Source of the DNA: Fluctibacter halophilus
GTDB taxonomy: Bacteria > Pseudomonadota > Gammaproteobacteria > Enterobacterales > Alteromonadaceae
NCBI RefSeq assembly: GCF_020687825.1
Contig: NZ_JAJEWP010000001.1
Span: forward strand, 296,078 to 360,077
Direction of reading: 5' to 3'
Length of the DNA stretch: 64,000 nucleotides
Shown: in pieces, positions 1 to 64,000 of the stretch
Numbering within the stretch: the first letter of the stretch is position 1
How the letters are laid out: the number at the start of each line of letters is the position of its first letter
The notes under the pieces: generated by a model
Told to the model about the DNA's origin: nothing
Seen by the model: only the letters and a program-made list of their open reading frames with translations
Database searches by the model: none
Position numbers and translations under genes: made by a program

Positions 1-1
1 G

Positions 2-739
2 GTGGACCATTACCGGATGACCAAGCCCACTTTTGGTGCCCATCCGCACGCAGGTCTTTCAGCGGTTTCTGTCTTATTTGAAGACAGTGAGGGGCCATTC
101 CACAATCGAGACTCACTTGGAAATGACTTCGATATCATGCCCGGCGACCTATATTGGCTAAAAGCTGGCTCTGGCGTTATCCATGATGAGTCGCCTCGTG
201 CGGGGTCAAAAATTCACGGGTTGCAAGCATTTGTGAATCTACCTTCGACGCTCAGAAAAAGTGCTCCTGAGTCGCTGCATGTTAAAGCTCAAGACATGCC
301 CATTATCGAGTGTGAAGGCTGTCGTGTACGTATTGTCCTTGGCGAAAGCAATGGCGTTACGGGCAGTCATTCCCCTGCATTACCGATGACCATTCTTGAT
401 GGACACATTGATTCAAATGCGACTTTCTCGCATCAATTAAACGATCAGCAAAATGCATGGATTTATGCTGTAAAAGGAGAGCTTATTGTTTTGGTTGGTG
501 GCAGGCAGGTAAGGCTTTCCTCAGGCCACGCTTTTGCGATATCAGACGTTGTACCTGGCGCAAGGAATAGTATTCATGTGCTCAATCCCGCTCCTGAAAG
601 TGCGCAGTTTGTGATGTTTGCAGGAAAACCTATAAATGAAAAATATGTACAGAAAGGACCGTTTATCATGGATTCGGAGGCTGAGATTGCTCAAATCGAA
701 GCGGATTATACTTCCGGTAAACTTGGAAAATTGGCTTAA
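2..739 (+). CDS. Pirin family protein (5' truncated by window edge)
   Basis: Pirins are bicupin proteins that bind one metal ion in the N-terminal cupin; some act as quercetinases, others as transcription cofactors. The first visible residues already lie in the N-terminal cupin: HPHAG at residues 14-18 gives two metal histidines, and IHDE near residue 60 gives the third His and the Glu. The second cupin covers roughly residues 130-210. The family usually has 280-300 residues and the visible part has 245, so about 40 N-terminal residues lie left of the window. The GTG at position 2 is probably an internal Val codon, not a start. The next gene (DUF2798) follows after about 40 bases and may be co-transcribed. 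The family call is secure; the substrate is unknown. Confidence 0.9.
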   Translation: MDHYRMTKPTFGAHPHAGLSAVSVLFEDSEGPFHNRDSLGNDFDIMPGDLYWLKAGSGVIHDESPRAGSKIHGLQAFVNLPSTLRKSAPESLHVKAQDMPIIECEGCRVRIVLGESNGVTGSHSPALPMTILDGHIDSNATFSHQLNDQQNAWIYAVKGELIVLVGGRQVRLSSGHAFAISDVVPGARNSIHVLNPAPESAQFVMFAGKPINEKYVQKGPFIMDSEAEIAQIEADYTSGKLGKLA

Positions 740-778
740 GAACTCACCATTGTTATTTTTTAAATGAGGAAAATAAGC

Positions 779-1057
779 ATGAAGAATCTACCTCTAACAG
801 CAATCAACTATCACTCGTTAACTAACAGAGTCCTTGTGACTTATGCAACTCCCTTGCTTATTTCGTTTGTTATGTCGTTTTTGATGTCCGGCGTCATGTC
901 ATTGACTATGTTGGCGCTAGAGTCGTCGACTGTGGGCGAAGTGTTTGCCAGTTGGCCGAAGGCATGGGCTGTAGCGATGCTGGTGGCGTTTCCAGTCAGT
1001 TTAATTGTTGTCCCTTTTACAAAACGCCTAGTATCTCAAATTATCGTTTCCGCATAG
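779..1057 (+). CDS. DUF2798 family small membrane protein
   Basis: The 92-residue protein has two hydrophobic segments (about residues 20-45 and 60-82) separated by a short loop containing a Trp-Pro-Lys-Ala-Trp stretch, which is the typical layout of DUF2798. It should sit in the inner membrane; no biochemical role is known. I chose the ATG at 779 over the upstream ATG at 764 because a GAGGA ribosome binding site at 766-770 lies 8 bases before 779 and would itself be coding from the earlier start. It lies directly downstream of pirin. The domain call rests on topology and the W/P pattern, so it is moderately sure. Confidence 0.7.
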   Translation: MKNLPLTAINYHSLTNRVLVTYATPLLISFVMSFLMSGVMSLTMLALESSTVGEVFASWPKAWAVAMLVAFPVSLIVVPFTKRLVSQIIVSA

Positions 1058-1166
1058 TTTGTGTAGAGGCTATGTTCATACCGCCCTGCTTATAAAGCGC
1101 TGAGATGCACAACGGTTTAGGGGCTAGCCAACATATTCAATACGACAGGAGACGAAGGAAATTAAT

Positions 1167-1616
1167 ATGAAAAATAATCTCCAAACCATTTTTATTTTGT
1201 TCGTGATGTTGTATTCATCGGCCGTTTTTTCTACGGAGTATTCTGCTCCAGAAGGTACCGGGAGCTTGAAAAAAAACGTCTATGAAATTCGTAATTATCA
1301 CTACGACCCCGCAAAGTTTGATGCGTTTAGTAAATGGTTTATTAACGATGCGGCTCCTTTTCTCAAAGTTAACTTTGATGTAGTTGGTATCTGGATAGGG
1401 GCCGTTGATACACCGGTAATTGCTGGTACGGATCCTATGAAACTGAGTCTCGGTTCAGCAAACGCTACCTGGATTATCCGCTGGGAGTCACTGGAGGAAA
1501 GAAAAAGAATTCATGAGGCGGTTTTTGGTAGCGAAGAGTGGTATAAGATCTGGGCCAATCATCCCGACACGGACGGCTATTTGCAGGTGGAAGTCAGATT
1601 TGCCAGTCGCTATTAG
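1167..1616 (+). CDS. Secreted NIPSNAP-family protein
   Basis: The 149-residue protein starts with a Sec signal peptide (hydrophobic residues 7-22, with a likely cleavage site after VFS near residue 22). A NIPSNAP-like ferredoxin-fold domain follows: VYEIRNYHYDP near residue 38 is the characteristic first strand and turn. The Trp-rich region with WIIRWESLEER (about residues 102-112) and the EEWYKIW helix are also typical. NIPSNAP domains are dimeric alpha/beta barrels of mostly unknown function; periplasmic versions occur in proteobacteria. AAGGAA precedes the ATG at good spacing. The gene is apparently monocistronic. The fold call is good; the function is unknown. Confidence 0.75.
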   Translation: MKNNLQTIFILFVMLYSSAVFSTEYSAPEGTGSLKKNVYEIRNYHYDPAKFDAFSKWFINDAAPFLKVNFDVVGIWIGAVDTPVIAGTDPMKLSLGSANATWIIRWESLEERKRIHEAVFGSEEWYKIWANHPDTDGYLQVEVRFASRY

Positions 1617-1811
1617 CCACTAAAACTTTCGTTGCCAGTGCCGAGAAGAAGGTCAGGTCCGCATTACGTTAAAAGTGATGGTTCAGGGGGCTGATTACAG
1701 CTTCCGCTACTGGCACATCTCGGACCCATTGATACATTGCTATGCCGCGCTGACGGATCTCAACGGTGACAGCGAGCGACGTCCTCATCACGCTTCCGTC
1801 AAAAACGTCTA

Positions 1812-2324
1812 CTACAGCTTGCGAATGGTGCTGATTTCGCTGTCGGAAAGACCCAAAGACGCCAGAAAGTGCTGATGCTCGTCGGGTTCCATTTTTTCAA
1901 AGCTGCGATGCCAGTTTTGCATGTCCTCATCGCTTAATCCGGCGGTACGCATGATGTTGACCCAGCGGTCTTTGGTCATGCCGGAATGTTGCAACAAATC
2001 CGGATGCTGGAGTAGCGCTACGATGGTGTGCTGCTGTTGGCGCAGTGACTGTATCTCTCTTTCCAATGCCTGAAACTGTTCGCGCAATGCTGCATTGTGT
2101 TGTTCGTTGTCTTTGTTGTTGATCAGTTCACAGACCTTGGAAATCGGTAAGCCGAAGTCGCGGTAACTGAGAATAAGGGCCAGGGTGTTTTCCTGTTCCT
2201 TTCCGTACCAGCGATAGCCGTTTGCCGAGCGCAATTTAGGGTGTAATAAGCCTCTGCGTTCGTAATACAACACGGTGGTTCTGGAAATGCCGTGGGCTTT
2301 TGCCAGCGCTGTCACTGTCTTCAT
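1812..2324 (-). CDS. MerR family transcriptional regulator with TipAS-like C-terminus
   Basis: The N-terminal winged-helix domain (residues 1-70) reads VTALAKAHGISRTTVLYYERRGLL, the MerR recognition-helix and wing signature, with the downstream NGYRWY stretch. A coiled coil follows (about residues 75-115, Gln/Arg rich), then a C-terminal effector domain with WHRSFEKMEPDEHQHFL. This matches the helical domain of MerR regulators related to TipA, which bind organic ligands. There is no metal-binding Cys pair, so this is not a metal-type MerR. I prefer the ATG at 2324 because MKTVTALAKAHG is where the family begins; an upstream in-frame ATG at 2396 would add 24 non-homologous residues. The ligand and targets are unknown. 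Confidence 0.85.
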   Translation of the reverse strand: MKTVTALAKAHGISRTTVLYYERRGLLHPKLRSANGYRWYGKEQENTLALILSYRDFGLPISKVCELINNKDNEQHNAALREQFQALEREIQSLRQQQHTIVALLQHPDLLQHSGMTKDRWVNIMRTAGLSDEDMQNWHRSFEKMEPDEHQHFLASLGLSDSEISTIRKL

Positions 2325-2488
2325 GGGGGTTACCTTGCTGGCTTCAGGTTTGCCAGCGAACTGTAAAACGTGAAAAAGGTGTCTGCATTCAAACACCCTA
2401 GATGCTTAACGTGCACAGTGCAACGGGTCAATGGGTGAATCCTCGAAGGTTGCACGGAAATTGGCGCTGGCAAACCAGCAGATTGTGG

Positions 2489-2923
2489 TTAGCTACGCAG
2501 GACTTCTTGCCCTTGCTGAATAGTGATCAGAGCCTTGCGATCCGGACTGACAAATTGTTGTCTGGCGGTGCTGCTGTTTAATCGTGTGTCGCTGTAATAC
2601 TGGCTAATCACGCCGCGCAGACCGGTGATCAGATCAGGGTTACGAGCCAGAAAATCGTCAAAGCTGTCTGTCGGGTGCTGCTGTTTTCTTAACGCCATGA
2701 TCCTGACAATCGCCTCCGTTAAGGTGTGATGGAATTTGTCGGGGTCACCCCAATGTGCAGCATAGGCGGGAATTGTCCGGGTGATCCTATCGACGGCTTC
2801 AGCAAGGGTGAAGGTGGATAAATAGATCCATGCCAGGCGCAAATGGCCGTGGTGATCGAAGTGTTTAGGCGGAAGGGTTTTGTGTTCAAATAAGGATAAG
2901 AACAGGTCGTCACTGTAGGTCAT
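2489..2923 (-). CDS. Conserved hypothetical protein (His-rich helical)
   Basis: I recognise this as a small conserved family without a named function. It begins with FEHKTLPPKHFDHHGHLRLAWIYL, where clustered histidines sit next to a helix, and has a second conserved block WGDPDKFHHTLTEAIVRI around residues 57-75. The spaced His residues could bind a metal, but this is inference. The protein is soluble, predicted almost all-helical and 144 residues long. It lies upstream of the merR gene on the same strand with an 164-base gap, so joint transcription is possible but not shown. Confidence 0.6.
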   Translation of the reverse strand: MTYSDDLFLSLFEHKTLPPKHFDHHGHLRLAWIYLSTFTLAEAVDRITRTIPAYAAHWGDPDKFHHTLTEAIVRIMALRKQQHPTDSFDDFLARNPDLITGLRGVISQYYSDTRLNSSTARQQFVSPDRKALITIQQGQEVLRS

Positions 2924-3041
2924 TGGTTTGCCTCTGTCGGTTGCGTTCAGGCAGGTTAAACCCGTTACCTATAGACGGGTAAAGGCCTGTTGCCGACATC
3001 GGGCGGTGACGTCTGTTCAGAGCCTTGGATTACACACAAAA

Positions 3042-3067
3042 AAACACCGCGGCAATGCGCGGTGTTT
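3042..3067 (-). terminator. Rho-independent terminator of the PEP-CTERM gene
   Basis: A perfect 10-base stem (AAACACCGCG with CGCGGTGTTT) has a 6-base loop at 3052-3057. On the minus strand it is followed by a run of T residues (the A-run at 3037-3044 on the plus strand). It lies about 20 bases past the stop of the minus-strand PEP-CTERM gene. Confidence 0.85.
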
Positions 3068-3088
3068 TCATGTCAGAGGTTTATTGGA

Positions 3089-3841
3089 TTAGCTTTTACG
3101 GCGCGCCAGGCTACCGAAAGCCAACAATCCCAGACCCATCAGTGCCAGACCGCTTGGCTCAGGAATGGAGTTACCTTTCAAGTCAAAGGTACCGTTCAGC
3201 AAGCCAGGTGCACCGTCAGTAGGCTGGAACGAAGAGGTCAGGGTCAGGTCGCCACCGGCTGCCTGAGTGTTGGTGTCGAAGTTACCCATGGCCAAGCCAC
3301 CGATAACGTCCAGTACACCAGAACCTGTACCTTGGTCTGAACCACTACCCAGAGCGATACCCGTACCAGTCAGCAAATTGCTGGGATTCAGAACCAGTTC
3401 TAACCACAGATTCCCGTCAGCGGCTGAAGCCATGGTGCCGTCAAACTCTGGAGAATGGTCGACGAAAAACTTAATATTTAAGTCTTTAAATGCGAACGTA
3501 CCGTCTACACCGCCGAGAGCCAGGTTTGGTACACCGACGAAATCTGCTGCCAACTCCATAGAGAAGGTAAAGGTTAATTCACAACCCGGACAGAAGGAGC
3601 CAGTGTTTGGCACTGCGCTGTTGATCTGGGTTACTTGACCACGACCTGTTACGATGTCCCCGGCGCTTACAGCCCCGGTTTCGAAAATGGTGCCGTTGGC
3701 AACAAAATCCGCCAGGCTTGGGAAAGCCAGGGTTTGATCAGGGTCCCAGGTAACACCACCGACATTTACTGGTGACGCCATTGCGCTCATTGAGAAACCC
3801 AATGTTGCGGCACCGATCAGAAGAGATTTTTTGAAGTTCAT
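3089..3841 (-). CDS. PEP-CTERM sorting domain-containing exported protein
   Basis: The 250-residue protein has a Sec signal peptide (MNFKKSLL through AMASP, cleaved near residue 22). A beta-rich central region is rich in Gly, Asn, Asp and Thr, with two Cys at CPGC. The C-terminal PEP-CTERM tripartite signal is complete: PEP at 227-229, a hydrophobic helix 231-245 and a basic RRKS tail. Such proteins are cleaved and anchored or released by an exosortase (EpsH/XrtA) and usually belong to exopolysaccharide or floc matrix. No exosortase gene lies in this window. A sigma-54-type promoter precedes the gene and a strong terminator follows it, so it appears monocistronic. The cargo function is unknown. 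Confidence 0.93.
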   Translation of the reverse strand: MNFKKSLLIGAATLGFSMSAMASPVNVGGVTWDPDQTLAFPSLADFVANGTIFETGAVSAGDIVTGRGQVTQINSAVPNTGSFCPGCELTFTFSMELAADFVGVPNLALGGVDGTFAFKDLNIKFFVDHSPEFDGTMASAADGNLWLELVLNPSNLLTGTGIALGSGSDQGTGSGVLDVIGGLAMGNFDTNTQAAGGDLTLTSSFQPTDGAPGLLNGTFDLKGNSIPEPSGLALMGLGLLAFGSLARRKS

Positions 3842-3935
3842 TGCTCTACGCCTTGTTTTAAGTTATCTAACGAAACTGTCAGTTAAAAACAACGCTGTAC
3901 TGCAAAATCAGCTGAAAACTGTTACGTCCCACCGT

Positions 3936-3951
3936 TGCAAAAACGTTGCCA
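3936..3951 (-). promoter_or_regulatory. Sigma-54 (RpoN) -24/-12 promoter for the PEP-CTERM gene
   Basis: On the minus strand the sequence reads TGGCAA-N5-TTGCA, an almost exact match to the sigma-54 consensus TGGCAC-N5-TTGCW with the required GG-N10-GC spacing. The predicted start of transcription is near 3926, giving a leader of about 85 bases before the ATG at 3841. PEP-CTERM genes in several bacteria are controlled by RpoN with the PrsK/PrsR two-component pair, so the match fits the gene. The enhancer-binding site itself was not identified. Confidence 0.75.
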
Positions 3952-4044
3952 AAAGTTATAACCGATTGATTTTGTTGAGTTTGCTTGTTTTTGCTTTTGG
4001 GCAAATAATCACTCCAAAGCACAAAGTGTAAAACATTCCGACAG

Positions 4045-5091
4045 CTAGCGAAGCAGACTTTCCAGTGGACGACGACCGCTGCGAACCGGCACAGAAGACT
4101 GTATACCGAGACGGAAAAACATCACCGGGTGTTGGCCCTGTGGCGCGATGTCGTGCAGGTCTTGGCGTGTCTGCGCCAATGTATTGCGCAGCGTCTCAGG
4201 CAGGTCCGGGTTTGCCAGTGTGAGCACACCTGGCGCAGCGTAAGGGTGTACGGCAAGGCCCAGCGCTGTTGCCTGTAGCCAGAAACGCTGAATCTGACGT
4301 CCACATTCCACTAAACCGGCAAAGCTCTGATCAGCCGTACTGATATACGCAATGGCGGGGGAGAGCTTCATTGGTAATGTCACCGAGCGCATCGCGATGC
4401 TCTGATGGGTACCCAGCAGGTTGAGGGTCTTCATCACCGACCAGCGGCGAATCCAACGGAAAAAGGGCCGCGCAGGGGGTTCGATGCCGAGCACTTCCAG
4501 GCTCATGCCCTGCGCCGGACTGGCCTCGTCAAAGCTAACCGTGCTGAATAGCTCCTCGTGCAGTGTCGGATCCTGAAACCTGACCGCTTCGGCTCGCCGA
4601 ACGATAGGGATCAGACGGGCTTTATCGGCTTTGTCTGTGAACACCTCACAATGGCCATTATTATTGCTGATAACGCTTTTCAGCCCGTCGATCTGTACTT
4701 GGGTGACAGGTCCTTTGAACGGAAAGCGCCGGTCGGTATGCCGCTTTGCGATCTGTTCTTCGAGTAAGGCGTCCTGCGCTGTCAGAATATCGGTGGACTG
4801 GGGCGTGAAGACAATGTCGATACAGCGGGCGTCCGCCTCGGCGTGAATGGCGATGTCACTTTGCCAACCAAACGTCGCAGCACTCAGGCGTGCGTTCTCC
4901 AGTGCTGCGCCCATGGCCAGGGCGGTCAGAACGTAGGTCTTGTCAGTGGCTTTACCACTGTGATCAGGATCGTTGCTTATCTGCAGATGGTTCGGAGACG
5001 ACCAATGCAATGTCCAGGGAATAGAGTTGTCAGCGGAAGGCGCCCAGCGCGCACTTTCTGAGATCCGTTGTTGTTGTTGATTCAAAGTCAT
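4045..5091 (-). CDS. Nitroreductase-fold (Acg-like) flavoprotein
   Basis: The 348-residue protein starts with the Acg/nitroreductase N-terminal motif SARWAPSADNSIPW, which normally contacts FMN. It has the duplicated half typical of the long Acg group (KRHTDRRFPF near residue 136) and the C-terminal LVECGRQIQRFWLQATALGLAVHP helix of the nitroreductase fold. Long Acg-like members often lack classical NAD(P)H-dependent nitroreductase activity and may bind or store flavin. The gene starts 9 bases after the ThiF-like gene stops, so the two are surely co-transcribed. An E1-like enzyme next to a flavin oxidase fold recalls azole-forming peptide pathways, but no YcaO cyclodehydratase is present. The substrate is unknown. 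Confidence 0.8.
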   Translation of the reverse strand: MTLNQQQQRISESARWAPSADNSIPWTLHWSSPNHLQISNDPDHSGKATDKTYVLTALAMGAALENARLSAATFGWQSDIAIHAEADARCIDIVFTPQSTDILTAQDALLEEQIAKRHTDRRFPFKGPVTQVQIDGLKSVISNNNGHCEVFTDKADKARLIPIVRRAEAVRFQDPTLHEELFSTVSFDEASPAQGMSLEVLGIEPPARPFFRWIRRWSVMKTLNLLGTHQSIAMRSVTLPMKLSPAIAYISTADQSFAGLVECGRQIQRFWLQATALGLAVHPYAAPGVLTLANPDLPETLRNTLAQTRQDLHDIAPQGQHPVMFFRLGIQSSVPVRSGRRPLESLLR

Positions 5092-5100
5092 GTTGTCAGG

Positions 5101-5973
5101 TCATTCAATACCGAAGGCAGCTTTCGCTTCGCGAAGACGCTGCTGAAAAGTGGGGTTTTGGTGGCCGTGTGGGATGTGGGTAATTTCCATCTTGTTCAGG
5201 TACGGATCCCAATGGGTTCCCCGAGGGGCGGCAATGACATCACCCCGACCCAGCATGAGTTTTATGGCCTGAGCGGCTGCTACACCGGCACTCATGGTAC
5301 AGCCAATAATGGTTGAAGGGCCGCGTTTTTCGGCCAGGTTGAGCCGGGTAGGGTCAACCAGGTAAGCTGATTGCAGTCCTGCTGGCGCGAGACCAAGGTA
5401 GAAGCGCAGGAACTGTTCCTCCAACGAGGCGCCTTGCATGCCAAAGTAGTCTTCAAAGCTCATCTGGCCGGGCAGAAAGGCGAGAAATGCGGTACCCATG
5501 CCCAGGGGTGCGGCGGTGATGGCGGGAATATTGCGCTCGTAGCAGCGCGCAAACACCAGTTTACGCGCTTCGATGGCAAAGAAATCGAGGCTGTCGATAT
5601 AGACATCCACGCCGTCTAGAAAGGCATCAACGTTATCGCCGTTAACCCCTTGCTCGTAGCATTGAATACCGGCATCGGGATTAATGTCACGAACCATTTG
5701 CAACATGACGTCGAGTTTTGGCTGGCCAATCGTGTTCATATTGGCACCCACCTGACGGTTAAAATTTTCGACACCAAAGGCATCAAAATCTGCCATCCGG
5801 TAGTGGCCCACGCCCAGGCGGGCCATCGTCAAGGCATGGATACCACCAACCCCACCGCAACCGGCAATAGCGACCACTTTGTCTTTCAGTGACCGCTGTT
5901 CCTGCTCTGTCAGCCAGCCGATATTGCGTGAAAACGCCTTGTCGTAATCAAAGGGTTCGAGTGTCATAACCAT
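5101..5973 (-). CDS. ThiF/MoeB/HesA family adenylyltransferase
   Basis: E1-like enzymes adenylate a carboxylate, often the C-terminus of a ubiquitin-like protein. The protein has the Rossmann ATP-binding loop AGCGGVGG (residues 37-44), the following acidic MADFDAFGVENFNRQ block (about 60-74) with the conserved Asp and Asn-Arg, and a late GCTMSAGVAAAQAIKLMLG helix (about 225-243). The paired CxxC zinc motifs of MoeB/ThiF are absent, so it is not a standard MoeB or ThiF. No ubiquitin-like partner or rhodanese domain is encoded next to it. Its start codon overlaps the stop of the upstream acyltransferase by one base (TAATG), indicating translational coupling. The substrate may be a small acid or acyl-amino acid; this is inference. 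Confidence 0.85.
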   Translation of the reverse strand: MVMTLEPFDYDKAFSRNIGWLTEQEQRSLKDKVVAIAGCGGVGGIHALTMARLGVGHYRMADFDAFGVENFNRQVGANMNTIGQPKLDVMLQMVRDINPDAGIQCYEQGVNGDNVDAFLDGVDVYIDSLDFFAIEARKLVFARCYERNIPAITAAPLGMGTAFLAFLPGQMSFEDYFGMQGASLEEQFLRFYLGLAPAGLQSAYLVDPTRLNLAEKRGPSTIIGCTMSAGVAAAQAIKLMLGRGDVIAAPRGTHWDPYLNKMEITHIPHGHQNPTFQQRLREAKAAFGIE

Positions 5974-6743
5974 TAACCTGATTGTTTGTAGTGGAAGGGG
6001 TGTAGTACGAGCTGTTCACGCAATTGGTTTTCCAATAACTGATAAAGCTCGAGTATTTCCACACTTAAATCAGAGGTCAGGCGTTCATGTTCAAGCACGA
6101 ACAGCGCTCGGATCCCGTGATAATCCAATTCCTCGCCACATTGGGTAAAATTGAGCCCCAGGCGACCTAAGCGTTTCTTCAGCCGAGGCTCGACCACCAC
6201 AAACATGTGCGAGTGATTGCACATCTTCACCATGGCGATAACACTGAGATAGAGGCCGATGGCGATGTTAGGGAAGTTACGCCGTTCTTCTTCAGAGAAT
6301 ATGTCACCGCTGCTCATCTCATTGATGACAAAAGGTTTGTGTTGCTCATCCAAACGGCGACGGAAGCTGTTGGGCACCGAAAGGCGGGATATTTCACCGA
6401 ACGCACCACGTTGCAAGTGGTCTGGATTGACGACGTCTCGTTGGATGGTTTCTTCGCAATGTAACTCGAACGGAAGTTTCGCTTCAGGATTGTGCGGTGG
6501 TGGCACCACCAGACGTACGGTGCCCGCATAAGCACCTGTGCGCTTATGTTCCAGCAACAAGGGATGTGCATAATCATCACATTCGTCGACTTCCAGGCCG
6601 GAAGGCTGAGTTGGCTCCCAGCCCAGTTCCTCTGAGTAAACCATATGTCGGATACGGTAAGACTCTTTCCTGAGTTCTTCCGTGTTGGCGACCTTTATCG
6701 CAAAGTACTTATCAAAGTTTTCTGCTAATGAAAAAGCTTGCAT
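5973..6743 (-). CDS. PEP-CTERM/exosortase system-associated acyltransferase
   Basis: The protein resembles the GNAT-like acyltransferases found beside exosortase loci (TIGR03694 type), which are related to acyl-homoserine-lactone synthases and N-acyl amino acid synthase FeeM. It opens with NFDKYFAIKVANTEELRKESYRIRHMVY, where the Arg-rich helix and Y-SEELG segment are diagnostic. Further blocks are AGTVRLVVPP, GEISRLSV and the late HMFVVVEPRLKKRLGRLG. I chose the ATG at 6743; a TTG at 6785 would add 14 residues not expected for the family. It is translationally coupled to the ThiF-like gene. It probably transfers an acyl chain from acyl-ACP to an amine, by family analogy; the product is unknown. 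Confidence 0.85.
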   Translation of the reverse strand: MQAFSLAENFDKYFAIKVANTEELRKESYRIRHMVYSEELGWEPTQPSGLEVDECDDYAHPLLLEHKRTGAYAGTVRLVVPPPHNPEAKLPFELHCEETIQRDVVNPDHLQRGAFGEISRLSVPNSFRRRLDEQHKPFVINEMSSGDIFSEEERRNFPNIAIGLYLSVIAMVKMCNHSHMFVVVEPRLKKRLGRLGLNFTQCGEELDYHGIRALFVLEHERLTSDLSVEILELYQLLENQLREQLVLHPFHYKQSG

Positions 6744-6851
6744 GTGGTGATCACTCTTTACACCGCTTGCGGTGATGGGTTCCAAAACCGTTATTTTTAT
6801 TATCCTGCTACCTGAGCAGATATCGGTAACTAATTCAAGTATATAAGTTAT

Positions 6852-7715
6852 TTAGCCGCATTGGTGAAGTAAATCGAGTTTTTTCGGCAAATAGGCCATG
6901 GCGGCCTGATAGCCGTCCTGATAGAGCAGTTTCTTCTGTTCTTCGGTCATTGAAAAGTCCACCGAAGACAGGGTGCCTGTGTCTACCACAATGGTGTTGT
7001 GCCAGTGTTCAGCATGCACATACTCCCGTGACAATGCGGTCATGAAGGTGCGAATGAGCATAAACACAAATTCCGGCAATTGGAAAAAGGCCTGGCGCTT
7101 GCGTAGGGTGGTGACCTGCTGGCTTTTCAGTCGAAAGCACACATTGGGTGTGTTGTCCCCCGCCCAGTTTCGGAACAAGGCGTCTTCTGACAAAATCGCC
7201 CCATCCACCAATACGTGAGACTTGTAAGGTTTAAAACTGAACACCAATGGAATGGACATGGAATAGCGTACCGCTTCGGAAATTTTCATCTCAGGGCTGG
7301 TGTGGCGGTTGAAAATGACCGGGCCACCACCGTTCACATCGGTGGCGACAATGTTAAGGTTCATTGACAGGTCGCAAAAGCGTTGGCCGTCCAGTTGGCG
7401 ATCCATCCAACGTTCAAATTTGACCCCATCACTCAAACCTCCATCCCGCAACAACTTGAAAATCGAATAGCCGCGGAATTGGCGAAAATCGGTGTCGAGG
7501 GCCAGTGTCATGATGCTGTCGAGGGAATGACCGCAACTGTAAAGCGCCGAGACGATGGAACCACCCGATATACCCACCACATGGTCAAAGGTCAGGTTTA
7601 ATTCATTCAGGGCTGCGAAAATGCCAATGTGAGCAGGCAGTCGGGTGCCGCCGCCCGAAAAAATCGGCACGATGGCGCGGGTTTGTTCAACAAAGGGGGC
7701 AGATGATAGTGTCAC
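6852..7715 (-). CDS. Patatin-like phospholipase
   Basis: The protein is a patatin-fold serine-aspartate lipid acyl hydrolase of 287 residues. It has the oxyanion loop GGGTR at 21-25, the nucleophile elbow GISGG with Ser50, and the catalytic Asp171 in VDGA. The size fits cytosolic bacterial patatins. There is no signal peptide. It starts with GTG at 7715 and lies about 110 bases upstream of the acyltransferase on the same strand, so it could be the first gene of that cluster and supply or recycle acyl chains from membrane lipid. I saw no sigma-54-type site upstream of it. The catalytic call is sure; the link to the pathway is inference. Confidence 0.9.
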   Translation of the reverse strand: MTLSSAPFVEQTRAIVPIFSGGGTRLPAHIGIFAALNELNLTFDHVVGISGGSIVSALYSCGHSLDSIMTLALDTDFRQFRGYSIFKLLRDGGLSDGVKFERWMDRQLDGQRFCDLSMNLNIVATDVNGGGPVIFNRHTSPEMKISEAVRYSMSIPLVFSFKPYKSHVLVDGAILSEDALFRNWAGDNTPNVCFRLKSQQVTTLRKRQAFFQLPEFVFMLIRTFMTALSREYVHAEHWHNTIVVDTGTLSSVDFSMTEEQKKLLYQDGYQAAMAYLPKKLDLLHQCG

Positions 7716-7807
7716 GATGGCGATAAAAAATCTGGTGCTTAATGATCCAAGTATGGTTCAATTTAGTCATTGTGTATGCATTCCTTGTGACAGGTACAAA
7801 TCAACAC

Positions 7808-8578
7808 ATGGTCAAACTATCGAAATTAACAGGCTGGCTGTTGAGCGCCATCTGTGTGACACAACTGATGTCACCCGCCTTTGCAACCTCGTTTGTAGAT
7901 GTCGTCAAAACACTGAAGCCGGGTGTGGTGGGCGTGGGCATCTACGACCCGCTCGGGACGCCCCGAGTGCAGTTGCTGGGAACCGGATTTGTGGTACCAC
8001 CCGGAAACCTTATTGCGACAAACCAGCACGTAGTGAATAAAGCCCTGAGTCAAGACTCAAAACAGTCCTGGGCGGTATTTGCCGGACATGGCGAAAGGCC
8101 GAGGGTGCTGGTCAGCACGATCGTGGCAACGGATGAAGAGCATGATCTTGCCCTGTTGAAAATGGATGTTACCTTGACACCATTGACGCTCGGCGCTGAT
8201 ACGCCATTGCCGGATGGCAGCGATATCGCCATTACCGGGTTTCCGATTGGCAGTGTTTTGGGGCTGTATCCGGCCACACACAAGGGCATTGTGGCGGCAT
8301 ATTCGCCCGTTGCCATTCCCACCGTGCATTCCCAGCAACTGGATGTGGCGATGCTGAAGCGATTGCGCGACCCCTTTATGGTCTACCAGCTGGATGTGGT
8401 CGCTTATCCCGGTAACAGTGGTAGCCCGGTGTATAATGTGCATAATGGACAGGTCGTCGGTATCGTTAACAAAGTGTTTGTCAAAGGCACCAAAGAAACG
8501 GCGTTGACGGACCCCAGCGGGATTACCTATGCAATACCGGTTAAGTATTTGAAAGATATGCTTAAAAATGACTATTAG
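7808..8578 (+). CDS. Periplasmic trypsin-like serine protease
   Basis: The 256-residue chymotrypsin-fold protease has a Sec signal peptide (residues 1-27, ending AFA-T). The triad is visible: His74 in TNQHVV, Asp113 in EEHDLALLK and Ser204 in GNSGSPVY. This matches the DegP/HtrA-type protease domain, but no PDZ domain follows, so it is a stand-alone S1C-like protease. I chose the ATG at 7808 because it is directly followed by a proper signal peptide; the upstream ATG at 7742 would create an unusual N-terminal extension. It is divergent from the patatin gene and precedes the Tat-exported protein of the HPr-rel-A cluster by 140 bases. It may process exported proteins; its target is unknown. Confidence 0.87.
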   Translation: MVKLSKLTGWLLSAICVTQLMSPAFATSFVDVVKTLKPGVVGVGIYDPLGTPRVQLLGTGFVVPPGNLIATNQHVVNKALSQDSKQSWAVFAGHGERPRVLVSTIVATDEEHDLALLKMDVTLTPLTLGADTPLPDGSDIAITGFPIGSVLGLYPATHKGIVAAYSPVAIPTVHSQQLDVAMLKRLRDPFMVYQLDVVAYPGNSGSPVYNVHNGQVVGIVNKVFVKGTKETALTDPSGITYAIPVKYLKDMLKNDY

Positions 8579-8630
8579 TGTGGGCATCCCGGGACAAATT
8601 GTCGTTTTTTTATCACCTTGAGTATGATGC

Positions 8631-8646
8631 TGGCGCGAATATTGCT
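8631..8646 (+). promoter_or_regulatory. Sigma-54 (RpoN) -24/-12 promoter for the HPr-rel-A cluster
   Basis: The sequence reads TGGCGC-N5-TTGCT with exact GG-N10-GC spacing, one mismatch from TGGCAC-N5-TTGCW. Transcription should start near 8657, about 65 bases before the ATG at 8724. It lies in the only intergenic space ahead of the Tat-exported protein gene and could drive the whole 8724-11749 run. Confidence 0.7.
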
Positions 8647-8723
8647 AAAATCATCGTAATAAAGCAGTTTTTGGGTCAGTTTGTTAAGAAAGCTGACACC
8701 CGTTAGATGGCCAGGTAGTGAGT

Positions 8724-9485
8724 ATGACCACAGAAGACAAAAACACGTTGCACGAAGACGCGCAAGCACAGTCCAATTCAACGGATAACAGCCGCCGTAA
8801 GTGGCTGAAAAGAGCGGGTATTGCAGCGCCCAGTTTGTTGGTGCTGGCCAATCGTCCCGCGTTAGCAGGCAGTTGTTCCATTTCAGGATTCATGTCGGCA
8901 CGTGTTGGCACGTCTCTGACCACTCATGATCCGGGCATGTGTCACGGCTGGAGTCCGGGCAACTGGAAAAACGACCGTGGTGAAATCACCTTTACCGCTT
9001 GGGCGGAAGCTGGCGTAAATACCGGTGATGCGTTCAATACCCATTTCTCCACCTCAAACATGTCCACTGGTTTCCTGCGTAAAGTGGTTAACGGTGTGCC
9101 TGAGGCCGGTGCGTACAGCTATACCAGCCAGTACAGCAACATGTTCATGAGTGTACTGAACGGCGCCATCAATGGCACCAATAACCTCAAGGACACGACC
9201 ATGCACTCGGCGGCAGCGTTCCTGAACGCGTCGTTCCTGGCCAACGGTGGTGGCGGTACCAATCCGGATCCGTGGATGCAGACCTACATGTCGCCCGATG
9301 ACGTTGTGGCTTTGTACCTGTTGTACGAGCTGATGAATCAGAATACGGTTCCCAGTGGTGTGAATTACCAATACGAGCGTGGTGGTGCTGTCATCGCCGT
9401 TGCTGACAGTATGCAGCCTTGGGAATACGCCAACTTCTTCGTCAGCATTGCCAACGGTAGTGCCAGCAGTACCTGGGGCGGCTAA
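8724..9485 (+). CDS. Tat-exported protein of the HPr-rel-A locus, candidate cargo
   Basis: I do not recognise a named family. The 253-residue protein has a twin-arginine signal (S-R-R-K-W-L-K at 23-29, hydrophobic 31-42, A-L-A cleavage at 46-48). The mature part begins with Cys51 and contains Cys73 followed by SPGNWKN (77-83), similar to the short GYWKNH-type motif of many secreted surface proteins. The rest is rich in Asn, Gly, Ser and Ala with no catalytic signature. ATG 8724 has an AGG ribosome binding site 8 bases upstream; GTG at 8718 is a less likely start. Its position first in the run before PqqD-like, HprK-like and nucleotidyltransferase genes suggests it is their exported substrate or product; this is inference. 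Confidence 0.7.
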   Translation: MTTEDKNTLHEDAQAQSNSTDNSRRKWLKRAGIAAPSLLVLANRPALAGSCSISGFMSARVGTSLTTHDPGMCHGWSPGNWKNDRGEITFTAWAEAGVNTGDAFNTHFSTSNMSTGFLRKVVNGVPEAGAYSYTSQYSNMFMSVLNGAINGTNNLKDTTMHSAAAFLNASFLANGGGGTNPDPWMQTYMSPDDVVALYLLYELMNQNTVPSGVNYQYERGGAVIAVADSMQPWEYANFFVSIANGSASSTWGG

Positions 9486-9496
9486 TTCAGACCGTT

Positions 9497-9781
9497 GTGA
9501 CAACTGATAATCAACAACAAGATCGGGTGTGTCTGGTTCAGCCACACCCGATTTTTTATGTGGCCGATGACGGTGTGGTACATTACGCCGCCGCGACCAA
9601 ACAAACCTTGTTGCTTCCGTCATCTGCACAGGATTTATTCGACGTGCTGATGAAAGCCTACCCCGACGGTATCGATATCAATGAATATGCGCCTTCTCAG
9701 GATTGTGAAGCGGCCGAGGATAGTGTAAAAAATACCGTCATGACCTTGGAACAAGCAGGAACGCTCAAACGGTGTCAGTAA
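9497..9781 (+). CDS. HPr-rel-A system PqqD family peptide chaperone
   Basis: The 94-residue protein has the short winged-helix PqqD fold: VQPHPIFYVADDGVVHY at the start, a hydrophobic LLLPSSAQDLFDVLMKAYPDG middle helix, and a C-terminal helix with VMTLEQAGTLK. PqqD-type domains bind a leader peptide and present it to a modifying enzyme. The partner here is HprK-related kinase A, whose GTG start lies inside this gene's last codons. It starts with GTG at 9497, 12 bases after the Tat-protein gene. The call follows from its length, its HPxF/DDG pattern and its neighbours. The peptide it would chaperone is not evident. Confidence 0.82.
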   Translation: MTTDNQQQDRVCLVQPHPIFYVADDGVVHYAAATKQTLLLPSSAQDLFDVLMKAYPDGIDINEYAPSQDCEAAEDSVKNTVMTLEQAGTLKRCQ

Positions 9782-10695
9782 CACTGTCCAGATTGTCGCC
9801 GTCCGCGCTATCCCAACTGCTGTGTGAGCAGGGGGCAGTGATTCAGACCGGGCGTTATGTGGCCCGTATTCGAAGTCAGGTTCCTCACCTGGCCAAAGAC
9901 TTGTTGACCCTTTATGGTCATACCCCTCTGCGTCAGGATGATGCCCACGACTTCCTGATTGATTTGACCCCTGGCAAAGGCCTGCGTCGCTGGGTTCATC
10001 CTTACGTTAATTTTGCCTTGTACGGCAACCAACCTTTTACGCCCTTGCCAATTGCTCAATCCACGCCCTTGCTTGAGTGGGGCATGAACTGGTGTGTGAG
10101 CAATCAGGATCATCGCGCATTGATCATTCATGCCGCGGTTGTGGAGCGCAATGGCAGAGCCATCATCATGCCGGGTCAGCCGGGGGCAGGAAAAAGCACG
10201 CTGTGTGCCGCGCTGGTAGCGTCAGGAGTCTGCCGGCTGTTGTCGGACGAACTGACCCTGATGTGTCACAAAACCGCTGAGGTACTGCCAAATCCCCGTC
10301 CGATCAGTTTAAAAAACCGCGCCATAGACATCATCGCCGAGCGTTTTCCTGATATACCCCGCACCGCAACAGTACAGGATACGTTGAAAGGGGCGGTTAG
10401 CTTGTTCAGGGCCCCTCAGTCCGCCATCGAGGGGACGTTTATATCGGCAAAGCCGGGCATCGTGGTGTTTCCCCGCTATCGGGCAGGCTTGGCGCAACCT
10501 TTGGTGGAAAGGGTCGGACGGGGACGCACGTTTGTCGAACTGGCCAATCAGTCATTCAATTATCCGGTGTTAGGGGAGCAGGGCTTTGCCACTTTGCAAC
10601 AGCATGTCAGTCAATGCCGGGCCTATCGACTGGAATATGCCGGCGATTTGGATCAGGCCATCGACATAATGGACGAATTGCTGCATGACGAGTGA
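9772..10695 (+). CDS. HprK-related kinase A
   Basis: The 307-residue protein shares the C-terminal P-loop domain of HPr kinase/phosphorylase. A Walker A motif GQPGAGKST lies at 135-143 and is preceded by LIIHAAVVERNGRAIIMPG, the HprK-like strand. LLSDELTLM follows (about 155-163), giving the acidic base. The canonical HPr substrate and PTS genes are absent here, so it is not HprK itself but the HPr-rel-A type that travels with a PqqD-like chaperone. It overlaps pqqD-like by 10 bases and the nucleotidyltransferase by 11 bases, so the three are translated together. A peptide or protein serine kinase role is plausible but unproven. Confidence 0.88.
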   Translation: MSVTLSRLSPSALSQLLCEQGAVIQTGRYVARIRSQVPHLAKDLLTLYGHTPLRQDDAHDFLIDLTPGKGLRRWVHPYVNFALYGNQPFTPLPIAQSTPLLEWGMNWCVSNQDHRALIIHAAVVERNGRAIIMPGQPGAGKSTLCAALVASGVCRLLSDELTLMCHKTAEVLPNPRPISLKNRAIDIIAERFPDIPRTATVQDTLKGAVSLFRAPQSAIEGTFISAKPGIVVFPRYRAGLAQPLVERVGRGRTFVELANQSFNYPVLGEQGFATLQQHVSQCRAYRLEYAGDLDQAIDIMDELLHDE

Positions 10696-11749
10696 ACTGG
10701 TCGCGTTGATTAATTGCCCGCAGCGGGCAACGGAATTGTCCTCACGGCAGTGGGATCAGGTCATGTCGGAAGCGACCGTGAATGTTATGTTAGCCCGTCT
10801 GTGCGTGGTCCTTGACCGTGCCGACCAACTGGGCTCGGTGCCACCGACGCTTCGCTGGCAATTGCAGGGCGCGTTGACGGTGGCCCGCGCGCATGCCCGG
10901 GATATCCGTATGGAAGTCAATCACATCTGTACGGCGTTACGGGTCGCTAATCTGTCACCGGTATTTCTGAAAGGCACTGCCTACCTGTTGGCAGAGGACG
11001 ATGCCTGTGAAGGGCGTTTGTTCTCCGATGTGGATATTTTTATACCCGCCGCTGATTTAGACGCCGCCGAGCGGGTGTTGCAGTGGCGCGGCTGGAAGTC
11101 AGGAAAATTGAACGCCTATGATCAGCAGTACTACCGTCAATGGATGCATGAATTACCCCCGATGGTGCATCAGGGCAGGGGAATGACCCTGGATGTACAT
11201 CATAGTCTGTTGCCCCTGACGGCACGTTTTGCTTTTGACCCCAATAGCCTGGAAATCGAGCAAAAGAACACGGTTCAGGTGTTGTCTCCGGTTGACCGTC
11301 TGTTGCACTGTATCGTGCACCTGATGATGGAAACTGCGTTTGAAAAAGGGCTGCGGGATATGGCGGATATCGATGCCATGTGCCGTCAGTTTGCTCTGCA
11401 GTCGCCGACATTCTGGACGGATTTTTTGCAACGGGTGGCAACGACAGGGTTGGGGCGGCTGATTTACTATGGCCTGGACCAGGCCGGTCAGTTGTATGCC
11501 ACCCCCATTCCGCCAGATGTGATGGAGCAACTGACGCGAGATTATGCCCCCAATCGATTGCTGCGAGCGGTGATGAAGCGTGTATGGCGCCGCGCGTTGA
11601 CGCGCCCGCTCAGCCTGTATCAGGGGCTGGCCGATCAGGGCGCGCATTTTGCCCTGTTTTTACGTGGTCACTGGTTGAAAATGCCTGTCACGACATTGTG
11701 TTATCACGGGGTCAGGAAAACCTGGCTGAATTTGACGGTAAAGGAATGA
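10685..11749 (+). CDS. Nucleotidyltransferase family protein (HPr-rel-A locus)
   Basis: The 354-residue protein matches the NTP_transf_5-type nucleotidyltransferases that accompany exopolysaccharide and RiPP-like clusters. The key block is FLKGTAYLL (94-102) followed by GRLFSDVDIFIP (110-121), where the two Asp of SDVD (115 and 117) would bind metal. An alpha-helical C-terminal part follows, with a CIVHLMMETAFEKGLRDMADI segment. It overlaps the kinase gene by 11 bases. It may transfer a nucleotide or sugar-phosphate group to the substrate handled by the PqqD-like chaperone; this is inference from context. After its stop about 130 bases separate it from the sugar dehydrogenase gene. Confidence 0.82.
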   Translation: MTSELVALINCPQRATELSSRQWDQVMSEATVNVMLARLCVVLDRADQLGSVPPTLRWQLQGALTVARAHARDIRMEVNHICTALRVANLSPVFLKGTAYLLAEDDACEGRLFSDVDIFIPAADLDAAERVLQWRGWKSGKLNAYDQQYYRQWMHELPPMVHQGRGMTLDVHHSLLPLTARFAFDPNSLEIEQKNTVQVLSPVDRLLHCIVHLMMETAFEKGLRDMADIDAMCRQFALQSPTFWTDFLQRVATTGLGRLIYYGLDQAGQLYATPIPPDVMEQLTRDYAPNRLLRAVMKRVWRRALTRPLSLYQGLADQGAHFALFLRGHWLKMPVTTLCYHGVRKTWLNLTVKE

Positions 11750-11881
11750 CCTGTGCCAAAGGGGACAGATTTCACTACTTTTTTTCGTCTAAAACAGGCA
11801 ATATAGACCAGCATTATGGAGGCCTGTCGGCCTGTTAGCTGCGGATAGCTGAACACGCTGGCAACAAGAGAGGAAGGTACA

Positions 11882-13162
11882 TTGGTTGCGCACGACAATA
11901 CGACAAAAATCGCTATCATTGGTTTAGGTTATGTAGGGCTGCCATTGGCAGTTGCCTTTGGTAAGAAGTTCCCGACCCTGGGCTTTGATATCAATCAACA
12001 ACGCATTGATGAACTGCGCGCCGGGCAGGACCACACTCTGGAAGTCAGTACAGAGGAGCTCAAGCAAGTAGAGCATTTGAATTACAGCGCTGACCCCCAG
12101 TCCCTGGGCGATTGCAACTACATCATTGTGACCGTGCCTACTCCCATCGATCAGAACAAGCAGCCGGATTTGACCCCGTTGCGCAAAGCCAGCGAAATGA
12201 TCGGCGCTGTGATTAAGCCTGGCACCACGGTAGTGTATGAATCTACCGTTTTCCCTGGCGCCACAGAAGAAGTGTGTATTCCAATCATCGAACAGGTTTC
12301 TGGCTTGGTGTTTAATCAGGACTTTTACGCCGGCTATAGCCCGGAACGTATTAACCCCGGCGATAAGAAACATCGCTTAGAAAACATTGTTAAAGTGACA
12401 TCCGGTTCAACGCCTGCCATCGCCGATGAGGTGGATGCACTGTACGGCAGCATTATTGAAGCGGGCACGCACAAAGCGTCCTCTATCAAGGTCGCCGAAG
12501 CGGCCAAAGTGATTGAAAACACCCAGCGGGATTTGAACATTGCCTTGATCAATGAGCTGGCGATGATTTTCAGCCGCATTGGCATCGACACCGAAGAGGT
12601 ATTGCTGGCAGCCGGCAGTAAGTGGAATTTCCTGCCGTTTCGCCCGGGTTTGGTTGGCGGGCATTGCATTGGCGTGGACCCCTACTACCTGACTCACAAG
12701 GCTGAGGAAGTCGGGCATCATCCCCAGGTGATCCTGGCGGGCCGTCGTATTAACGATCACATGGGTGAATATGTGGTCACCCGACTGGTCAAGAAGATGC
12801 TCAATGAGAAGATCATGGTAAACGGCGCAAATGTGCTGTTGTTGGGGATCACCTTTAAGGAAAACTGCCCGGATATTCGTAATACCAAGATCGTTGATAT
12901 TGTCAGCGAACTCAACAACTATCACGTCAATGTTGATATTTACGATCCCTGGGCAGAGAAAGACGAAGTGGCCCACGAATATGGTCTAAGCTTGATTGAT
13001 GCGCCGCAGCAAGGCCATTACGACGCCATTATTGCGGCTGTTGCTCATGACCAATTCCGCGCCTGGAGTGGCGAAGAATTGCGCGCGCTGGGTAAACCGG
13101 CATCCGTCATTTTTGATTTGAAATACATCTTTAATAAGTCTGACGTAGACATTCGACTGTAA
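11882..13162 (+). CDS. tviB: UDP-N-acetylhexosamine / nucleotide sugar dehydrogenase (TviB/WbpO type)
   Basis: The enzyme oxidises C6 of a UDP-sugar with two NAD+ to give the uronic acid. The N-terminal Rossmann loop is GLGYVG (14-19), the central region has [13 protein letters not shown], and the catalytic Cys262 sits in [12 protein letters not shown]. Its 426-residue length and the sequence PTPID with [12 protein letters not shown] fit the Vi-antigen TviB / WbpO group that uses UDP-GlcNAc or UDP-GalNAc rather than the shorter UDP-glucose dehydrogenases. The start is a TTG at 11882 with GAGAGGAAGG a few bases upstream. The gene is followed 11 bases later by an epimerase gene; together they make a UDP-uronic acid pair for surface polysaccharide. 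Confidence 0.88.
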
Positions 13163-13173
13163 AAGGAAAGCAC

Positions 13174-14193
13174 ATGAAAGTTCTGGTCACGGGGGCCGCC
13201 GGATTCATCGGTTCTCACGTAAGCCTGTATTTGTTAGGTCGGGGCGACGAGGTCGTGGGGTTGGATAACCTGAACGACTATTATGACGTGAATTTGAAAC
13301 TGGATCGGTTAAAGCGCATTGAGAAACACAGCAATGCGATGAATTTTTCCTTTGTGAAAATGGATGTTGCTGACCGTGAGGGGATGGAAGCGCTGTTTGC
13401 CGAGCATAAGTTCGATAAAGTGGTACACCTTGCGGCGCAAGCCGGAGTGCGCTATTCGATTGAAAATCCCCATGCTTACATTGATTCCAACATTGTCGGG
13501 TTTACCAACATTCTTGAAGGCTGCCGCCACAATGACGTGAAGCATCTGGTCTATGCATCGAGCTCCTCAGTGTATGGTGCCAATGAATCCATGCCGTTTT
13601 CGGTGCATGACAATGTCGACCATCCTCTGTCACTGTACGCCGCGTCGAAAAAAGCCAATGAGCTAATGGCCCACACCTACAGCCATTTGTACAACCTGCC
13701 TACCACCGGATTGCGTTTCTTCACTGTCTACGGCCCTTGGGGACGCCCTGACATGGCACTGTTCCTGTTCGCCAAAGCGATTATCGAGGACCAGCCAATC
13801 AAGGTGTTCAACTACGGCAAGCACCGTCGTGACTTCACCTACATTGATGACATTGTCGAGGGTATCATCCGCACCTTGGATCACACTGCACAATCCAACC
13901 CTGAGTGGTCCGGTAAGAATCCTGATCCAGGTACCAGCAAAGCGCCTTGGCGGGTCTATAACATCGGTAACCAATCACCGGTTGAATTGCTCGACTACAT
14001 CAAAACCCTGGAAACCCACCTGGGTAAGACGGCAGAAAAAGAATTGTTGCCCCTGCAACCGGGAGATGTGCCGGATACCTATGCGGATGTGGAAGCGCTG
14101 GTGGAGGACGTTGATTACCGCCCTCAAACCACCATTGACACAGGCATCGGCAATTTCGTCGCCTGGTATAAAGATTACTTTCAGGTCAGCTAA
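13174..14193 (+). CDS. NAD-dependent epimerase (UDP-uronate 4-epimerase, CapI/LspL type)
   Basis: This is an extended short-chain dehydrogenase. The NAD loop GAAGFIG lies at 7-13 and the catalytic YxxxK is Tyr155 and Lys159 in LYAASKK. The [15 protein letters not shown] block (85-99) and the [15 protein letters not shown] block are typical of UDP-glucuronate 4-epimerases such as CapI and LspL. At 339 residues it has the standard length. It starts 11 bases after the dehydrogenase and shares its operon. The pair would convert a UDP-hexose(amine) to its uronic acid and then invert C4. The exact sugar cannot be told. A bidirectional terminator follows. Confidence 0.88.
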
Positions 14194-14205
14194 GTGGCTA
14201 ACAAT

Positions 14206-14236
14206 AAAAAAAGGCGTCAATCTGACGCCTTTTTTT
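14206..14236. terminator. Bidirectional Rho-independent terminator
   Basis: A GGCGTCA/TGACGCC stem with a 3-base loop (14220-14222) is flanked by A7 and T7. It lies between the convergent epimerase (+) and malate synthase (-) genes and can end transcription from both sides. Confidence 0.9.
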
Positions 14237-14251
14237 GTGTCTGCCCAATGG

Positions 14252-16429
14252 CTACCGGGATGCCAGTCGCGCTTTCATTTCCCGACGCTTAGCATGCAAC
14301 ATTGGCTCGGTATAGCCGTTGGGCTGAGCTTTGCCTTCGAAGATCAATGCCTCGGCAGCCTGATAAGCCGGTGATGATGCGGGATCCGGTTGCATGGGAA
14401 TATAGTCTGCATCGCCGGCATTCTGCTCATCCACCAGGACGGCCATCCGTTGCAGGGTTTGTTCCACCTGCTGACGGGTCACGATACCGTGTTCCAGCCA
14501 GTTGGCGATGTGTTGGCTGGAGATGCGCAGGGTTGCACGGTCTTCCATCAATCCGACGTTGTGAATGTCAGGCACTTTGGAACAGCCAATGCCCTGATGC
14601 ACCCAACGGACCACATAGCCAAGGATGCCCTGGACGTTGTTGTCCAGTTCATTTTGCTTGTCTTGTTCACTCAGCACGCGATCACTGTCCAGTAACGGCA
14701 CGGTCAGGATGTCCAGCAGGTTATTGTCATCCAGCGGCGGCAACTGACGTTGCAGCGCAAACACATCTTCCTGATGATAATGCAGGGCGTGTAAGGTTGC
14801 GGCGGTTGGGGAAGGCACCCACGCGGTACTCGCACCGGCGCGGGGATGGGCGATTTTCTGTGCCATCATATCCGCCATGTTGTCCGGCACCGGCCACATG
14901 CCTTTGCCAATTTGAGCCTTGCCTGATAACCCACACGCCAGTCCAACTTGAACGTTAGCCCGTTCATAGGCACCTATCCACGGCAAGGATTTCAGTTCCC
15001 CCTTCGGTGCAAACGGACCCAGGTACATGGAGGTGTGAATTTCATCACCGGTACGGTCCAGGAAGCCGGTATTGATAAATACCACTCTGTCTTTGGCGGC
15101 AGCGATACAGGCCTTCAGGTTAACGGTGGTGCGGCGCTCCTCGTCCATGATGCCCATTTTCAGGGTGTTTGGCGCCAGCCCGAGCACATGTTCTACCCGA
15201 GCAAATAAGGTATCGGTAAACGCCACTTCCTCGGCACCGTGCATTTTGGGTTTCACGATATAGATGCTGCCGGTTCGACTGTTGCGCAGCGGGCCATTGC
15301 CGAGTAAATCATGTTTACCAATCAACGCGGTGAGCATGGCGTCCATGATCCCTTCCGGGATGGGCTGTTGCTCAAACAGGATCGCATCGTTGGTCATCAG
15401 GTGACCGACATTGCGCACAAACATCAGACTACGACCCGGGAGTTGCAGGGAATCGCCCTGCAGGGTGGTGTAATGTCGATCCGCATTCAGGCTACGGGTC
15501 AGGATTTTATCGCCTTTGCGCATCTCGATGCTCAGGTTGCCTTGCATTAATCCCAACCAATTCTGATACACCAGGGTCTTGTCTTCGGCATCGACCGCGG
15601 CGACAGAGTCTTCACAATCCATGATGGTGGTCAATGCCGCTTCGACGACAATGTCCTTCAGCCCGGCCGGGTCTGCGCGACCGACCGGTGACTGGGGATC
15701 AATCTGTAGTTCTACGTGCAGGCCGTTGTGCACCAGCAACAGCGCTTCTGGGGCGCTTTTATCGCCTTGGTAGCCAATCAATTGCTGTGCGTCTTGTAGC
15801 GTGGCAGCGCGTCCACCCTTGAGAGATACGGTAATACCATCGTCAGAAAGGTGATAACCCGTACTGTCTTTGTGACTGCCTTCTGTTAGCGGAGCGATGA
15901 CATCCAACCAGGCCCTGGCATGCTCGATAACTTTGGCGCCGCGCTTGGGGTTGTATCCCTGGCCTTTCTCAGCGCCATCGGTTTCGGCAATGATATCGGT
16001 GCCGTACAGCGCATCGTACAGACTTCCCCAGCGTGCATTGGCCGCGTTGAGGGCATAACGCGCATTATTGATTGGTACCACCAGTTGCGGGCCGGCTTGA
16101 GTGGCAATCTCGGGGTCTACGTTCTGTGTGGTGATGACGCAGTCTCCGGCCGGTTCGGGATCAAAATAACCAATCGAGTGCAGAAATGTCTGCCATTGTT
16201 GTGGGTCGGGGCGGTCGCCTTGCTGGCACCGGGTATCTATTGCGGCTTGCAGGGCATCGCGTTTGGCCAGTAATGCGGCATTCTGCGGCATCAGATCCGC
16301 CAGAATGTCTTCAAAGCCTTGCCAGAATGTGCTGCTGTCGACCTGACTGCCGGGCAGTGCTGCCTCATGAATGAAGCTGTAAAGGGTCTGGTCAATGGAA
16401 AGTCGCCCTTGCGTCACGTAATTCTGCAT
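14252..16429 (-). CDS. glcB: Malate synthase G
   Basis: The enzyme condenses glyoxylate with acetyl-CoA to malate, completing the glyoxylate shunt. The 725-residue length is that of the monomeric G isoform. Visible family blocks include [18 protein letters not shown] (about 265-282), the magnesium-binding region [18 protein letters not shown], and the C-terminal [12 protein letters not shown] with [15 protein letters not shown]. It starts with ATG at 16429 with AGGA upstream. A LysR gene lies just upstream on the same strand, and isocitrate lyase beyond it, so glyoxylate-shunt genes cluster here. The A-isoform aceB is not present in the window. Confidence 0.97.
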
Positions 16430-16530
16430 GTTGCACGTCCTGAATCGATGTATTGATACCCAAAGTGTAAGGAAAACTCACACCTATGTTTAATTTATGG
16501 TTTATATCCCTGTTATAAATTTCGTGAATG

Positions 16531-17469
16531 TCAGGAGAGATCTTTGCCCACATCGGCAATCAAACGTCGCAACCAGATATGTCCTGCGTCATGGTGTAAC
16601 AGGGCACTCCAGGCCATTTTTAGCGCGATCGGGGGAATATCAAACGGCGGTTCCAACACCACAACCTCGGGATCTTCACCGTACAAGTGGGCTGCCTTGC
16701 TGGGCAGAGTAGCGATCAGGTTCTGCGCCTTGGCCAATTGCAGTGCCACGTGGTAGTGGCGGGTGAATACCCGGATATCCCGTTTCTTACCGAGTTTGGT
16801 CAGTTCCGCATCGACCCAACCGAGCTTCTGCACTTCGTTCGGGTCGACACCCACGCCCACACCAAAGCCGGTTTTGCTGACCCAGATGTGTTGTCCTGCC
16901 AGATAGCGGTCCAGATCAAACTGTTTGACGATCGGATTGCTGCGGTTCATGACACATGAAAAGGTGTCATACCACACCACCTTCTGGTGAAACGACAGTG
17001 GCAGTTCACTGAACCGGTTGACGGCCATGTCGACTTTGCCGTGTTCAACATCGTGAAAGGTGACATCACTGGGGGTAATAATGTCCAGTGTAATGTTGGG
17101 AGCTTCGACGCCAATGCGGCGTATGACTTCGACCAGCAGGGTGGATTCTGCGTAGTCGCTGGCCATAATGCGGAATGTGCGCCGGCTGGTGGCGGGATCA
17201 AAGTCGGTTTCTGGCTGAATCGACGCCTCCAGCTTCGCCAGCACGTCCCGAATGACCGGTTGCAGTTCCAGGGCCCGCTGGGTTGGCGTCATTCCATCAC
17301 TGGTGCGCACCAACAGCGGATCATTGAACAAATCACGCAGTCGTTTGAGGCCGTTGCTCATGGCCGGCTGGGTGATGCTGAGCTGGTTGGCTGCCTTGGT
17401 GACGCTCCCCTCCCGTAACAGCACGTCCAGGTACACCAGAAGGTTTAAATCCACCTTAGCAATATTCAT
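16531..17469 (-). CDS. LysR family transcriptional regulator
   Basis: The 312-residue protein starts with a canonical LysR helix-turn-helix (residues 8-67): LNLLVYLDVLLREGSVTKAA then SITQPAMSNGLKRLRDLFNDPLL. The substrate-binding domain follows with the FRIMASDYAESTLL opening. It lies between aceA and glcB on the same strand, so it probably senses an acetate- or glyoxylate-related signal and controls one or both; this is inference from position. It resembles NodD/PecT-like LysR members with a long N-terminal NLL motif. Both flanking gaps (about 100 and 180 bases) are large enough to hold its operators. Confidence 0.92.
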   Translation of the reverse strand: MNIAKVDLNLLVYLDVLLREGSVTKAANQLSITQPAMSNGLKRLRDLFNDPLLVRTSDGMTPTQRALELQPVIRDVLAKLEASIQPETDFDPATSRRTFRIMASDYAESTLLVEVIRRIGVEAPNITLDIITPSDVTFHDVEHGKVDMAVNRFSELPLSFHQKVVWYDTFSCVMNRSNPIVKQFDLDRYLAGQHIWVSKTGFGVGVGVDPNEVQKLGWVDAELTKLGKKRDIRVFTRHYHVALQLAKAQNLIATLPSKAAHLYGEDPEVVVLEPPFDIPPIALKMAWSALLHHDAGHIWLRRLIADVGKDLS

Positions 17470-17652
17470 GTTGTAAATGCTCTTTAATTAAAACTGGCTG
17501 GAATCTCATTGTACGCATCTTCCCTTAGAAACACACAAAAAAATAAAGTTCTTTAAATACAATTAGATAGATTTAAAGTCGTTCAGTGTTGCTAAGAGAA
17601 CGATAAAGAATGGCTGTATGTAATAATTCTGTACTATTCATCTGTGATATAT

Positions 17653-17679
17653 AAAAAAAGAGCAGGCCGAAGCCTGCTC
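17653..17679 (-). terminator. Rho-independent terminator of aceA
   Basis: On the minus strand an 8-base GC-rich stem (GAGCAGGC/GCCTGCTC) is capped by a stable TTCG tetraloop and followed by T7. It lies about 25 bases past the aceA stop. Confidence 0.92.
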
Positions 17680-17705
17680 AATGACGGTTGGAACTGTGTG
17701 ACCGG

Positions 17706-19307
17706 TTATGAAGCAGCGTCAAACTGGTTCATGGTGTTGTCTTCACCGGCGGCCTTCAATGCCTGCTCGCCACTGAAGTATTCTTTGTGGTCGTCACCCA
17801 GGTTTGACCCTGCCATTGCCTGGTGTTTAACACACGCCAGACCTTCGCGAATTTCGCGGCGCTGAACACCTTTCACGTAAGCCAGCATGGCTTCGTCACC
17901 GAAGTAACCTTTGGCCAGGTTGTCGGTTGACAATGCGGCAGTGTGGTAAGTCGGCAAGGTGATCAGGTGATGGAAGATACCTGCTTCACGGGATGCGTCT
18001 GCCTGGAAGGTACGCACTTTCTCATCAGCCTCTTGTGCCAACTCAGTGTCATCATACTTGGCGGCCATCAGCTCTTCACGGTTGTATGCAGAGACGTCTT
18101 TACCTGCTTCAGCCCAGGCATCGAATACCTGTTGACGGAAGTTCAACGTCCAGTTGAAGGATGGAGAGTTGTTGTATACCAGTTTGGCATTGGGGATGAC
18201 TTCACGGATACGGCTTACCATGTTGCCGATTTGCTGCACGTGAGGTTTTTCGGTTTCGATCCACAGCAGGTCAGCGCCGTTTTGCAAAGAGGTAATGCAG
18301 TCCAGTACGACTCGGTCTTCACCGCTGCCCTCTTTGAAGCGGAACAAGCCATTCGGCAGGCGTACGGGTTTGGCCAACTTGCCATTCTGTTTAATCACCA
18401 GGTCGCCGTCATTCACATCGTCAACACTGTTGACGGGGCTTGTTTCCAGAAAGGCATTGTATTGTGAAGCCAAATCACCAGGCGCTTGTGTTACCGGGAT
18501 TTTCTGGGTCAGACCTGCGCCCAGAGAGTCGGTACGGGCAACAATGACACCGTCTTCCACACCCAATTCCAGAAACGCGTAGCGAACGGCATTGATTTTG
18601 GCCAGGAAGTCTTCGTGCGGAACGGTCACTTTACCGTCCTGGTGACCACATTGCTTGGCATCGGATACCTGGTTTTCGATCTGGATACAGCAGGCACCGG
18701 CTTCAATCATCTTTTTGGCCAGCAGGTAAGTGGCTTCTTCGTTACCAAATCCGGCGTCAATATCAGCAATGATTGGAACAACGTGGGTCTCGTAATTATC
18801 GATTTTGTCTTCGATGTCACGGGTATCTTTGCCCGCGGCTTTGGCCTCATCCAACTGACGGAACAGATCGCCCAGTTCACGAGCGTCGGCTTGACGAAGG
18901 AAGGTGTACAACTCTTCAATTAATGATGCAACAGAGGTTTTCTCGTGCATGGACTGGTCAGGCAATGGACCAAACTCGCTGCGCAGGGCGGCTACCATCC
19001 AGCCAGACAGGTACAGGTAGCGCTTGCTGGTGGTGCCATGATGTTTTTTCACCGCGAGCATTTTCTGCTGACCAATGAAACCGTGCCAGCAACCCAATGA
19101 TTGGGTATATTGGCTGCTGTCCTGATCATAAGCTTCCATGTCAGCGCGCATGATTTTCGCCGTGTAGCGGGCAATGTCCAAACCGGTCTTAAAACGGTTT
19201 TGCAGTTTCATTCGTGCAGCATATTCGGGAGAAATGGCATGCCATGGGCTGCCTTGTTCTTTACACAAGTTTTCGAATGCTTGAATGTCGCTTTGATAAT
19301 TTGACAT
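17706..19307 (-). CDS. aceA: Isocitrate lyase
   Basis: The enzyme cleaves isocitrate to succinate and glyoxylate. At 533 residues it belongs to the long subfamily of Pseudomonas and Acinetobacter type. The catalytic loop is KQCGH (about residue 217) within SDAKQCGHQDGKVTVPHEDF; K-Q-C-G-H is normal for this subfamily where E. coli has KKCGH. Metal-binding DIDAGFGNEEATYLL lies upstream of it and a NNSPSFNW motif near residue 380. It has AGGA upstream of the ATG and its own terminator downstream, so it is monocistronic. About 220 bases separate it from divergent cheV. Confidence 0.97.
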   Translation of the reverse strand: MSNYQSDIQAFENLCKEQGSPWHAISPEYAARMKLQNRFKTGLDIARYTAKIMRADMEAYDQDSSQYTQSLGCWHGFIGQQKMLAVKKHHGTTSKRYLYLSGWMVAALRSEFGPLPDQSMHEKTSVASLIEELYTFLRQADARELGDLFRQLDEAKAAGKDTRDIEDKIDNYETHVVPIIADIDAGFGNEEATYLLAKKMIEAGACCIQIENQVSDAKQCGHQDGKVTVPHEDFLAKINAVRYAFLELGVEDGVIVARTDSLGAGLTQKIPVTQAPGDLASQYNAFLETSPVNSVDDVNDGDLVIKQNGKLAKPVRLPNGLFRFKEGSGEDRVVLDCITSLQNGADLLWIETEKPHVQQIGNMVSRIREVIPNAKLVYNNSPSFNWTLNFRQQVFDAWAEAGKDVSAYNREELMAAKYDDTELAQEADEKVRTFQADASREAGIFHHLITLPTYHTAALSTDNLAKGYFGDEAMLAYVKGVQRREIREGLACVKHQAMAGSNLGDDHKEYFSGEQALKAAGEDNTMNQFDAAS

Positions 19308-19530
19308 GGGATATTCCTTCCAACAGTAGGGTGATTCTCGTTGACGCTTGTTGCGCCGTTGAAATCATCCTATGCCGGTTAGCTTGATAAAAAAAATATA
19401 TAATCTACATTCTCGCCATTTTTATTATGAATAATGGTTGGTGTGGCGTGACTAAGTTATCGCTAAAAATGGTCAAATTGGATGAATTCCAGCTATCATT
19501 CTGTTCTGGATCAGGAATCAACAAGTTGTT

Positions 19531-20502
19531 ATGTCGGGAATTTTAGCCTCCGTTGATCAACGCACGAAATTGGTCGGTGAGAACAGACTTGAATTGTTAA
19601 TGTTCAAGCTGGGTACCCGTCACATTTTTGCGATCAACGTTTTTAAAGTGAAGGAAGTGATCACCGTACCGGCGATGAATCAAATGCCGGGCTCTCACGC
19701 CAATCTCAAGGGTGTGACCAATTATCGTGGTCGCTCTATCCCGATCATTGATTTGCGTCAGGCGATTAAAATGCCACCGGTAAGCAATGAAGACCCCGAC
19801 AACCCAATCAATCAGAATGTCATTATTACCGAATACAACCGTTCGGTTCAGGGTTTTCTCATCGGCCAGGTCATGAACATCGTCAACACGTCCTGGAGCG
19901 ATATCCAACCACCACCCACCACCATCGGCAAGATGAATTATCTGACGGCCATCACCCAAATTGACGTTGATGGAAAGCGTGAATTGGTCGAGATCATTGA
20001 CGTCGAAAAAGTGTTGGCGGAAATCGTCGAGTATGACACCCACATTTCGGAGGAAATCCTCGACGAAACGGTGACCGCGCATCTGGCTGGCAAGAAGGTG
20101 CTGGTGGTGGATGATTCCGCGACTGCCCGATGGCAGGTACGGGATACGCTGAAGCAATTGGGCATAGAGTGCATTGAGCAACGGGATGGATTGATGGCAT
20201 TGAATTTGCTCAAGTCCTGGTGTGATCAGGGCAAGCGTGTTCAGGATGAAATTCTGCTGATGTTCACCGATGCCGAGATGCCGGAAATGGATGGTTACCG
20301 TCTGACGGCGGAAGTACGAGAGGACCCGCGCATGAGCGACCTGTTCATTGCGCTGAATACGTCGTTAAGTGGCAGCTTCAATGAAGCGATGGTTAAAAAA
20401 GTCGGTTGTAATCGGTTTATCTCCAAATTCCAGCCGGATCTGTTGGTCGACGTAGTACAGCAACGTATGCGTGAAATCCTGGAGGGTGGGGCAAAGGGAT
20501 AA
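19531..20502 (+). CDS. cheV: Chemotaxis protein CheV (CheW-receiver fusion)
   Basis: CheV couples chemoreceptors to CheA and can be phosphorylated as a phosphate sink. The N-terminal CheW domain (about residues 15-165) includes FAINVFKVKEVI and the GVTNYRGRSIPIIDL block. The C-terminal receiver (about 190-318) has the acidic VVDDSATAR patch, the phospho-acceptor Asp in MFTDAEMPEMDGY and the Lys in FISKFQPD. At 323 residues it has the normal length. It is divergent from aceA and no other chemotaxis gene lies nearby, as is common for orphan CheV. It is cytoplasmic and membrane-array associated. Confidence 0.95.
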   Translation: MSGILASVDQRTKLVGENRLELLMFKLGTRHIFAINVFKVKEVITVPAMNQMPGSHANLKGVTNYRGRSIPIIDLRQAIKMPPVSNEDPDNPINQNVIITEYNRSVQGFLIGQVMNIVNTSWSDIQPPPTTIGKMNYLTAITQIDVDGKRELVEIIDVEKVLAEIVEYDTHISEEILDETVTAHLAGKKVLVVDDSATARWQVRDTLKQLGIECIEQRDGLMALNLLKSWCDQGKRVQDEILLMFTDAEMPEMDGYRLTAEVREDPRMSDLFIALNTSLSGSFNEAMVKKVGCNRFISKFQPDLLVDVVQQRMREILEGGAKG

Positions 20503-20605
20503 TCTGCACTGACTAAACGGTCAATTCACTTTTCTCCGTGCGGATTTTGAGTATGATAGACCTTTCTGATGTCCAGGCGCCCTTAGCGCATTTCAAGGAG
20601 TAGCA

Positions 20606-21901
20606 ATGAAACTGTTTCTAGCGGCCACGTTGTCGGTGATGGCGTTCACCGGATTTGCGGCTGAGCAACCAAAGAACATCATCATGGTTGTTGGTGATGG
20701 CATGGGACCCGCCTACACCACTGCCTACCGCTATTTTGCGGATGACCGCGCGTCTGCTGAAATCGACTGGACTGTTTTTGACCGCCATCTTAAGGGCATG
20801 GCCAGCACTTATCCTGCCAGGGTTAGCGGTTATGTGACGGATTCCGCGGCGGGTGCGACGGCCTTGTCCAGCGCGACCAAATCGTACAATGGTGCCATTG
20901 CTGTGGATGTGGAAAAAGCGCCCACCCCGACGGTGCTGGAATGGGCTAAGCAGCGCGGCATGAAAACCGGTGTTGCGGTGACTTCCCAGGTCAATCATGC
21001 CACCCCGGCGTCCTATGCCGCACACAATGAATACCGCCGCAACTACGACGAAATTGCCGATAGTTATTTTGACGATCGGGTCGGCGAGGCCTTTGTGCTG
21101 GATGTCATTCTCGGCGGTGGATGGGAATATTTTATTCGTGAGGATCGCAATCTGGTGGAGGAGTTCAAGGCCGCAGGTTATCAGTACGTTGATGATATGG
21201 CTGCCCTTTCAACCCTGACGCCAGGCAAACCTGTACTTGGTCTGTTTGCGGATACCGGCATGCCGTGGGCGCTGGATACGCCGACAAAGCAACGATTACC
21301 GGCACTGACCAAAGCTGCGGTCAAGCAACTGGAGAATGACAACGGTTTCTTCCTGCTGGTGGAAGGTAGTCAGGTTGACTGGGCGGGACATGCAAACGAT
21401 GTCGCTTCTGCCATGGCAGAGATGCATGATCTGGCAATGACCCTGGAGTACCTGGAAAGCTATGTGAAGCAGAACCCGGATACCCTTGTTGTGGTCACTG
21501 CTGATCACAGTACCGGTGGCTTCACCATTGCGGCCAACAAAGATTACCGCTGGGAGCCAGACTGGCTGAAAAACCTGAAGATGTCAGTGGAGTCATTGGC
21601 CAAAGCGCTGGTGAAAAGCGATACACCGGTGGCATTCATCGAAGAAAATCTGGGCTTTGCGCTGAACGAGCAGGAGAAGGCTACCGTCAACGCCCTTCAG
21701 GAAGCCGACGAAAAAACCTGGTTTAAAACCGTTTCACACATTCTGGATGTGCGCAGCAATACCGGCTGGACCACGTCGGGCCACACTGCGGTGGACGTGC
21801 AGGTCTTTGCCATGGGTAAGGGCAGTGAGGTCTTCAAGGGACACATGGATAACACCGATATTTCCCGCCACATCTTCAAAATGCTGGGCAAGACGGAATA
21901 A
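20606..21901 (+). CDS. Periplasmic alkaline phosphatase (PhoA family)
   Basis: The enzyme hydrolyses phosphomonoesters with a serine nucleophile and two Zn plus one Mg. The signal peptide covers residues 1-18. Metal ligand Asp31 lies in VVGDGMG; the nucleophile is Ser80 in VTDSAAGATA. Further metal ligands are in EGSQVDWAGHAND, VTADHSTGG and SGHTAVDV near the C-terminus. The 431-residue length matches bacterial PhoA-like enzymes. CAAGGAG precedes the ATG. No convincing Pho box was found upstream, so phosphate control is unproven. A terminator follows directly; the gene stands alone. Confidence 0.94.
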   Translation: MKLFLAATLSVMAFTGFAAEQPKNIIMVVGDGMGPAYTTAYRYFADDRASAEIDWTVFDRHLKGMASTYPARVSGYVTDSAAGATALSSATKSYNGAIAVDVEKAPTPTVLEWAKQRGMKTGVAVTSQVNHATPASYAAHNEYRRNYDEIADSYFDDRVGEAFVLDVILGGGWEYFIREDRNLVEEFKAAGYQYVDDMAALSTLTPGKPVLGLFADTGMPWALDTPTKQRLPALTKAAVKQLENDNGFFLLVEGSQVDWAGHANDVASAMAEMHDLAMTLEYLESYVKQNPDTLVVVTADHSTGGFTIAANKDYRWEPDWLKNLKMSVESLAKALVKSDTPVAFIEENLGFALNEQEKATVNALQEADEKTWFKTVSHILDVRSNTGWTTSGHTAVDVQVFAMGKGSEVFKGHMDNTDISRHIFKMLGKTE

Positions 21902-21918
21902 GTGCTACAGGATTAACC

Positions 21919-21946
21919 AAAAGCCACCTCATGGTGGCTTTTTTTA
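21919..21946 (+). terminator. Rho-independent terminator after alkaline phosphatase
   Basis: The stem AAAGCCACC/GGTGGCTTT with loop TCAT (21929-21932) is followed by a T7 run. It lies 18 bases past the stop. Confidence 0.9.
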
Positions 21947-22117
21947 TGTCTGCCAACTAACGCCAACGCAGCGAAATGCTTTCGCATTGTGCGCTTATGG
22001 TGTTGCGGGATGGGGAGCGGGTGAATTCGCGACACTCAATTTGTCGCCTGACAAGCTGACAATCAGGGAGTACACTCGTATTAACAATCACTTGCGAAAC
22101 GAGTATCCCGTTTGACA

Positions 22118-24055
22118 ATGCGTCCACAGCTAAAAATCCTCATCATTGAAGATTCCCAAACCTTACTTGAACAATTGGCCCAAAGTATCCGTTCAACCAT
22201 CGAGCAGTTTGATCGACCTGATATTGACCTCAGCGTGGTCGAAGCATGCAGTGTTGCAGAGGCCCTTACACAGGTGCGCGGTGACGGTGAAATACAGGCC
22301 GTGGTGTTCAGTTGGGATACCCGGGTTACGGGAGATGAAGTGGGTCTTGATGATGGGGCAGTGCTGGACAGCAATGCGCCGGTTATCCGGGCGATAAAAG
22401 ACGTGCGCCGTGAATTGCCAGTGTATGTGTTGGGGGATGCCGTCAAGGGGCTGGATATCGTCAACGCTGCCGAAGGCATGGAGTCATTTTTCTATCGTAA
22501 TGACATCATTTCGGACCCGGAGTCTATCCTCGGTTACATCATCAACGACTTTGATGATCGCAGCGAAACGCCATTCTGGACCGCTTACAAAGAATACGTG
22601 GTGGAGGCTAATGATTCCTGGCACACCCCTGGTCACAGTGGTGGTGCCAGCTTCCGTCATTCACCCTATATCAGCGATTTTTACCGCTTTTTCGGGCGCA
22701 ATGTGTTTGTCAGTGATCTGTCCGTCAGCGTCGACTCGCTAGGTTCGCTGTCCGATGGCACGCACGCCATTGGCCGGGCGCAAAATATCGTTGCCAACAC
22801 CTTTGAAGTGCGTCAGTCCTATTTCGTTACTAACGGCTCCTCGACGTCGAATAAAATCATCCTGCAAACACTGTTGCGGGAGGGCGACAAGGTCATTGTG
22901 GATCGCAACTGTCACAAGTCGGTGCACTACGGCATTATTCAGGCCCGAGCAATGCCGGTGTACCTGAACAGCGTGCTGAATCCGGACTACGGCATATTTG
23001 CGCCCCCGGATCTGGACCAATTGCGTGCTGTCATCGAAGCCAACACCGATGCCCGCCTGATTGTGCTGACCGGTTGTACCTATGACGGCTTGCTGACCGA
23101 CCTGAAGCAGGTTGTTGAGCTGGGGCATCGGCACGGTATCAAGGTGTTCATCGACGAAGCCTGGTTTGCGTATTCATTATTTCATCCCCGCTTCAGAGCG
23201 TATTCTGCGGTCTATGCCGGTGCGGATTACGTGACCCACTCGGCGCACAAAGTGGTGTCGGCGTTTTCACAGGCGTCCTACATTCATGTCAATGATCCGG
23301 ATTTTGACCAAGACTTCTTTAAAGAGGTCTACAGCATTCATACCAGCACGTCGCCCAAGTACCAGTTGATTGCGTCTTTGGACGTGTGCCGCAAACAACT
23401 GGAAATGGAAGGCTATAAAATCCTCAACGAACTGCTCGACAATGTTGAGGAACTGAAACAGCAGGTCTCCCGCTTCAAGCGTTTGCGGATCCTGGATGCG
23501 CAGGATTTTAGTCGTATCTTCGCCCACTTCAGCAAAGACAACATGGGCCACGACCCCCTCAAAATTCTTATCGACGTGTCGGCACTGGAGTATTCCAATC
23601 AGGAAATTCACCGTTTTTTGATGGATGAAGTCGGGCTGGAAATTGAGAAGTTTACCCACAGTACACTACTGGTGTTACTGACCTTGGGCGGTATGCGCTC
23701 AAAAATCGTACGTTTGTACAATGCGCTGAAAAAGCTTGATGAGGGCACGGTGACATTGCAGCGCAGCAAACGCCGCAATCCGTTGCCCGATGCCATTCCG
23801 CCAATCCAATTGGCGACACTGCCGTCGAGCGCCTTTTTTGGCCGCCGCGAGTCGATACCCTGGGAAACCAGCGTCGGGCGCATTGCCGCCGGGTTGGTAA
23901 CGCCTTACCCTCCGGGGATCCCGCTGATTGTGCCGGGACAGCGCATCGAACAAGACCATATTGATTATCTGAAATCTTTGGCCAGCCAGAAACTGACCAT
24001 TCAGGGCTTGTACGACGGCGAGCTGTACGTGCAGAGCGAAGATGATAATGGCTAA
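22118..24055 (+). CDS. Orn/Lys/Arg decarboxylase-family PLP enzyme
   Basis: This is a fold-type I PLP enzyme of the inducible basic amino acid decarboxylase group. The first 130 residues form a flavodoxin-like wing domain (LKILIIEDSQTLL, later VVFSWDT and VYVLGD), which resembles a response-regulator receiver but matches the N-terminal domain of AdiA/CadA. The PLP domain has PGHSGGASFRHSP, TNGSSTSNKII, DRNCHKSVHYG and FIDEAWFAYSLFHP. The PLP lysine lies in HSAHKVVSAFSQAS (about residue 381). The C-terminal GRIAAGLVTPYPPGIP block is retained. At 645 residues it is about 70-100 shorter than AdiA or CadA. The substrate may be arginine, lysine or ornithine and cannot be told. Confidence 0.85.
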   Translation: MRPQLKILIIEDSQTLLEQLAQSIRSTIEQFDRPDIDLSVVEACSVAEALTQVRGDGEIQAVVFSWDTRVTGDEVGLDDGAVLDSNAPVIRAIKDVRRELPVYVLGDAVKGLDIVNAAEGMESFFYRNDIISDPESILGYIINDFDDRSETPFWTAYKEYVVEANDSWHTPGHSGGASFRHSPYISDFYRFFGRNVFVSDLSVSVDSLGSLSDGTHAIGRAQNIVANTFEVRQSYFVTNGSSTSNKIILQTLLREGDKVIVDRNCHKSVHYGIIQARAMPVYLNSVLNPDYGIFAPPDLDQLRAVIEANTDARLIVLTGCTYDGLLTDLKQVVELGHRHGIKVFIDEAWFAYSLFHPRFRAYSAVYAGADYVTHSAHKVVSAFSQASYIHVNDPDFDQDFFKEVYSIHTSTSPKYQLIASLDVCRKQLEMEGYKILNELLDNVEELKQQVSRFKRLRILDAQDFSRIFAHFSKDNMGHDPLKILIDVSALEYSNQEIHRFLMDEVGLEIEKFTHSTLLVLLTLGGMRSKIVRLYNALKKLDEGTVTLQRSKRRNPLPDAIPPIQLATLPSSAFFGRRESIPWETSVGRIAAGLVTPYPPGIPLIVPGQRIEQDHIDYLKSLASQKLTIQGLYDGELYVQSEDDNG

Positions 24056-24147
24056 TACTGCGCTGTCCGGCAGGTCGGATTAGGTCGACAAGGGCCGCTC
24101 TGGTGATGCCAGCCTAAACGATAAAACATTATGAGGGAGCGACTGAT

Positions 24148-24438
24148 ATGGGCAGACGTTGGTTGTGGGGCGCCATCTTATGTGCGACCGCAGTGCTTGG
24201 CGTTGCTGTCAATGAGGCCCGTAAAGAGGTGTTTTACCTGTGCGGCAATATGCAACCCGGCATGACACTGCAAGGTGTAACAGCACAGCTGGACACCGTC
24301 ACCTGGTCTGGCTATCAGGCACAAACGTCAGACAACGCTCAACGAATTGTGTTGACCAGCCGATGGCTACTCAACCTTAAGCGCTGTGTGATCACCCTCG
24401 ATTCCGACAATCAGGTTGGATCTGTCGAATACCAGTAA
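24148..24438 (+). CDS. Small exported or membrane-anchored hypothetical protein
   Basis: I do not recognise a family. The 96-residue protein has an N-terminal hydrophobic segment (about residues 5-22) that could be a signal peptide or anchor, then a domain with two Cys (CGNMQPGMTL and KRCVITL) that could form a disulphide in the periplasm. MQPGMTLQGVTAQLDTV resembles the opening of small SmpA/BamE-like periplasmic domains, but the match is too short to claim. GAGGGAG precedes the ATG. It ends 7 bases before the convergent VC0807-type gene. Confidence 0.6.
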   Translation: MGRRWLWGAILCATAVLGVAVNEARKEVFYLCGNMQPGMTLQGVTAQLDTVTWSGYQAQTSDNAQRIVLTSRWLLNLKRCVITLDSDNQVGSVEYQ

Positions 24439-24445
24439 AACGCGG

Positions 24446-25168
24446 CTATTTTTGCTGTTCTATCAGGAAGTCTTCCAGCGAATGGCCGGTAAGCTTCTTA
24501 ATCTGGGCAAACAAATACCACAATGCGGCCATCAACAGGATCATGCTGGGGATCACAATGACCGGGTAGCTTAGTGCGGTCATGCGGCCGAGCTCTTCGG
24601 TGTAGGCAGGCGTTCCCGGCGGACTCACCAAGATCAGCTTGGCCAAAATGTAATTGAGCGCCGACGACAGAAAAAAGGAGCTCGCCACAATGTAGGCGCT
24701 GTTGTTGATTTTTTTGTTGAAGGCCTCTTGGCAACGCTTTTCGTCCAGCATCGTGTTCAGAGCCGGCCAGTCCACCAGGCGTTCGTTAAGGATCAACATT
24801 TTCACCAGTGGTTTTCCGGTGTACTGGCTGATCAATACTGCAATCCCGATAAGCCCGGGAATGGTCGCTTCTTTGATCGCTATGTACTCAGCAGGCAGTT
24901 CCAGCAGGCTGATGCCGCCGGTCAGCAATACACTGACAATGCCCAATACCGAAAACCCGTTGACCTTGCCCGCTTTGATCAAGTCGTAGATACCGAAGCC
25001 GATCGGAAAAATGAGCGCGGCGACGATACTCCATGCCGGACCAAGGCGATCCTCCGGGCTCAGGTAGGTCATGATCACTACCGGCAGGATAATGTTGAAT
25101 ACCAGGTTGCCGAAGAAGCCTCCCTGTTGAGGCTGTTGTTTGGTTTGCGGGGCAGAAGGTTGACTCAT
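24446..25168 (-). CDS. VC0807-family multi-pass membrane protein
   Basis: The 240-residue integral membrane protein has about six hydrophobic segments: residues 21-36, 45-60, 70-88, 100-115, 155-175 and 205-225. It starts with a Gln/Pro-rich cytoplasmic tail and contains PEDRLGPAWSIVAALIFPIGFGIYDL, which is the signature of the VC0807 family of unknown function. It is the last gene of the long minus-strand run, about 80 bases after the rhomboid gene. No catalytic residues are evident. Transport or membrane-organising roles are both possible. Confidence 0.72.
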   Translation of the reverse strand: MSQPSAPQTKQQPQQGGFFGNLVFNIILPVVIMTYLSPEDRLGPAWSIVAALIFPIGFGIYDLIKAGKVNGFSVLGIVSVLLTGGISLLELPAEYIAIKEATIPGLIGIAVLISQYTGKPLVKMLILNERLVDWPALNTMLDEKRCQEAFNKKINNSAYIVASSFFLSSALNYILAKLILVSPPGTPAYTEELGRMTALSYPVIVIPSMILLMAALWYLFAQIKKLTGHSLEDFLIEQQK

Positions 25169-25248
25169 GTTGCAAGGTTCTCTACGTCAGTTGGGGGCAG
25201 TATAACGGATTTAAATCACAGCCTCTACGGCTTGAGTTGGGGGGCGGC

Positions 25249-25803
25249 TCATCGACGTTTGCCGACCAAGATAATGGCAACAATGGCACCGGCCAGCAAT
25301 CCGAATAAGTGATATTCCCAGGAAATCTGGCCGCCCCGGGGTACAACGCCATATAACAACCCCCCGTAAACGACGGCAACCAGCACCGCGATGGCCATCT
25401 GGCGCAGTTGCCCGCTGCGTACACCGCCGACCAGCAGAAAGCCGAAATAGCCGTACACCAGACCACTGGCACCGACATGGATGGCATCTCGGCCCAAAAG
25501 CCACACCGTCAGGCCACTGAGGACAATGATCATTGCGCTGGCCTGCCAGAACAGGCGACGGCCGTACTGGAACAGCAGCAACTGCATGATGGCCAGTGGT
25601 AAAAGGTTGGCCGCCAGATGCCATGGGCTACCGTGTAAAAAGGGCGCCAGCACAATGCCTGCCAGGTGATCTGTGTGTCGAGGAACGAGACCAAAAGCGG
25701 TCAGCGAACGACCGCTCACAAGGTTGATAAATTCAACCACTACCAGCACCAGCAGCCAAGTGCTGATGACCCGAAGTTGATAACGAAACGGAGCCGCTGT
25801 CAT
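25249..25803 (-). CDS. Rhomboid family intramembrane serine protease
   Basis: The 184-residue protein has six predicted membrane helices. The catalytic dyad is Ser113 in GASG and His165 in WEYHLFG, and the HLAANLLPL segment (62-70) supplies the oxyanion His and Asn. This is a compact rhomboid close to the GlpG-like core but without a cytoplasmic domain. Its start overlaps the stop of the upstream ATP-grasp gene (ATGA), so it belongs to the same operon. A GlyGly-CTERM protein occurs in the window at 41938, but this rhomboid has the general rhomboid N-terminus, not a clear rhombosortase pattern. The substrate is unknown. Confidence 0.88.
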   Translation of the reverse strand: MTAAPFRYQLRVISTWLLVLVVVEFINLVSGRSLTAFGLVPRHTDHLAGIVLAPFLHGSPWHLAANLLPLAIMQLLLFQYGRRLFWQASAMIIVLSGLTVWLLGRDAIHVGASGLVYGYFGFLLVGGVRSGQLRQMAIAVLVAVVYGGLLYGVVPRGGQISWEYHLFGLLAGAIVAIILVGKRR

Positions 25804-26963
25804 GCGATGATGTGCGGCAGGTAGCGGGACAAGTCCTGGGTGATCAGACTGCTGTCCTCACGCACGGAAATGCCGGCAGGCTGGTCGTCCACCAACCAGG
25901 CGCCAATCAACGTGTGATTGTTGCCGAACCGGGGCAGGGGGGCATAAGCCTGGTAGATATAACCTTCTTCACCGTACGGCCCGGGAGCACTGACCGCCGG
26001 TTTGCCCGGTGCCTGCAGAGTGATATTGGCGCCTTCGCGGGAAAACAGCGGTTTGCGTACCCAGCCATCAGGTATTTCCGCAGGCGGGGCGTGTTCAAAC
26101 CAGGCCGGTAAAAGGTTCGGGTGCCCTTCGAATCGTTGCCACAACAGGGGCAACAGGGCTTTGTTGGAAAGCACCGCCTTCCACATCGGTTCAATCCACT
26201 GCACGTCTGCTGCAGGGATTGCTTCGCCATATTGCTCGTCAAACATAAATTCCCATGGATACAGTTTGAACAATGTATCTATGGGGCGATCGGTCAGATC
26301 GGTAAAATGTCCTGTATCACTAAGGCCAATGTCTTCGATGTACACAAAATCACTGCCAATACCTGCCGCTGCTGCACAGTCCTGAAGGTACTGAACCGTG
26401 CCTCTGTCCTCGTCGGTATCCATGCAACACGCCATATGAACACGCTCGATGCCATAGTGTTGGGCAATCTGGGCCCAGCGCCGGATCAGTTTTTCCTGCA
26501 GGGAATTGTATTGATCGGCCTGACGGGGTAACAAGCCCCGATCGACTTGTTCTTCCAACCACAGCCACTGCCAGAATCCGGACTCATACAGACTGGTAGG
26601 GGTGTCGGCATTGTTTTCATACAGTTTCGCCGGTCCATTGCCGTCGTAACAAAAATCCAGCCGCGAGTACAAACTGGGGTCTCGTCGCTGCCAGCTATCA
26701 AGGATGGGTTGCCAGAATTGCGCAGGAATCGCGCATTGGGTCAGCAGCGCTTCATCGCGCACGACCTGCTCAACGATATCGAGGCACATCTGATGGATTT
26801 CAGCACTGGGGTCTTCCAGATCCTGTTCGATTTGTTGCAGGCTAAAGCGGTAATACGCGCTTTCATCCCAATAAGGTTGGCCGTGCATGGTATGAAAATG
26901 AAACCCATATTCTCGGGCACGCACCTGCCAGTCTGGTCGTTCAGCGATAGGGAGTCGTAGCAT
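25800..26963 (-). CDS. Glutathionylspermidine synthase-like ATP-grasp ligase (YjfC/YgiC type)
   Basis: The 387-residue protein corresponds to the C-terminal synthetase domain of glutathionylspermidine synthase without the amidase half, as in E. coli YjfC and YgiC. Visible motifs are SRLDFCYDGNGPAKLYENNADTPTSLYE (about 100-128), where the acidic and Asn residues bind Mg-ATP, EPMWKAVLSNKALLP (about 255), and VRKPLFSREGANI (about 300), which supplies the ATP lysine and arginine. It should form an amide between a carboxylate and an amine; the real substrates are not known. It follows the DUF1190 lipoprotein gene by 6 bases, the same order as in E. coli yjfM-yjfC. Confidence 0.9.
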   Translation of the reverse strand: MLRLPIAERPDWQVRAREYGFHFHTMHGQPYWDESAYYRFSLQQIEQDLEDPSAEIHQMCLDIVEQVVRDEALLTQCAIPAQFWQPILDSWQRRDPSLYSRLDFCYDGNGPAKLYENNADTPTSLYESGFWQWLWLEEQVDRGLLPRQADQYNSLQEKLIRRWAQIAQHYGIERVHMACCMDTDEDRGTVQYLQDCAAAAGIGSDFVYIEDIGLSDTGHFTDLTDRPIDTLFKLYPWEFMFDEQYGEAIPAADVQWIEPMWKAVLSNKALLPLLWQRFEGHPNLLPAWFEHAPPAEIPDGWVRKPLFSREGANITLQAPGKPAVSAPGPYGEEGYIYQAYAPLPRFGNNHTLIGAWLVDDQPAGISVREDSSLITQDLSRYLPHIIA

Positions 26964-26969
26964 TGGGGG

Positions 26970-27572
26970 CTAACCGCCCCAACTGCTTTTACCGCTGCCC
27001 CAACTGGACTTGGCCCGCACACTGCTGCCAAAACCGCCACGACTGATGGTTCGCGATACACTGGGTTTAGGGTTAAACGTCCGTTTACTGACTTTATAGT
27101 GACGTTTGCGTAAATCGCCGAAATCGTACCCGTCCGCCGTCAGCCAACGGTAGCGATAGCGGGAATAGGGAGAGTAGGAAGCAAACATGGGTTGATGGTA
27201 GTAACCGCCCGGTGACAGCAGATTGCTCAGCATAAAACCGGCCATAAAGGGCATAAAGAAACTGCCCTGGTTATTGTTCACCACGCGACATTGATTGGGG
27301 CCGAAATCGTATTCACAGTCCTGCTCACTGCGGTACTTGGGCGCCGTTCGCTCAGCTTCAACCAAAGCTTCCTGATAGGCCGTCTGGCAAATGTTGGCCT
27401 GTTCGGGATTGTCATTCACACACTGGTCAACGGACGTGTATACCGTGGCATCCTGACGATCGCCGCCGCAGGCGCTGAGCATCACGCTCGCCACACCCAG
27501 GGCCAGGGGTTTAACGGTAAAGTGCTTGCGCATCTGCGCGAGATTGATGGTGCTGCTGCGTTTACGTGTCAT
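26970..27572 (-). CDS. DUF1190 (YgiB/YjfM-type) lipoprotein
   Basis: The 200-residue protein starts with basic residues and a hydrophobic stretch ending LSACGG (lipobox Cys near residue 35), so it is a lipoprotein. The mature part carries paired Cys (QCVND, NICQTAY, DCEYDFGPNQC) and a hydrophobic Gly/Tyr region FMPFMAGFMLSNLLSPGGYY. The tail is rich in Ser, Gly and Arg with repeated SSWG. This pattern is DUF1190 (UPF0441). It sits between the DUF350 gene and the ATP-grasp gene as in E. coli yjfL-yjfM-yjfC. Its role is not known; the usual suggestion is a membrane partner of the ATP-grasp enzyme. Confidence 0.87.
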   Translation of the reverse strand: MTRKRSSTINLAQMRKHFTVKPLALGVASVMLSACGGDRQDATVYTSVDQCVNDNPEQANICQTAYQEALVEAERTAPKYRSEQDCEYDFGPNQCRVVNNNQGSFFMPFMAGFMLSNLLSPGGYYHQPMFASYSPYSRYRYRWLTADGYDFGDLRKRHYKVSKRTFNPKPSVSRTISRGGFGSSVRAKSSWGSGKSSWGG

Positions 27573-27584
27573 ACCAACCTCCGG

Positions 27585-28001
27585 CTAGTACGTCATGCAA
27601 GCTGCATTGAGCAGCCCCACTGCAATGGAGATGGCTGCCAGCATGGTGCCGGCGGACACTTCATCATTGGCAATGCGTTCGGCAATCTTGGGCATAAACG
27701 TGAAGCGCAGGATGGCAAAAGCCAACACCTGAGCGATCAAGCCAACCACGCCCCAAATGGCAAAGTCGACCAGGGAAGTAGAATTGGTCGCTGCGCCGGA
27801 CAGCGCCAGGGCAAAGCCGATAATTGCGCCACCAAAGCCGATCGCTGCGGCGGTGCTGTGCTTTTCTTTGACCAGGTGCCATTCATCATGAGGGGTGACA
27901 AAGGCATACGCGAGCTTGAATACGAACAACAATACCAGTGAGACAGCGAAATACAGGGCAAAATTGCCCAGTCCCGCCAGAGAGTCCATCAATGCATTCA
28001 T
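27585..28001 (-). CDS. DUF350 membrane protein (YjfL type)
   Basis: The 138-residue protein has four membrane helices (about residues 10-30, 50-68, 78-98 and 115-135), in two DUF350 repeats. LVKEKHSTAAAIGFGGAIIGFALAL is the typical motif joining helices one and two. The function is unknown; it is predicted to be a small channel-like or scaffold protein in the inner membrane. Its place between yjfK-like and yjfM-like genes confirms the E. coli yjfL counterpart. Confidence 0.88.
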   Translation of the reverse strand: MNALMDSLAGLGNFALYFAVSLVLLFVFKLAYAFVTPHDEWHLVKEKHSTAAAIGFGGAIIGFALALSGAATNSTSLVDFAIWGVVGLIAQVLAFAILRFTFMPKIAERIANDEVSAGTMLAAISIAVGLLNAACMTY

Positions 28002-28022
28002 TTGTGTTTCCTTTTTGCAGGG

Positions 28023-28667
28023 TTATCCATTAATGCGAATATCGCTGGGGCGCAGGTCAAAACCGGTGCTGCGTACCAGGCAACGGTCGAGGTTGTTGCC
28101 AACCAGCTTTTCTTCACCACACACCAGCAAGGCTTCGGTCATGTTGTCACCAACCGGCCTTTCATACAACATCACAAATTGATCGGTTTCGCTGATATCA
28201 CCATCGGTTTCGTAGGTTTTTTCACGCATTGCGACGGGCGGCGACTGCTCACCCACGGCATCCCATACACGATGAAACGTTATGTCATCCAAGCGGTAGT
28301 CGGGGGATGAAATGCCGGCATTGAGTAGCGATTGCCATTGCTGATCACTACCCACGGTCTGGGTGTCAAAGAAGTACCACAATTTGACGTCCGTGATGTT
28401 GCTTTGATCCATCCCGCCGTCCAGTACCACTTGTAAAAAAGCATCATCATCGGTGTAGAAACGGAGGATTTTTCCGCCTGTGTCCAGGTCGACTTCGCCA
28501 ACCGCCTGGATCACGTGTTTGTCTGCAGCCCCTTCAATGGTCAGTTGCGGTTCCAGTAAGCGCAATCGAAGGGGGTCCAGTTCAAAGGACCCACCGAGAT
28601 ACAGTCCCATGATTTCAGGGGCTTTGGGTGCTGCGGGGGCTTTGTTTGAGAACCATTTAGAGAACAT
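28023..28667 (-). CDS. DUF2491 family protein (YjfK type)
   Basis: The 214-residue soluble protein contains the DUF2491 pattern: GLYLGGSFELDPLRLRLLEPQL near the start, VGEVDLDTGGKILRFYTDDDAFLQV in the middle, and YERPVGDNMTEALLVCGEE near the end. No catalytic residues are evident. Its start lies only one base from the stop of the K+ channel gene, indicating coupled translation. It corresponds to E. coli yjfK. The role is unknown; co-occurrence with a PspA-like protein suggests the membrane surface. Confidence 0.87.
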   Translation of the reverse strand: MFSKWFSNKAPAAPKAPEIMGLYLGGSFELDPLRLRLLEPQLTIEGAADKHVIQAVGEVDLDTGGKILRFYTDDDAFLQVVLDGGMDQSNITDVKLWYFFDTQTVGSDQQWQSLLNAGISSPDYRLDDITFHRVWDAVGEQSPPVAMREKTYETDGDISETDQFVMLYERPVGDNMTEALLVCGEEKLVGNNLDRCLVRSTGFDLRPSDIRING

Positions 28668-28668
28668 G

Positions 28669-29733
28669 TTACAGCTCCCTCAGTTGTTGCCAGTCGATGG
28701 CGCCCAACCGTTGAGGTGCGATGTAAAAAATACTGTCGCCGGGTTGCACGTCACTATCCAGGGCTGGATTGAGGTTGACATGTTGCTTGCTATTGTCATT
28801 GGCAAAGCCGATGAATGTGGCGTCATACACCGTTTTGAAGCCCATGAACAACTGGCGTGCCGGAATTGGTTGGCTGTCGTGCGGCAACACCACAGAGAAC
28901 TGTGCCTGACCCTCCTGGACGCTGAGTAAATCGTGGTGTAACAGACTGGAACCCGGATCAAAGGCGGACTTGGCCAGCATTTCTACTGCCACGCTGGGGG
29001 TACATTCAACGTTGGGACAATGTTCCTGCAGCAATGGAACCAGGTTTTCATCTTTAAAGTAGGCAATCTTATGGGCGTCGGGATTGCGCTTACTGCAATA
29101 CAACGCGGTGGTCATGGTCAGATCGTCTTCCGGGTTATCAAGAATAATGACCCGGGCGGTGCTGACGCCAGCCCTGTCCATCTCGTCATCCTGACTGAAC
29201 GTGTTGACGCGGACAAAGCCGATGTCACCTGGCATGGGGTTTTCAATGTCGGCCCGGACACACAGTACGATGTCAGGCTTACCCGGCGCGGCATCTTTTT
29301 CTTTCAGCAACAGGTTAAGCAGGTGCAAAGTACGCTGTTCGTTCCATCCGATGACCAGAATGTGGTCGCTGACGTTCAATGTTTTCAACCCTTTCACTCC
29401 TTTTTGCCATTGCATGGATACCCAACTGGCCGCGCGCCCAATCACTAATGCAAACAAGCTAAGGCCAATCGGGATCATGTAAAACGCGACCAGTGTCTTG
29501 CCCGCCGGGGTTTGTGGTGACATATCGCCGTACCCGACAGTGGAGCCGGTCACCATCAGCCAGTAGACATAATCGACAGGGTCGAGCAGGCCGGTCTCGC
29601 CGACCATGGCCATCAACACCCAGCCGATAATGGCATATATCAGCATGGCCACGACGATGGTGTACCATCGCATGTTGACAAAATAACGGGTCAGAACACG
29701 TCTGACCCGTATCAACAAGGTTTCACCGCTCAC
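28669..29733 (-). CDS. Two-helix potassium channel with TrkA-N (RCK) domain
   Basis: The 354-residue protein has a first membrane helix (about 22-43), a pore loop with the K+ selectivity filter TVGYGD at 65-70, and a second helix (about 80-102). A cytoplasmic RCK/TrkA-N Rossmann domain follows, opening with HILVIGWNEQRTLHLL. The C-terminal part resembles a RCK_C domain. Thus it is a ligand-gated K+ channel of the Kch/MthK style, gated by nucleotides or ions bound to the RCK domain. It starts with GTG at 29733, 4 bases after the PspA-like gene. The E. coli yjfIJKLMC operon lacks this gene, so its insertion between pspA-like and yjfK-like is notable. Confidence 0.92.
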   Translation of the reverse strand: MSGETLLIRVRRVLTRYFVNMRWYTIVVAMLIYAIIGWVLMAMVGETGLLDPVDYVYWLMVTGSTVGYGDMSPQTPAGKTLVAFYMIPIGLSLFALVIGRAASWVSMQWQKGVKGLKTLNVSDHILVIGWNEQRTLHLLNLLLKEKDAAPGKPDIVLCVRADIENPMPGDIGFVRVNTFSQDDEMDRAGVSTARVIILDNPEDDLTMTTALYCSKRNPDAHKIAYFKDENLVPLLQEHCPNVECTPSVAVEMLAKSAFDPGSSLLHHDLLSVQEGQAQFSVVLPHDSQPIPARQLFMGFKTVYDATFIGFANDNSKQHVNLNPALDSDVQPGDSIFYIAPQRLGAIDWQQLREL

Positions 29734-29737
29734 GGTA

Positions 29738-30418
29738 TCAGGAGCCCAGAATGCGGCTCAGTTCATCGTCGGCAGACTGTTTGCCGCCTTTAATGCCTGC
29801 CTCAGCGAGCTTTTTCTCCAAATCATCACTGCTTTCACTGCTGGCCAGTTCTTCTGCGGCTTGCAGTTCGGCATTGCGCATGTTCTGGCGGTCCTGAATG
29901 CGCTGCAGTGATTCGGTCGCCGTTTTCATCTTGCTGTTGGCACCCATATGTCGCGAAGACACAGCAACCTGGGCTTTTTGTACCGATTCGGTGGCTTTGA
30001 CCATGTCCACTTGCTGTTCCAGGCGCTTCAGGTTCTGTTTGGCCTGGGAAATATTGGCCGCAAGTTGCTTTTCAGATTGCTTGAACTGGTCTAGATACTG
30101 TTGCTCAGTGTCCATTTCGCCCCGCAAGTCGGCGACTCTCTGGGCACATTCAAGGGCCAGTGCGCGATCACTTTCCGCCGCTTTTCGAGCATGTTCTTCA
30201 TACTCACGGATAGAAGCTTGCAAGCTGTCCACTTTTTGTTGGGCAAGTTTGCACTTGGCCAGAATTTGGGTACGGGCGTGATCTGATTTGCGCAGTTCTT
30301 CTTTCGCCTCACGGATTTCCTGCTCCAGGATCCGAATCGCCTGACTGTCGGCAACGGCCTGAGCAGCCTCTGTTGCACCACCTTTTACGGCTGTGACAAG
30401 TTTTCTCCATACTGACAT
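29738..30418 (-). CDS. PspA/IM30 family protein (YjfJ type)
   Basis: The 226-residue protein is nearly all coiled coil (residues 20-190): LEQEIREAKEELRKSDHARTQILAKCKLAQQK and QNLKRLEQQ are typical of the PspA/IM30/Vipp1 membrane-repair fold, which forms ESCRT-III-like polymers. Length and the short C-terminal tail fit the YjfJ branch rather than PspA itself, and no pspBC or pspF is nearby. It is the second gene of the yjf-like operon, 16 bases after yjfI-like. It probably shields or remodels the inner membrane near the K+ channel; that link is inference. Confidence 0.92.
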   Translation of the reverse strand: MSVWRKLVTAVKGGATEAAQAVADSQAIRILEQEIREAKEELRKSDHARTQILAKCKLAQQKVDSLQASIREYEEHARKAAESDRALALECAQRVADLRGEMDTEQQYLDQFKQSEKQLAANISQAKQNLKRLEQQVDMVKATESVQKAQVAVSSRHMGANSKMKTATESLQRIQDRQNMRNAELQAAEELASSESSDDLEKKLAEAGIKGGKQSADDELSRILGS

Positions 30419-30434
30419 GGTTGGATCCTCCGGT

Positions 30435-30824
30435 TTAATTCAGAAATTCCCGATAGGCATCTAAAAAGCCTTCGACATTTTGAAACAATGTTTGCACTTC
30501 AATCATGATGCTTTCTGCTTTGGAATCAGCACTGAGCGCACCAAATGCGGTGTAATATTCTTCATCTGCCACACGCGACAGCCCAATGGTGGTCAAGGGG
30601 AAAATCATGTGTGTACGCAAAATTTCTTCGTTTAACGCTGCGGCGTCTTTCACTTCAGCGGTTGAAAACAGCAGTGTTTCGACCAGAATTTGCTCTCCGC
30701 TGATGGCCAGCCACGCATCCAGACCATCCTGGTTGGCGATCATCAGACAGTCTGCTTCCCGCGTAACAACGAGGTTCTCATCGTTGCGGATCAGGGTCTC
30801 AAGTTGATCAAGATCCCAAGTCAT
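30435..30824 (-). CDS. DUF2170 family protein (YjfI type)
   Basis: The 129-residue protein has the DUF2170 pattern with MTWDLDQLETLIRN at the start and IFPLTTIGLSRVADEEYYTAFGALS in the middle. It is soluble and resembles small chaperone-like folds; no active site is evident. The ATG at 30824 is supported by AGGAG 7 bases upstream; the earlier start at 30854 has no ribosome binding site. It is the first gene of the minus-strand yjfIJ-(K+ channel)-KLMC-rhomboid-VC0807 operon. The promoter should lie in the AT-rich 30825-31056 gap, which it shares with the divergent DUF6471 gene. Confidence 0.87.
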   Translation of the reverse strand: MTWDLDQLETLIRNDENLVVTREADCLMIANQDGLDAWLAISGEQILVETLLFSTAEVKDAAALNEEILRTHMIFPLTTIGLSRVADEEYYTAFGALSADSKAESIMIEVQTLFQNVEGFLDAYREFLN

Positions 30825-31056
30825 GTCTACTCTCCTGTAGGGGACAAAGCCCATAATTGTAGTGATGTGATGCGATACATAGGCGGTATCGCGCTGTGCT
30901 TACCGTGATTGTGTCCATACTAAGGGCTTCCTGTGACGGCGGCAACGGTGTCAGTGTAGCCATGATGCTCGAATTAGGTCAAATAAAATGTGTACCAAAA
31001 CGATAATATTGTGTATATTTGGGTAATATAATTTACAAAAGTGAGTTGTTTTGAGT

Positions 31057-31335
31057 ATGTCGAATTTACCAAGAAACAGTGATTGGCGAGCCCTGGTGAC
31101 CCGCTCAATACGCGCCGAAATGTTAAGAAGAAACATTAAATATCAAGAACTTAGCGATAGTTTACAGCAATTGGGTGTTCAGCAGAGTGCCGACAATCTG
31201 CGCAATAAAATCAATAAAGGGATCCTGGGCGCTGATTTGTTGTTACAAATCGTGTACGTGCTGAATATGCGCAACATCGGGCGAGATGAAATCGTGCTGA
31301 ACCTGGCGGACATGGGATTTCAGATGGCGCCGTAA
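31057..31335 (+). CDS. DUF6471 family small DNA-binding-like protein
   Basis: The 92-residue protein matches DUF6471: WRALVTRSIRAEMLRRNIKYQELSDSL, then NLRNKINKGILGADLLLQIVYVLNM. The helical pattern resembles a Cro/C1-type helix-turn-helix, and the usual inference is a small transcription regulator. I took ATG 31057; the TTG at 31051 is also in frame. A TATAAT at 31027-31032 suggests a promoter but has no good -35 box. It is divergent from yjfI-like, so it might control that operon. This regulation is inference. Confidence 0.75.
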   Translation: MSNLPRNSDWRALVTRSIRAEMLRRNIKYQELSDSLQQLGVQQSADNLRNKINKGILGADLLLQIVYVLNMRNIGRDEIVLNLADMGFQMAP

Positions 31336-31342
31336 AACGGGC

Positions 31343-31372
31343 AAAAAAAAGCCCAACAAAGGGGTGTTGGGC
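31343..31372 (-). terminator. Terminator-like hairpin, T-run on the minus strand
   Basis: The stem GCCCAACA/TGTTGGGC (31351-31358 and 31365-31372) has a 6-base loop. On the minus strand it is followed by T8 (the A8 at 31343-31350). No minus-strand gene ends here; both neighbours run on the plus strand. On the plus strand the T-run is missing, so for DUF6471 it would be weak. Confidence 0.55.
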
Positions 31373-31520
31373 GGTATGTTTGGGAGAAACATCGAAGAAG
31401 TTCAAGTTGGGTACAGTTTAACCAAAGCACATTGGCGAGCAATAGAAACAGGGTATGCAGGAAGATTTGCAGGTATGAAAAAAGATACGTAAAATGCGCG
31501 CCCGATCAGGAGAAATGACC

Positions 31521-32555
31521 ATGCAACTGTCTGAATTCAGCTTTGATTTGCCCGAGGAATTGATTGCGCGCTATCCCACCGAGGACCGTACAGCCAGCCG
31601 TTTGCTGCACCTGGACGGGGTGACTGGTAAAACCAGTGACCGTCAGTTTACCGAAGTCCTTGCGTTGATCAACCCCGGTGACTTACTGATATTTAACAAT
31701 ACCCGAGTCATCCCAGCCCGTTTGCTGGGGCATAAAAGTACCGGTGGCAATGTTGAGGTGCTGGTTGAACGCATGCTTGATGAGCACCGTGTACTGGCCC
31801 ACGTGCGTGCCAGTAAGGCGCCTAAGCCGGGTACGGAGATGCGTCTGGAAAACGCCATCAATGTGCGTATGGTGGCTCGCCATGAGGCGTTGTTTGAACT
31901 GGAATTCCTGCATGATGAACCGGTACTTGCGCTGCTTGAAGCCCATGGTCATATGCCTCTGCCCCCCTACATTGACCGCCCGGATGAAGACAGCGACAAA
32001 GAACGCTATCAGACTGTATACAGCGCCAAACCCGGCGCCGTGGCAGCGCCGACCGCGGGTTTGCATTTTGACGATGCAATGCTTGAAAAACTCAAACAAA
32101 AAGGGGTTCAGTTAGGCTTTGTCACGCTGCACGTCGGCGCGGGCACATTTCAGCCGGTTCGGGTGGATAATATCCTCGAACACAAGATGCACGCCGAGTT
32201 TGCTGACGTCCCTGAAGAGATTGTCGAAGCAATCAAGGCAACCAAAGCCAGCGGTAACCGTGTGATTGCGGTGGGGACAACGTCTGTGCGTTCTCTGGAG
32301 TCTGCAGCCCAGGCGGCCAAAGAGGAATTGATAGTGCCGTTTCTGGATGACACCGATATCTTTATTTACCCGGGTTATCAGTTCAAGGTAGTGGATGCGA
32401 TGATCACCAATTTTCACCTCCCGGAATCAACGCTAATCATGTTGATCAGCGCCTTCGCGGGTAAAGAAAATGTCATGGGCGCCTACCAGCATGCCATTGA
32501 ACAGCGTTACCGGTTCTTCAGCTACGGCGATGCGATGTTTATAGAAAAAGCCTGA
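31521..32555 (+). CDS. queA: S-adenosylmethionine:tRNA ribosyltransferase-isomerase
   Basis: The enzyme moves ribose from SAM to 7-aminomethyl-7-deazaguanine in tRNA, the penultimate step to queuosine. The 344-residue protein opens with [19 protein letters not shown] and holds the family blocks [34 protein letters not shown] and [16 protein letters not shown] near the C-terminus. I prefer ATG 31521 because AGGAG at 31508-31512 lies 8 bases upstream; in-frame ATGs at 31494 and 31515 are worse placed. The family neighbour tgt follows after an inserted minus-strand peptidase gene. Confidence 0.97.
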
Positions 32556-32562
32556 TGAGGTG

Positions 32563-32587
32563 GGCTGACCGGCACCGCCGGTCAGCC
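32563..32587. terminator. Strong hairpin between convergent queA and S9 peptidase
   Basis: An 11-base GC-rich stem (GGCTGACCGGC/GCCGGTCAGCC) has a 3-base loop at 32574-32576. No long T-run follows on either strand, so it may act as a weak terminator or as an RNA-stabilising 3' end for queA and the convergent peptidase gene. Confidence 0.55.
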
Positions 32588-32593
32588 AACAGG

Positions 32594-34537
32594 TCAGGGT
32601 TTGATGTGTTTGTTGAAAAACGTCACCAGTCTGCGATTCAGTTCAGTGCGGTTTTCCAGTTTGTAGAAGCCGTGACCTTCATTATCTTCGACCATCGACT
32701 CGTAGGGATAACCTCGGGCATCCAGCGCTTCGGTTAAGGATTCGTATTGTTCCATCGGAACCCGCTGATCTTTGCCGCCATGGACGATAAATAATGCCGC
32801 TTTAATCTTATCGACCTGATAAGCCGGAGAACGTGCTTTCATGGCTTCAATGTCTTCGCCGAGCACCTTGCGCAGATAGTTGACCCCCACCCGGGAATCA
32901 GGGATGTCGCCTTCCTCAAGCATCATCGGCAGGTCGTAAACGCCGACGTAGCCGACGGCGCATTTGTACAGGTCCGGCTCCTTTACCACACCCATCAATG
33001 CTGCGTAGCCACCGTATGAAGCCCCAAAGATACACAGCCGTTCGGGGTCTGCATATCCGCTGTTGACCGCCCAACGGGTTGCGTCGGTGAGATCATCCTG
33101 CATCACTGCCCCCCATTCTCCGTAGCCACTGGCCATAAAATCACGACCATAGCCACCGGAGCCGCGGAAGTTCAGTTGCAGCACCGCAAAGCCGTTTTGT
33201 GCCAGCCATTGTACGGTGCTGTCAAATCCCCAGTAGTCCCGCGGACCGTGGGGACCGCCGTGAGGATGAACAATAAGGGGCACCGGTGTGTCAGGTTTGG
33301 CATTGGGGGGCAGGGTCAGATAACCGGTCAGCGTCTCACCATCCCGGGCGGTCAGACGGAAGGGTTGTACCTCGGCCATTTTTTGTGGGTCGATCCAGGA
33401 TTTGGTGTCGACCAGTTTTTTCAGCTTTTTCTCCTGCGCATCAAATAAGTAATAGGTGCCTGGGTTTTTGTCGCTGGCCACATAGACAACCATTTGATTG
33501 CCATCTCGGGTGGCGCTGGTGATGCGCGCGACCTGATCACCAAAGGTTTGTTGTAACGCCTGGGTCCACTGGGCCAGAGGGTGATCCGTGAGTGTTTTGA
33601 TGTAGGTGTAATCCGGCGACACACTGGCGCTGACCAGCTTCAGGTCGTGGCTCAGCTGCACGCTTTCTACATCAACCTCGGGATGACGGTAAATCAACTG
33701 GGGTTCACTGGGGCTATCGATATTGAAAGTTACGATACCTTTGGTGGGGGCATCGTAGTCTGATAAGGCATACACGGTTTTGTTGTCAGCCCCGAAAGCC
33801 AAAGGCACGATCTCGCCCTGATCATCGGGCATGGCATGAAACAACGACCAGTCGCCGCTGTCGGGATCACGGCTGAATAGCTTGAGGGTATTATTTTCAC
33901 CGGCATCAACCCCCATCGCAAAGCGGATTTCACCACTGTGATCAGCCAGCATATAGGCATTTTTAATCGGTGCACTGGCAATTTCGCGCTTCCTGCCGCT
34001 GTACACATTGAGGCGATACGCATTGTTGTACTGGCTGGCATTACGGCTCAGGATGCGCTCTGTGACGATGATGTAGCGTGGGTCTTCTGGCAGCAGATGC
34101 ACAATCTGCATTTGACTGACCGTCGGATTGATCGCCAGACCACCTTCATTTCTGAAGCCCCACAACATTTCACGGTGGCTGCCATCGACGTTAAAGGCGT
34201 AGTAATCACCGTAGGTGATGGGGTAGTCCAGACTGCCCTTGGTGTAGTAAAGCGGCAGGCCAATGCGCTCATCGTTTAACCAGGTTAAACGCCCCGGCTC
34301 TTCAAACGGGTCAAAATTGAGCTGTCCAACCACTTGCATGGTGTCGGTTGCCAGAATCGATACCCGATGTTCGCCATCATCGCCCAGCACAACGGCGGCG
34401 AGGTATTTTCCGGTCGGAGATAGTTGTACATCGCTGAATTCCGAGAATCGGGCGAATGCAGCAGCATCGATCGCTGGCTTGGCAATAAGGTTGGCAGAGA
34501 CTGCCAATCCCATGAATAAAAAGAGATTTTTTAGCAT
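32594..34537 (-). CDS. Secreted S9 family prolyl oligopeptidase-like peptidase
   Basis: The 647-residue protein has a signal peptide (1-19), an N-terminal seven-bladed propeller region (about 30-370) and a C-terminal alpha/beta hydrolase. The nucleophile is in CIFGASYGGYAALMG (Ser near 500), the acid in a DQRVP block, and the His in NEGHGFYKLEN near the C-terminus. It is like the DPP/acylaminoacyl peptidases exported by marine gammaproteobacteria to use peptides. It lies between queA and tgt on the opposite strand, so it is an insertion into an otherwise conserved queuosine operon. The cleavage specificity is unknown. Confidence 0.92.
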   Translation of the reverse strand: MLKNLFLFMGLAVSANLIAKPAIDAAAFARFSEFSDVQLSPTGKYLAAVVLGDDGEHRVSILATDTMQVVGQLNFDPFEEPGRLTWLNDERIGLPLYYTKGSLDYPITYGDYYAFNVDGSHREMLWGFRNEGGLAINPTVSQMQIVHLLPEDPRYIIVTERILSRNASQYNNAYRLNVYSGRKREIASAPIKNAYMLADHSGEIRFAMGVDAGENNTLKLFSRDPDSGDWSLFHAMPDDQGEIVPLAFGADNKTVYALSDYDAPTKGIVTFNIDSPSEPQLIYRHPEVDVESVQLSHDLKLVSASVSPDYTYIKTLTDHPLAQWTQALQQTFGDQVARITSATRDGNQMVVYVASDKNPGTYYLFDAQEKKLKKLVDTKSWIDPQKMAEVQPFRLTARDGETLTGYLTLPPNAKPDTPVPLIVHPHGGPHGPRDYWGFDSTVQWLAQNGFAVLQLNFRGSGGYGRDFMASGYGEWGAVMQDDLTDATRWAVNSGYADPERLCIFGASYGGYAALMGVVKEPDLYKCAVGYVGVYDLPMMLEEGDIPDSRVGVNYLRKVLGEDIEAMKARSPAYQVDKIKAALFIVHGGKDQRVPMEQYESLTEALDARGYPYESMVEDNEGHGFYKLENRTELNRRLVTFFNKHIKP

Positions 34538-34648
34538 ATTCGTTCCCTGAAAAGTGAAGGTCCGATTTTAGCGTAGCGGGGTAGGGCGTGGTCAAGTGGG
34601 AAAGGGACATCTCGATAAGATTTATGTCTGCAATAAATTAACGTATAA

Positions 34649-35812
<1,164 letters not shown>

Positions 35813-35833
35813 CGACAATAAAGAGAGGAACAT

Positions 35834-36172
35834 ATGAGCCTATTTATCTCTAACGCTTACGCACAGGCAGCCCCCGGTGGCGCGCAGGGTGGCGGTTTTG
35901 AAATGCTGATCATGCTGGGTATCTTCGGTTTGATTTTCTATTTCATGCTGTATCGCCCTCAAGCCAAACGTGTCAAAGAACACAAAAATCTGGTGGCATC
36001 ATTGAGCAAGGGTGATGAAGTGCTGACCCAAGGTGGCCTGGTGGGTAAAATCACCAAGGTGACTGACGAGAAAGACTTCATGGAAGTGGCGCTGAACGAC
36101 AGCACCCACATCGTACTGCAAAAATCCTCAGTGGCTGCAGTACTGCCTAAAGGCACGATGAAAGCAATTTAA
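35834..36172 (+). CDS. yajC: Preprotein translocase accessory subunit YajC
   Basis: The 112-residue protein has one N-terminal membrane helix (about 22-42: [16 protein letters not shown]) followed by a cytoplasmic domain starting [17 protein letters not shown], the YajC signature, and [18 protein letters not shown]. It joins SecDF and YidC as the holo-translocon. It is placed between tgt and secD, the usual order. Confidence 0.96.
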
Positions 36173-36180
36173 TCTGACAC

Positions 36181-36200
36181 AAGCGGACAACAGTCCGCTT
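36181..36200 (+). terminator. Hairpin between yajC and secD, possible attenuator
   Basis: The stem AAGCGGAC/GTCCGCTT has a 4-base loop AACA and is followed by TGTTGTTT, a broken T-run. It could partly end transcription or set an mRNA boundary inside the sec operon. Confidence 0.5.
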
Positions 36201-36227
36201 TGTTGTTTGACGAGGAAGGAAAAGTCT

Positions 36228-38072
36228 GTGTTGAACCATACTCCGCTATGGAAGTACATCATGATCCTGTTCGTGGTCAGTGTGTGTACTCTGTATGCCA
36301 TTCCCAATCTGTACGGGGAAGATTACGCCGTACAGATCTCAGCGGGCCGAGATGCGGTTGTTGATGTTGCCCTGATGGACGACGTGACAGCCCAGCTTGA
36401 AGCCGCCAAACTTGAACCCAAAAGCATCGCCTTTGAAAACGATCAGATCCTGGTGCGCTTTCGCGATGACAGTGCACAGCGCAGTGCGCGAGATGCACTG
36501 GAACGCCACTTGGGAACCGATTATTTCGTTGCCATGAACCTGGCCCCAGATACGCCGGACTGGTTGGAAAGTCTGGGTGGAACACCGATGAAACTCGGTC
36601 TGGATTTGCGTGGTGGCGTGCACTTCCTGATGGAAGTGGACATGGCGTCAGCATTGGACAAATCCTATGAAGATTCGGTTGGCGATTTTCGTACCGCATT
36701 GCGCGAAGAAGGCTTGCGCTATCGAGGCGTGCGTAGAACCGATAACGGGATCGAAATCCAATTCCGTGATGAAGACACCCTGGACAGCGCTGAATTTTTC
36801 CTGCGAAACCGTAACCCGGATTTTGTGTTCACCGAAATTGATGGCCTGACCCTGCGTGCAGAAATGTCACAACAGAAACTGGCCCAGACCCGTGATTATG
36901 CAGTAAAGCAAAATATCACCATTATCCGTAACCGGGTAAATCAATTGGGGGTTGCTGAACCGCTGGTACAGAAGCAAGGCGCTGAGCGCATTGTGGTGCA
37001 GTTGCCGGGTATTCAGGACACCGCCAAAGCCAAGGAAATCCTCAACGCAACAGCAACCCTGGAATACCGCAAGGTTGACATTGAGCACGACGTGCGTGAT
37101 GCCGTGGCTGGTCGGGTGCCGCCGGGTTCCGAGTTGTTGTACGATCAACAAGGTCAGCCGGTGTTGCTGGAAAAAGGCGTCATTGCCGAAGGTAGTAACA
37201 TCATCGACGCCAACAGTGGCGTGGATCAGTACGGCTTGCCAAAAGTGTCGATTTCTCTGGATTCCAAGGGTGGCGCGAAAATGGCGCGCTTTACCAAAGA
37301 CAATGTTGGAAATCCGATGGCCACCGTATTCATCGAGTACCGTTCCACGGGTGAGCGGGATGAAAACGGCAAATTGATTTTTGAACAACAGCGTGAAGTG
37401 ATCAGTGTTGCCACTATTCGTGGTCGCTTCGGTGCCAACTTTGAAACCACGGGTCTGGACTCACCGCAAGAAGCACAGAATCTGGCCCTGTTGTTACGTG
37501 CCGGCGCGCTGATTGCGCCGATCACCATTGTCGAAGAACGTACCGTCGGACCCAGCCTGGGTCAGGAGAACATCGAGCTGGGTACGCAGGCTATCGTCTG
37601 GGGCTTCCTGCTGGTGCTGGCGTTCATGCTGGTGTATTACAAGAAATTCGGTATCGTGGCCAATATCGCGCTGGCGCTGAACCTGGTGATGATTGTCGGT
37701 GTTATGTCGCTGATCCCAGGCGCAACGCTGACGCTGCCAGGCATGGCGGGTATTGTTCTGACCGTCGGTATGGCGGTGGATGCCAACGTGCTGATCTTTG
37801 AGCGTATCCGTGAAGAATTGCGCGACGGGCGTAGTCCTCAGCAGGCCATTCACCATGGTTACGATAGTGCATTCTCAACCATTCTGGATGCCAACATTAC
37901 CACCTTCATTGCGGCGTTGATCCTGTTTGCGGTCGGTACAGGCCCAATCAAAGGATTCTCCATCACGCTGATGATTGGTCTGGTGACGTCTATGTTCACC
38001 GCTATCATCGTTACCCGCGCGGTTGTAAACGGCATTTGGGGCGGTAAGCGTCTCAAAAAGCTGTCGATTTAA
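36228..38072 (+). CDS. secD: Protein translocase subunit SecD
   Basis: The 614-residue subunit uses the proton motive force to pull polypeptides across the inner membrane. The first helix is followed by [13 protein letters not shown]; the long periplasmic P1 domain includes [17 protein letters not shown] (D1 and D2 motifs). The C-terminal five-helix half contains [21 protein letters not shown] (D4). I chose the GTG at 36228 because [12 protein letters not shown] matches the start of E. coli SecD and a GAGGAAGGA ribosome binding site lies just upstream; the in-frame TTG at 36207 is in front of that site. secF follows after 11 bases. Confidence 0.97.
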
Positions 38073-38083
38073 GGAGGTTTGGG

Positions 38084-39019
38084 ATGCGAATTTTTAAAAT
38101 GAAAGACACAGTGGATTTCATGTCACTGCGGATCCCGGCATTGGTTCTGTCGACCTTGATGGTGATAGGATCTCTGGTCAGCTTGTCGGTTAACAGCCTC
38201 AACTGGGGGTTGGATTTTACCGGCGGTACGGTGATTGAAATTGGTTATGACCAACCTGCACAACTCGACGACATCCGTCAGCGCCTCGACGGTGCCGGCT
38301 TTGGCGATGCGATCGTGCAAAACTTCGGTAGTGCCGAAGATGTTCTGATCCGCATTGCGCCGCGTGATGGGAAAAAGGCCAACGAAATCAGCAATACTGT
38401 GATGGATGTATTGGGCATTGGTCCTGACAACATGCGTCGTGTTGAGTTTGTTGGTCCCAATGTGGGTGAAGAGCTGACTGAACAGGGTGGTTTGGCCATG
38501 TTGGTGGCCTTGCTGTGTATCCTTATCTACGTGGCGATGCGTTTTGAGTGGCGTTTTGCGTTGGGTTCGGTAGCGGCATTGGCCCATGACGTTATTATCA
38601 CGCTGGGACTGTTTTCAGTGTTGCAGCTTGAATTTGATCTGACCGTGCTTGCTGCGGTACTGGCGGTGATCGGTTACTCCCTGAACGATACCATCGTTGT
38701 GTCGGACAGGATCCGTGAAAACTTCCGCAAGATCCGTAAAGGTGAGCCGGTAGAAATTATCAATACGTCACTGACCCAGACCCTGAACCGGACCATCATC
38801 ACGTCACTGACCACCATCCTGGTGTTGATGGCGCTGTTCTTTAAAGGCGGCGCATTGATCCATGGCTTCGCCACGGCGCTGCTGTTCGGTGTGTTTATCG
38901 GTACCTATTCATCCATTTATGTGGCGTCGCTGGTGGCGCTGGCCTTGGGTATCAGTCGAGAAGATCTGATGCCCACGGAAGTGGAAAAAGAAGGCGCGGA
39001 TCTCGATCCGTTGCCTTAG
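38084..39019 (+). CDS. secF: Protein translocase subunit SecF
   Basis: SecF pairs with SecD. The 311-residue protein has six membrane helices with the first at about 20-40, the LGLDFTGGT-like SLNWGLDFTGGTVIEIGY block, then the VIGYSLNDTIVVSDRIREN motif (D4/D5 type) in the membrane region. AAGGAGG precedes the ATG. A terminator follows about 25 bases after the stop. Confidence 0.97.
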   Translation: MRIFKMKDTVDFMSLRIPALVLSTLMVIGSLVSLSVNSLNWGLDFTGGTVIEIGYDQPAQLDDIRQRLDGAGFGDAIVQNFGSAEDVLIRIAPRDGKKANEISNTVMDVLGIGPDNMRRVEFVGPNVGEELTEQGGLAMLVALLCILIYVAMRFEWRFALGSVAALAHDVIITLGLFSVLQLEFDLTVLAAVLAVIGYSLNDTIVVSDRIRENFRKIRKGEPVEIINTSLTQTLNRTIITSLTTILVLMALFFKGGALIHGFATALLFGVFIGTYSSIYVASLVALALGISREDLMPTEVEKEGADLDPLP

Positions 39020-39041
39020 CTATCGGGTAAATTTCGGAAAC

Positions 39042-39070
39042 AAAAAAGCAGCCTCTGGCTGCTTTTTTTT
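39042..39070 (+). terminator. Rho-independent terminator after secF
   Basis: The stem AAGCAGCC/GGCTGCTT with a 3-base loop (39054-39056) is preceded by A6 and followed by T8. It can also serve the convergent rhodanese gene. Confidence 0.88.
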
Positions 39071-39097
39071 TGCCGAATGATTGTGATGAGTTGTTGC

Positions 39098-39493
39098 TTA
39101 GTCAGTCAGCAGCGAGAAGCCTTCGTCCAGCCAACCGGTAACACCGCCAATCATTTTTTTCACCGGTCTGCCCAGCTGACTGATGGCAAGAGCGGCTTTG
39201 TCCGCGCCATTGCAATGGGGGCCAGCACAATACACCACAAACACCGTGTTGGTATCATAAGCGGCCAACGATTGCTGATTTAGCCGTTTGTGTGGAATGT
39301 TGACGGCACCCGGCAAATGGCCCTGTTGGAATAAAGCCTCAGCCCGAACATCGAGCAGTACAAAGTCCTGGCGGTCGTTGCTGATGGCAAAGTGGGTGTC
39401 CCAACAATCGGTTTCAAACGCCAGCAATTGGGCAAAGTGTTCGCAGGCGAGTGATGAAGGGGCTGGAGGTGTGCGTAGTACCGGGGATGCCAT
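39098..39493 (-). CDS. Single-domain rhodanese-like sulfurtransferase
   Basis: The 131-residue protein is one rhodanese domain. It has the CH2A-like LLDVRAEALFQQGHLPGAVNIPHKRL block (about 48-72) and an active loop with VVYCAGPHCNGADKAA (Cys near residue 90), which should carry a persulfide. It has no signal peptide. It lies between secF and the GGDEF gene on the opposite strand. The substrate is unknown; thiosulfate or a protein thiol are both possible. Confidence 0.9.
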   Translation of the reverse strand: MASPVLRTPPAPSSLACEHFAQLLAFETDCWDTHFAISNDRQDFVLLDVRAEALFQQGHLPGAVNIPHKRLNQQSLAAYDTNTVFVVYCAGPHCNGADKAALAISQLGRPVKKMIGGVTGWLDEGFSLLTD

Positions 39494-39691
39494 GGGTATG
39501 CTCCTTGTGTTGAATTGGCGCTACTTTATGACAATCCGGGTCGAGCGCGGGAGCGGGAAACCGGACAGAATGCGCCCGTTTTGCGCCAAAATATCCTATG
39601 TACGGAAAACTTGTACCTGTCAGGTTTTTAATAATTTTTCGATATGAGTCAAATATTTACCGTTAAAAAGCACGTGCGAACTGGTTAAAAA

Positions 39692-40921
39692 ATGATCTAT
39701 ACTGGCGGCAATTTGCGACACTATGGAACGCCAGTGATAGACAACATTGCCGTCGTAACGCTTTTGGCTGCCTTGGTGCTGAACTGTGGCCTGGCGTGTT
39801 GGTTTCTGTTTCTTGTCCCCCCTGAAACCCGACATCATAAAGTACAAGCATTGTGGTATTTTCGCGGCTATTTTATAGCGACTTGTCTGGGTTACGTCTT
39901 TTACGCCTTGCGCCAATACGATCTGATGGCGTTGTCAGTTTTTGCTAACAATGGGTTGTTCCTGCTGGCCGCCTATTGTGTTGTGTTCGGGGTGCGTTGG
40001 CGCTACGCCGAAGACACCCATGTGTGGCGCCATCCCGCGATCGTTCATGTGCTGCTATTTGCCTGTGTGCAAACCTTTCTGTTTCTTCGCTATCCGGATC
40101 ATGAGCTTGCCCGCACGGTACTGGTCTACGTCAACGTAACGGCAGTTTTGTTGTATTGTCTGTCATTGCTGGCGCGTTACCGGCATCGGGATGAGCACAA
40201 CCGCAATTTGTTGACGGTGTGTATCGGGGTTGCCACTGTCGCCGTGTTTGCAATTCCAGTCACGTATGTTGCGAGCAATGATCTGACGGTGTTTTTCCTG
40301 ATGATGTTGCTGGTGCAAAATATCATCACCGTGATGTTGTTTGGTGCGTTTTATGCCAGCTTCTTGTTTGATGCGGTAAATCACTATCGCCAGCAGTCAG
40401 CCATAGACGAATTGACAGGGCTTTATCAGCGACGGGTGTTTCTGGCTCAGGCTGAGGGCTTTTTCCGTGCTGCCCGTCGTCACGATTACCCGGTGGTTTT
40501 ATTGCTGTGTGACTTACATGCACTGGAATCCATCAACCGTCAGCAAAGTCTGGAAGAGGGCGATAGGGTGCTGACCATCCTGGCGTCGACGTTGCGCAAT
40601 GTGACCCGCGAAGAAGACATTCTGGGCCGTTTGGGTGATCAGGTGGTTGCCGCATTACTACCCCAGACTTCAACAGACAGCGCCCAGTATTTGGTTGAAC
40701 GGATAAAAAAAGCCCTGGCCCAGTCGTCGTTACGGTTTGAACAACAAAACCTGAGTCAATGGGTGGGGTTTGGTGTCAGCAGCATTGAAGACCACGACAG
40801 CGCAGAAAGCTGCCTCAATGCGGCAATCAATCAGGCGCTTCATCGCCAGACTGAGGGGAAGGACGATACGGCAAAAAAGTCTGAACCCGATATTTCGTCG
40901 GCCAATCCCCGGTCATTGTAA
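39692..40921 (+). CDS. Membrane-anchored degenerate GGDEF domain protein
   Basis: The 409-residue protein has about seven N-terminal membrane helices (residues 20-230) and a C-terminal GGDEF-fold domain opening with AIDELTGLYQRRVFLAQAE (237-255). The signature that should read RxGGDEF is RLGDQVV at 323-329, so the GGDEF motif is broken; the metal Asp in LLCDLHALESIN (284) remains. It is probably catalytically dead or a c-di-GMP receptor. The start is uncertain because no good ribosome binding site precedes ATG 39692. The tail (380-409) is low complexity. It might be co-transcribed with the next gene. Confidence 0.82.
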   Translation: MIYTGGNLRHYGTPVIDNIAVVTLLAALVLNCGLACWFLFLVPPETRHHKVQALWYFRGYFIATCLGYVFYALRQYDLMALSVFANNGLFLLAAYCVVFGVRWRYAEDTHVWRHPAIVHVLLFACVQTFLFLRYPDHELARTVLVYVNVTAVLLYCLSLLARYRHRDEHNRNLLTVCIGVATVAVFAIPVTYVASNDLTVFFLMMLLVQNIITVMLFGAFYASFLFDAVNHYRQQSAIDELTGLYQRRVFLAQAEGFFRAARRHDYPVVLLLCDLHALESINRQQSLEEGDRVLTILASTLRNVTREEDILGRLGDQVVAALLPQTSTDSAQYLVERIKKALAQSSLRFEQQNLSQWVGFGVSSIEDHDSAESCLNAAINQALHRQTEGKDDTAKKSEPDISSANPRSL

Positions 40922-40996
40922 TTCTGTCACAGCACATACCGTTAGAACCATTTTCCAGCTACTATGGCAGTAAACCGTCTATCGGATGTTTTCATC

Positions 40997-41938
40997 ATGA
41001 AGTTTCAAATGCCTCTCATTGCTGTGTGCCTGAGTATAGGTATGCTGTCGACCGGCTTGCACGCGGCACCCCAATTGCCTGATGCCAGTCCGCCACAGCT
41101 TGACCAATACCTGGGCGGTCTGTCTGAAGCCGAGCGGATTGCACAAACGGCGGCATGGTTGCAGGCGTTGGCTGCGCGCCCGGATTGGCAACGGCAGTAC
41201 GCTGACTGGGTACAAGGATTAACCGCCAGTGCACTGAAGCAAACCACAACCGATCCTGATCATCCTCGTCGAACACTGACCGTTATCGATATTGCCCGGC
41301 TGGCCAGGACGACACAGAGCTTGTGGAAAATTGATGCTCAGGCCCTTGAATTGCATCGGCGCTGGCAACAAGGCAGTCTCGATTGGCGAACCCTTGCCGA
41401 TGACACTGCACCCAATACCCGTCGCGCTGCAGTAAAATGGCTTTGTGAGCTGGATGTGGAGACGCTTTACCAAGTGGCAGAGCAATGGCGCGCGCAGCAG
41501 CTTTGGCAATTGTTTACAGACAACCAGTTGTTGGCGTTGCTGGCTCTGCGTACGGCCGACTCGTCGTTGTTCAACATAGTGTGGCGGCGTCCGGCAGATG
41601 CGCACAGTGCCTCGGTACTGCAACAACTTTCCGCACAGCTGCCTGCCGACAAGGCCATTCCATTGCTGATTGACGCCAGTGCTTCAGACATTCTGCAATC
41701 GCAGGCGGTCACGCTGTTGGTGGTCGAACACAGCCAGCATCCCGACGCGCGCGGATTTTTGCTCAAAGGACTGGGGAACGAGCGTATACAGTGGCACGTC
41801 GCAGCCAACTTATCCCGCGCCGATCAGACCTTCAGAATGGCAGCCTATCAGCAGTTGATGTCCGCGACGTCGACCGAAAAAAGTGCGTTGCGGGGCTTCG
41901 CATTGCAGCAGTTGACACGCGAGCGGGAGGTGTACTGA
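40997..41938 (+). CDS. Secreted all-helical hypothetical protein
   Basis: I do not recognise a named family. The 313-residue protein has a Sec signal peptide (1-24, ending LHA-A) and a mature part of short amphipathic helices rich in Leu, Ala, Gln and Trp, with a HEAT-like spacing of NTRRAAVKWLCELD and DARGFLLKGLGNERI blocks. I chose ATG 40997, which gives a clean signal peptide; the GTG/ATG region at 40964 does not. The stop overlaps the start of the carboxypeptidase gene by one base (TGATG), so the two are translationally coupled. It may be a partner, inhibitor or chaperone of that peptidase; this is inference. Confidence 0.72.
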   Translation: MKFQMPLIAVCLSIGMLSTGLHAAPQLPDASPPQLDQYLGGLSEAERIAQTAAWLQALAARPDWQRQYADWVQGLTASALKQTTTDPDHPRRTLTVIDIARLARTTQSLWKIDAQALELHRRWQQGSLDWRTLADDTAPNTRRAAVKWLCELDVETLYQVAEQWRAQQLWQLFTDNQLLALLALRTADSSLFNIVWRRPADAHSASVLQQLSAQLPADKAIPLLIDASASDILQSQAVTLLVVEHSQHPDARGFLLKGLGNERIQWHVAANLSRADQTFRMAAYQQLMSATSTEKSALRGFALQQLTREREVY

Positions 41939-43773
41939 TGGGACGTTTCAGCCTGGCTTGTGTACTTTTATTGTTCGCGACGTCGGTTTCGGCACAGCAA
42001 TACCGCTACACCGATACGGAATCCGGCGCAGGGTTGATCCCGCTGGGATATCCGGTTCCACAACCGGTGGATAGCCTGACCCCGGTGGATGGATTTCGCA
42101 CCTATGAGAGTCTTAACAGCCGCCATCAACAACTGGTCGGCCAATCACCCTGGTTCAGTGCAACGGCGGTGGGGACAACACTCAAAGGCCAAACGATATG
42201 GGCCTATCAAATCGGCACCTCGGACACCACCAATGCCTTGGGTGGACCGGTAGGTTCGGCGTTGATCAATGGCGGTATCCATGCCCGCGAGTGGCAATCG
42301 CCGGAAGCCACAACCGGCTACATGGAAGCGCTGTTTGAGCACCAAAACGATCAGCATTTGCACCAGTACCTGTTGGAGAACCTGCATTTGGTGATCATCC
42401 CGGTCCTCAACATTGACGGCTTTGTGCAGACGCAGCGTTACCCCAGTCAGGTGACATCGTCTGTCGGGACGCCACGGGAAGGGCGCATGCGCCGAAAAAA
42501 CCTGCGTGATACTGATACTGATATCGAGACGCTGGATGACAACCTCAATGGCGTGGATCTGAACCGGAATAACGATCCGTACTGGGCAACCAATGATCAA
42601 CGCAGTTCATCGGTTCAGACCTCGCTGGTGTATCACGGTAGCGTGGCCGCTTCAGAACCGGAAACCCAGGCCCTGCAACAGGGCGCCGTTGTGGCAGGCG
42701 AGCAGCGGTTGCGCTTTTATACCGATACCCATTCTTTTTCGCAGATTTATTACACCCCGCTGATTGGCCAAACCCGCCGCGACCGAATTGCTGCCAGAGT
42801 CGCAACCGTGATGCGCGCGGCAAATGCAAACAAGTACCGCTATGGCCCGTCAGCGGCGGGCTCTGGTATTGGTGCCACCGATGAATACTTTGCTAACACC
42901 TATGCTGTGCCATCCTACACACTGGAAATTGAACCCCTGAGTTCGGCCAGTGAATACGGTGGTTTTGGGATATCCCATGATGGCTTCATCCTGCCCGCTT
43001 CTGAGGTGGCGCGAATGCGCAGGGAAACCACCGCGGCAACGCTGATCGGACTGTATACCATGGCCGACATTCCCTATGTGCAGGAAATACAGTTGCTGGA
43101 TACCGACCAACAGGTGGTTTGGCAGCAGCATTGGCAGGCTGACGGTCAGCAGCGTACCTTGCAACGAACAGTGCAGGGCAGTCTCAACGCCGGGCAGTCC
43201 TACCAGTTACGGGTCATCTTCAATAAGCCGATGCGCAGCCTTGATGAGGGCGGTGAGGTGGTTGGCAATGGGCTGTCGACGCTGCCGGGGATCACCTTGT
43301 CCTGGCAGGCCGTGATGGACGGTGAGGCACAAACCTGGTCCATTGATGCAGCGCAAGGACAGTGGATAACGGATGTTGGCAGCGTGCGTTACCGCACGGA
43401 TACGTTTGTTGTTCCTGTGACCCTGCCAGAGACCTTTGAACTGTCGTCGGTGACACGGCTGACGATGGCCGTCAGTACCACTGACATGGCGGGGCAGGGG
43501 CTGGACACCAACCCTGCGACGATCGTGGATTGGCAGCAGGGACGCTGGCTCAATTATGAAGACAGTGACGGCAATACTGACACAGATACAGGTGGGGAAG
43601 ATGTTGCGATGCGACTGATCGATGATGGCAGTCCGCTGTATGAAGACACATCGACGCCGACAACCCCTGTTGTGCCAACGCCACCCTCCACATCCAGCAG
43701 CAGTGGTGGTGTGTTCAGCGTATGGTGGGGCTTTTTGTCGTTGCTGGTGGTGATTCGCCGACAATCGCGCTAA
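41938..43773 (+). CDS. M14 zinc carboxypeptidase with GlyGly-CTERM anchor
   Basis: The 611-residue secreted metallopeptidase has a signal peptide (1-19). The zinc ligands are His115 and Glu118 in GGIHAREWQSPEA and His265 in YTDTHSF; the catalytic Glu330 is in TLEIEP. This is the M14 carboxypeptidase A/B type. A beta-rich region follows (about 370-560). The C-terminus is Ser-rich, then GG at 590-591, a hydrophobic stretch and a basic RRQSR tail: a GlyGly-CTERM signal processed by rhombosortase in Vibrio and relatives. The start ATG 41938 overlaps the preceding stop. No clear rhombosortase lies in the window. Confidence 0.92.
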   Translation: MGRFSLACVLLLFATSVSAQQYRYTDTESGAGLIPLGYPVPQPVDSLTPVDGFRTYESLNSRHQQLVGQSPWFSATAVGTTLKGQTIWAYQIGTSDTTNALGGPVGSALINGGIHAREWQSPEATTGYMEALFEHQNDQHLHQYLLENLHLVIIPVLNIDGFVQTQRYPSQVTSSVGTPREGRMRRKNLRDTDTDIETLDDNLNGVDLNRNNDPYWATNDQRSSSVQTSLVYHGSVAASEPETQALQQGAVVAGEQRLRFYTDTHSFSQIYYTPLIGQTRRDRIAARVATVMRAANANKYRYGPSAAGSGIGATDEYFANTYAVPSYTLEIEPLSSASEYGGFGISHDGFILPASEVARMRRETTAATLIGLYTMADIPYVQEIQLLDTDQQVVWQQHWQADGQQRTLQRTVQGSLNAGQSYQLRVIFNKPMRSLDEGGEVVGNGLSTLPGITLSWQAVMDGEAQTWSIDAAQGQWITDVGSVRYRTDTFVVPVTLPETFELSSVTRLTMAVSTTDMAGQGLDTNPATIVDWQQGRWLNYEDSDGNTDTDTGGEDVAMRLIDDGSPLYEDTSTPTTPVVPTPPSTSSSSGGVFSVWWGFLSLLVVIRRQSR

Positions 43774-43774
43774 A

Positions 43775-43800
43775 AAAAAGCCGGCATTTGCCGGCTTTTT
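43775..43800. terminator. Bidirectional Rho-independent terminator
   Basis: The stem GCCGGCA/TGCCGGC with a very short loop is flanked by A and T runs on both sides. It separates convergent carboxypeptidase (+) and suhB (-). Confidence 0.88.
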
Positions 43801-43818
43801 GATAAGACTGTGGGTTGA

Positions 43819-44595
43819 TCATCCGCGCAGGGTTTTTACCAGCTGCTGTACCACTTTGGCGCTGCCGGCAACGATCTCACCTTTCTTCATGGTGTCGTTT
43901 CCTCCGGCAAAATCCGTTACCAGACCGCCTGCTTCTTTGACGATCAGTTCTCCGGCGGCAATGTCCCAAGGTTTGATGCCGCGTTCCCAGTATCCGTCAT
44001 AACGGCCGGCGGCCACGTAGGCCAAATCCAGCGCAGCAGAGCCACATCGGCGCACATCACCGGCCTGGGTGAAGATACGATTGAAGGATTCGGTGTAGGC
44101 TGGCAATGCTGCCTTATCTTTAAATGGGAAGGCTGTAGCCAGTACGGTACCTGCCAGTTCACGGGCGCCAGAAGCACGGACACGGAATCCGTTCAATTGA
44201 GCACCGGCCCCTTTGCTGGCGGTGAACAGTTCGCCACGAATGGGATCAAAAACGACGGCCTGTTCGACCTTGCCTTTATGTTGCAGGGCGATAGAAACGG
44301 CAAAGTGAGGAATGCCTTTGATGAAATTGGTCGTGCCATCCAGCGGGTCAATGATCCATTTGTACGCTTCGTCACCGTCAATGACGCCGCCTTCTTCACC
44401 GATAAAGCTGTGATCAGGATAGGATTGCTGAATTTTGGCAATGATGGCTTGTTCTGCTTCTTTATCAATACGCGTGACATAATCATTGATGCCTTTTACT
44501 TCGGCCATCAGATCGTCTCGCTTCTCGAGACCACGGACAATAATGTTTCCGGCAACGCGCGCAGCGCGCACCGCAATGTTCAGCATAGGATGCAT
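43819..44595 (-). CDS. suhB: Inositol-1-monophosphatase SuhB
   Basis: SuhB dephosphorylates inositol phosphate and also acts in rRNA antitermination with NusA/NusB. The 258-residue protein opens with MHPMLNIAVRAARVAGN, as in E. coli SuhB. It has the metal-binding motifs IGEEGG (about 66-71), IIDPLDGTTNF (about 82-92) and KPWDIAAGELIVKEAGG (about 209-225). I took ATG 44595 rather than TTG 44601 because it matches the E. coli start. It is divergent from trmJ across about 230 bases; in Pseudomonas the order is the same. Confidence 0.96.
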   Translation of the reverse strand: MHPMLNIAVRAARVAGNIIVRGLEKRDDLMAEVKGINDYVTRIDKEAEQAIIAKIQQSYPDHSFIGEEGGVIDGDEAYKWIIDPLDGTTNFIKGIPHFAVSIALQHKGKVEQAVVFDPIRGELFTASKGAGAQLNGFRVRASGARELAGTVLATAFPFKDKAALPAYTESFNRIFTQAGDVRRCGSAALDLAYVAAGRYDGYWERGIKPWDIAAGELIVKEAGGLVTDFAGGNDTMKKGEIVAGSAKVVQQLVKTLRG

Positions 44596-44823
44596 AGTCA
44601 AACCACCAATTGTATAAAGAACTGTTAAGAGCAGCCCGGTTGCTACAGCGCCCGGTCAACGATTCTCGAGCGCACCTTCGGGTCGCTCAAAAATTCGCCG
44701 CGGAGTCTAACAGGATATGACCGTAATGCAATGACTATTTACCCTAAACCTCGGATTGGGGCAGGATCCGAGCCCACAATGTGTGCTAGACTTCGCGCCC
44801 TGAACGACGTCAACAGCTTGTCT

Positions 44824-45552
44824 ATGTTAAAGAATATTCGAATCGTATTGGTAAACACTTCCCATACCGGCAATATCGGCTCAACCGCTCGGGCCATGAA
44901 AACCATGGGCCTGGGTGAACTGGTGCTGGTTGATCCGGTCTCTGCACCCGATGGTAAAGCCAGTGCCATGGCCGCCGGTGCCGGCGATGTACTCGGGAAT
45001 GCGAAGACAGTAGCAACCCTGGCCGAAGCCGTGCAGGACTGTGGTCTGGTGGTTGGCACCAGTGCGCGGTCGAGAACCTTGCCCTGGCCGATGCTGGAAC
45101 CTCGAGAATGCGGTGAAAAGCTGGTTCAGGAGGTCGCTAATTACCCCGTTGCACTGGTGTTCGGGCGTGAAAACAGTGGCTTGAGCAATGATGAATTGCA
45201 ACAGTGTCATTATCATGTGTGCATTCCTGCCAATCCCGAATACAGTTCGTTAAACCTGGCTGCTGCGGTTCAGACGCTGTGCTATGAAATCCGCATGGCG
45301 CACCTGAATGCTGAGTCTTATCCGCCGGTCGAGGAGACGTATCCGCTGGTGGAAGATTTGGAACGCTTTTATACCCACCTTGAATCGACACTGTTGGAAA
45401 CCGGTTTTATTGTCAAAAATCACCCGGGTCAGGTAATGACCAAGTTGCGCCGGTTGTTCAATCGTGCCCGTCCTGAGGCGCAGGAGCTGAACATTCTGCG
45501 TGGCATTCTGGCGTCTATCGATAAAACCGCCAAGGGCCAACGCCGGGATTGA
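44824..45552 (+). CDS. trmJ: tRNA (cytidine/uridine-2'-O-)-methyltransferase TrmJ
   Basis: TrmJ methylates the 2'-hydroxyl at tRNA position 32. The 242-residue SPOUT protein has [20 protein letters not shown] near the start, LVDPVSA, and the knot motifs [14 protein letters not shown] and [16 protein letters not shown] chose ATG 44824 because [14 protein letters not shown] is the family start; the upstream frame to 44731 would add unrelated residues. cysE follows 3 bases later. Confidence 0.95.
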
Positions 45553-45555
45553 GTT

Positions 45556-46353
45556 ATGTTTGAGCGCATCAAAGAAGACATCGACAGTGTGTTTCATCGC
45601 GATCCGGCTGCGCGCACTACCTTCGAAGTGCTGACTAATTATCCCGGCTTGCATGCAATTTGGATCCATCGGCTCAGCCACCGCTTGTGGAAGGCTAACT
45701 GGAAATGGCTGGCACGCACCTTATCGACGTTTTCCCGTTGGCTAACCGGGGTCGAAATCCATCCGGGCGCAACCCTGGGGCGGCGGTTTTTTATCGACCA
45801 CGGGATGGGTGTGGTGATCGGCGAAACCGCTGAAATTGGTGATGATGTTACGCTGTATCATGGCGTTACCCTTGGGGGAACCAGTTGGAGTGCAGGTAAG
45901 CGCCATCCCACACTGGAGGACAATGTGGTTGTTGGAGCTGGCGCCAAAGTGCTGGGTCCTATCACGATGCATAAAGGGGCCAAAGTCGGGTCCAATTCGG
46001 TGGTGGTTAAAGACGTACCCGCCAATGCAACCGTGGTCGGGATACCTGGCCGAATCGTGATGCAAGCGGCAGAAAAAGATCAGGAAAAACACGCGCAACG
46101 TGGTAGAATCGCGCGCAAATATGGGTTTGATGCCTATGCGGTATCGCCAGACAACCCGGATCCCGTCGCCAATGCCATTGGGCAGATGCTGGATCATTTG
46201 CACCTTGTCGACACCAAAGTCGAAGAAATGTGCAAGGCCATCAACACCATGGGTGGTGATGTGTGTGGGAAAGCGTTGCCGAGTCTTGACATTGAAGCGT
46301 TTGAAACCGGCCACGAAAAGAAAGATCAGGACAGTTTCGATCCGCACATTTGA
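45556..46353 (+). CDS. cysE: Serine O-acetyltransferase
   Basis: CysE makes O-acetylserine, the carbon backbone of cysteine. The 265-residue protein has an N-terminal helical domain and a C-terminal left-handed beta-helix of hexapeptide repeats: [46 protein letters not shown], with the catalytic His in DHGMG. It is placed right before iscR, as in Pseudomonas, which links cysteine supply with Fe-S cluster assembly. It starts 3 bases after trmJ. Confidence 0.97.
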
Positions 46354-46394
46354 ACGCGGGATTGACGGAATACCCTACTAAAACACTAAGGTAA

Positions 46395-46419
46395 ATACTT
46401 GACCAAAATAGTCGGGTAT
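46395..46419 (+). promoter_or_regulatory. Type 1 IscR-binding site at the isc promoter
   Basis: The 25-base site matches the IscR type 1 consensus ATASYYGACTRWWWYAGTCRRSTAT at 24 of 25 positions; the only mismatch is C for T at position 10. It overlaps a TTGACC that may be the -35 element and lies 38 bases upstream of the iscR ATG. By analogy with E. coli, holo-IscR should bind here and repress the isc operon. Confidence 0.85.
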
Positions 46420-46456
46420 GGCATCCTTTGTGCCACGTATTAGTCAGGTGAACGTT

Positions 46457-46945
46457 ATGAAACTCACATCGAAAGGACGTTACGCGGTCACTGCCATGTT
46501 GGACGTCGCACTGCACTCGCAAAAAGGTCCAGTGCCCCTCGCCGACATTTCAGAGCGACAGGAAATATCGTTGTCGTACCTTGAGCAGCTGTTTGCGCGT
46601 TTACGCCGCGAAAAGTTGGTTGAGAGTGTTCGTGGGCCAGGTGGCGGTTACCGGTTGGGCCGGGATGCCTGCCAGATCCCGGTTGGCGAAGTCATTCGCG
46701 CAGTCGATGAGTCTGTAGACGCCACCCGTTGCCAGGGACAATCGGACTGTCAAGGCGGCGAACGTTGCCTGACCCATAGCCTGTGGCAGGACCTCAGTGA
46801 ACGTATTTCACTGTTTCTGAATGGCATTACATTGGGTGAGCTGATGGCCAAGGGCGACGTTAAAGCCGTTGCCGACCGTCAGGACCAAACCAAACACATG
46901 AATCAGATTGTTGCGAACGAGATAGAGATCAGTTTGCAATTGTAA
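46457..46945 (+). CDS. iscR: Fe-S cluster assembly regulator IscR
   Basis: IscR is an Rrf2-family repressor that senses the Fe-S supply. The 162-residue protein starts [20 protein letters not shown]. It has the winged helix with [25 protein letters not shown], and three cluster cysteines in [18 protein letters not shown] (Cys92, 98 and 104 of the family). The earlier in-frame ATG 46418 lies within the IscR operator and was rejected. It leads the isc operon. Confidence 0.97.
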
Positions 46946-46957
46946 GCGGAGCCAATA

Positions 46958-48181
46958 ATGAGCGATATCAAGTTACCCATTTATCTGGACTATTCTTCCA
47001 CCACACCGGTTGATCCCCGTGTGGCCGAGAAGATGATGGCCTGTCTGACCAACGATGGCAATTTCGGTAATCCGGCGTCTCGCTCACACCGCTTTGGCTG
47101 GCAGGCTGAAGAAGCGGTTGACATTGCACGTAATCAAATCGCTGAGTTGATCAACGCTGACCCTCGTGAAATTGTGTTCACATCAGGTGCAACAGAGTCT
47201 GACAACCTGGCCATCAAAGGTGCAGCGCATTTCTATGCCAAAAAAGGCAAGCACGTGATCACCGTGAAAACGGAACACAAAGCCGTTTTGGACACCTGTC
47301 GTCAGTTGGAGCGCGAAGGGTTTGAGGTCACTTATCTGGATCCCGAGCCAAACGGTCTGTTGGACCTGGAAAAATTCAAAGCAGCGATTCGCCCTGATAC
47401 CGTTCTGGCATCTGTGATGCACGTGAATAACGAAATCGGTGTGATTCAGGACATCGAAACCCTGGGTGAAATCTGCCGCGACAACAAAGTGGTTTTCCAC
47501 GTTGATGCTGCGCAAAGCGCCGGCAAGGTGCCGATCGATTTGCAAGCGTTGAAAGTCGACCTGATGTCTTTCTCCGCGCACAAGGCCTATGGTCCCAAAG
47601 GTATTGGTGCCTTGTATGTGCGCCGCAAGCCGCGTATCCGCCTGGAAGCACAAATGCACGGTGGCGGTCATGAGCGTGGTATGCGGTCTGGCACACTACC
47701 TACTCACCAGATTGTGGGTATGGGCGAAGCCTTCCGTATTGCCAAAGAAGAAATGGCAACAGAGAACGAACGTATTCTGATGCTGCGCAACCGCTTGTGG
47801 GATGGCATCAAAGACATTGAAGCCGTGTACATCAACGGTGACATGACCCATCGTGTAGCGCATAACCTGAATGTCAGTTTCGCCTACGTGGAAGGGGAAT
47901 CCCTGATCATGGCGTTGAAAGACATGGCGGTATCGTCGGGCAGTGCTTGTACGTCGGCGAGTCTTGAGCCTTCTTATGTGTTGCGTGCCTTGGGTCTGAA
48001 CGATGAATTGGCACACAGCTCAATCCGTTTCAGCATTGGTCGCTTCACCACCGAGGCGGAAATTGATCACGTTGTCAGCGTGATCCGTAACGCCATTGAC
48101 AAGCTACGCGAAATGTCACCGCTGTGGGAAATGTACAAAGACGGTGTTGACCTGGACAAAGTGGAATGGGTGCATCACTAA
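46958..48181 (+). CDS. iscS: Cysteine desulfurase IscS
   Basis: IscS takes sulfur from cysteine and hands it to IscU, TusA and others. The 407-residue PLP enzyme has the PLP lysine in [14 protein letters not shown] (about 208) and the mobile catalytic Cys in [20 protein letters not shown] (about 331). [13 protein letters not shown] at the start is typical. It starts 12 bases after iscR. Confidence 0.98.
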
Positions 48182-48217
48182 GCATCCGCACAGAATGAGA
48201 GTATGAGGTAACCAATC

Positions 48218-48601
48218 ATGGCTTACAGCAACAAAGTAATTGATCACTATGAAAATCCCCGCAATGTTGGCGGGTTTGACAAAAACGATCCGTCGGTAGC
48301 CACCGGGATGGTGGGCGCACCTGCCTGTGGTGACGTAATGAAACTGCAGATCAAAGTCGGCGAGAACGGCATTATCGAAGATGCCAAGTTTAAGACGTAC
48401 GGTTGTGGTTCTGCGATTGCGTCCAGCTCACTGGTCACCGAGTGGGTTAAGGGTAAAACCCTCGAAGAAGCCACCGCGATCAAAAATACCGACATTGCCG
48501 AAGAGCTGGCGTTGCCACCGGTAAAAATTCACTGCTCAATCCTGGCCGAAGATGCCATCAAAGCGGCTGTGGATGATTATAAGAGCAAGCATTCCAGCTA
48601 A
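48218..48601 (+). CDS. iscU: Fe-S cluster scaffold IscU
   Basis: IscU assembles [2Fe-2S] and [4Fe-4S] clusters. The 127-residue protein starts [19 protein letters not shown] and has the three ligand Cys in [21 protein letters not shown] and [12 protein letters not shown], plus the LPPVK HscA-binding motif. iscA follows after a short gap of about 24 bases. Confidence 0.98.
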
Positions 48602-48624
48602 TGATGCAAGCCGAGGAGTCTTTC

Positions 48625-48948
48625 GTGGGAATTAAAGTATCCGAAGCCGCAGCACAACGTGCAAAATCGTTTTTGTCCAGTCGGGGCAAAGGCATTGGGC
48701 TGCGCTTAGGCGTAAAAACCACCGGCTGTTCCGGACTGGCTTACGTGTTGGAGTTCGTCGATGAACTGAACCCCGATGATGAGGTTTTTGAAGACAATGG
48801 TGTCAAGATCATCATTGACGGCAAAAGCCTGCTATACCTCGATGGCACAGAGCTCGATTTTGCCAAAGAAGGCCTGAATGAAGGTTTTCAGTTCAACAAC
48901 CCGAACGCCAAAGGCGAATGCGGGTGCGGCGAGAGCTTCAACGTATGA
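48625..48948 (+). CDS. iscA: Fe-S cluster assembly protein IscA
   Basis: A-type carrier protein of 107 residues, the same length as E. coli IscA. Its three conserved Cys are in [14 protein letters not shown] and [11 protein letters not shown] chose the GTG at 48625 because GAGGAG lies 6 bases upstream and it gives the family length; the ATG overlapping the iscU stop at 48601 would add eight residues. It delivers clusters to target proteins. Confidence 0.96.
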
Positions 48949-48951
48949 TCT

Positions 48952-48971
48952 AAAGGGGCGATGGCCCCTTT
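48952..48971 (+). terminator. Hairpin between iscA and hscB, possible attenuator
   Basis: The stem AAAGGGGC/GCCCCTTT has a 4-base loop and is followed by TGCTTTT. It lies 3 bases past the iscA stop and could reduce transcription into the chaperone half of the isc operon. Confidence 0.6.
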
Positions 48972-49001
48972 TGCTTTTGAGTCATTGGATAGCACAATCG
49001 C

Positions 49002-49526
49002 ATGAATTTTTTCTCTTTGTACCAGCTACCTGAGCAATTCGACATCGATCTGGAACAGCTCAACAAAGCACATAAAACCCTGGTCAAACTGACCCATCCT
49101 GATCGCTTTGCCACTGCCAGCGAGCGTGAGCGGTTGATGGCTGTGCAGAAGAACGCCCAGGTCAATGACGGCTACAGTGTGCTCAAATCGCCGGTCAGTC
49201 GCGCCGAGCACCTGCTCAGCCTGCGTGGAGTGGAACTCCGCCATGAGCAACAAACCATGCAGGATACCGCCTTTCTGATGCAGCAGATGGAATGGCGAGA
49301 GGCCCTGGAAGACATGGCTTCAGCACCAGACGAACAGCAACTGACGGCCCTCGATGCTGAATTGGTCGGGCACATTAATGATCACATGACGAATATGAAA
49401 ATGGCGTTAGATAAAAACTCTGATGACGGCAATCAGCGTGGCGCAGATGAAATTCGAAAACTTAAATTTATGCTGAAGTTGCGCGCCGAAATTGCGCGAC
49501 TGGAAGACACCCTTCACGAGCAATAA
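49002..49526 (+). CDS. hscB: Co-chaperone HscB
   Basis: HscB is the J-protein that brings IscU to HscA. The 174-residue protein has a J domain (1-75) with the HPD motif in LTHPDRFATASERE, followed by the C-terminal three-helix IscU-binding domain (about 90-172). It lies just before hscA as expected. Confidence 0.96.
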   Translation: MNFFSLYQLPEQFDIDLEQLNKAHKTLVKLTHPDRFATASERERLMAVQKNAQVNDGYSVLKSPVSRAEHLLSLRGVELRHEQQTMQDTAFLMQQMEWREALEDMASAPDEQQLTALDAELVGHINDHMTNMKMALDKNSDDGNQRGADEIRKLKFMLKLRAEIARLEDTLHEQ

Positions 49527-49541
49527 AACACAGGACCGACA

Positions 49542-51410
49542 ATGGCGCTACTTCAAATCGCAGAGCCCGGACAAAGTGCACAACCCCATGAACGTAAATT
49601 AGCCGTGGGCATTGATTTGGGCACCACAAACTCATTGGTTGCTTCAGTCCGCAGTGGTCGGGCCGAAACCTTACTCGATGAACAGGACGAAGCGATTTTG
49701 CCGTCTGTGGTTCGCTATGACGAGAAAGGTGACGTACAGGTTGGCCGGGATGCTTTGGCAATGGCCAGCCAGGATCCGGTCAATACCATTGTCAGCGTGA
49801 AACGTTTTATGGGCCGCAGTGTACAGGACATCCTTACCAGCTACCCGAACTTGCCCTATACCTTTGTGGAAGGACATGATGACCATCCCTTGTTACAGGT
49901 ACACACTCAGCAGGTTAATCCGGTGCAGGTGTCCGCGCAAATCCTCAGTACTTTGCGCGAACGTGCTGAGGCCACCCTCGGGGATGAGCTCAGTGGCGCG
50001 GTGGTGACGGTACCGGCGTATTTTGATGACGCTCAGCGTCAAGGCACCAAAGATGCTGCCCAACTGGCAGGTCTGAAGGTATTGCGTTTACTCAATGAGC
50101 CCACCGCTGCGGCAATTGCCTATGGCCTCGACAGTGGTCAGGAAGGGGTCATTGCCGTCTACGATCTGGGTGGTGGTACCTTCGACATTTCAATTTTACG
50201 CCTCAGCAAAGGGGTATTCGAGGTGCTGGCCACGGGCGGCGACACTGCTTTGGGGGGCGATGACTTTGACCAGGCCCTGGCAACCCATATGGCCAATCAG
50301 GCCGGACTCAGCGAGCAGCAATCGAAAACCCTGCGCAGAACTTTGCTGGATACCGCCCGCTGGGCCAAGGAACAACTGAGTGCAGACGCCGCCGTGGACG
50401 TTCACTTTACCGACGACAGTGGTACCGAACATGCCCTGACCATCAGCAGTCATACGCTGGAAAAGCTGATCGCGCCGATGATCGATCGCACACTGAAGGC
50501 CTGCCGCCGGGCGGTAAAAGACGCCGAAGTCGGTGTCGACGACGTGCTTGAAGTGGTGATGGTTGGTGGATCAACCCGCGTGCCTGCGGTGCGTGATGCG
50601 GTGGGTAGCTACTTTGGTAAAACCCCTCTGACCAGCATCGACCCGGACAAGGTAGTGGCGGTAGGCGCAGCAATTCAGGCGGATATTCTGGTCGGCAACA
50701 AGCCGGACAGCGACATGTTGCTGCTGGATGTGTTACCTCTGTCTCTGGGTATCGAAACCATGGGCGGTCTGGCAGAAAAAATCATTCATCGTAATACCAC
50801 GATCCCAGTCGCCAAAGCACAGGAATTCACCACCTTCAAAGACGGTCAGACCGCAATGATGGTGCATGTGGTACAGGGAGAGCGGGAATTGGTTGACGAT
50901 TGTCGCTCGCTGGCGCGTTTTACCCTCACCGGTATTCCGCCGATGGCGGCAGGTGCGGCGCATATTCGGGTCACCTTCCAGGTCGATGCCGACGGGTTGT
51001 TGAATGTCACGGCGATGGAAAAGTCGACCGGAGTACAAGCACAGATCCAGGTAAAACCGTCATACGGGTTAGATGAGGCGCAGATCACGCAGATGCTCAG
51101 CAGCTCCATGACCCACGCCAAGGCGGATATGCAACAACGTATGCTTAAAGAGCAGCAGGTCGAAGCAGCACGGGTTGATGAAGCATTGAAGGTTGCACTG
51201 GCAGCCGATGCGGACTTGCTCAGTAGCGAAGAATTACATGCATTGCAAGATGCCTTGCAGGCAATGCGGGAAGCCGCCAACGGCGATAACCCTGACGCGA
51301 TTGAAGCCGCCATTGAGCGGGTTGACGCCGCCAGCAGTGACTTTGCTGCACGGCGCATGGACAAGTCCATTCAGCAGGCGCTGGCAGGTCACAGCGTAGA
51401 CGATATTTAA
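49542..51410 (+). CDS. hscA: Fe-S chaperone HscA (Hsp70 family)
   Basis: HscA releases clusters from IscU in an ATP cycle. The 622-residue protein has the Hsp70 nucleotide domain with [13 protein letters not shown] (about 24-36), [16 protein letters not shown] and [16 protein letters not shown], then the substrate-binding domain with a helical lid. Its length is the HscA type, shorter than DnaK, lacking the EEVD tail. It starts 15 bases after hscB. Confidence 0.98.
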
Positions 51411-51437
51411 ACAGTTTAACCGAGAGGACGGCAAACT

Positions 51438-51776
51438 ATGCCTCAAATCATTTTTTTACCCCACGACGAGTTGTGTCCTGAGGGGGCAGTGCTGGAAGGT
51501 GAAAAAGGCACATCAGTACTGGATGTGGCGTTGAAAAACGGCATCGGCATTGAACACGCCTGTGAAAAATCATGTGCCTGTACGACCTGTCATGTGATCA
51601 TTCGCGAAGGTTTTGATTCGCTTAAGGAAAGCGACGAATTGGAAGACGACATGCTGGACAAAGCCTGGGGACTTGAGCCTGAATCTCGCCTCGGCTGTCA
51701 GGCCATCATCGACGACGAAGACCTGGTGGTAGAAATCCCCAAATACACCGTTAATCAGGTCAGCGAAGGCCACTGA
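51438..51776 (+). CDS. fdx: [2Fe-2S] ferredoxin of the Isc system
   Basis: The 112-residue adrenodoxin-type ferredoxin provides electrons for cluster assembly. The cluster Cys are in EHACEKSCACTTCHVI and LGCQAI (Cys42, 48, 51 and 87 of the family). The following gene is not iscX, so the operon appears to end here at the terminator 51802-51826. Confidence 0.97.
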   Translation: MPQIIFLPHDELCPEGAVLEGEKGTSVLDVALKNGIGIEHACEKSCACTTCHVIIREGFDSLKESDELEDDMLDKAWGLEPESRLGCQAIIDDEDLVVEIPKYTVNQVSEGH

Positions 51777-51801
51777 GTCTACCCCTGAGTTTGACATCAG
51801 C

Positions 51802-51826
51802 AGCGGAACACCAGTTCCGCTTTTTT
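51802..51826 (+). terminator. Rho-independent terminator of the isc operon
   Basis: The stem AGCGGAAC/GTTCCGCT with loop ACCA (51810-51813) is followed by T6. It lies 26 bases past the fdx stop. Confidence 0.88.
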
Positions 51827-51915
51827 GTGCGTGCGAACGGACCCATTGGGCAGTACACTGCTAACCTATAAATAAACAACCATCGGCACTGCCGTGCTGG
51901 TGCGAGGAGAAATTC

Positions 51916-52251
51916 ATGGCACGTGCCGTTATCGTCGCCTATCGTCCCAAGCCTGACGGACAGGCAAAATTACTTGATCTGGTGCGCCAGCATCATCCGT
52001 TGTTGCTGGCGGAGAAGCTGATCACTTCACGCCCTCCCTTTGTGATGCAAAGCAAAACCGGCGAGGTCATCGAAGTGTTTGAGTGGCTGAGCGAAATGGC
52101 CATTCAGGATGCCCATGACAATCCCCGTGTTCAAGCCCTTTGGCGCGACATGGCCGAGGTGGCCGATACTATTCCCGTGGCACAGGTCACGGAAGCCCAA
52201 TCCTTGTTCAGTGAGTTTTCGCCACTGTCATTGCTACGAGATGATGTGTAA
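51916..52251 (+). CDS. Small ABM-like (dimeric alpha/beta barrel) protein
   Basis: I recognise the general fold only. The 111-residue protein opens with RAVIVAYRPKPDGQAKLLDLVRQHHPLLLAEKLIT and then has GEVIEVFEWLSEMAIQDAHDNPRVQALWRDMAEVAD, the strand-helix-strand order of antibiotic biosynthesis monooxygenase-type domains with a short C-terminal tail. No cofactor residues stand out. It has its own GAGGAG ribosome binding site and is separated from fdx by a terminator. The function is unknown. Confidence 0.65.
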   Translation: MARAVIVAYRPKPDGQAKLLDLVRQHHPLLLAEKLITSRPPFVMQSKTGEVIEVFEWLSEMAIQDAHDNPRVQALWRDMAEVADTIPVAQVTEAQSLFSEFSPLSLLRDDV

Positions 52252-52344
52252 TTGTTGTCCGGTCAGGCAATCGATTCTCGCTTGTCGAGCTGCGTGAGGT
52301 TGTTCTACGCTTAGTCAACAGGACGTTAAAACGAAGACTGCAGC

Positions 52345-53469
52345 ATGGAACATCAGGATCACCTTCAATCGCTGAATGACGCGCAAACGGTGCAGCAAAA
52401 GTTGCGCCACCTGCATGATGCTGTCAAACAACAGCACCCTGCCATCACGCGCATTGCAGTGGCGTTGTATGATGACAAAACCGATGCGCTGAAAACCTTC
52501 ATTTACAGTGCCGATCAACACACCCCCCTGGAGCATTATCAGACGACCCTGGCTCAGACGCCGCAGTTGGCGACCCTTGCCCAACAGGGCAAAACACGGG
52601 TGATTAACGATTTACGTGAATTGTCCGACAGTGATAAGCCCCATACCCAAGCCCTGTTGGAAGCTGGCTATCTGGCCAGCTACACCGTGCCGATGGTGTT
52701 TAACGGACACTTTTTCGGATTTGTTTTTTTCAATGCCGCTGAGGTTGGGGTGTTTGAGGAGACATTGCTGGTTGAATTGGACTCAGTGTCCCACCTGGTC
52801 ACCTTGCTGGTTTTTCATGAGCGGGCTAACGTCAGAACCTTGTTGGCGACGTTAAAATCGGCACTGGATTTGAGTCATGGCAGGGATCCCGAGACCGGCT
52901 CGCACCTTGAGCGGATGTCACGCTATGCCCGCTTGATCGCGCGAAAGCTTGCACGGCAATGGGATTTCGATGATCAGTATATCGAGCATATTTATCTGTT
53001 TGCGCCGTTGCATGATCTCGGCAAGATCACCGTGCCCGATCGGGTGCTGCTGAAACCCGGTAAGCTGACTGACGAAGAATTCGAAGAGATGAAGCTGCAC
53101 GCGATCAACGGCAGGCAGTTACTGGACAAATTGATCGACAACTATGGTCTCAGTGGTATCGGCCATATCGACATGCTCAAAAACATCGCTAATCACCATC
53201 ATGAAGCGTTAGATGGCTCCGGATACCCCGATGGGTTAAAGGGCAACGACATTCCTGTAGAAGCCCGTATCGTGGCGGTAGCCGATGTGTTTGATGCCCT
53301 GACCAGCGAGCGGCCGTATAAAAAGGCCTGGTCAAATCAGCAGGCCATCGACAAGCTGCGCGAGTTGGCCGGCATCAAGCTGGACCCCGATTGCGTCAAT
53401 GCGTTACTGGACAACATGGAGGAGGTAGAGCAAATCCAGCGCACCTTTGCCGAAAACCCTGTTGGCTGA
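52345..53469 (+). CDS. GAF-HD-GYP domain phosphodiesterase
   Basis: The 374-residue protein has an N-terminal GAF-like sensor region (about 20-160) and a C-terminal HD-GYP domain. HD is His223-Asp224 in PLHDLGKITVPDR; HHEALDGSGYPDGL at 285-298 holds the GYP triad and metal histidines. HD-GYP enzymes hydrolyse c-di-GMP to pGpG and GMP. The motif is complete, so activity is likely. There is no membrane segment. With the broken GGDEF at 39692 it is one of two c-di-GMP-type genes inserted into the backbone. The signal sensed by GAF is unknown. Confidence 0.92.
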   Translation: MEHQDHLQSLNDAQTVQQKLRHLHDAVKQQHPAITRIAVALYDDKTDALKTFIYSADQHTPLEHYQTTLAQTPQLATLAQQGKTRVINDLRELSDSDKPHTQALLEAGYLASYTVPMVFNGHFFGFVFFNAAEVGVFEETLLVELDSVSHLVTLLVFHERANVRTLLATLKSALDLSHGRDPETGSHLERMSRYARLIARKLARQWDFDDQYIEHIYLFAPLHDLGKITVPDRVLLKPGKLTDEEFEEMKLHAINGRQLLDKLIDNYGLSGIGHIDMLKNIANHHHEALDGSGYPDGLKGNDIPVEARIVAVADVFDALTSERPYKKAWSNQQAIDKLRELAGIKLDPDCVNALLDNMEEVEQIQRTFAENPVG

Positions 53470-53594
53470 CACCCTTCGTGGTATCACAGGGTATCCCCCG
53501 TCAAAATTCATTCATCCAACCGTAAACCCTCTGTCATCTAGCCCCTTCATCGTAGCGGATTGATTTTTAACACTTAATCCAAAAAGGAAACGCG

Positions 53595-56105
53595 ATGAGA
53601 CGCACAACACAACGTTCAATGCTGGCATTGGCGGTAACGGCTGCCCTAACGCTGAATGGGTGCTCAGGTGATGATGGCGCCAAAGGTGCCGATGGTTCTG
53701 ACGGCGCACAGGGGCTGGTCAGCTTGCTGCTGCAGACGCCCTTGTATGCTGGCAATGAACAGTGTTTCGATGGTGGTACCCGGGTTGATTCGGGGCTGGA
53801 CAGCAACAACGATGGTGAGCTGGCCAGCGATGAAATCACTCAGACCAGCTATCTGTGCAATGCCACTGCGCTGAATGAGGCAATGAATTTCAATCGTATC
53901 GCCAGCTTCCCTGTGTGTCTGCAACTGGACCCAAGCTGTAATGTCGATACTGAAACCGCAGCCGAGATCGCGGCAGTCAATGATGATGGCACCGTGGTGG
54001 TGTACACCGACAGTCCTCTGGAAGTTGTCGGGTTTGTCGATATCAACGATCCAGCCAACCCACAGGCGCTGGGAACCGTGGCACTGAACGGTGAGCCTAC
54101 CTCTGTGGCGGTAAAAGGCGCTTATGCCCTGGTCGGCGTTAATACCTCAGCGGATTACATCAATGTCAGTGGGGCACTGGCCGTCATCGATATTGCCAGC
54201 CAGACAGAAGTGACCCGACTGGACCTGGGCGGGCAACCCGATTCTGTAGCGGTATCACCGGATGGCCAGTTTGCCGTCATTGCAATCGAAAACGAGCGAG
54301 ATGAAGACTTGGGCGATGGCGCGCCACCGCAGATGCCAGCCGGGACCCTGGCGATCGTTGACCTGAGTGGGACAACACAAGAATGGTCGGTGAGCTTTGT
54401 TGACATGACCGGTCTGGCGGACTTGTACGGTGATGATCCTGAGCCGGAGTACGTGGACATCAACAACGACAATATCGCGGTAGTGACCCTACAGGAGAAC
54501 AACCACATTGTGCTGGTTGACCTGCAGGACGGCAGTGTGCTGAACCACTTCAGCGCCGGTGCAGTGGATTTAACCCAGGTCGATACCGAGGAAGAAGAAG
54601 CGTTTATTTCCCAGACCGACAGTCTGTCAGGTGTTCTGCGTGAGCCGGATGGGGTGACCTGGTTGTCTAATGACTACTTTGTGACGGCCAATGAAGGGGA
54701 TCTGGACGGTGGTTCACGGGGCTTTACTGTGTTCAATACTGCCGGCGATGTGATCTATGAGGCGGGAAATACCCTGGAGCATCTCACGGCCCGCGTTGGC
54801 CATTATCCCGATGAACGCTCAGGCAACAAAGGCAATGAGCCGGAGAATGCCGAGTTTGGTGTGTTTGGTGACGAACGTTACCTGTTTGTGAACGCTGAAC
54901 GGGCCAGTCTGGTATTTGTTTACGACGTAGCCGATTTAACCCGTCCGGTGCTTAAGCAGGTACTCCCGGCAGCAACGGCACCTGAGGGGGCGCTGGCGAT
55001 CCCATCGCGCAATTTGCTGGTGGTGGCCAGTGAGGAAGATAACCGTGGCGACAAGCAGCGTTCAGTATTGAATATCTATGCCTACCAGAACGCCGCTGCA
55101 ACGTATCCCACCGTGCAGTCTACGGATCGCACCGATGGTACGCCAATCCCCTTTGCTGCATTGTCAGGTCTGGCTGCGGGAGAAGGCGAGACCTTATGGG
55201 CGATTGAAGACAGTTTCTACCTCAGCAACCGTATCTTCCGCATCGATACCGCTCAGACCCCGGCATCGCTGAACCAGGAAATTCGAATTACCGATAGCAA
55301 TGGCGTTCTGGCTGCGTTGCCGGTGGTTAATCTGGCAGACAACAGCGTGGATGAGGATGACGCTACCCGTGTCAGCGTGTTTGACAGTGCTGACCTGGCT
55401 GCGATGATCAATGCCGACAATACGGTCAATATTGATCCTGAAGGTATCGCAGTGGCCAGTGATGGCGGTTTCTGGATCGCCTCTGAGGGGGCAGGTACCC
55501 AGGGTGACAGCAGCCGTCCCATCAACAGCTTGAATCTGTTGCTGAAGACCTCTTCGCAAGGGGAGATTGAGCAGGCAATTACCCTGCCGGATGCGGTCAA
55601 TGCACAACAGGTGCGGTTTGGCTTTGAAGGTGTGGCTGAATACAACGGCAAAGCCTATGTTGCGTTCCAGCGTGCCTGGAACGGTGAAACTCAGCCCCGT
55701 ATTGGTGTATATGATACGGCGACGCAAAACTGGCAGTTTTTCTTCTACCCTCTTGACGGGGTTGCGTCGCAAAACGGTGGCTGGGTTGGGCTGTCAGACC
55801 TGACCTCGTTGGGCGATGACCGCTTTCTGGTTCTGGAGCGAGATAACCAGGGCGGGCCGGATGGCGCGATCAAGCGCATTTATGAGATTGACACCAATGG
55901 TGTTGCCAGTGGTCAAACCCTGACCAAAACCCTGGTGCGTGATCTCGTCAGTGACCTGACCGCTACCGGCGGACTGGTGGCTGAAAAGGTTGAAGGTCTG
56001 GCACGGTTGAGTAATGGCGACGTGTACATCATTAACGACAATGACGGTGTCGACGGTGTATCCGGGGAAATCCGCCTGATCAATCTCGGCCCTATCGCAA
56101 ATTAA
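53595..56105 (+). CDS. Phytase-esterase-like beta-propeller lipoprotein
   Basis: The 836-residue protein is a lipoprotein (lipobox LNGC, Cys23). Directly after it comes a short collagen-like run of G-x-y (25-40) and an EF-hand-like DSNNDGELASDE with flanking Cys (DUF7151-like, about 50-90). Two propeller-like regions follow: an LVGVNTS/LDLGGQPDSVAVSPDG-type YVTN repeat (about 100-330) and a C-terminal domain of the 'esterase-like activity of phytase' type (about 520-830) with FGFEGVAEYNG and LLVLERDN-like segments. It is likely exposed at the cell surface. It may hydrolyse phosphate esters, but the active residues are not evident. AAAAAGGAAA precedes the ATG. Confidence 0.8.
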   Translation: MRRTTQRSMLALAVTAALTLNGCSGDDGAKGADGSDGAQGLVSLLLQTPLYAGNEQCFDGGTRVDSGLDSNNDGELASDEITQTSYLCNATALNEAMNFNRIASFPVCLQLDPSCNVDTETAAEIAAVNDDGTVVVYTDSPLEVVGFVDINDPANPQALGTVALNGEPTSVAVKGAYALVGVNTSADYINVSGALAVIDIASQTEVTRLDLGGQPDSVAVSPDGQFAVIAIENERDEDLGDGAPPQMPAGTLAIVDLSGTTQEWSVSFVDMTGLADLYGDDPEPEYVDINNDNIAVVTLQENNHIVLVDLQDGSVLNHFSAGAVDLTQVDTEEEEAFISQTDSLSGVLREPDGVTWLSNDYFVTANEGDLDGGSRGFTVFNTAGDVIYEAGNTLEHLTARVGHYPDERSGNKGNEPENAEFGVFGDERYLFVNAERASLVFVYDVADLTRPVLKQVLPAATAPEGALAIPSRNLLVVASEEDNRGDKQRSVLNIYAYQNAAATYPTVQSTDRTDGTPIPFAALSGLAAGEGETLWAIEDSFYLSNRIFRIDTAQTPASLNQEIRITDSNGVLAALPVVNLADNSVDEDDATRVSVFDSADLAAMINADNTVNIDPEGIAVASDGGFWIASEGAGTQGDSSRPINSLNLLLKTSSQGEIEQAITLPDAVNAQQVRFGFEGVAEYNGKAYVAFQRAWNGETQPRIGVYDTATQNWQFFFYPLDGVASQNGGWVGLSDLTSLGDDRFLVLERDNQGGPDGAIKRIYEIDTNGVASGQTLTKTLVRDLVSDLTATGGLVAEKVEGLARLSNGDVYIINDNDGVDGVSGEIRLINLGPIAN

Positions 56106-56120
56106 TCGCCACACGGGTTT

Positions 56121-56142
56121 CCCGACAGCGCCCGCTGTCGGG
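56121..56142. terminator. Strong inverted repeat after the phytase-like gene
   Basis: A perfect 10-base stem (CCCGACAGCG/CGCTGTCGGG) with a 2-base core loop lies 15 bases past the stop. No T-run follows, so it is a weak intrinsic terminator or an RNA 3' stabiliser. The rest of 56143-56381 holds a TATAAT at 56312-56317 for ndk without a clear -35 box; nothing else was seen. Confidence 0.5.
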
Positions 56143-56381
56143 AGCTCGCCAGCGTGCACATGATGGCAACTGGCACGCAACGCCTGTCTGGGCGCCTGCA
56201 TTGGGCAAAACACTCACATCGGTGCGACTTACAAACTACTTACAGATCAGGGCGTTAAGTCACAAGGCGGAAAAATGTTTAATTTTATTAGTCATTTGCG
56301 CTCAGATTGCCTATAATTCGCCGCCAAAATTTTAACCAACGCAGACCCTGTCTGCGGTCAATCGTCTAACGGAGATGGGAC

Positions 56382-56813
56382 ATGGCCCTGGAACGTACTT
56401 TTTCTATCATCAAACCTGATGCCGTCGCTAAAAATGTGATCGGTGTAATCTACAACCGCTTTGAATCTGCCGGCTTGCGCATCGTTGCATCTAAAATGCT
56501 GCACATGAGCAAAGAGCAGGCTGAAGGCTTCTATGCTGAGCACAAAGAACGTCCTTTCTTTGGCGCTTTGGTTGAATTCATGACGTCTGGCCCTGTTATG
56601 GTTCAGGTTCTGGAAGGTGAAAACGCGGTTCTGAAAAACCGTGAAATCATGGGGGCGACTAACCCTGCAGAAGCACTGGCTGGCACGCTGCGTGCTGACT
56701 ACGCCGTGTCTATCGACGAAAACGCTGTGCACGGTTCTGATGCACCAGAATCAGCAGCACGCGAAATCGCGTACTTCTTCTCTGAAGAAGAAATCTGCCC
56801 TCGCACACGCTAA
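56382..56813 (+). CDS. ndk: Nucleoside diphosphate kinase
   Basis: Ndk transfers the gamma phosphate from ATP to nucleoside diphosphates through a phospho-histidine. The 143-residue protein opens with [20 protein letters not shown], has the GDVM-region equivalent [16 protein letters not shown] and the active His in [20 protein letters not shown] (about 117). It is preceded by GGAGA and followed by a terminator. Confidence 0.98.
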
Positions 56814-56831
56814 GACGCGTTGTTCGGCAAT

Positions 56832-56856
56832 AAAGGGGAGCGATTGCTCCCCTTTT
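56832..56856 (+). terminator. Rho-independent terminator of ndk
   Basis: A 10-base stem (AAAGGGGAGC/GCTCCCCTTT) with loop GATT is followed by a short T-run. It lies about 20 bases past the ndk stop and 90 before rlmN. Confidence 0.82.
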
Positions 56857-56946
56857 GTCGTAGTAAAGGTTGTCTATTTTCTGTACAATTGGCGCGGTGT
56901 GAAATCGCACAGAGCCAATCTCGTTCAATACAGGTGAGTTGTTTAT

Positions 56947-58083
56947 ATGCCAGAATCTACCGTTACCAAAAAAACCAATCTGCTGGATCTTAACCGGGCG
57001 GCAATGCGCGAATTTTTCGCCAGAATTGGTGAAAAACCGTTTCGTGCGGATCAGGTAATGAAGTGGATTTATCAACAAGGTATCAGCAACTTCGAGCAGA
57101 TGACCAATCTGAACAAAGGGTTGCGTGACAAACTGACCCAATTGTGTGAAGTGCGGGCGCCAGAAATCGCCTACCAACAGAACGCTTCTGATGGCACGAT
57201 CAAATTCGCGCTCAAGCTAGACGGTGGGCAAGAAGTCGAAGCCGTCTGGATCCCTGAAACTGATCGCGCCACCTTGTGTGTGTCGTCACAGGTGGGCTGT
57301 GCGCTGGAATGTACCTTCTGTTCGACCGCTCAACAGGGCTTTAATCGCAACCTGAGTGTGTCGGAAATCATTGGCCAGGTGTGGCGGGTAGCGACCACGA
57401 TTGGCCTGTCCAACGACACCGCCCGACGTCCGGTGACCAATGTGGTGATGATGGGCATGGGCGAACCGTTGCTCAACCTCAAAAACGTTGTGCCTGCAAT
57501 GGACATCATGATGGATGACTTCGGCTTTGGTTTGTCCAAGCGTCGGGTAACGCTCAGTACGTCCGGTGTCGTACCTGCACTCGATATGCTGGGTGATCAG
57601 ATTGATGTGGCGCTGGCCATTTCCCTGCACGCGCCGACCGATGAGTTGCGCAATGAGATCGTACCGATCAATAAAAAATACAATATCGAAACGTTTTTAG
57701 CCGGTGTGCGCCGTTATCTGGCCAAGTCTCGGGCCAACCAGGGCAAGGTCACGGTAGAGTACGTGATGCTCAATGGTATCAACGACAGTACTGATCAGGC
57801 CCATCAGTTGGCCAAGGTACTGAAAGACACGCCATCGAAAATTAACCTGATCCCCTTCAATCCGTATCCCGGATCGCCCTATACCTGTTCAAGCAATTCA
57901 CGCATCGACCGGTTCGCTAAAGTCCTGATGGAGTATGGCCTGACCGTGGTTGTGCGCAAAACCCGGGGCGACGATATTGACGCCGCGTGCGGTCAATTGG
58001 TCGGTGATGTGGTGGACAGAACGAAAAGAATGTTAAAAAAACAGATGAAGGGAGAGCAAATTTCAGTAAAAATGGCGCACTAG
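56947..58083 (+). CDS. rlmN: Dual-specificity 23S rRNA/tRNA adenine C2-methyltransferase RlmN
   Basis: RlmN methylates A2503 of 23S rRNA and A37 of some tRNAs. The 378-residue radical SAM protein has the cluster motif [12 protein letters not shown] (CxxxCxxC, about 118-129) and a second methyl-carrying Cys near the C-terminus in AACGQLVG. The GEPLLNL and GVVPALDML blocks are typical. It starts the rlmN-pilW-rodZ-ispG-hisS-yfgM-bamB run. Confidence 0.97.
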
Positions 58084-58113
58084 TCCAATGCTGCCAACAA
58101 GGTTGTGGGTATC

Positions 58114-59637
58114 ATGCGCATCATATTGATTTTTGTTGTTTTGTTACTGGCCGGTTGTGTCAGCCAACCCTTGCCCAAAGGGTTTAAAGGGGCCGATGAA
58201 TTTGACCCGGTGGCCGCGGCCAAAACCCGTATTTCTCTCGGTCTGACATACCTGAAAAACGGCAACTACAGCCAGGCTAAATTTAACCTGGACAAAGCCC
58301 TGCAGTTTGCGCCACGTCTGGCGGACGCCCATTACAGCATTGCCTACTACTATCAGTTGGTGGGTGAAAATGAACTGGCCGAACAGTCCTATCAGGACGC
58401 GATGGATTTCGATCCCCGTAACCCTGACATTGCAAACACCTACGGTGCCTTCTTGTGTCAGCAAGGCAAGTACGAAAAGGCCAAAAGTTTCTTTCTCAAA
58501 GCGGTGAACAGCAATAATTATGTGTCGACCGCGGAGACCTTTGAGAACCTGGCGCTGTGTAGTCAGAGTCAGGGGCAGGTCGATGATGCCATTCAATACC
58601 TGCAAAATGCCATTAATCACCAGCCGACCCGGGGAAAAAGCCTGTTATTGCTGACTCAGTTGTATGCCGCGCAGGAACAGTGGTTGCAGGCGCGCGATAC
58701 TTTGCGTAAGTACGAACGTGTTGCCAGTGTATCGGCGGAGACCCTGTGGCTGTCAGTGAAAATCGAACAGGCGCTGGGCAATATGCAAACAGCTCGGGGT
58801 TACGGCGACATGTTGGTTGCGATGTATCCGGGCCATCCCAATACCCAGGATTATCTGAAGAAACGTCAACAGCGTGCCAGCTCGGCTGCATCCGAGCGTG
58901 TGACTACGAAAGTTGCTGACTCTGCGACTGCGTCGGCCGATATCGCGACTGCCAAACCTGACGTGATTGAGCGTAAACCCGAACCGTTCAAGCCCGAGCC
59001 GCAACCGTTTGTGCCTGAGCCTGCTGAGGTCGCCCAAGGGCCAGAGGTTGGCGAGCAAGCGACAGCCGCTGCCAGCGACGACACCCTGGCAGATGAAACG
59101 GCTGCGAAGGTGGAACAACCCGCGGACGCCGTGGTGGAAGATGCTGAACAACCAACTGATGTGGTTGAGCGTCAGCCCGAGCCGTTTAAACCTGAGCCGC
59201 AACCTGTTGTGCCTGAGACTGCCGAGGTCGCTCAAGGGCCAGAGGTTGAAGAGGCAGCCGCAGCCAGCGACGGCACACTGGCGGATGAATCGGCTGCGAC
59301 GGCGGAACAATCGGGGGACGCCGCTGTGGAAGATGCCGAACAACAAACGGTCGTCGCTGAACGTCAGCCTGAACCCTTTAAGCCCGAACCGAAGCCATTT
59401 GTGCCTGACCCGGCTCCTTCCACACAGGCTGAGCAGGCTGAGACGGTGGAATCCGAAGGGGCAGAACAACCGCTGTATCATACGGTGGCAAAAAATGAGA
59501 ATTTGTACCGCATATCATTGCTTTATAATTTGAAAATGGCGCGACTGATTGAGTGGAATAACCTCAGTGATGCGTCAGCTATCCGACCGGGTATGCGCTT
59601 GTACCTGGTGGACCCCAACACACTAGAGCAGGAATAA
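58114..59637 (+). CDS. pilW: PilW-like TPR lipoprotein with repeats and LysM domain
   Basis: PilW/PilF is an outer-membrane TPR lipoprotein needed to assemble the type IV pilus secretin. The lipobox is LLAGC (Cys18 counting from GTG 58105). Six TPRs fill about residues 40-245: ISLGLTYLKNGNYSQAKFNLDKALQFAP, then YYYQLVGENELAEQSYQDAMDFDP and more. Unusually, a Pro/Glu/Ala-rich linker of three near-repeats (285-438, core PEPFKPEPQP) follows, and then a C-terminal LysM-type domain (about 456-503: LYHTVAKNENLYRIS and IRPGMRLYLV), a peptidoglycan-binding motif. Standard PilW is about 250 residues. The rodZ start overlaps its stop. I chose ATG 58114; GTG 58105 is an alternative. Confidence 0.85.
   Translation: MRIILIFVVLLLAGCVSQPLPKGFKGADEFDPVAAAKTRISLGLTYLKNGNYSQAKFNLDKALQFAPRLADAHYSIAYYYQLVGENELAEQSYQDAMDFDPRNPDIANTYGAFLCQQGKYEKAKSFFLKAVNSNNYVSTAETFENLALCSQSQGQVDDAIQYLQNAINHQPTRGKSLLLLTQLYAAQEQWLQARDTLRKYERVASVSAETLWLSVKIEQALGNMQTARGYGDMLVAMYPGHPNTQDYLKKRQQRASSAASERVTTKVADSATASADIATAKPDVIERKPEPFKPEPQPFVPEPAEVAQGPEVGEQATAAASDDTLADETAAKVEQPADAVVEDAEQPTDVVERQPEPFKPEPQPVVPETAEVAQGPEVEEAAAASDGTLADESAATAEQSGDAAVEDAEQQTVVAERQPEPFKPEPKPFVPDPAPSTQAEQAETVESEGAEQPLYHTVAKNENLYRISLLYNLKMARLIEWNNLSDASAIRPGMRLYLVDPNTLEQE
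58957..59418 (+). repeat. Triplicated Pro/Glu-rich coding repeat in pilW
   Basis: Three direct copies of a unit of about 64-66 codons share the block V-E-R-x-P-E-P-F-K-P-E-P. The first two copies are full length (with EVAQGPEV, DDTLADE-like and VEDAEQ landmarks), the third ends after VPDP. The spacing between copies is 66 and 64 codons. The DNA is similar but not identical between copies, so the expansion is not very recent. Confidence 0.85.
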
Positions 59638-60659
59638 TGAGCGAAGACCAACAAGAATCCGTACAGGAAGCGCCCCAAGGCCCGGGCCCGCAACTAAAAG
59701 CTGCGCGGATAACCGCAGGCCTCAGCGAGGCAGAAGTGGCAGACAAACTGCGCTTGAAAGTCACCAGTATTGTGGCGCTGGAAAACGATCAGATTGATGA
59801 ACGTATCTCGCTGACCTTTACCCGGGGGTATCTGAAATTGTACGCCCGCCTGGTCAACTTGCCAGAAAGTGACGTGCTGGAGACGTTCGACCGGTTCCAC
59901 ACCCACAGTAAAGAGCCGGCAAAGTTGCAGAGTTTTTCCCGTCGGGTTGCCAAGCAGGCCAGTGATGATCGTCTGATGATGGTGACCTACCTGATCGTCG
60001 CGCTGGTTATCGCGTTGGTGGTGGTGTGGTGGTTTCAACAATCAGGCTCTGATGATGGCGACAGCACTCTGTTGTCTGAGCCAGCCTCGTCGTCAGTCAG
60101 TACCGCGGCGAACCGACAGGCGGACAATCCGCCTGCCACAACCCGTGATTCATCGGCTGACAATCGTGACAATGCTGCTGAGCAATCCGAGCCGGATACA
60201 CAGACCCAGTCAACACTGGAGCAGGTTGTAATTACGCCGACAGAGCGTAACGATGAAGTACCGGTCAGTGAGGAACCTCAACCGGCCACCGACACAGGCG
60301 CTTCGGCGCAACTGTCTACCCAACAAGCTATGACCGACGATGTGAGTAGCGAGGATATCAACAGCGAGGATACCGGCAGCCCAACGGCTGTGGTTTCAAT
60401 GCCCGATGCTGCACCGGTTGAACTGGTGTTTGAATTCAGCGGTGATTGCTGGATGAATCTGGTGGACGCCACTGGTGAAGCCATTGCCTATGGGGTTAAA
60501 GCCAAAGGACGGGTCATGCCGGTCACCGGCATCCCGCCGTTTGAAGTCACACTGGGCGCGCCGGGCGTGGTCGAGATTTCCTATAACGGTGAGGCCGTGG
60601 ACATGAGTCAGTTTGACGAGACCCGCACCGCCCGTTTCAACTTGCCATTGGGCGAGTGA
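59637..60659 (+). CDS. rodZ: Cytoskeleton protein RodZ
   Basis: RodZ links MreB to the elongation machinery. The 340-residue protein has an N-terminal HTH_25 domain (about 20-90: LKAARITAGLSEAEVADKLRL), a membrane helix (about 116-135: LIVALVIALVVVWWF), a disordered Ser/Thr/Gln/Glu-rich periplasmic linker (140-255) and a C-terminal DUF4115 beta domain (about 260-340: ELVFEFSGDCWMNLVDATGEAIAYG). Its ATG overlaps the pilW stop (TAATGA), indicating coupling. Confidence 0.93.
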   Translation: MSEDQQESVQEAPQGPGPQLKAARITAGLSEAEVADKLRLKVTSIVALENDQIDERISLTFTRGYLKLYARLVNLPESDVLETFDRFHTHSKEPAKLQSFSRRVAKQASDDRLMMVTYLIVALVIALVVVWWFQQSGSDDGDSTLLSEPASSSVSTAANRQADNPPATTRDSSADNRDNAAEQSEPDTQTQSTLEQVVITPTERNDEVPVSEEPQPATDTGASAQLSTQQAMTDDVSSEDINSEDTGSPTAVVSMPDAAPVELVFEFSGDCWMNLVDATGEAIAYGVKAKGRVMPVTGIPPFEVTLGAPGVVEISYNGEAVDMSQFDETRTARFNLPLGE

Positions 60660-60684
60660 CCGAGACACACTAAGGTAATTCACT

Positions 60685-61803
60685 ATGTTTACAGATTCAC
60701 CCATTACCCGCCGTAAATCCACCCGTATTAACGTGGGGAGCGTACCGATTGGTGATGGTGCGCCGATTGCTGTCCAATCGATGACCAATACGCCAACAGT
60801 CGATGTGCAGGCGACGGTTGATCAAATCAAACGTATCCAGGCTGTCGGTGGCGAGATTGTGCGTGTCTCTATTCCGACCATGGATGCCGCCGAGGCGTTT
60901 AAGGCCATCAAAGCGCAGGTTTCCGTGCCGTTGGTGTGTGACATCCACTTTGATTACCGCATCGCGCTGAAAGTGGCCGAGTATGGCGCCGATTGTTTGC
61001 GCATTAATCCCGGCAATATCGGCAATATGGAGCGGGTGCGCTCGGTGGTGGATTGTGCCAAGGACAAAGGGATCCCTATCCGGATTGGCGTGAACGGTGG
61101 TTCACTGGAAAAAGATTTGCAGGAAAAGTATGGCGAACCGACTCCCGCAGCCTTGGTGGAGTCTGCCATGCGGCATGTGGATATTCTGGATTCGCTCAAC
61201 TTTGACCAATTCAAGGTCAGCGTGAAAGCGTCAGATGTGTTTCTGGCCGTCGGTGCTTACCGGGAATTGGCGACGCGCATTGACCAGCCGTTGCATCTGG
61301 GCATTACCGAAGCGGGCGGTTTCCGTTCCGGCGCGGTAAAAAGTGCAGTGGGTCTGGGCATGTTACTGGCCGACGGTATCGGCGATACCATCCGAATTTC
61401 ATTAGCGGCCGACCCGGTGGAAGAAATCAAAGTCGGATTTGATATTCTCAAGTCACTTCGGATCCGTTCCCGTGGTATCAACTTCATTGCCTGTCCGAGC
61501 TGTTCACGTCAGGAATTTGATGTGATTGGTACCGTTAATGCACTCGAACAACGGCTCGAAGATATCCTGACACCCATGGATGTGTCTATCATCGGCTGTG
61601 TTGTAAATGGGCCCGGCGAAGCGGAAGTGTCAGACCTCGGTTTAACCGGCGCACGCAATATGAGTGGCTTCTACCTCGACGGTAAACGTCAGAAAGAGCG
61701 CCTGTCGAATGATGATTTGGTCGACGCGCTGGAAACCCGCATTCGCGCGAAAGCGGCACAGCTTGATGCAACGCGTAAAATTGATATTAAACAGGTGGGC
61801 TGA
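60685..61803 (+). CDS. ispG: 4-hydroxy-3-methylbut-2-en-1-yl diphosphate synthase IspG
   Basis: IspG performs the sixth step of the MEP isoprenoid pathway. The 372-residue protein has the TIM-barrel blocks [17 protein letters not shown] and RINPGNIG and a C-terminal [4Fe-4S] site with [10 protein letters not shown] and [10 protein letters not shown]. It is between rodZ and hisS, the usual order. Confidence 0.97.
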
Positions 61804-61830
61804 AAGACCTCCACAATGGCCGTTAAGCAT

Positions 61831-61859
61831 TTTACGTTTCTGTTCAAAGCCCCTATAAT
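61831..61859 (+). promoter_or_regulatory. Putative hisS promoter, -10 inside a terminator loop
   Basis: TTTACG (61831-61836) and a perfect TATAAT (61854-61859) are separated by the ideal 17 bases. The -10 box lies in the loop of the hairpin at 61846-61869. Transcription would begin near 61866, about 60 bases before the hisS GTG start at 61926. Confidence 0.5.
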
Positions 61860-61870
61860 GCGGGGCTTTT
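61846..61870 (+). terminator. Terminator hairpin after ispG
   Basis: The stem AAAGCCCC/GGGGCTTT has an 8-base loop containing TATAAT and is followed by TTGACGTTTT, a weak T-run. It lies 43 bases past the ispG stop. Confidence 0.65.
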
Positions 61871-61925
61871 GACGTTTTAACCTGGGCACAGGCCTAACCT
61901 TAGCAAACAACAGAGAATTCCCTCA

Positions 61926-63215
61926 GTGAGCAAACAGATCCAAGCAATTCGCGGTATGAATGATTGCCTTCCCGAGCAGAGCGGGACCTGGCAGTGGGTG
62001 GAGCAGCGGATCCGACAAGTGGTGGCCAGTTATGGTTACCAGGAAATTCGAACCCCAGTGGTTGAAAGCACCGACCTGTTTAAACGTTCGATCGGCGAAG
62101 TGACTGACATCGTCGAAAAAGAAATGTACACCTTTGATGATCGCAACGGCGATAGTCTGACCTTGCGTCCTGAAAACACGGCCAGTGTCGTGCGCGCCGG
62201 TAATGAGCATGGTTTGCTGTATAACCAGCAGCAGCGTTTGTGGTACATGGGACCGATGTTTCGCCATGAGCGTCCGCAAAAAGGCCGCTATCGGCAGTTT
62301 CACCAGTTTGGCGTAGAGGCCTTTGGTATCGACGGCCCGGACATTGACGCCGAAGTGATTCTGTTGTCCGCGCGGTTGTGGCAACAATTCGGCATGGCAG
62401 AGCAGGTGACACTTGAGATCAACTCACTGGGCTCGAATGAAGCCCGTGCAGCCTACCGAGACGCATTGGTTGCTTACCTGAAAGCCAACGAAGCGGCGCT
62501 GGATGAAGATTCGAAACGTCGCATGACCACCAACCCATTGCGGGTATTGGACAGTAAAAATCCTGACGTGCAGGCCGCACTGGCAGACGCGCCGTCGTTG
62601 TTGGATCATCTGGATGACGCCTCCAGGCAACATTTTGATGGCTTACGTGAACGATTGGACGATTTGGGTATCAAATATCGGGTTAATCCCCGTCTGGTGC
62701 GTGGCCTGGACTACTACAACCGTACCGTTTTTGAATGGGTAACTGACTCTTTGGGAGCTCAGGGTACGGTGTGTGCCGGAGGTCGTTACGACGGCCTGGT
62801 TGAGCAACTGGGCGGCAAAGCCACTCCTGCAGTCGGCTTTGCATTGGGTATGGAGCGTCTTGTGTTGTTGCTGGAAACCCTGCAACTGACCTCTGAGGTA
62901 CCTGGGGCGGTGGATGTTTATGTGACGGCCATGGGTGAAAAAGCAGAAGGGTATGCCCGTCGTCTCTCTGAGCAAGTGCGAGATGCACTACCGGGTATTC
63001 GATTGCAAAACCACTGTGGTGGCGGCAACTTCAAAAAGCAGATGAAACGTGCAGACAAAAGTGGCGCTGTACTGGCTCTGATCATTGGTGACAATGAAGC
63101 TGACAATCAACAGGTTGGCGTGAAATATTTGCGACACGATCGAGAGCAAGAAACGATTGAAGACAGTGCATTGATTGCGTACTTGCGCAGCAATTTAAGT
63201 AGTGAACACAATTAA
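61926..63215 (+). CDS. hisS: Histidyl-tRNA synthetase
   Basis: The class II synthetase of 429 residues starts with GTG and [16 protein letters not shown]. It has motif 2 with [23 protein letters not shown], histidine-specific [15 protein letters not shown], motif 3 with [11 protein letters not shown], and a C-terminal anticodon domain. It lies in the ispG-hisS-yfgM-bamB order. Confidence 0.98.
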
Positions 63216-63254
63216 GGCCGGGTCACAGACCGGGGCCGGCAGTAAGAGGAAGAA

Positions 63255-63893
63255 ATGATGGAACAGTTTGCAACCGAAGAACAACAAGTCGAGGCGATCA
63301 AACGCTTCTGGAAAGAAAACGGCATTGCAATCATTGTCGGCGCAGCCGTTGGCTTGGGCGGATTGTGGGGCTGGCGTTATTACAATGCTGAGCAAATCCA
63401 AAGCAAAGAAATGGCATCTCTGACCTATCAGCAACAGGTTGAAGCGCTGGCTCAAGACGGTCAGAACAGCCAGGCTCTGGCTTCCTTCGTAGAGCAAAAT
63501 GAAGGCAAAGGCTATGACATTCTCGGCGCTTTCATGCTCGCTAAAGCCGCCGTCGACAGTGACAAACTGGATGAAGCTGCGAGTCAGCTGAACGTTGTGA
63601 TTAATCGCAGTGAACAGGTCGCTGTGCAAGACGTTGCGCGCCTGCGTCTGGCCCGTATCTATTCCCAGCAGGCTAACAATGAGCAAGCGTTAGCCACTCT
63701 TGATGCAGTAACAACGGCTGCGTTTGATGGTCAGGTGCAGGAAATCCGCGGTGACGTGTACGCTGCGATGGGTCAGTTCGACCAGGCCAAAACCGCTTAC
63801 GTTGCTGCACTCGCTCAGTCGCAAAGCAACCGACTGGTGGAGATGAAGCTAGATAACCTCGCCGTGTTGGCCACCCAACAAGACGAGGAGTAA
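63255..63893 (+). CDS. yfgM: Ancillary SecYEG translocon subunit YfgM
   Basis: The 212-residue protein has one membrane helix (about 20-40: GIAIIVGAAVGLGGLWGW) and a periplasmic TPR domain (UPF0070). MEQFATEEQQVEAIKRFWKENG is the characteristic start. It acts as a chaperone near SecYEG and PpiD. GAGGAAG precedes the ATG. bamB follows 11 bases later. Confidence 0.95.
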   Translation: MMEQFATEEQQVEAIKRFWKENGIAIIVGAAVGLGGLWGWRYYNAEQIQSKEMASLTYQQQVEALAQDGQNSQALASFVEQNEGKGYDILGAFMLAKAAVDSDKLDEAASQLNVVINRSEQVAVQDVARLRLARIYSQQANNEQALATLDAVTTAAFDGQVQEIRGDVYAAMGQFDQAKTAYVAALAQSQSNRLVEMKLDNLAVLATQQDEE

Positions 63894-63903
63894 GCCATTG
63901 AGT

Positions 63904-64000
63904 ATGCGATTTAGCCCTTTGTTGCTTGCCGGTGCACTGGCATTGTCGGGGTGCAGTACGGTATCCGATTGGTTCGCCGATGACGAAGAACTGGAAGTTC
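63904..64000 (+). CDS. bamB: BamB outer-membrane assembly lipoprotein (3' truncated)
   Basis: Only the first 32 codons are in the window: MRFSPLLLAGALALSGCS gives a lipobox with Cys17, followed by an acidic stretch. The position after yfgM and the lipoprotein start fit BamB, the beta-propeller subunit of the BAM complex. The rest lies beyond the right edge. Confidence 0.8.
   Translation, partial: MRFSPLLLAGALALSGCSTVSDWFADDEELEV

Follow-up and report, generated by a model that had tools for sequence, protein, structure and literature searches.

Four neighbouring minus-strand genes in a 64,000-nucleotide stretch of Fluctibacter halophilus DNA (the window) raise the question of whether they encode a single pathway and, if so, what it makes. 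A first-pass annotation had proposed a small-molecule or lipid pathway in which a patatin frees acyl chains, an acyltransferase makes an N-acyl compound, an E1-like enzyme activates it and a flavoprotein oxidises it. An ORF and family scan of the window recovered the four genes where they had been described: a flavin oxidase of the nitroreductase superfamily and fold, Acg-like (4045-5091, 348 aa), a ThiF-like adenylating cyclase of the PRK08223 subfamily (5101-5973, 290 aa), an N-acyltransferase of the N-acyl amino acid synthase type TIGR03694 (5973-6743) and a patatin-like lipid hydrolase (6852-7715, 287 aa). The tight spacing reported for them was equally borne out, as the acyltransferase stop overlaps the ThiF start in the sequence TAATG and nine bases (5092-5100) separate the ThiF stop from the oxidase ATG, which makes the acyltransferase, ThiF and oxidase functions adjacent (4045-6785). 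The acyltransferase frame is open from a TTG at 6785, but translation probably starts at the ATG at 6743 (256 aa), because its homologues begin at this second methionine.

The cluster is flanked by a minus-strand gene for a PEP-CTERM protein, a candidate exosortase target (3089-3841; PF07589, 24.3 bits, cut-off 20.7), and by a plus-strand gene for a divergent trypsin-like protease (7742-8578; PF13365, 86.2 bits) that is a recurrent neighbour in relatives. A terminator-like hairpin on the minus strand (3040-3069, 12 pairs and a T tail) lies 3' of the PEP-CTERM gene; six such sites were found in the region against 5.9 expected by shuffling, so hairpins are weak evidence as a class. A promoter scan gave one match against 3.5 expected, and none of the 30 profile-scanned window proteins was assigned as a YcaO or ubiquitin-like protein.

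The acyltransferase is a member of TIGR03694 (238 bits, cut-off 111.95), its predicted model matches the fold of AHL synthases and FeeM (the LuxI/FeeM fold), and residues R46, E65, D70, R91, E131, S133 and R134 are kept in all 34 aligned acyltransferases. The genome has another TIGR03694 gene (L002), which is solitary, with no ThiF frame adjoining it in the 3.6 kb examined. The ThiF-like protein scored 136.3 bits against PF00899 and 385.5 bits against NF006077/PRK08223 (cut-off 266), and its G38-G43 motif, D62, R73, K86 and D130, which we take to be ATP-site residues with roles as in E1 enzymes, are invariant in 24 of 24 sequences. The oxidase scored 24.1 bits against PF00881 (cut-off 23.5) and 152.3 bits, under the cut-off of 199, against NF047509 (Acg family FMN-binding oxidoreductase), while its predicted model matched 2ymv with a Z score of 31.5 over 297 residues (next match, 16.6). 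Judged from these profile and model matches, it is an Acg-like protein with predicted FMN binding. The NF047509 cut-off is passed by another gene of the genome (246.5 bits). The patatin scored 95.1 bits against PF01734 (cut-off 27.7) and contains the motifs GGGTR, GISGGS (GxSxG) and VDGA (DG).

Contrary to the earlier remark that no described pathway has these four parts, three of them form a known route: an N-acyltransferase, a ThiF cyclase and a flavin oxidase constitute the acyl-oxazolone pathway of oxzAB, tyzACB and trzAS, and N-acylation, ATP-dependent activation/cyclisation and flavin oxidation have been demonstrated for homologous gene sets (pathway sections of PMC10404671 and PMC12856293). 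Clusters of synthase, ThiF and nitroreductase genes have also been assigned, mainly by genome comparison, to producers of thalassotalic acid, kyonggic acid and stieleriacine, families in which no oxazolone was observed according to the relevant sections of PMC12479983. We consider it probable (roughly 80%) that the window cluster encodes an acyl-oxazolone or N-acyl dehydroamino acid pathway of the oxz, tyz, trz or thalassotalic type, whose reactions, substrates and product we infer by analogy. In the first step the acyltransferase would acylate the amine of an amino acid, tyrosine or phenylalanine being the likeliest, with acyl-CoA or acyl-ACP as the fatty acyl donor. The carboxylate would be adenylated by the ThiF-like enzyme at the cost of ATP, and attack by the amide oxygen would close the ring of an oxazolone (azlactone). 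Before or after this cyclisation, the flavin oxidase would use O2 to desaturate the bond between the alpha and beta carbons. The product would be either the acyl-oxazolone itself or, if the ring is hydrolysed, a thalassotalic-type N-acyl-2,3-dehydroamino acid, and the patatin would be an adjoining lipid hydrolase in the same exosortase-linked unit.

To the families, folds and conserved residues observed here, gene order adds a likely link to a known producer. Thalassotalea sp. PP2-459 (L056) has counterparts of all four genes, arranged in one order and on one strand as in the window (identities of 52% for the acyltransferase, 58% for ThiF, 38% for the oxidase and 57% for the patatin), and its adjacent acyltransferase, ThiF and oxidase genes are probably the cluster assigned to thalassotalic acid in the section of PMC12479983 that covers it. 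A patatin and a divergent protease lie upstream in both loci. Unlike the window, L056 has an exosortase-type acyl-CoA ligase (TIGR03098) and a decarboxylase (TIGR03099) between patatin and acyltransferase, and neither PrsT nor a PEP-CTERM gene showed up in the 16.8 kb scanned. On the strength of these alignments the two clusters are likely orthologous, which would make the window cluster mainly a conserved further example, from a marine bacterium, of the recently described pathway. Going by its description in PMC10404671, tyzACB of Mycobacterium tuberculosis likewise has a separate N-acyltransferase, ThiF cyclase and Acg-group flavin oxidase, but belongs to another phylum and has tyzA on the opposite strand. 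From their descriptions in PMC10404671 and PMC12856293, oxzAB of Pseudoalteromonas rubra combines the same three functions in a gammaproteobacterium, but with ThiF and oxidase fused. Fusion also distinguishes M. tuberculosis trzAS (Rv1356c/Rv1355c), which works with tryptophan and short chains, and in which residues D217, R540 and Q651 of TrzS have been probed by mutation (passages of PMC12856293). Losses in acid and in methanol are reported in PMC12856293 as well. The C-terminal half of NF005901, the model for this fused protein, aligns with the entire window oxidase, but both window proteins miss its cut-off of 476 (oxidase 151 bits, ThiF 64.2 bits). A further NCBIfam model, NF011425, unites the three functions in one chain, where positions 83-223 match a FeeM-type synthase, 312-580 the window ThiF and 619-802 the window oxidase.

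The first-pass annotation had suggested a search for conserved co-occurrence and had named the lack of a conserved neighbourhood as the outcome that would count against it; the search showed that the neighbourhood is conserved in relatives. The F. halophilus genome itself is counted in every sample. Among 59 genomes of relatives, 24 carry ThiF, and every one of these has a TIGR03694 gene no more than 6 kb away from it; in 17 the distance is under 200 bases and the strand the same, so the proximity of the two genes exceeds chance. The order patatin-acyltransferase-ThiF-oxidase-PEP-CTERM recurs in L052 and L053, and a PEP-CTERM-like gene follows the oxidase in L030, L052, L053, L084 and L106; gene order otherwise differs among relatives, and patatin, oxidase and ThiF have been lost independently. 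Genome contigs were scanned with an alignment, which gave at least 528 loci, and with a single sequence, which gave zero matches. Of the best 80 of these at least 528 loci, 21 encode a ThiF-oxidase fusion and 46 have the oxidase within 200 bases of ThiF (67 together), 12 have no oxidase, and 34 have no acyltransferase profile match; in L090, the one of those 34 that was inspected, a FeeM-type synthase adjoins ThiF. The locus table counts any match at E 1e-5 and takes in weak oxidases of 102-159 bits (L074, L081, L091, L115 and L118) and acyltransferases with scores of only 23-63 bits; its PEP-CTERM flag is a rough ad hoc pattern, and several loci are short contigs.

The chemistry of PEP-CTERM protein sorting is still poorly known. 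A connection between N-acyl amino acid synthases and exosortases was reportedly the subject of a 2011 publication by Craig, whose title names the synthase alone. The genome encodes exosortase A (L132; 329.5 bits, cut-off 208), which, with the TIGR03694 match, agrees with the earlier statement that this acyltransferase type is associated with exosortases. Less expectedly, the ThiF subfamily and the patatin are also nearly confined to exosortase genomes. Exosortase is present in 20 of the 21 genomes with this ThiF subfamily in a 229-genome class sample and in all 24 ThiF-positive relatives, in 19 of which it is at most 60 kb away from ThiF, and the patatin co-occurs with acyltransferase and exosortase in 23 of 23 patatin genomes among the 59; the Fisher tests of exosortase association treat genomes as independent of kinship. 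The open-licence publications listed included none found to tie ThiF or patatin to the exosortase link or to add ThiF, oxidase or patatin to that of TIGR03694, no joint mention of exosortase and patatin, one with a single occurrence each of exosortase and ThiF, and only unrelated uses where PEP-CTERM and oxazolone are mentioned together. The ThiF subfamily and the patatin, which in the genomes sampled occur almost exclusively with exosortase, connect two questions: which group exosortases newly leave on their substrates, described as unsettled in a passage of PMC11980579, and what oxazolones do physiologically, which a passage of PMC12856293 names as a major unresolved question.

These associations also allow a reading in which the acyltransferase and ThiF chiefly serve exosortase A/PEP-CTERM by passing an activated N-acyl aminoacyl group to sorted proteins or exopolysaccharide, free lipids being by-products. 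Many ThiF loci do adjoin PrsT, exosortase or PEP-CTERM genes, and acyltransferase-ThiF pairs occur without an oxidase. We nevertheless think it unlikely, since 11 of the 35 relatives with exosortase, and 47 of the 67 exosortase genomes in the class sample, have no such ThiF, so that sorting does not require it; moreover, the known tyz and trz clusters are actinobacterial, with no mention of exosortase in the pathway sections of PMC10404671 and PMC12856293, and no adduct is known. Just as doubtful, taken as a whole, is the proposal that the pair and the patatin form a lipid branch of this system, in which the ThiF azlactone would serve as an activated donor of N-acyl aminoacyl groups. In genomes without the oxidase, this donor would hand its lipid to an amine or hydroxyl of the exosortase acceptor (joined to cleaved PEP-CTERM proteins) or of exopolysaccharide; where it is present, part of the azlactone would become a stable dehydro lipid. 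Rather improbable is a pathway of all four genes in which the patatin releases membrane-lipid fatty acids that feed the acyltransferase. The patatin does lie 133 bases from the acyltransferase by match ends in the window, and 10 of the 23 patatin genomes have an acyltransferase less than 300 bases away from it. ThiF, however, accompanies the patatin in 17 of these 23 genomes and is lacking in six; seven of the 24 ThiF genomes have no patatin, and 11 loci among the best 80 of at least 528 have one near ThiF. Such a pathway would also need a ligase, because known homologous acyltransferases use acyl-CoA, and none lies between these window genes. A single obligate four-gene pathway was rejected, since the presence of patatin and of oxidase varies independently of that of ThiF.

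Because the patatin tracks acyltransferase and exosortase with or without ThiF, it probably stands outside the oxazolone route, and the pathway descriptions in PMC10404671, PMC12856293 and PMC12479983 do not mention one. The small-molecule pathway first proposed thus fits the homologous sets in its N-acylation, activation and flavin oxidation, and not in its use of the patatin. That the genes adjoin merely through a common exosortase/exopolysaccharide region and have separate jobs would suit their variable order and separate losses; it is very improbable given the fusions and overlaps, and all eight strong oxidase matches in the 59 genomes (354-493 bits) adjoin ThiF, by construction, because profile A1 was built from those eight sequences, all first seen beside ThiF. 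We attach hardly any weight to ThiF being an E1-like enzyme acting on a protein or peptide C terminus beside an unrelated flavin protein: it matches E1-type enzymes over its ATP-binding part, but ThiF-oxidase fusions and the three-function model NF011425 join it to the oxidase, and its homologues act on N-acyl amino acids (pathway sections of PMC10404671 and PMC12856293).

Sequence divergence of the oxidase speaks against the favoured acyl-oxazolone or dehydroamino acid pathway: the window protein is 16-25% identical to 22 of 30 other aligned oxidases, and in L054 ThiF is 66% identical to the window ThiF and the oxidase merely 16%. The window oxidase has HP where most have a QP motif. Beyond the eight strong oxidases, profile A1 found nothing above 65 bits in the 59 genomes; weak matches of 48-64 bits came from G014, G016, G018, G045 and a second gene of G000. 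That 16 of the 24 ThiF-positive relatives, and 12 of the best 80 of at least 528 loci, are without an oxidase also speaks against the favoured pathway. The oxidase as a late addition was considered and not kept: on a midpoint-rooted ThiF tree of 102 rows, 74 of them from loci that include an oxidase, the oxidase label needs nine changes, where shuffling gives a mean of 24.9, and oxidase-free rows are clustered. L029 and L031 were left out of this tree, as their contigs have the same lengths as those of L054 and L078. A clade of 26 takes 22 of the 28 oxidase-free rows, which suggests loss of the oxidase in this clade.

The window carries four minus-strand genes in the order patatin (6852–7715; PF01734, 95.1 bits), acyltransferase (ending at 5973; TIGR03694, 238 bits, cut-off 111.95), ThiF-like protein (5101–5973; NF006077/PRK08223, 385.5 bits, cut-off 266) and nitroreductase-fold flavin oxidase (4045–5091), after which comes a PEP-CTERM gene (3089–3841). 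These four genes, the TAATG overlap of the acyltransferase and ThiF-like genes and the 9-base gap between ThiF and oxidase, all claimed by the first-pass annotation, are present in the window sequence. Because its homologues begin there, ATG 6743 is the probable start codon of the acyltransferase.

For the oxidase, the PF00881 score is barely over its cut-off (24.1 bits against 23.5) and the NF047509 score falls short of that model's cut-off. The full length of the protein aligns with the part of NF005901 (Rv1355c family) that represents the oxidase. Its predicted structure (mean pLDDT 93.3) matches the Acg homologue 2ymv with Z 31.5 over 297 residues, with the next entry at Z 16.6. The acyltransferase model (mean pLDDT 89.7) finds matches in acyl-homoserine-lactone synthases as well as in FeeM, an N-acyl amino acid synthase. 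The ThiF G38–G43 motif, D62, R73, K86 and D130 are kept in 24 of 24 aligned proteins, as are acyltransferase residues R46, E65, D70, R91, E131, S133 and R134 in 34 of 34; we take these to correspond to residues with roles in E1 and LuxI enzymes, respectively. The patatin motifs are intact. Around residue 282, the window oxidase has H before P or L, as do those of three other loci (L030, L052 and L053), while most aligned oxidases have QP.

A FeeM-type synthase, a ThiF protein and an oxidase occur as a single chain in NCBIfam NF011425, and comparable gene sets have been published. TyzA, TyzB (ThiF) and TyzC (flavin oxidase) make acyl-oxazolones in three reactions, an N-acylation with acyl-CoA as donor, a cyclisation that depends on ATP and a desaturation that depends on O2 (PMC10404671), and TrzA with the fused TrzS provides a similar pathway (PMC12856293). 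A synthase, ThiF and nitroreductase were also proposed for thalassotalic acids, kyonggic acids and stieleriacines, families in which, as that paper notes, no oxazolone was observed (PMC12479983). Given these gene sets, the first-pass view that the pathway is undescribed fails for three of its four parts, and its proposed chain of acyl release by patatin, N-acylation, activation and oxidation lies close to the Tyz/Trz route, except that patatin is not counted as a step. We consider the window cluster a new member of the acyl-oxazolone/N-acyl-dehydroamino acid kind, with a probability of roughly 0.8 that covers the chemistry class only.

The 80 named loci are those that scored best among at least 528 matches to a ThiF alignment, and thus a sample close to the window's own type. 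One of them is L056, from Thalassotalea sp. PP2-459, the source of isolated thalassotalic acids (PMC12479983). Here a divergent protease is followed on one strand by patatin, TIGR03098, TIGR03099, acyltransferase, ThiF and oxidase. The encoded proteins resemble those of the window cluster (identity 57% for patatin, 52% for acyltransferase, 58% for ThiF and 38% for oxidase), of which L056 is likely an ortholog in the producer strain. The two genes between patatin and acyltransferase (L056:4273–7091), TIGR03098 for an exosortase-associated acyl-CoA ligase and TIGR03099 for a decarboxylase, could be a source of acyl-CoA or amine. The order patatin–acyltransferase–ThiF–oxidase–PEP-CTERM recurs in L052 (uncultured Paraglaciecola) and L053 (uncultured Alteromonadaceae), with identities of 71% and 70% for ThiF, 67% and 74% for acyltransferase, and 45% and 49% for oxidase, respectively. 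Speaking against a simple picture, the ThiF of another locus (L054) is 66% identical to that of the window, but its oxidase merely 16%.

Of 59 relatives (one genome per genus, own genome included), 35 have an exosortase and 32 a TIGR03694 acyltransferase above the respective cut-off, 24 have ThiF, 23 have patatin and eight have an oxidase scoring at least 354 bits. The exosortase genomes contain all genomes with any of the other four genes, and the acyltransferase genomes contain all those with ThiF, patatin or oxidase. The constant combination is acyltransferase with ThiF: in all 24 ThiF genomes they lie no more than 6 kb apart, and in 17 of these they share a strand with less than 200 bases between them. 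The oxidase is an optional part, and one clade of 26 rows in the ThiF tree takes in 22 of 28 oxidase absences. All eight oxidases adjoin or are fused to ThiF; since the oxidase profile was built from these same sequences, what the scan adds is the lack of any further gene above 65 bits in the 59 genomes. Patatin tracks acyltransferase and exosortase throughout and accompanies ThiF in just 17 of 23 patatin genomes, so it was not counted as an oxazolone-route step.

In 21 of the best 80 loci, ThiF and oxidase form a fused protein; in 46 they are no more than 200 bases apart, in one they are farther apart, and in 12 no oxidase was found. The acyltransferase profile matched in 46 (27 within 200 bases of ThiF) and not in 34; the sole one of these 34 checked, L090, has a FeeM-type synthase beside ThiF. 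Patatin occurs in 11.

What most deserves following is that ThiF and patatin are associated with exosortase. A link between N-acyl amino acid synthases and PEP-CTERM/exosortase was published in 2011 (cited in PMC4897644); a search of open-licence literature found nothing tying ThiF or patatin to exosortase. Among 229 genomes of the class, 21 have ThiF over cut-off, 67 exosortase and 20 both (Fisher 3.5e-11, relatedness ignored), the lone ThiF genome without exosortase being an assembly in approximately 560 contigs (G156). This ThiF is absent from 47 of the 67 exosortase genomes, so exosortase can do without it. Among the 59 relatives, the two still co-occur inside the window's own family (35 genomes: both 21, ThiF alone 0, exosortase alone 7, neither 7; p 0.00051). 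Five exosortase-type loci (L032, L034–L037) have acyltransferase and ThiF with no oxidase, next to PrsT and genes of nucleotide-sugar type. The source genome encodes exosortase A (329.5 bits, cut-off 208) approximately 54 kb from ThiF; the exosortase gene is flanked by genes for a deacetylase of the XrtA system and a FemAB protein associated with XrtA. It also has a second TIGR03694 acyltransferase standing alone (L002:1429–2208; G000:C13:21399–22025), 31% identical to that of the window.

A gene run at 8718–11749 encodes a protein of 255 aa whose N terminus looks Tat-like by inspection, one of 94 aa with a winged-helix match below threshold, an NTP_transf_5 protein and an HprK-related kinase A (TIGR04352, 315.1 bits). 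Genes resembling the last two are found close to ThiF in eight of the best 80 loci and in several relatives. The protein of 836 aa encoded at 53595–56105 gives a partial match to choice-of-anchor I, at 143.9 bits where the cut-off is 300, and is possibly another surface protein.
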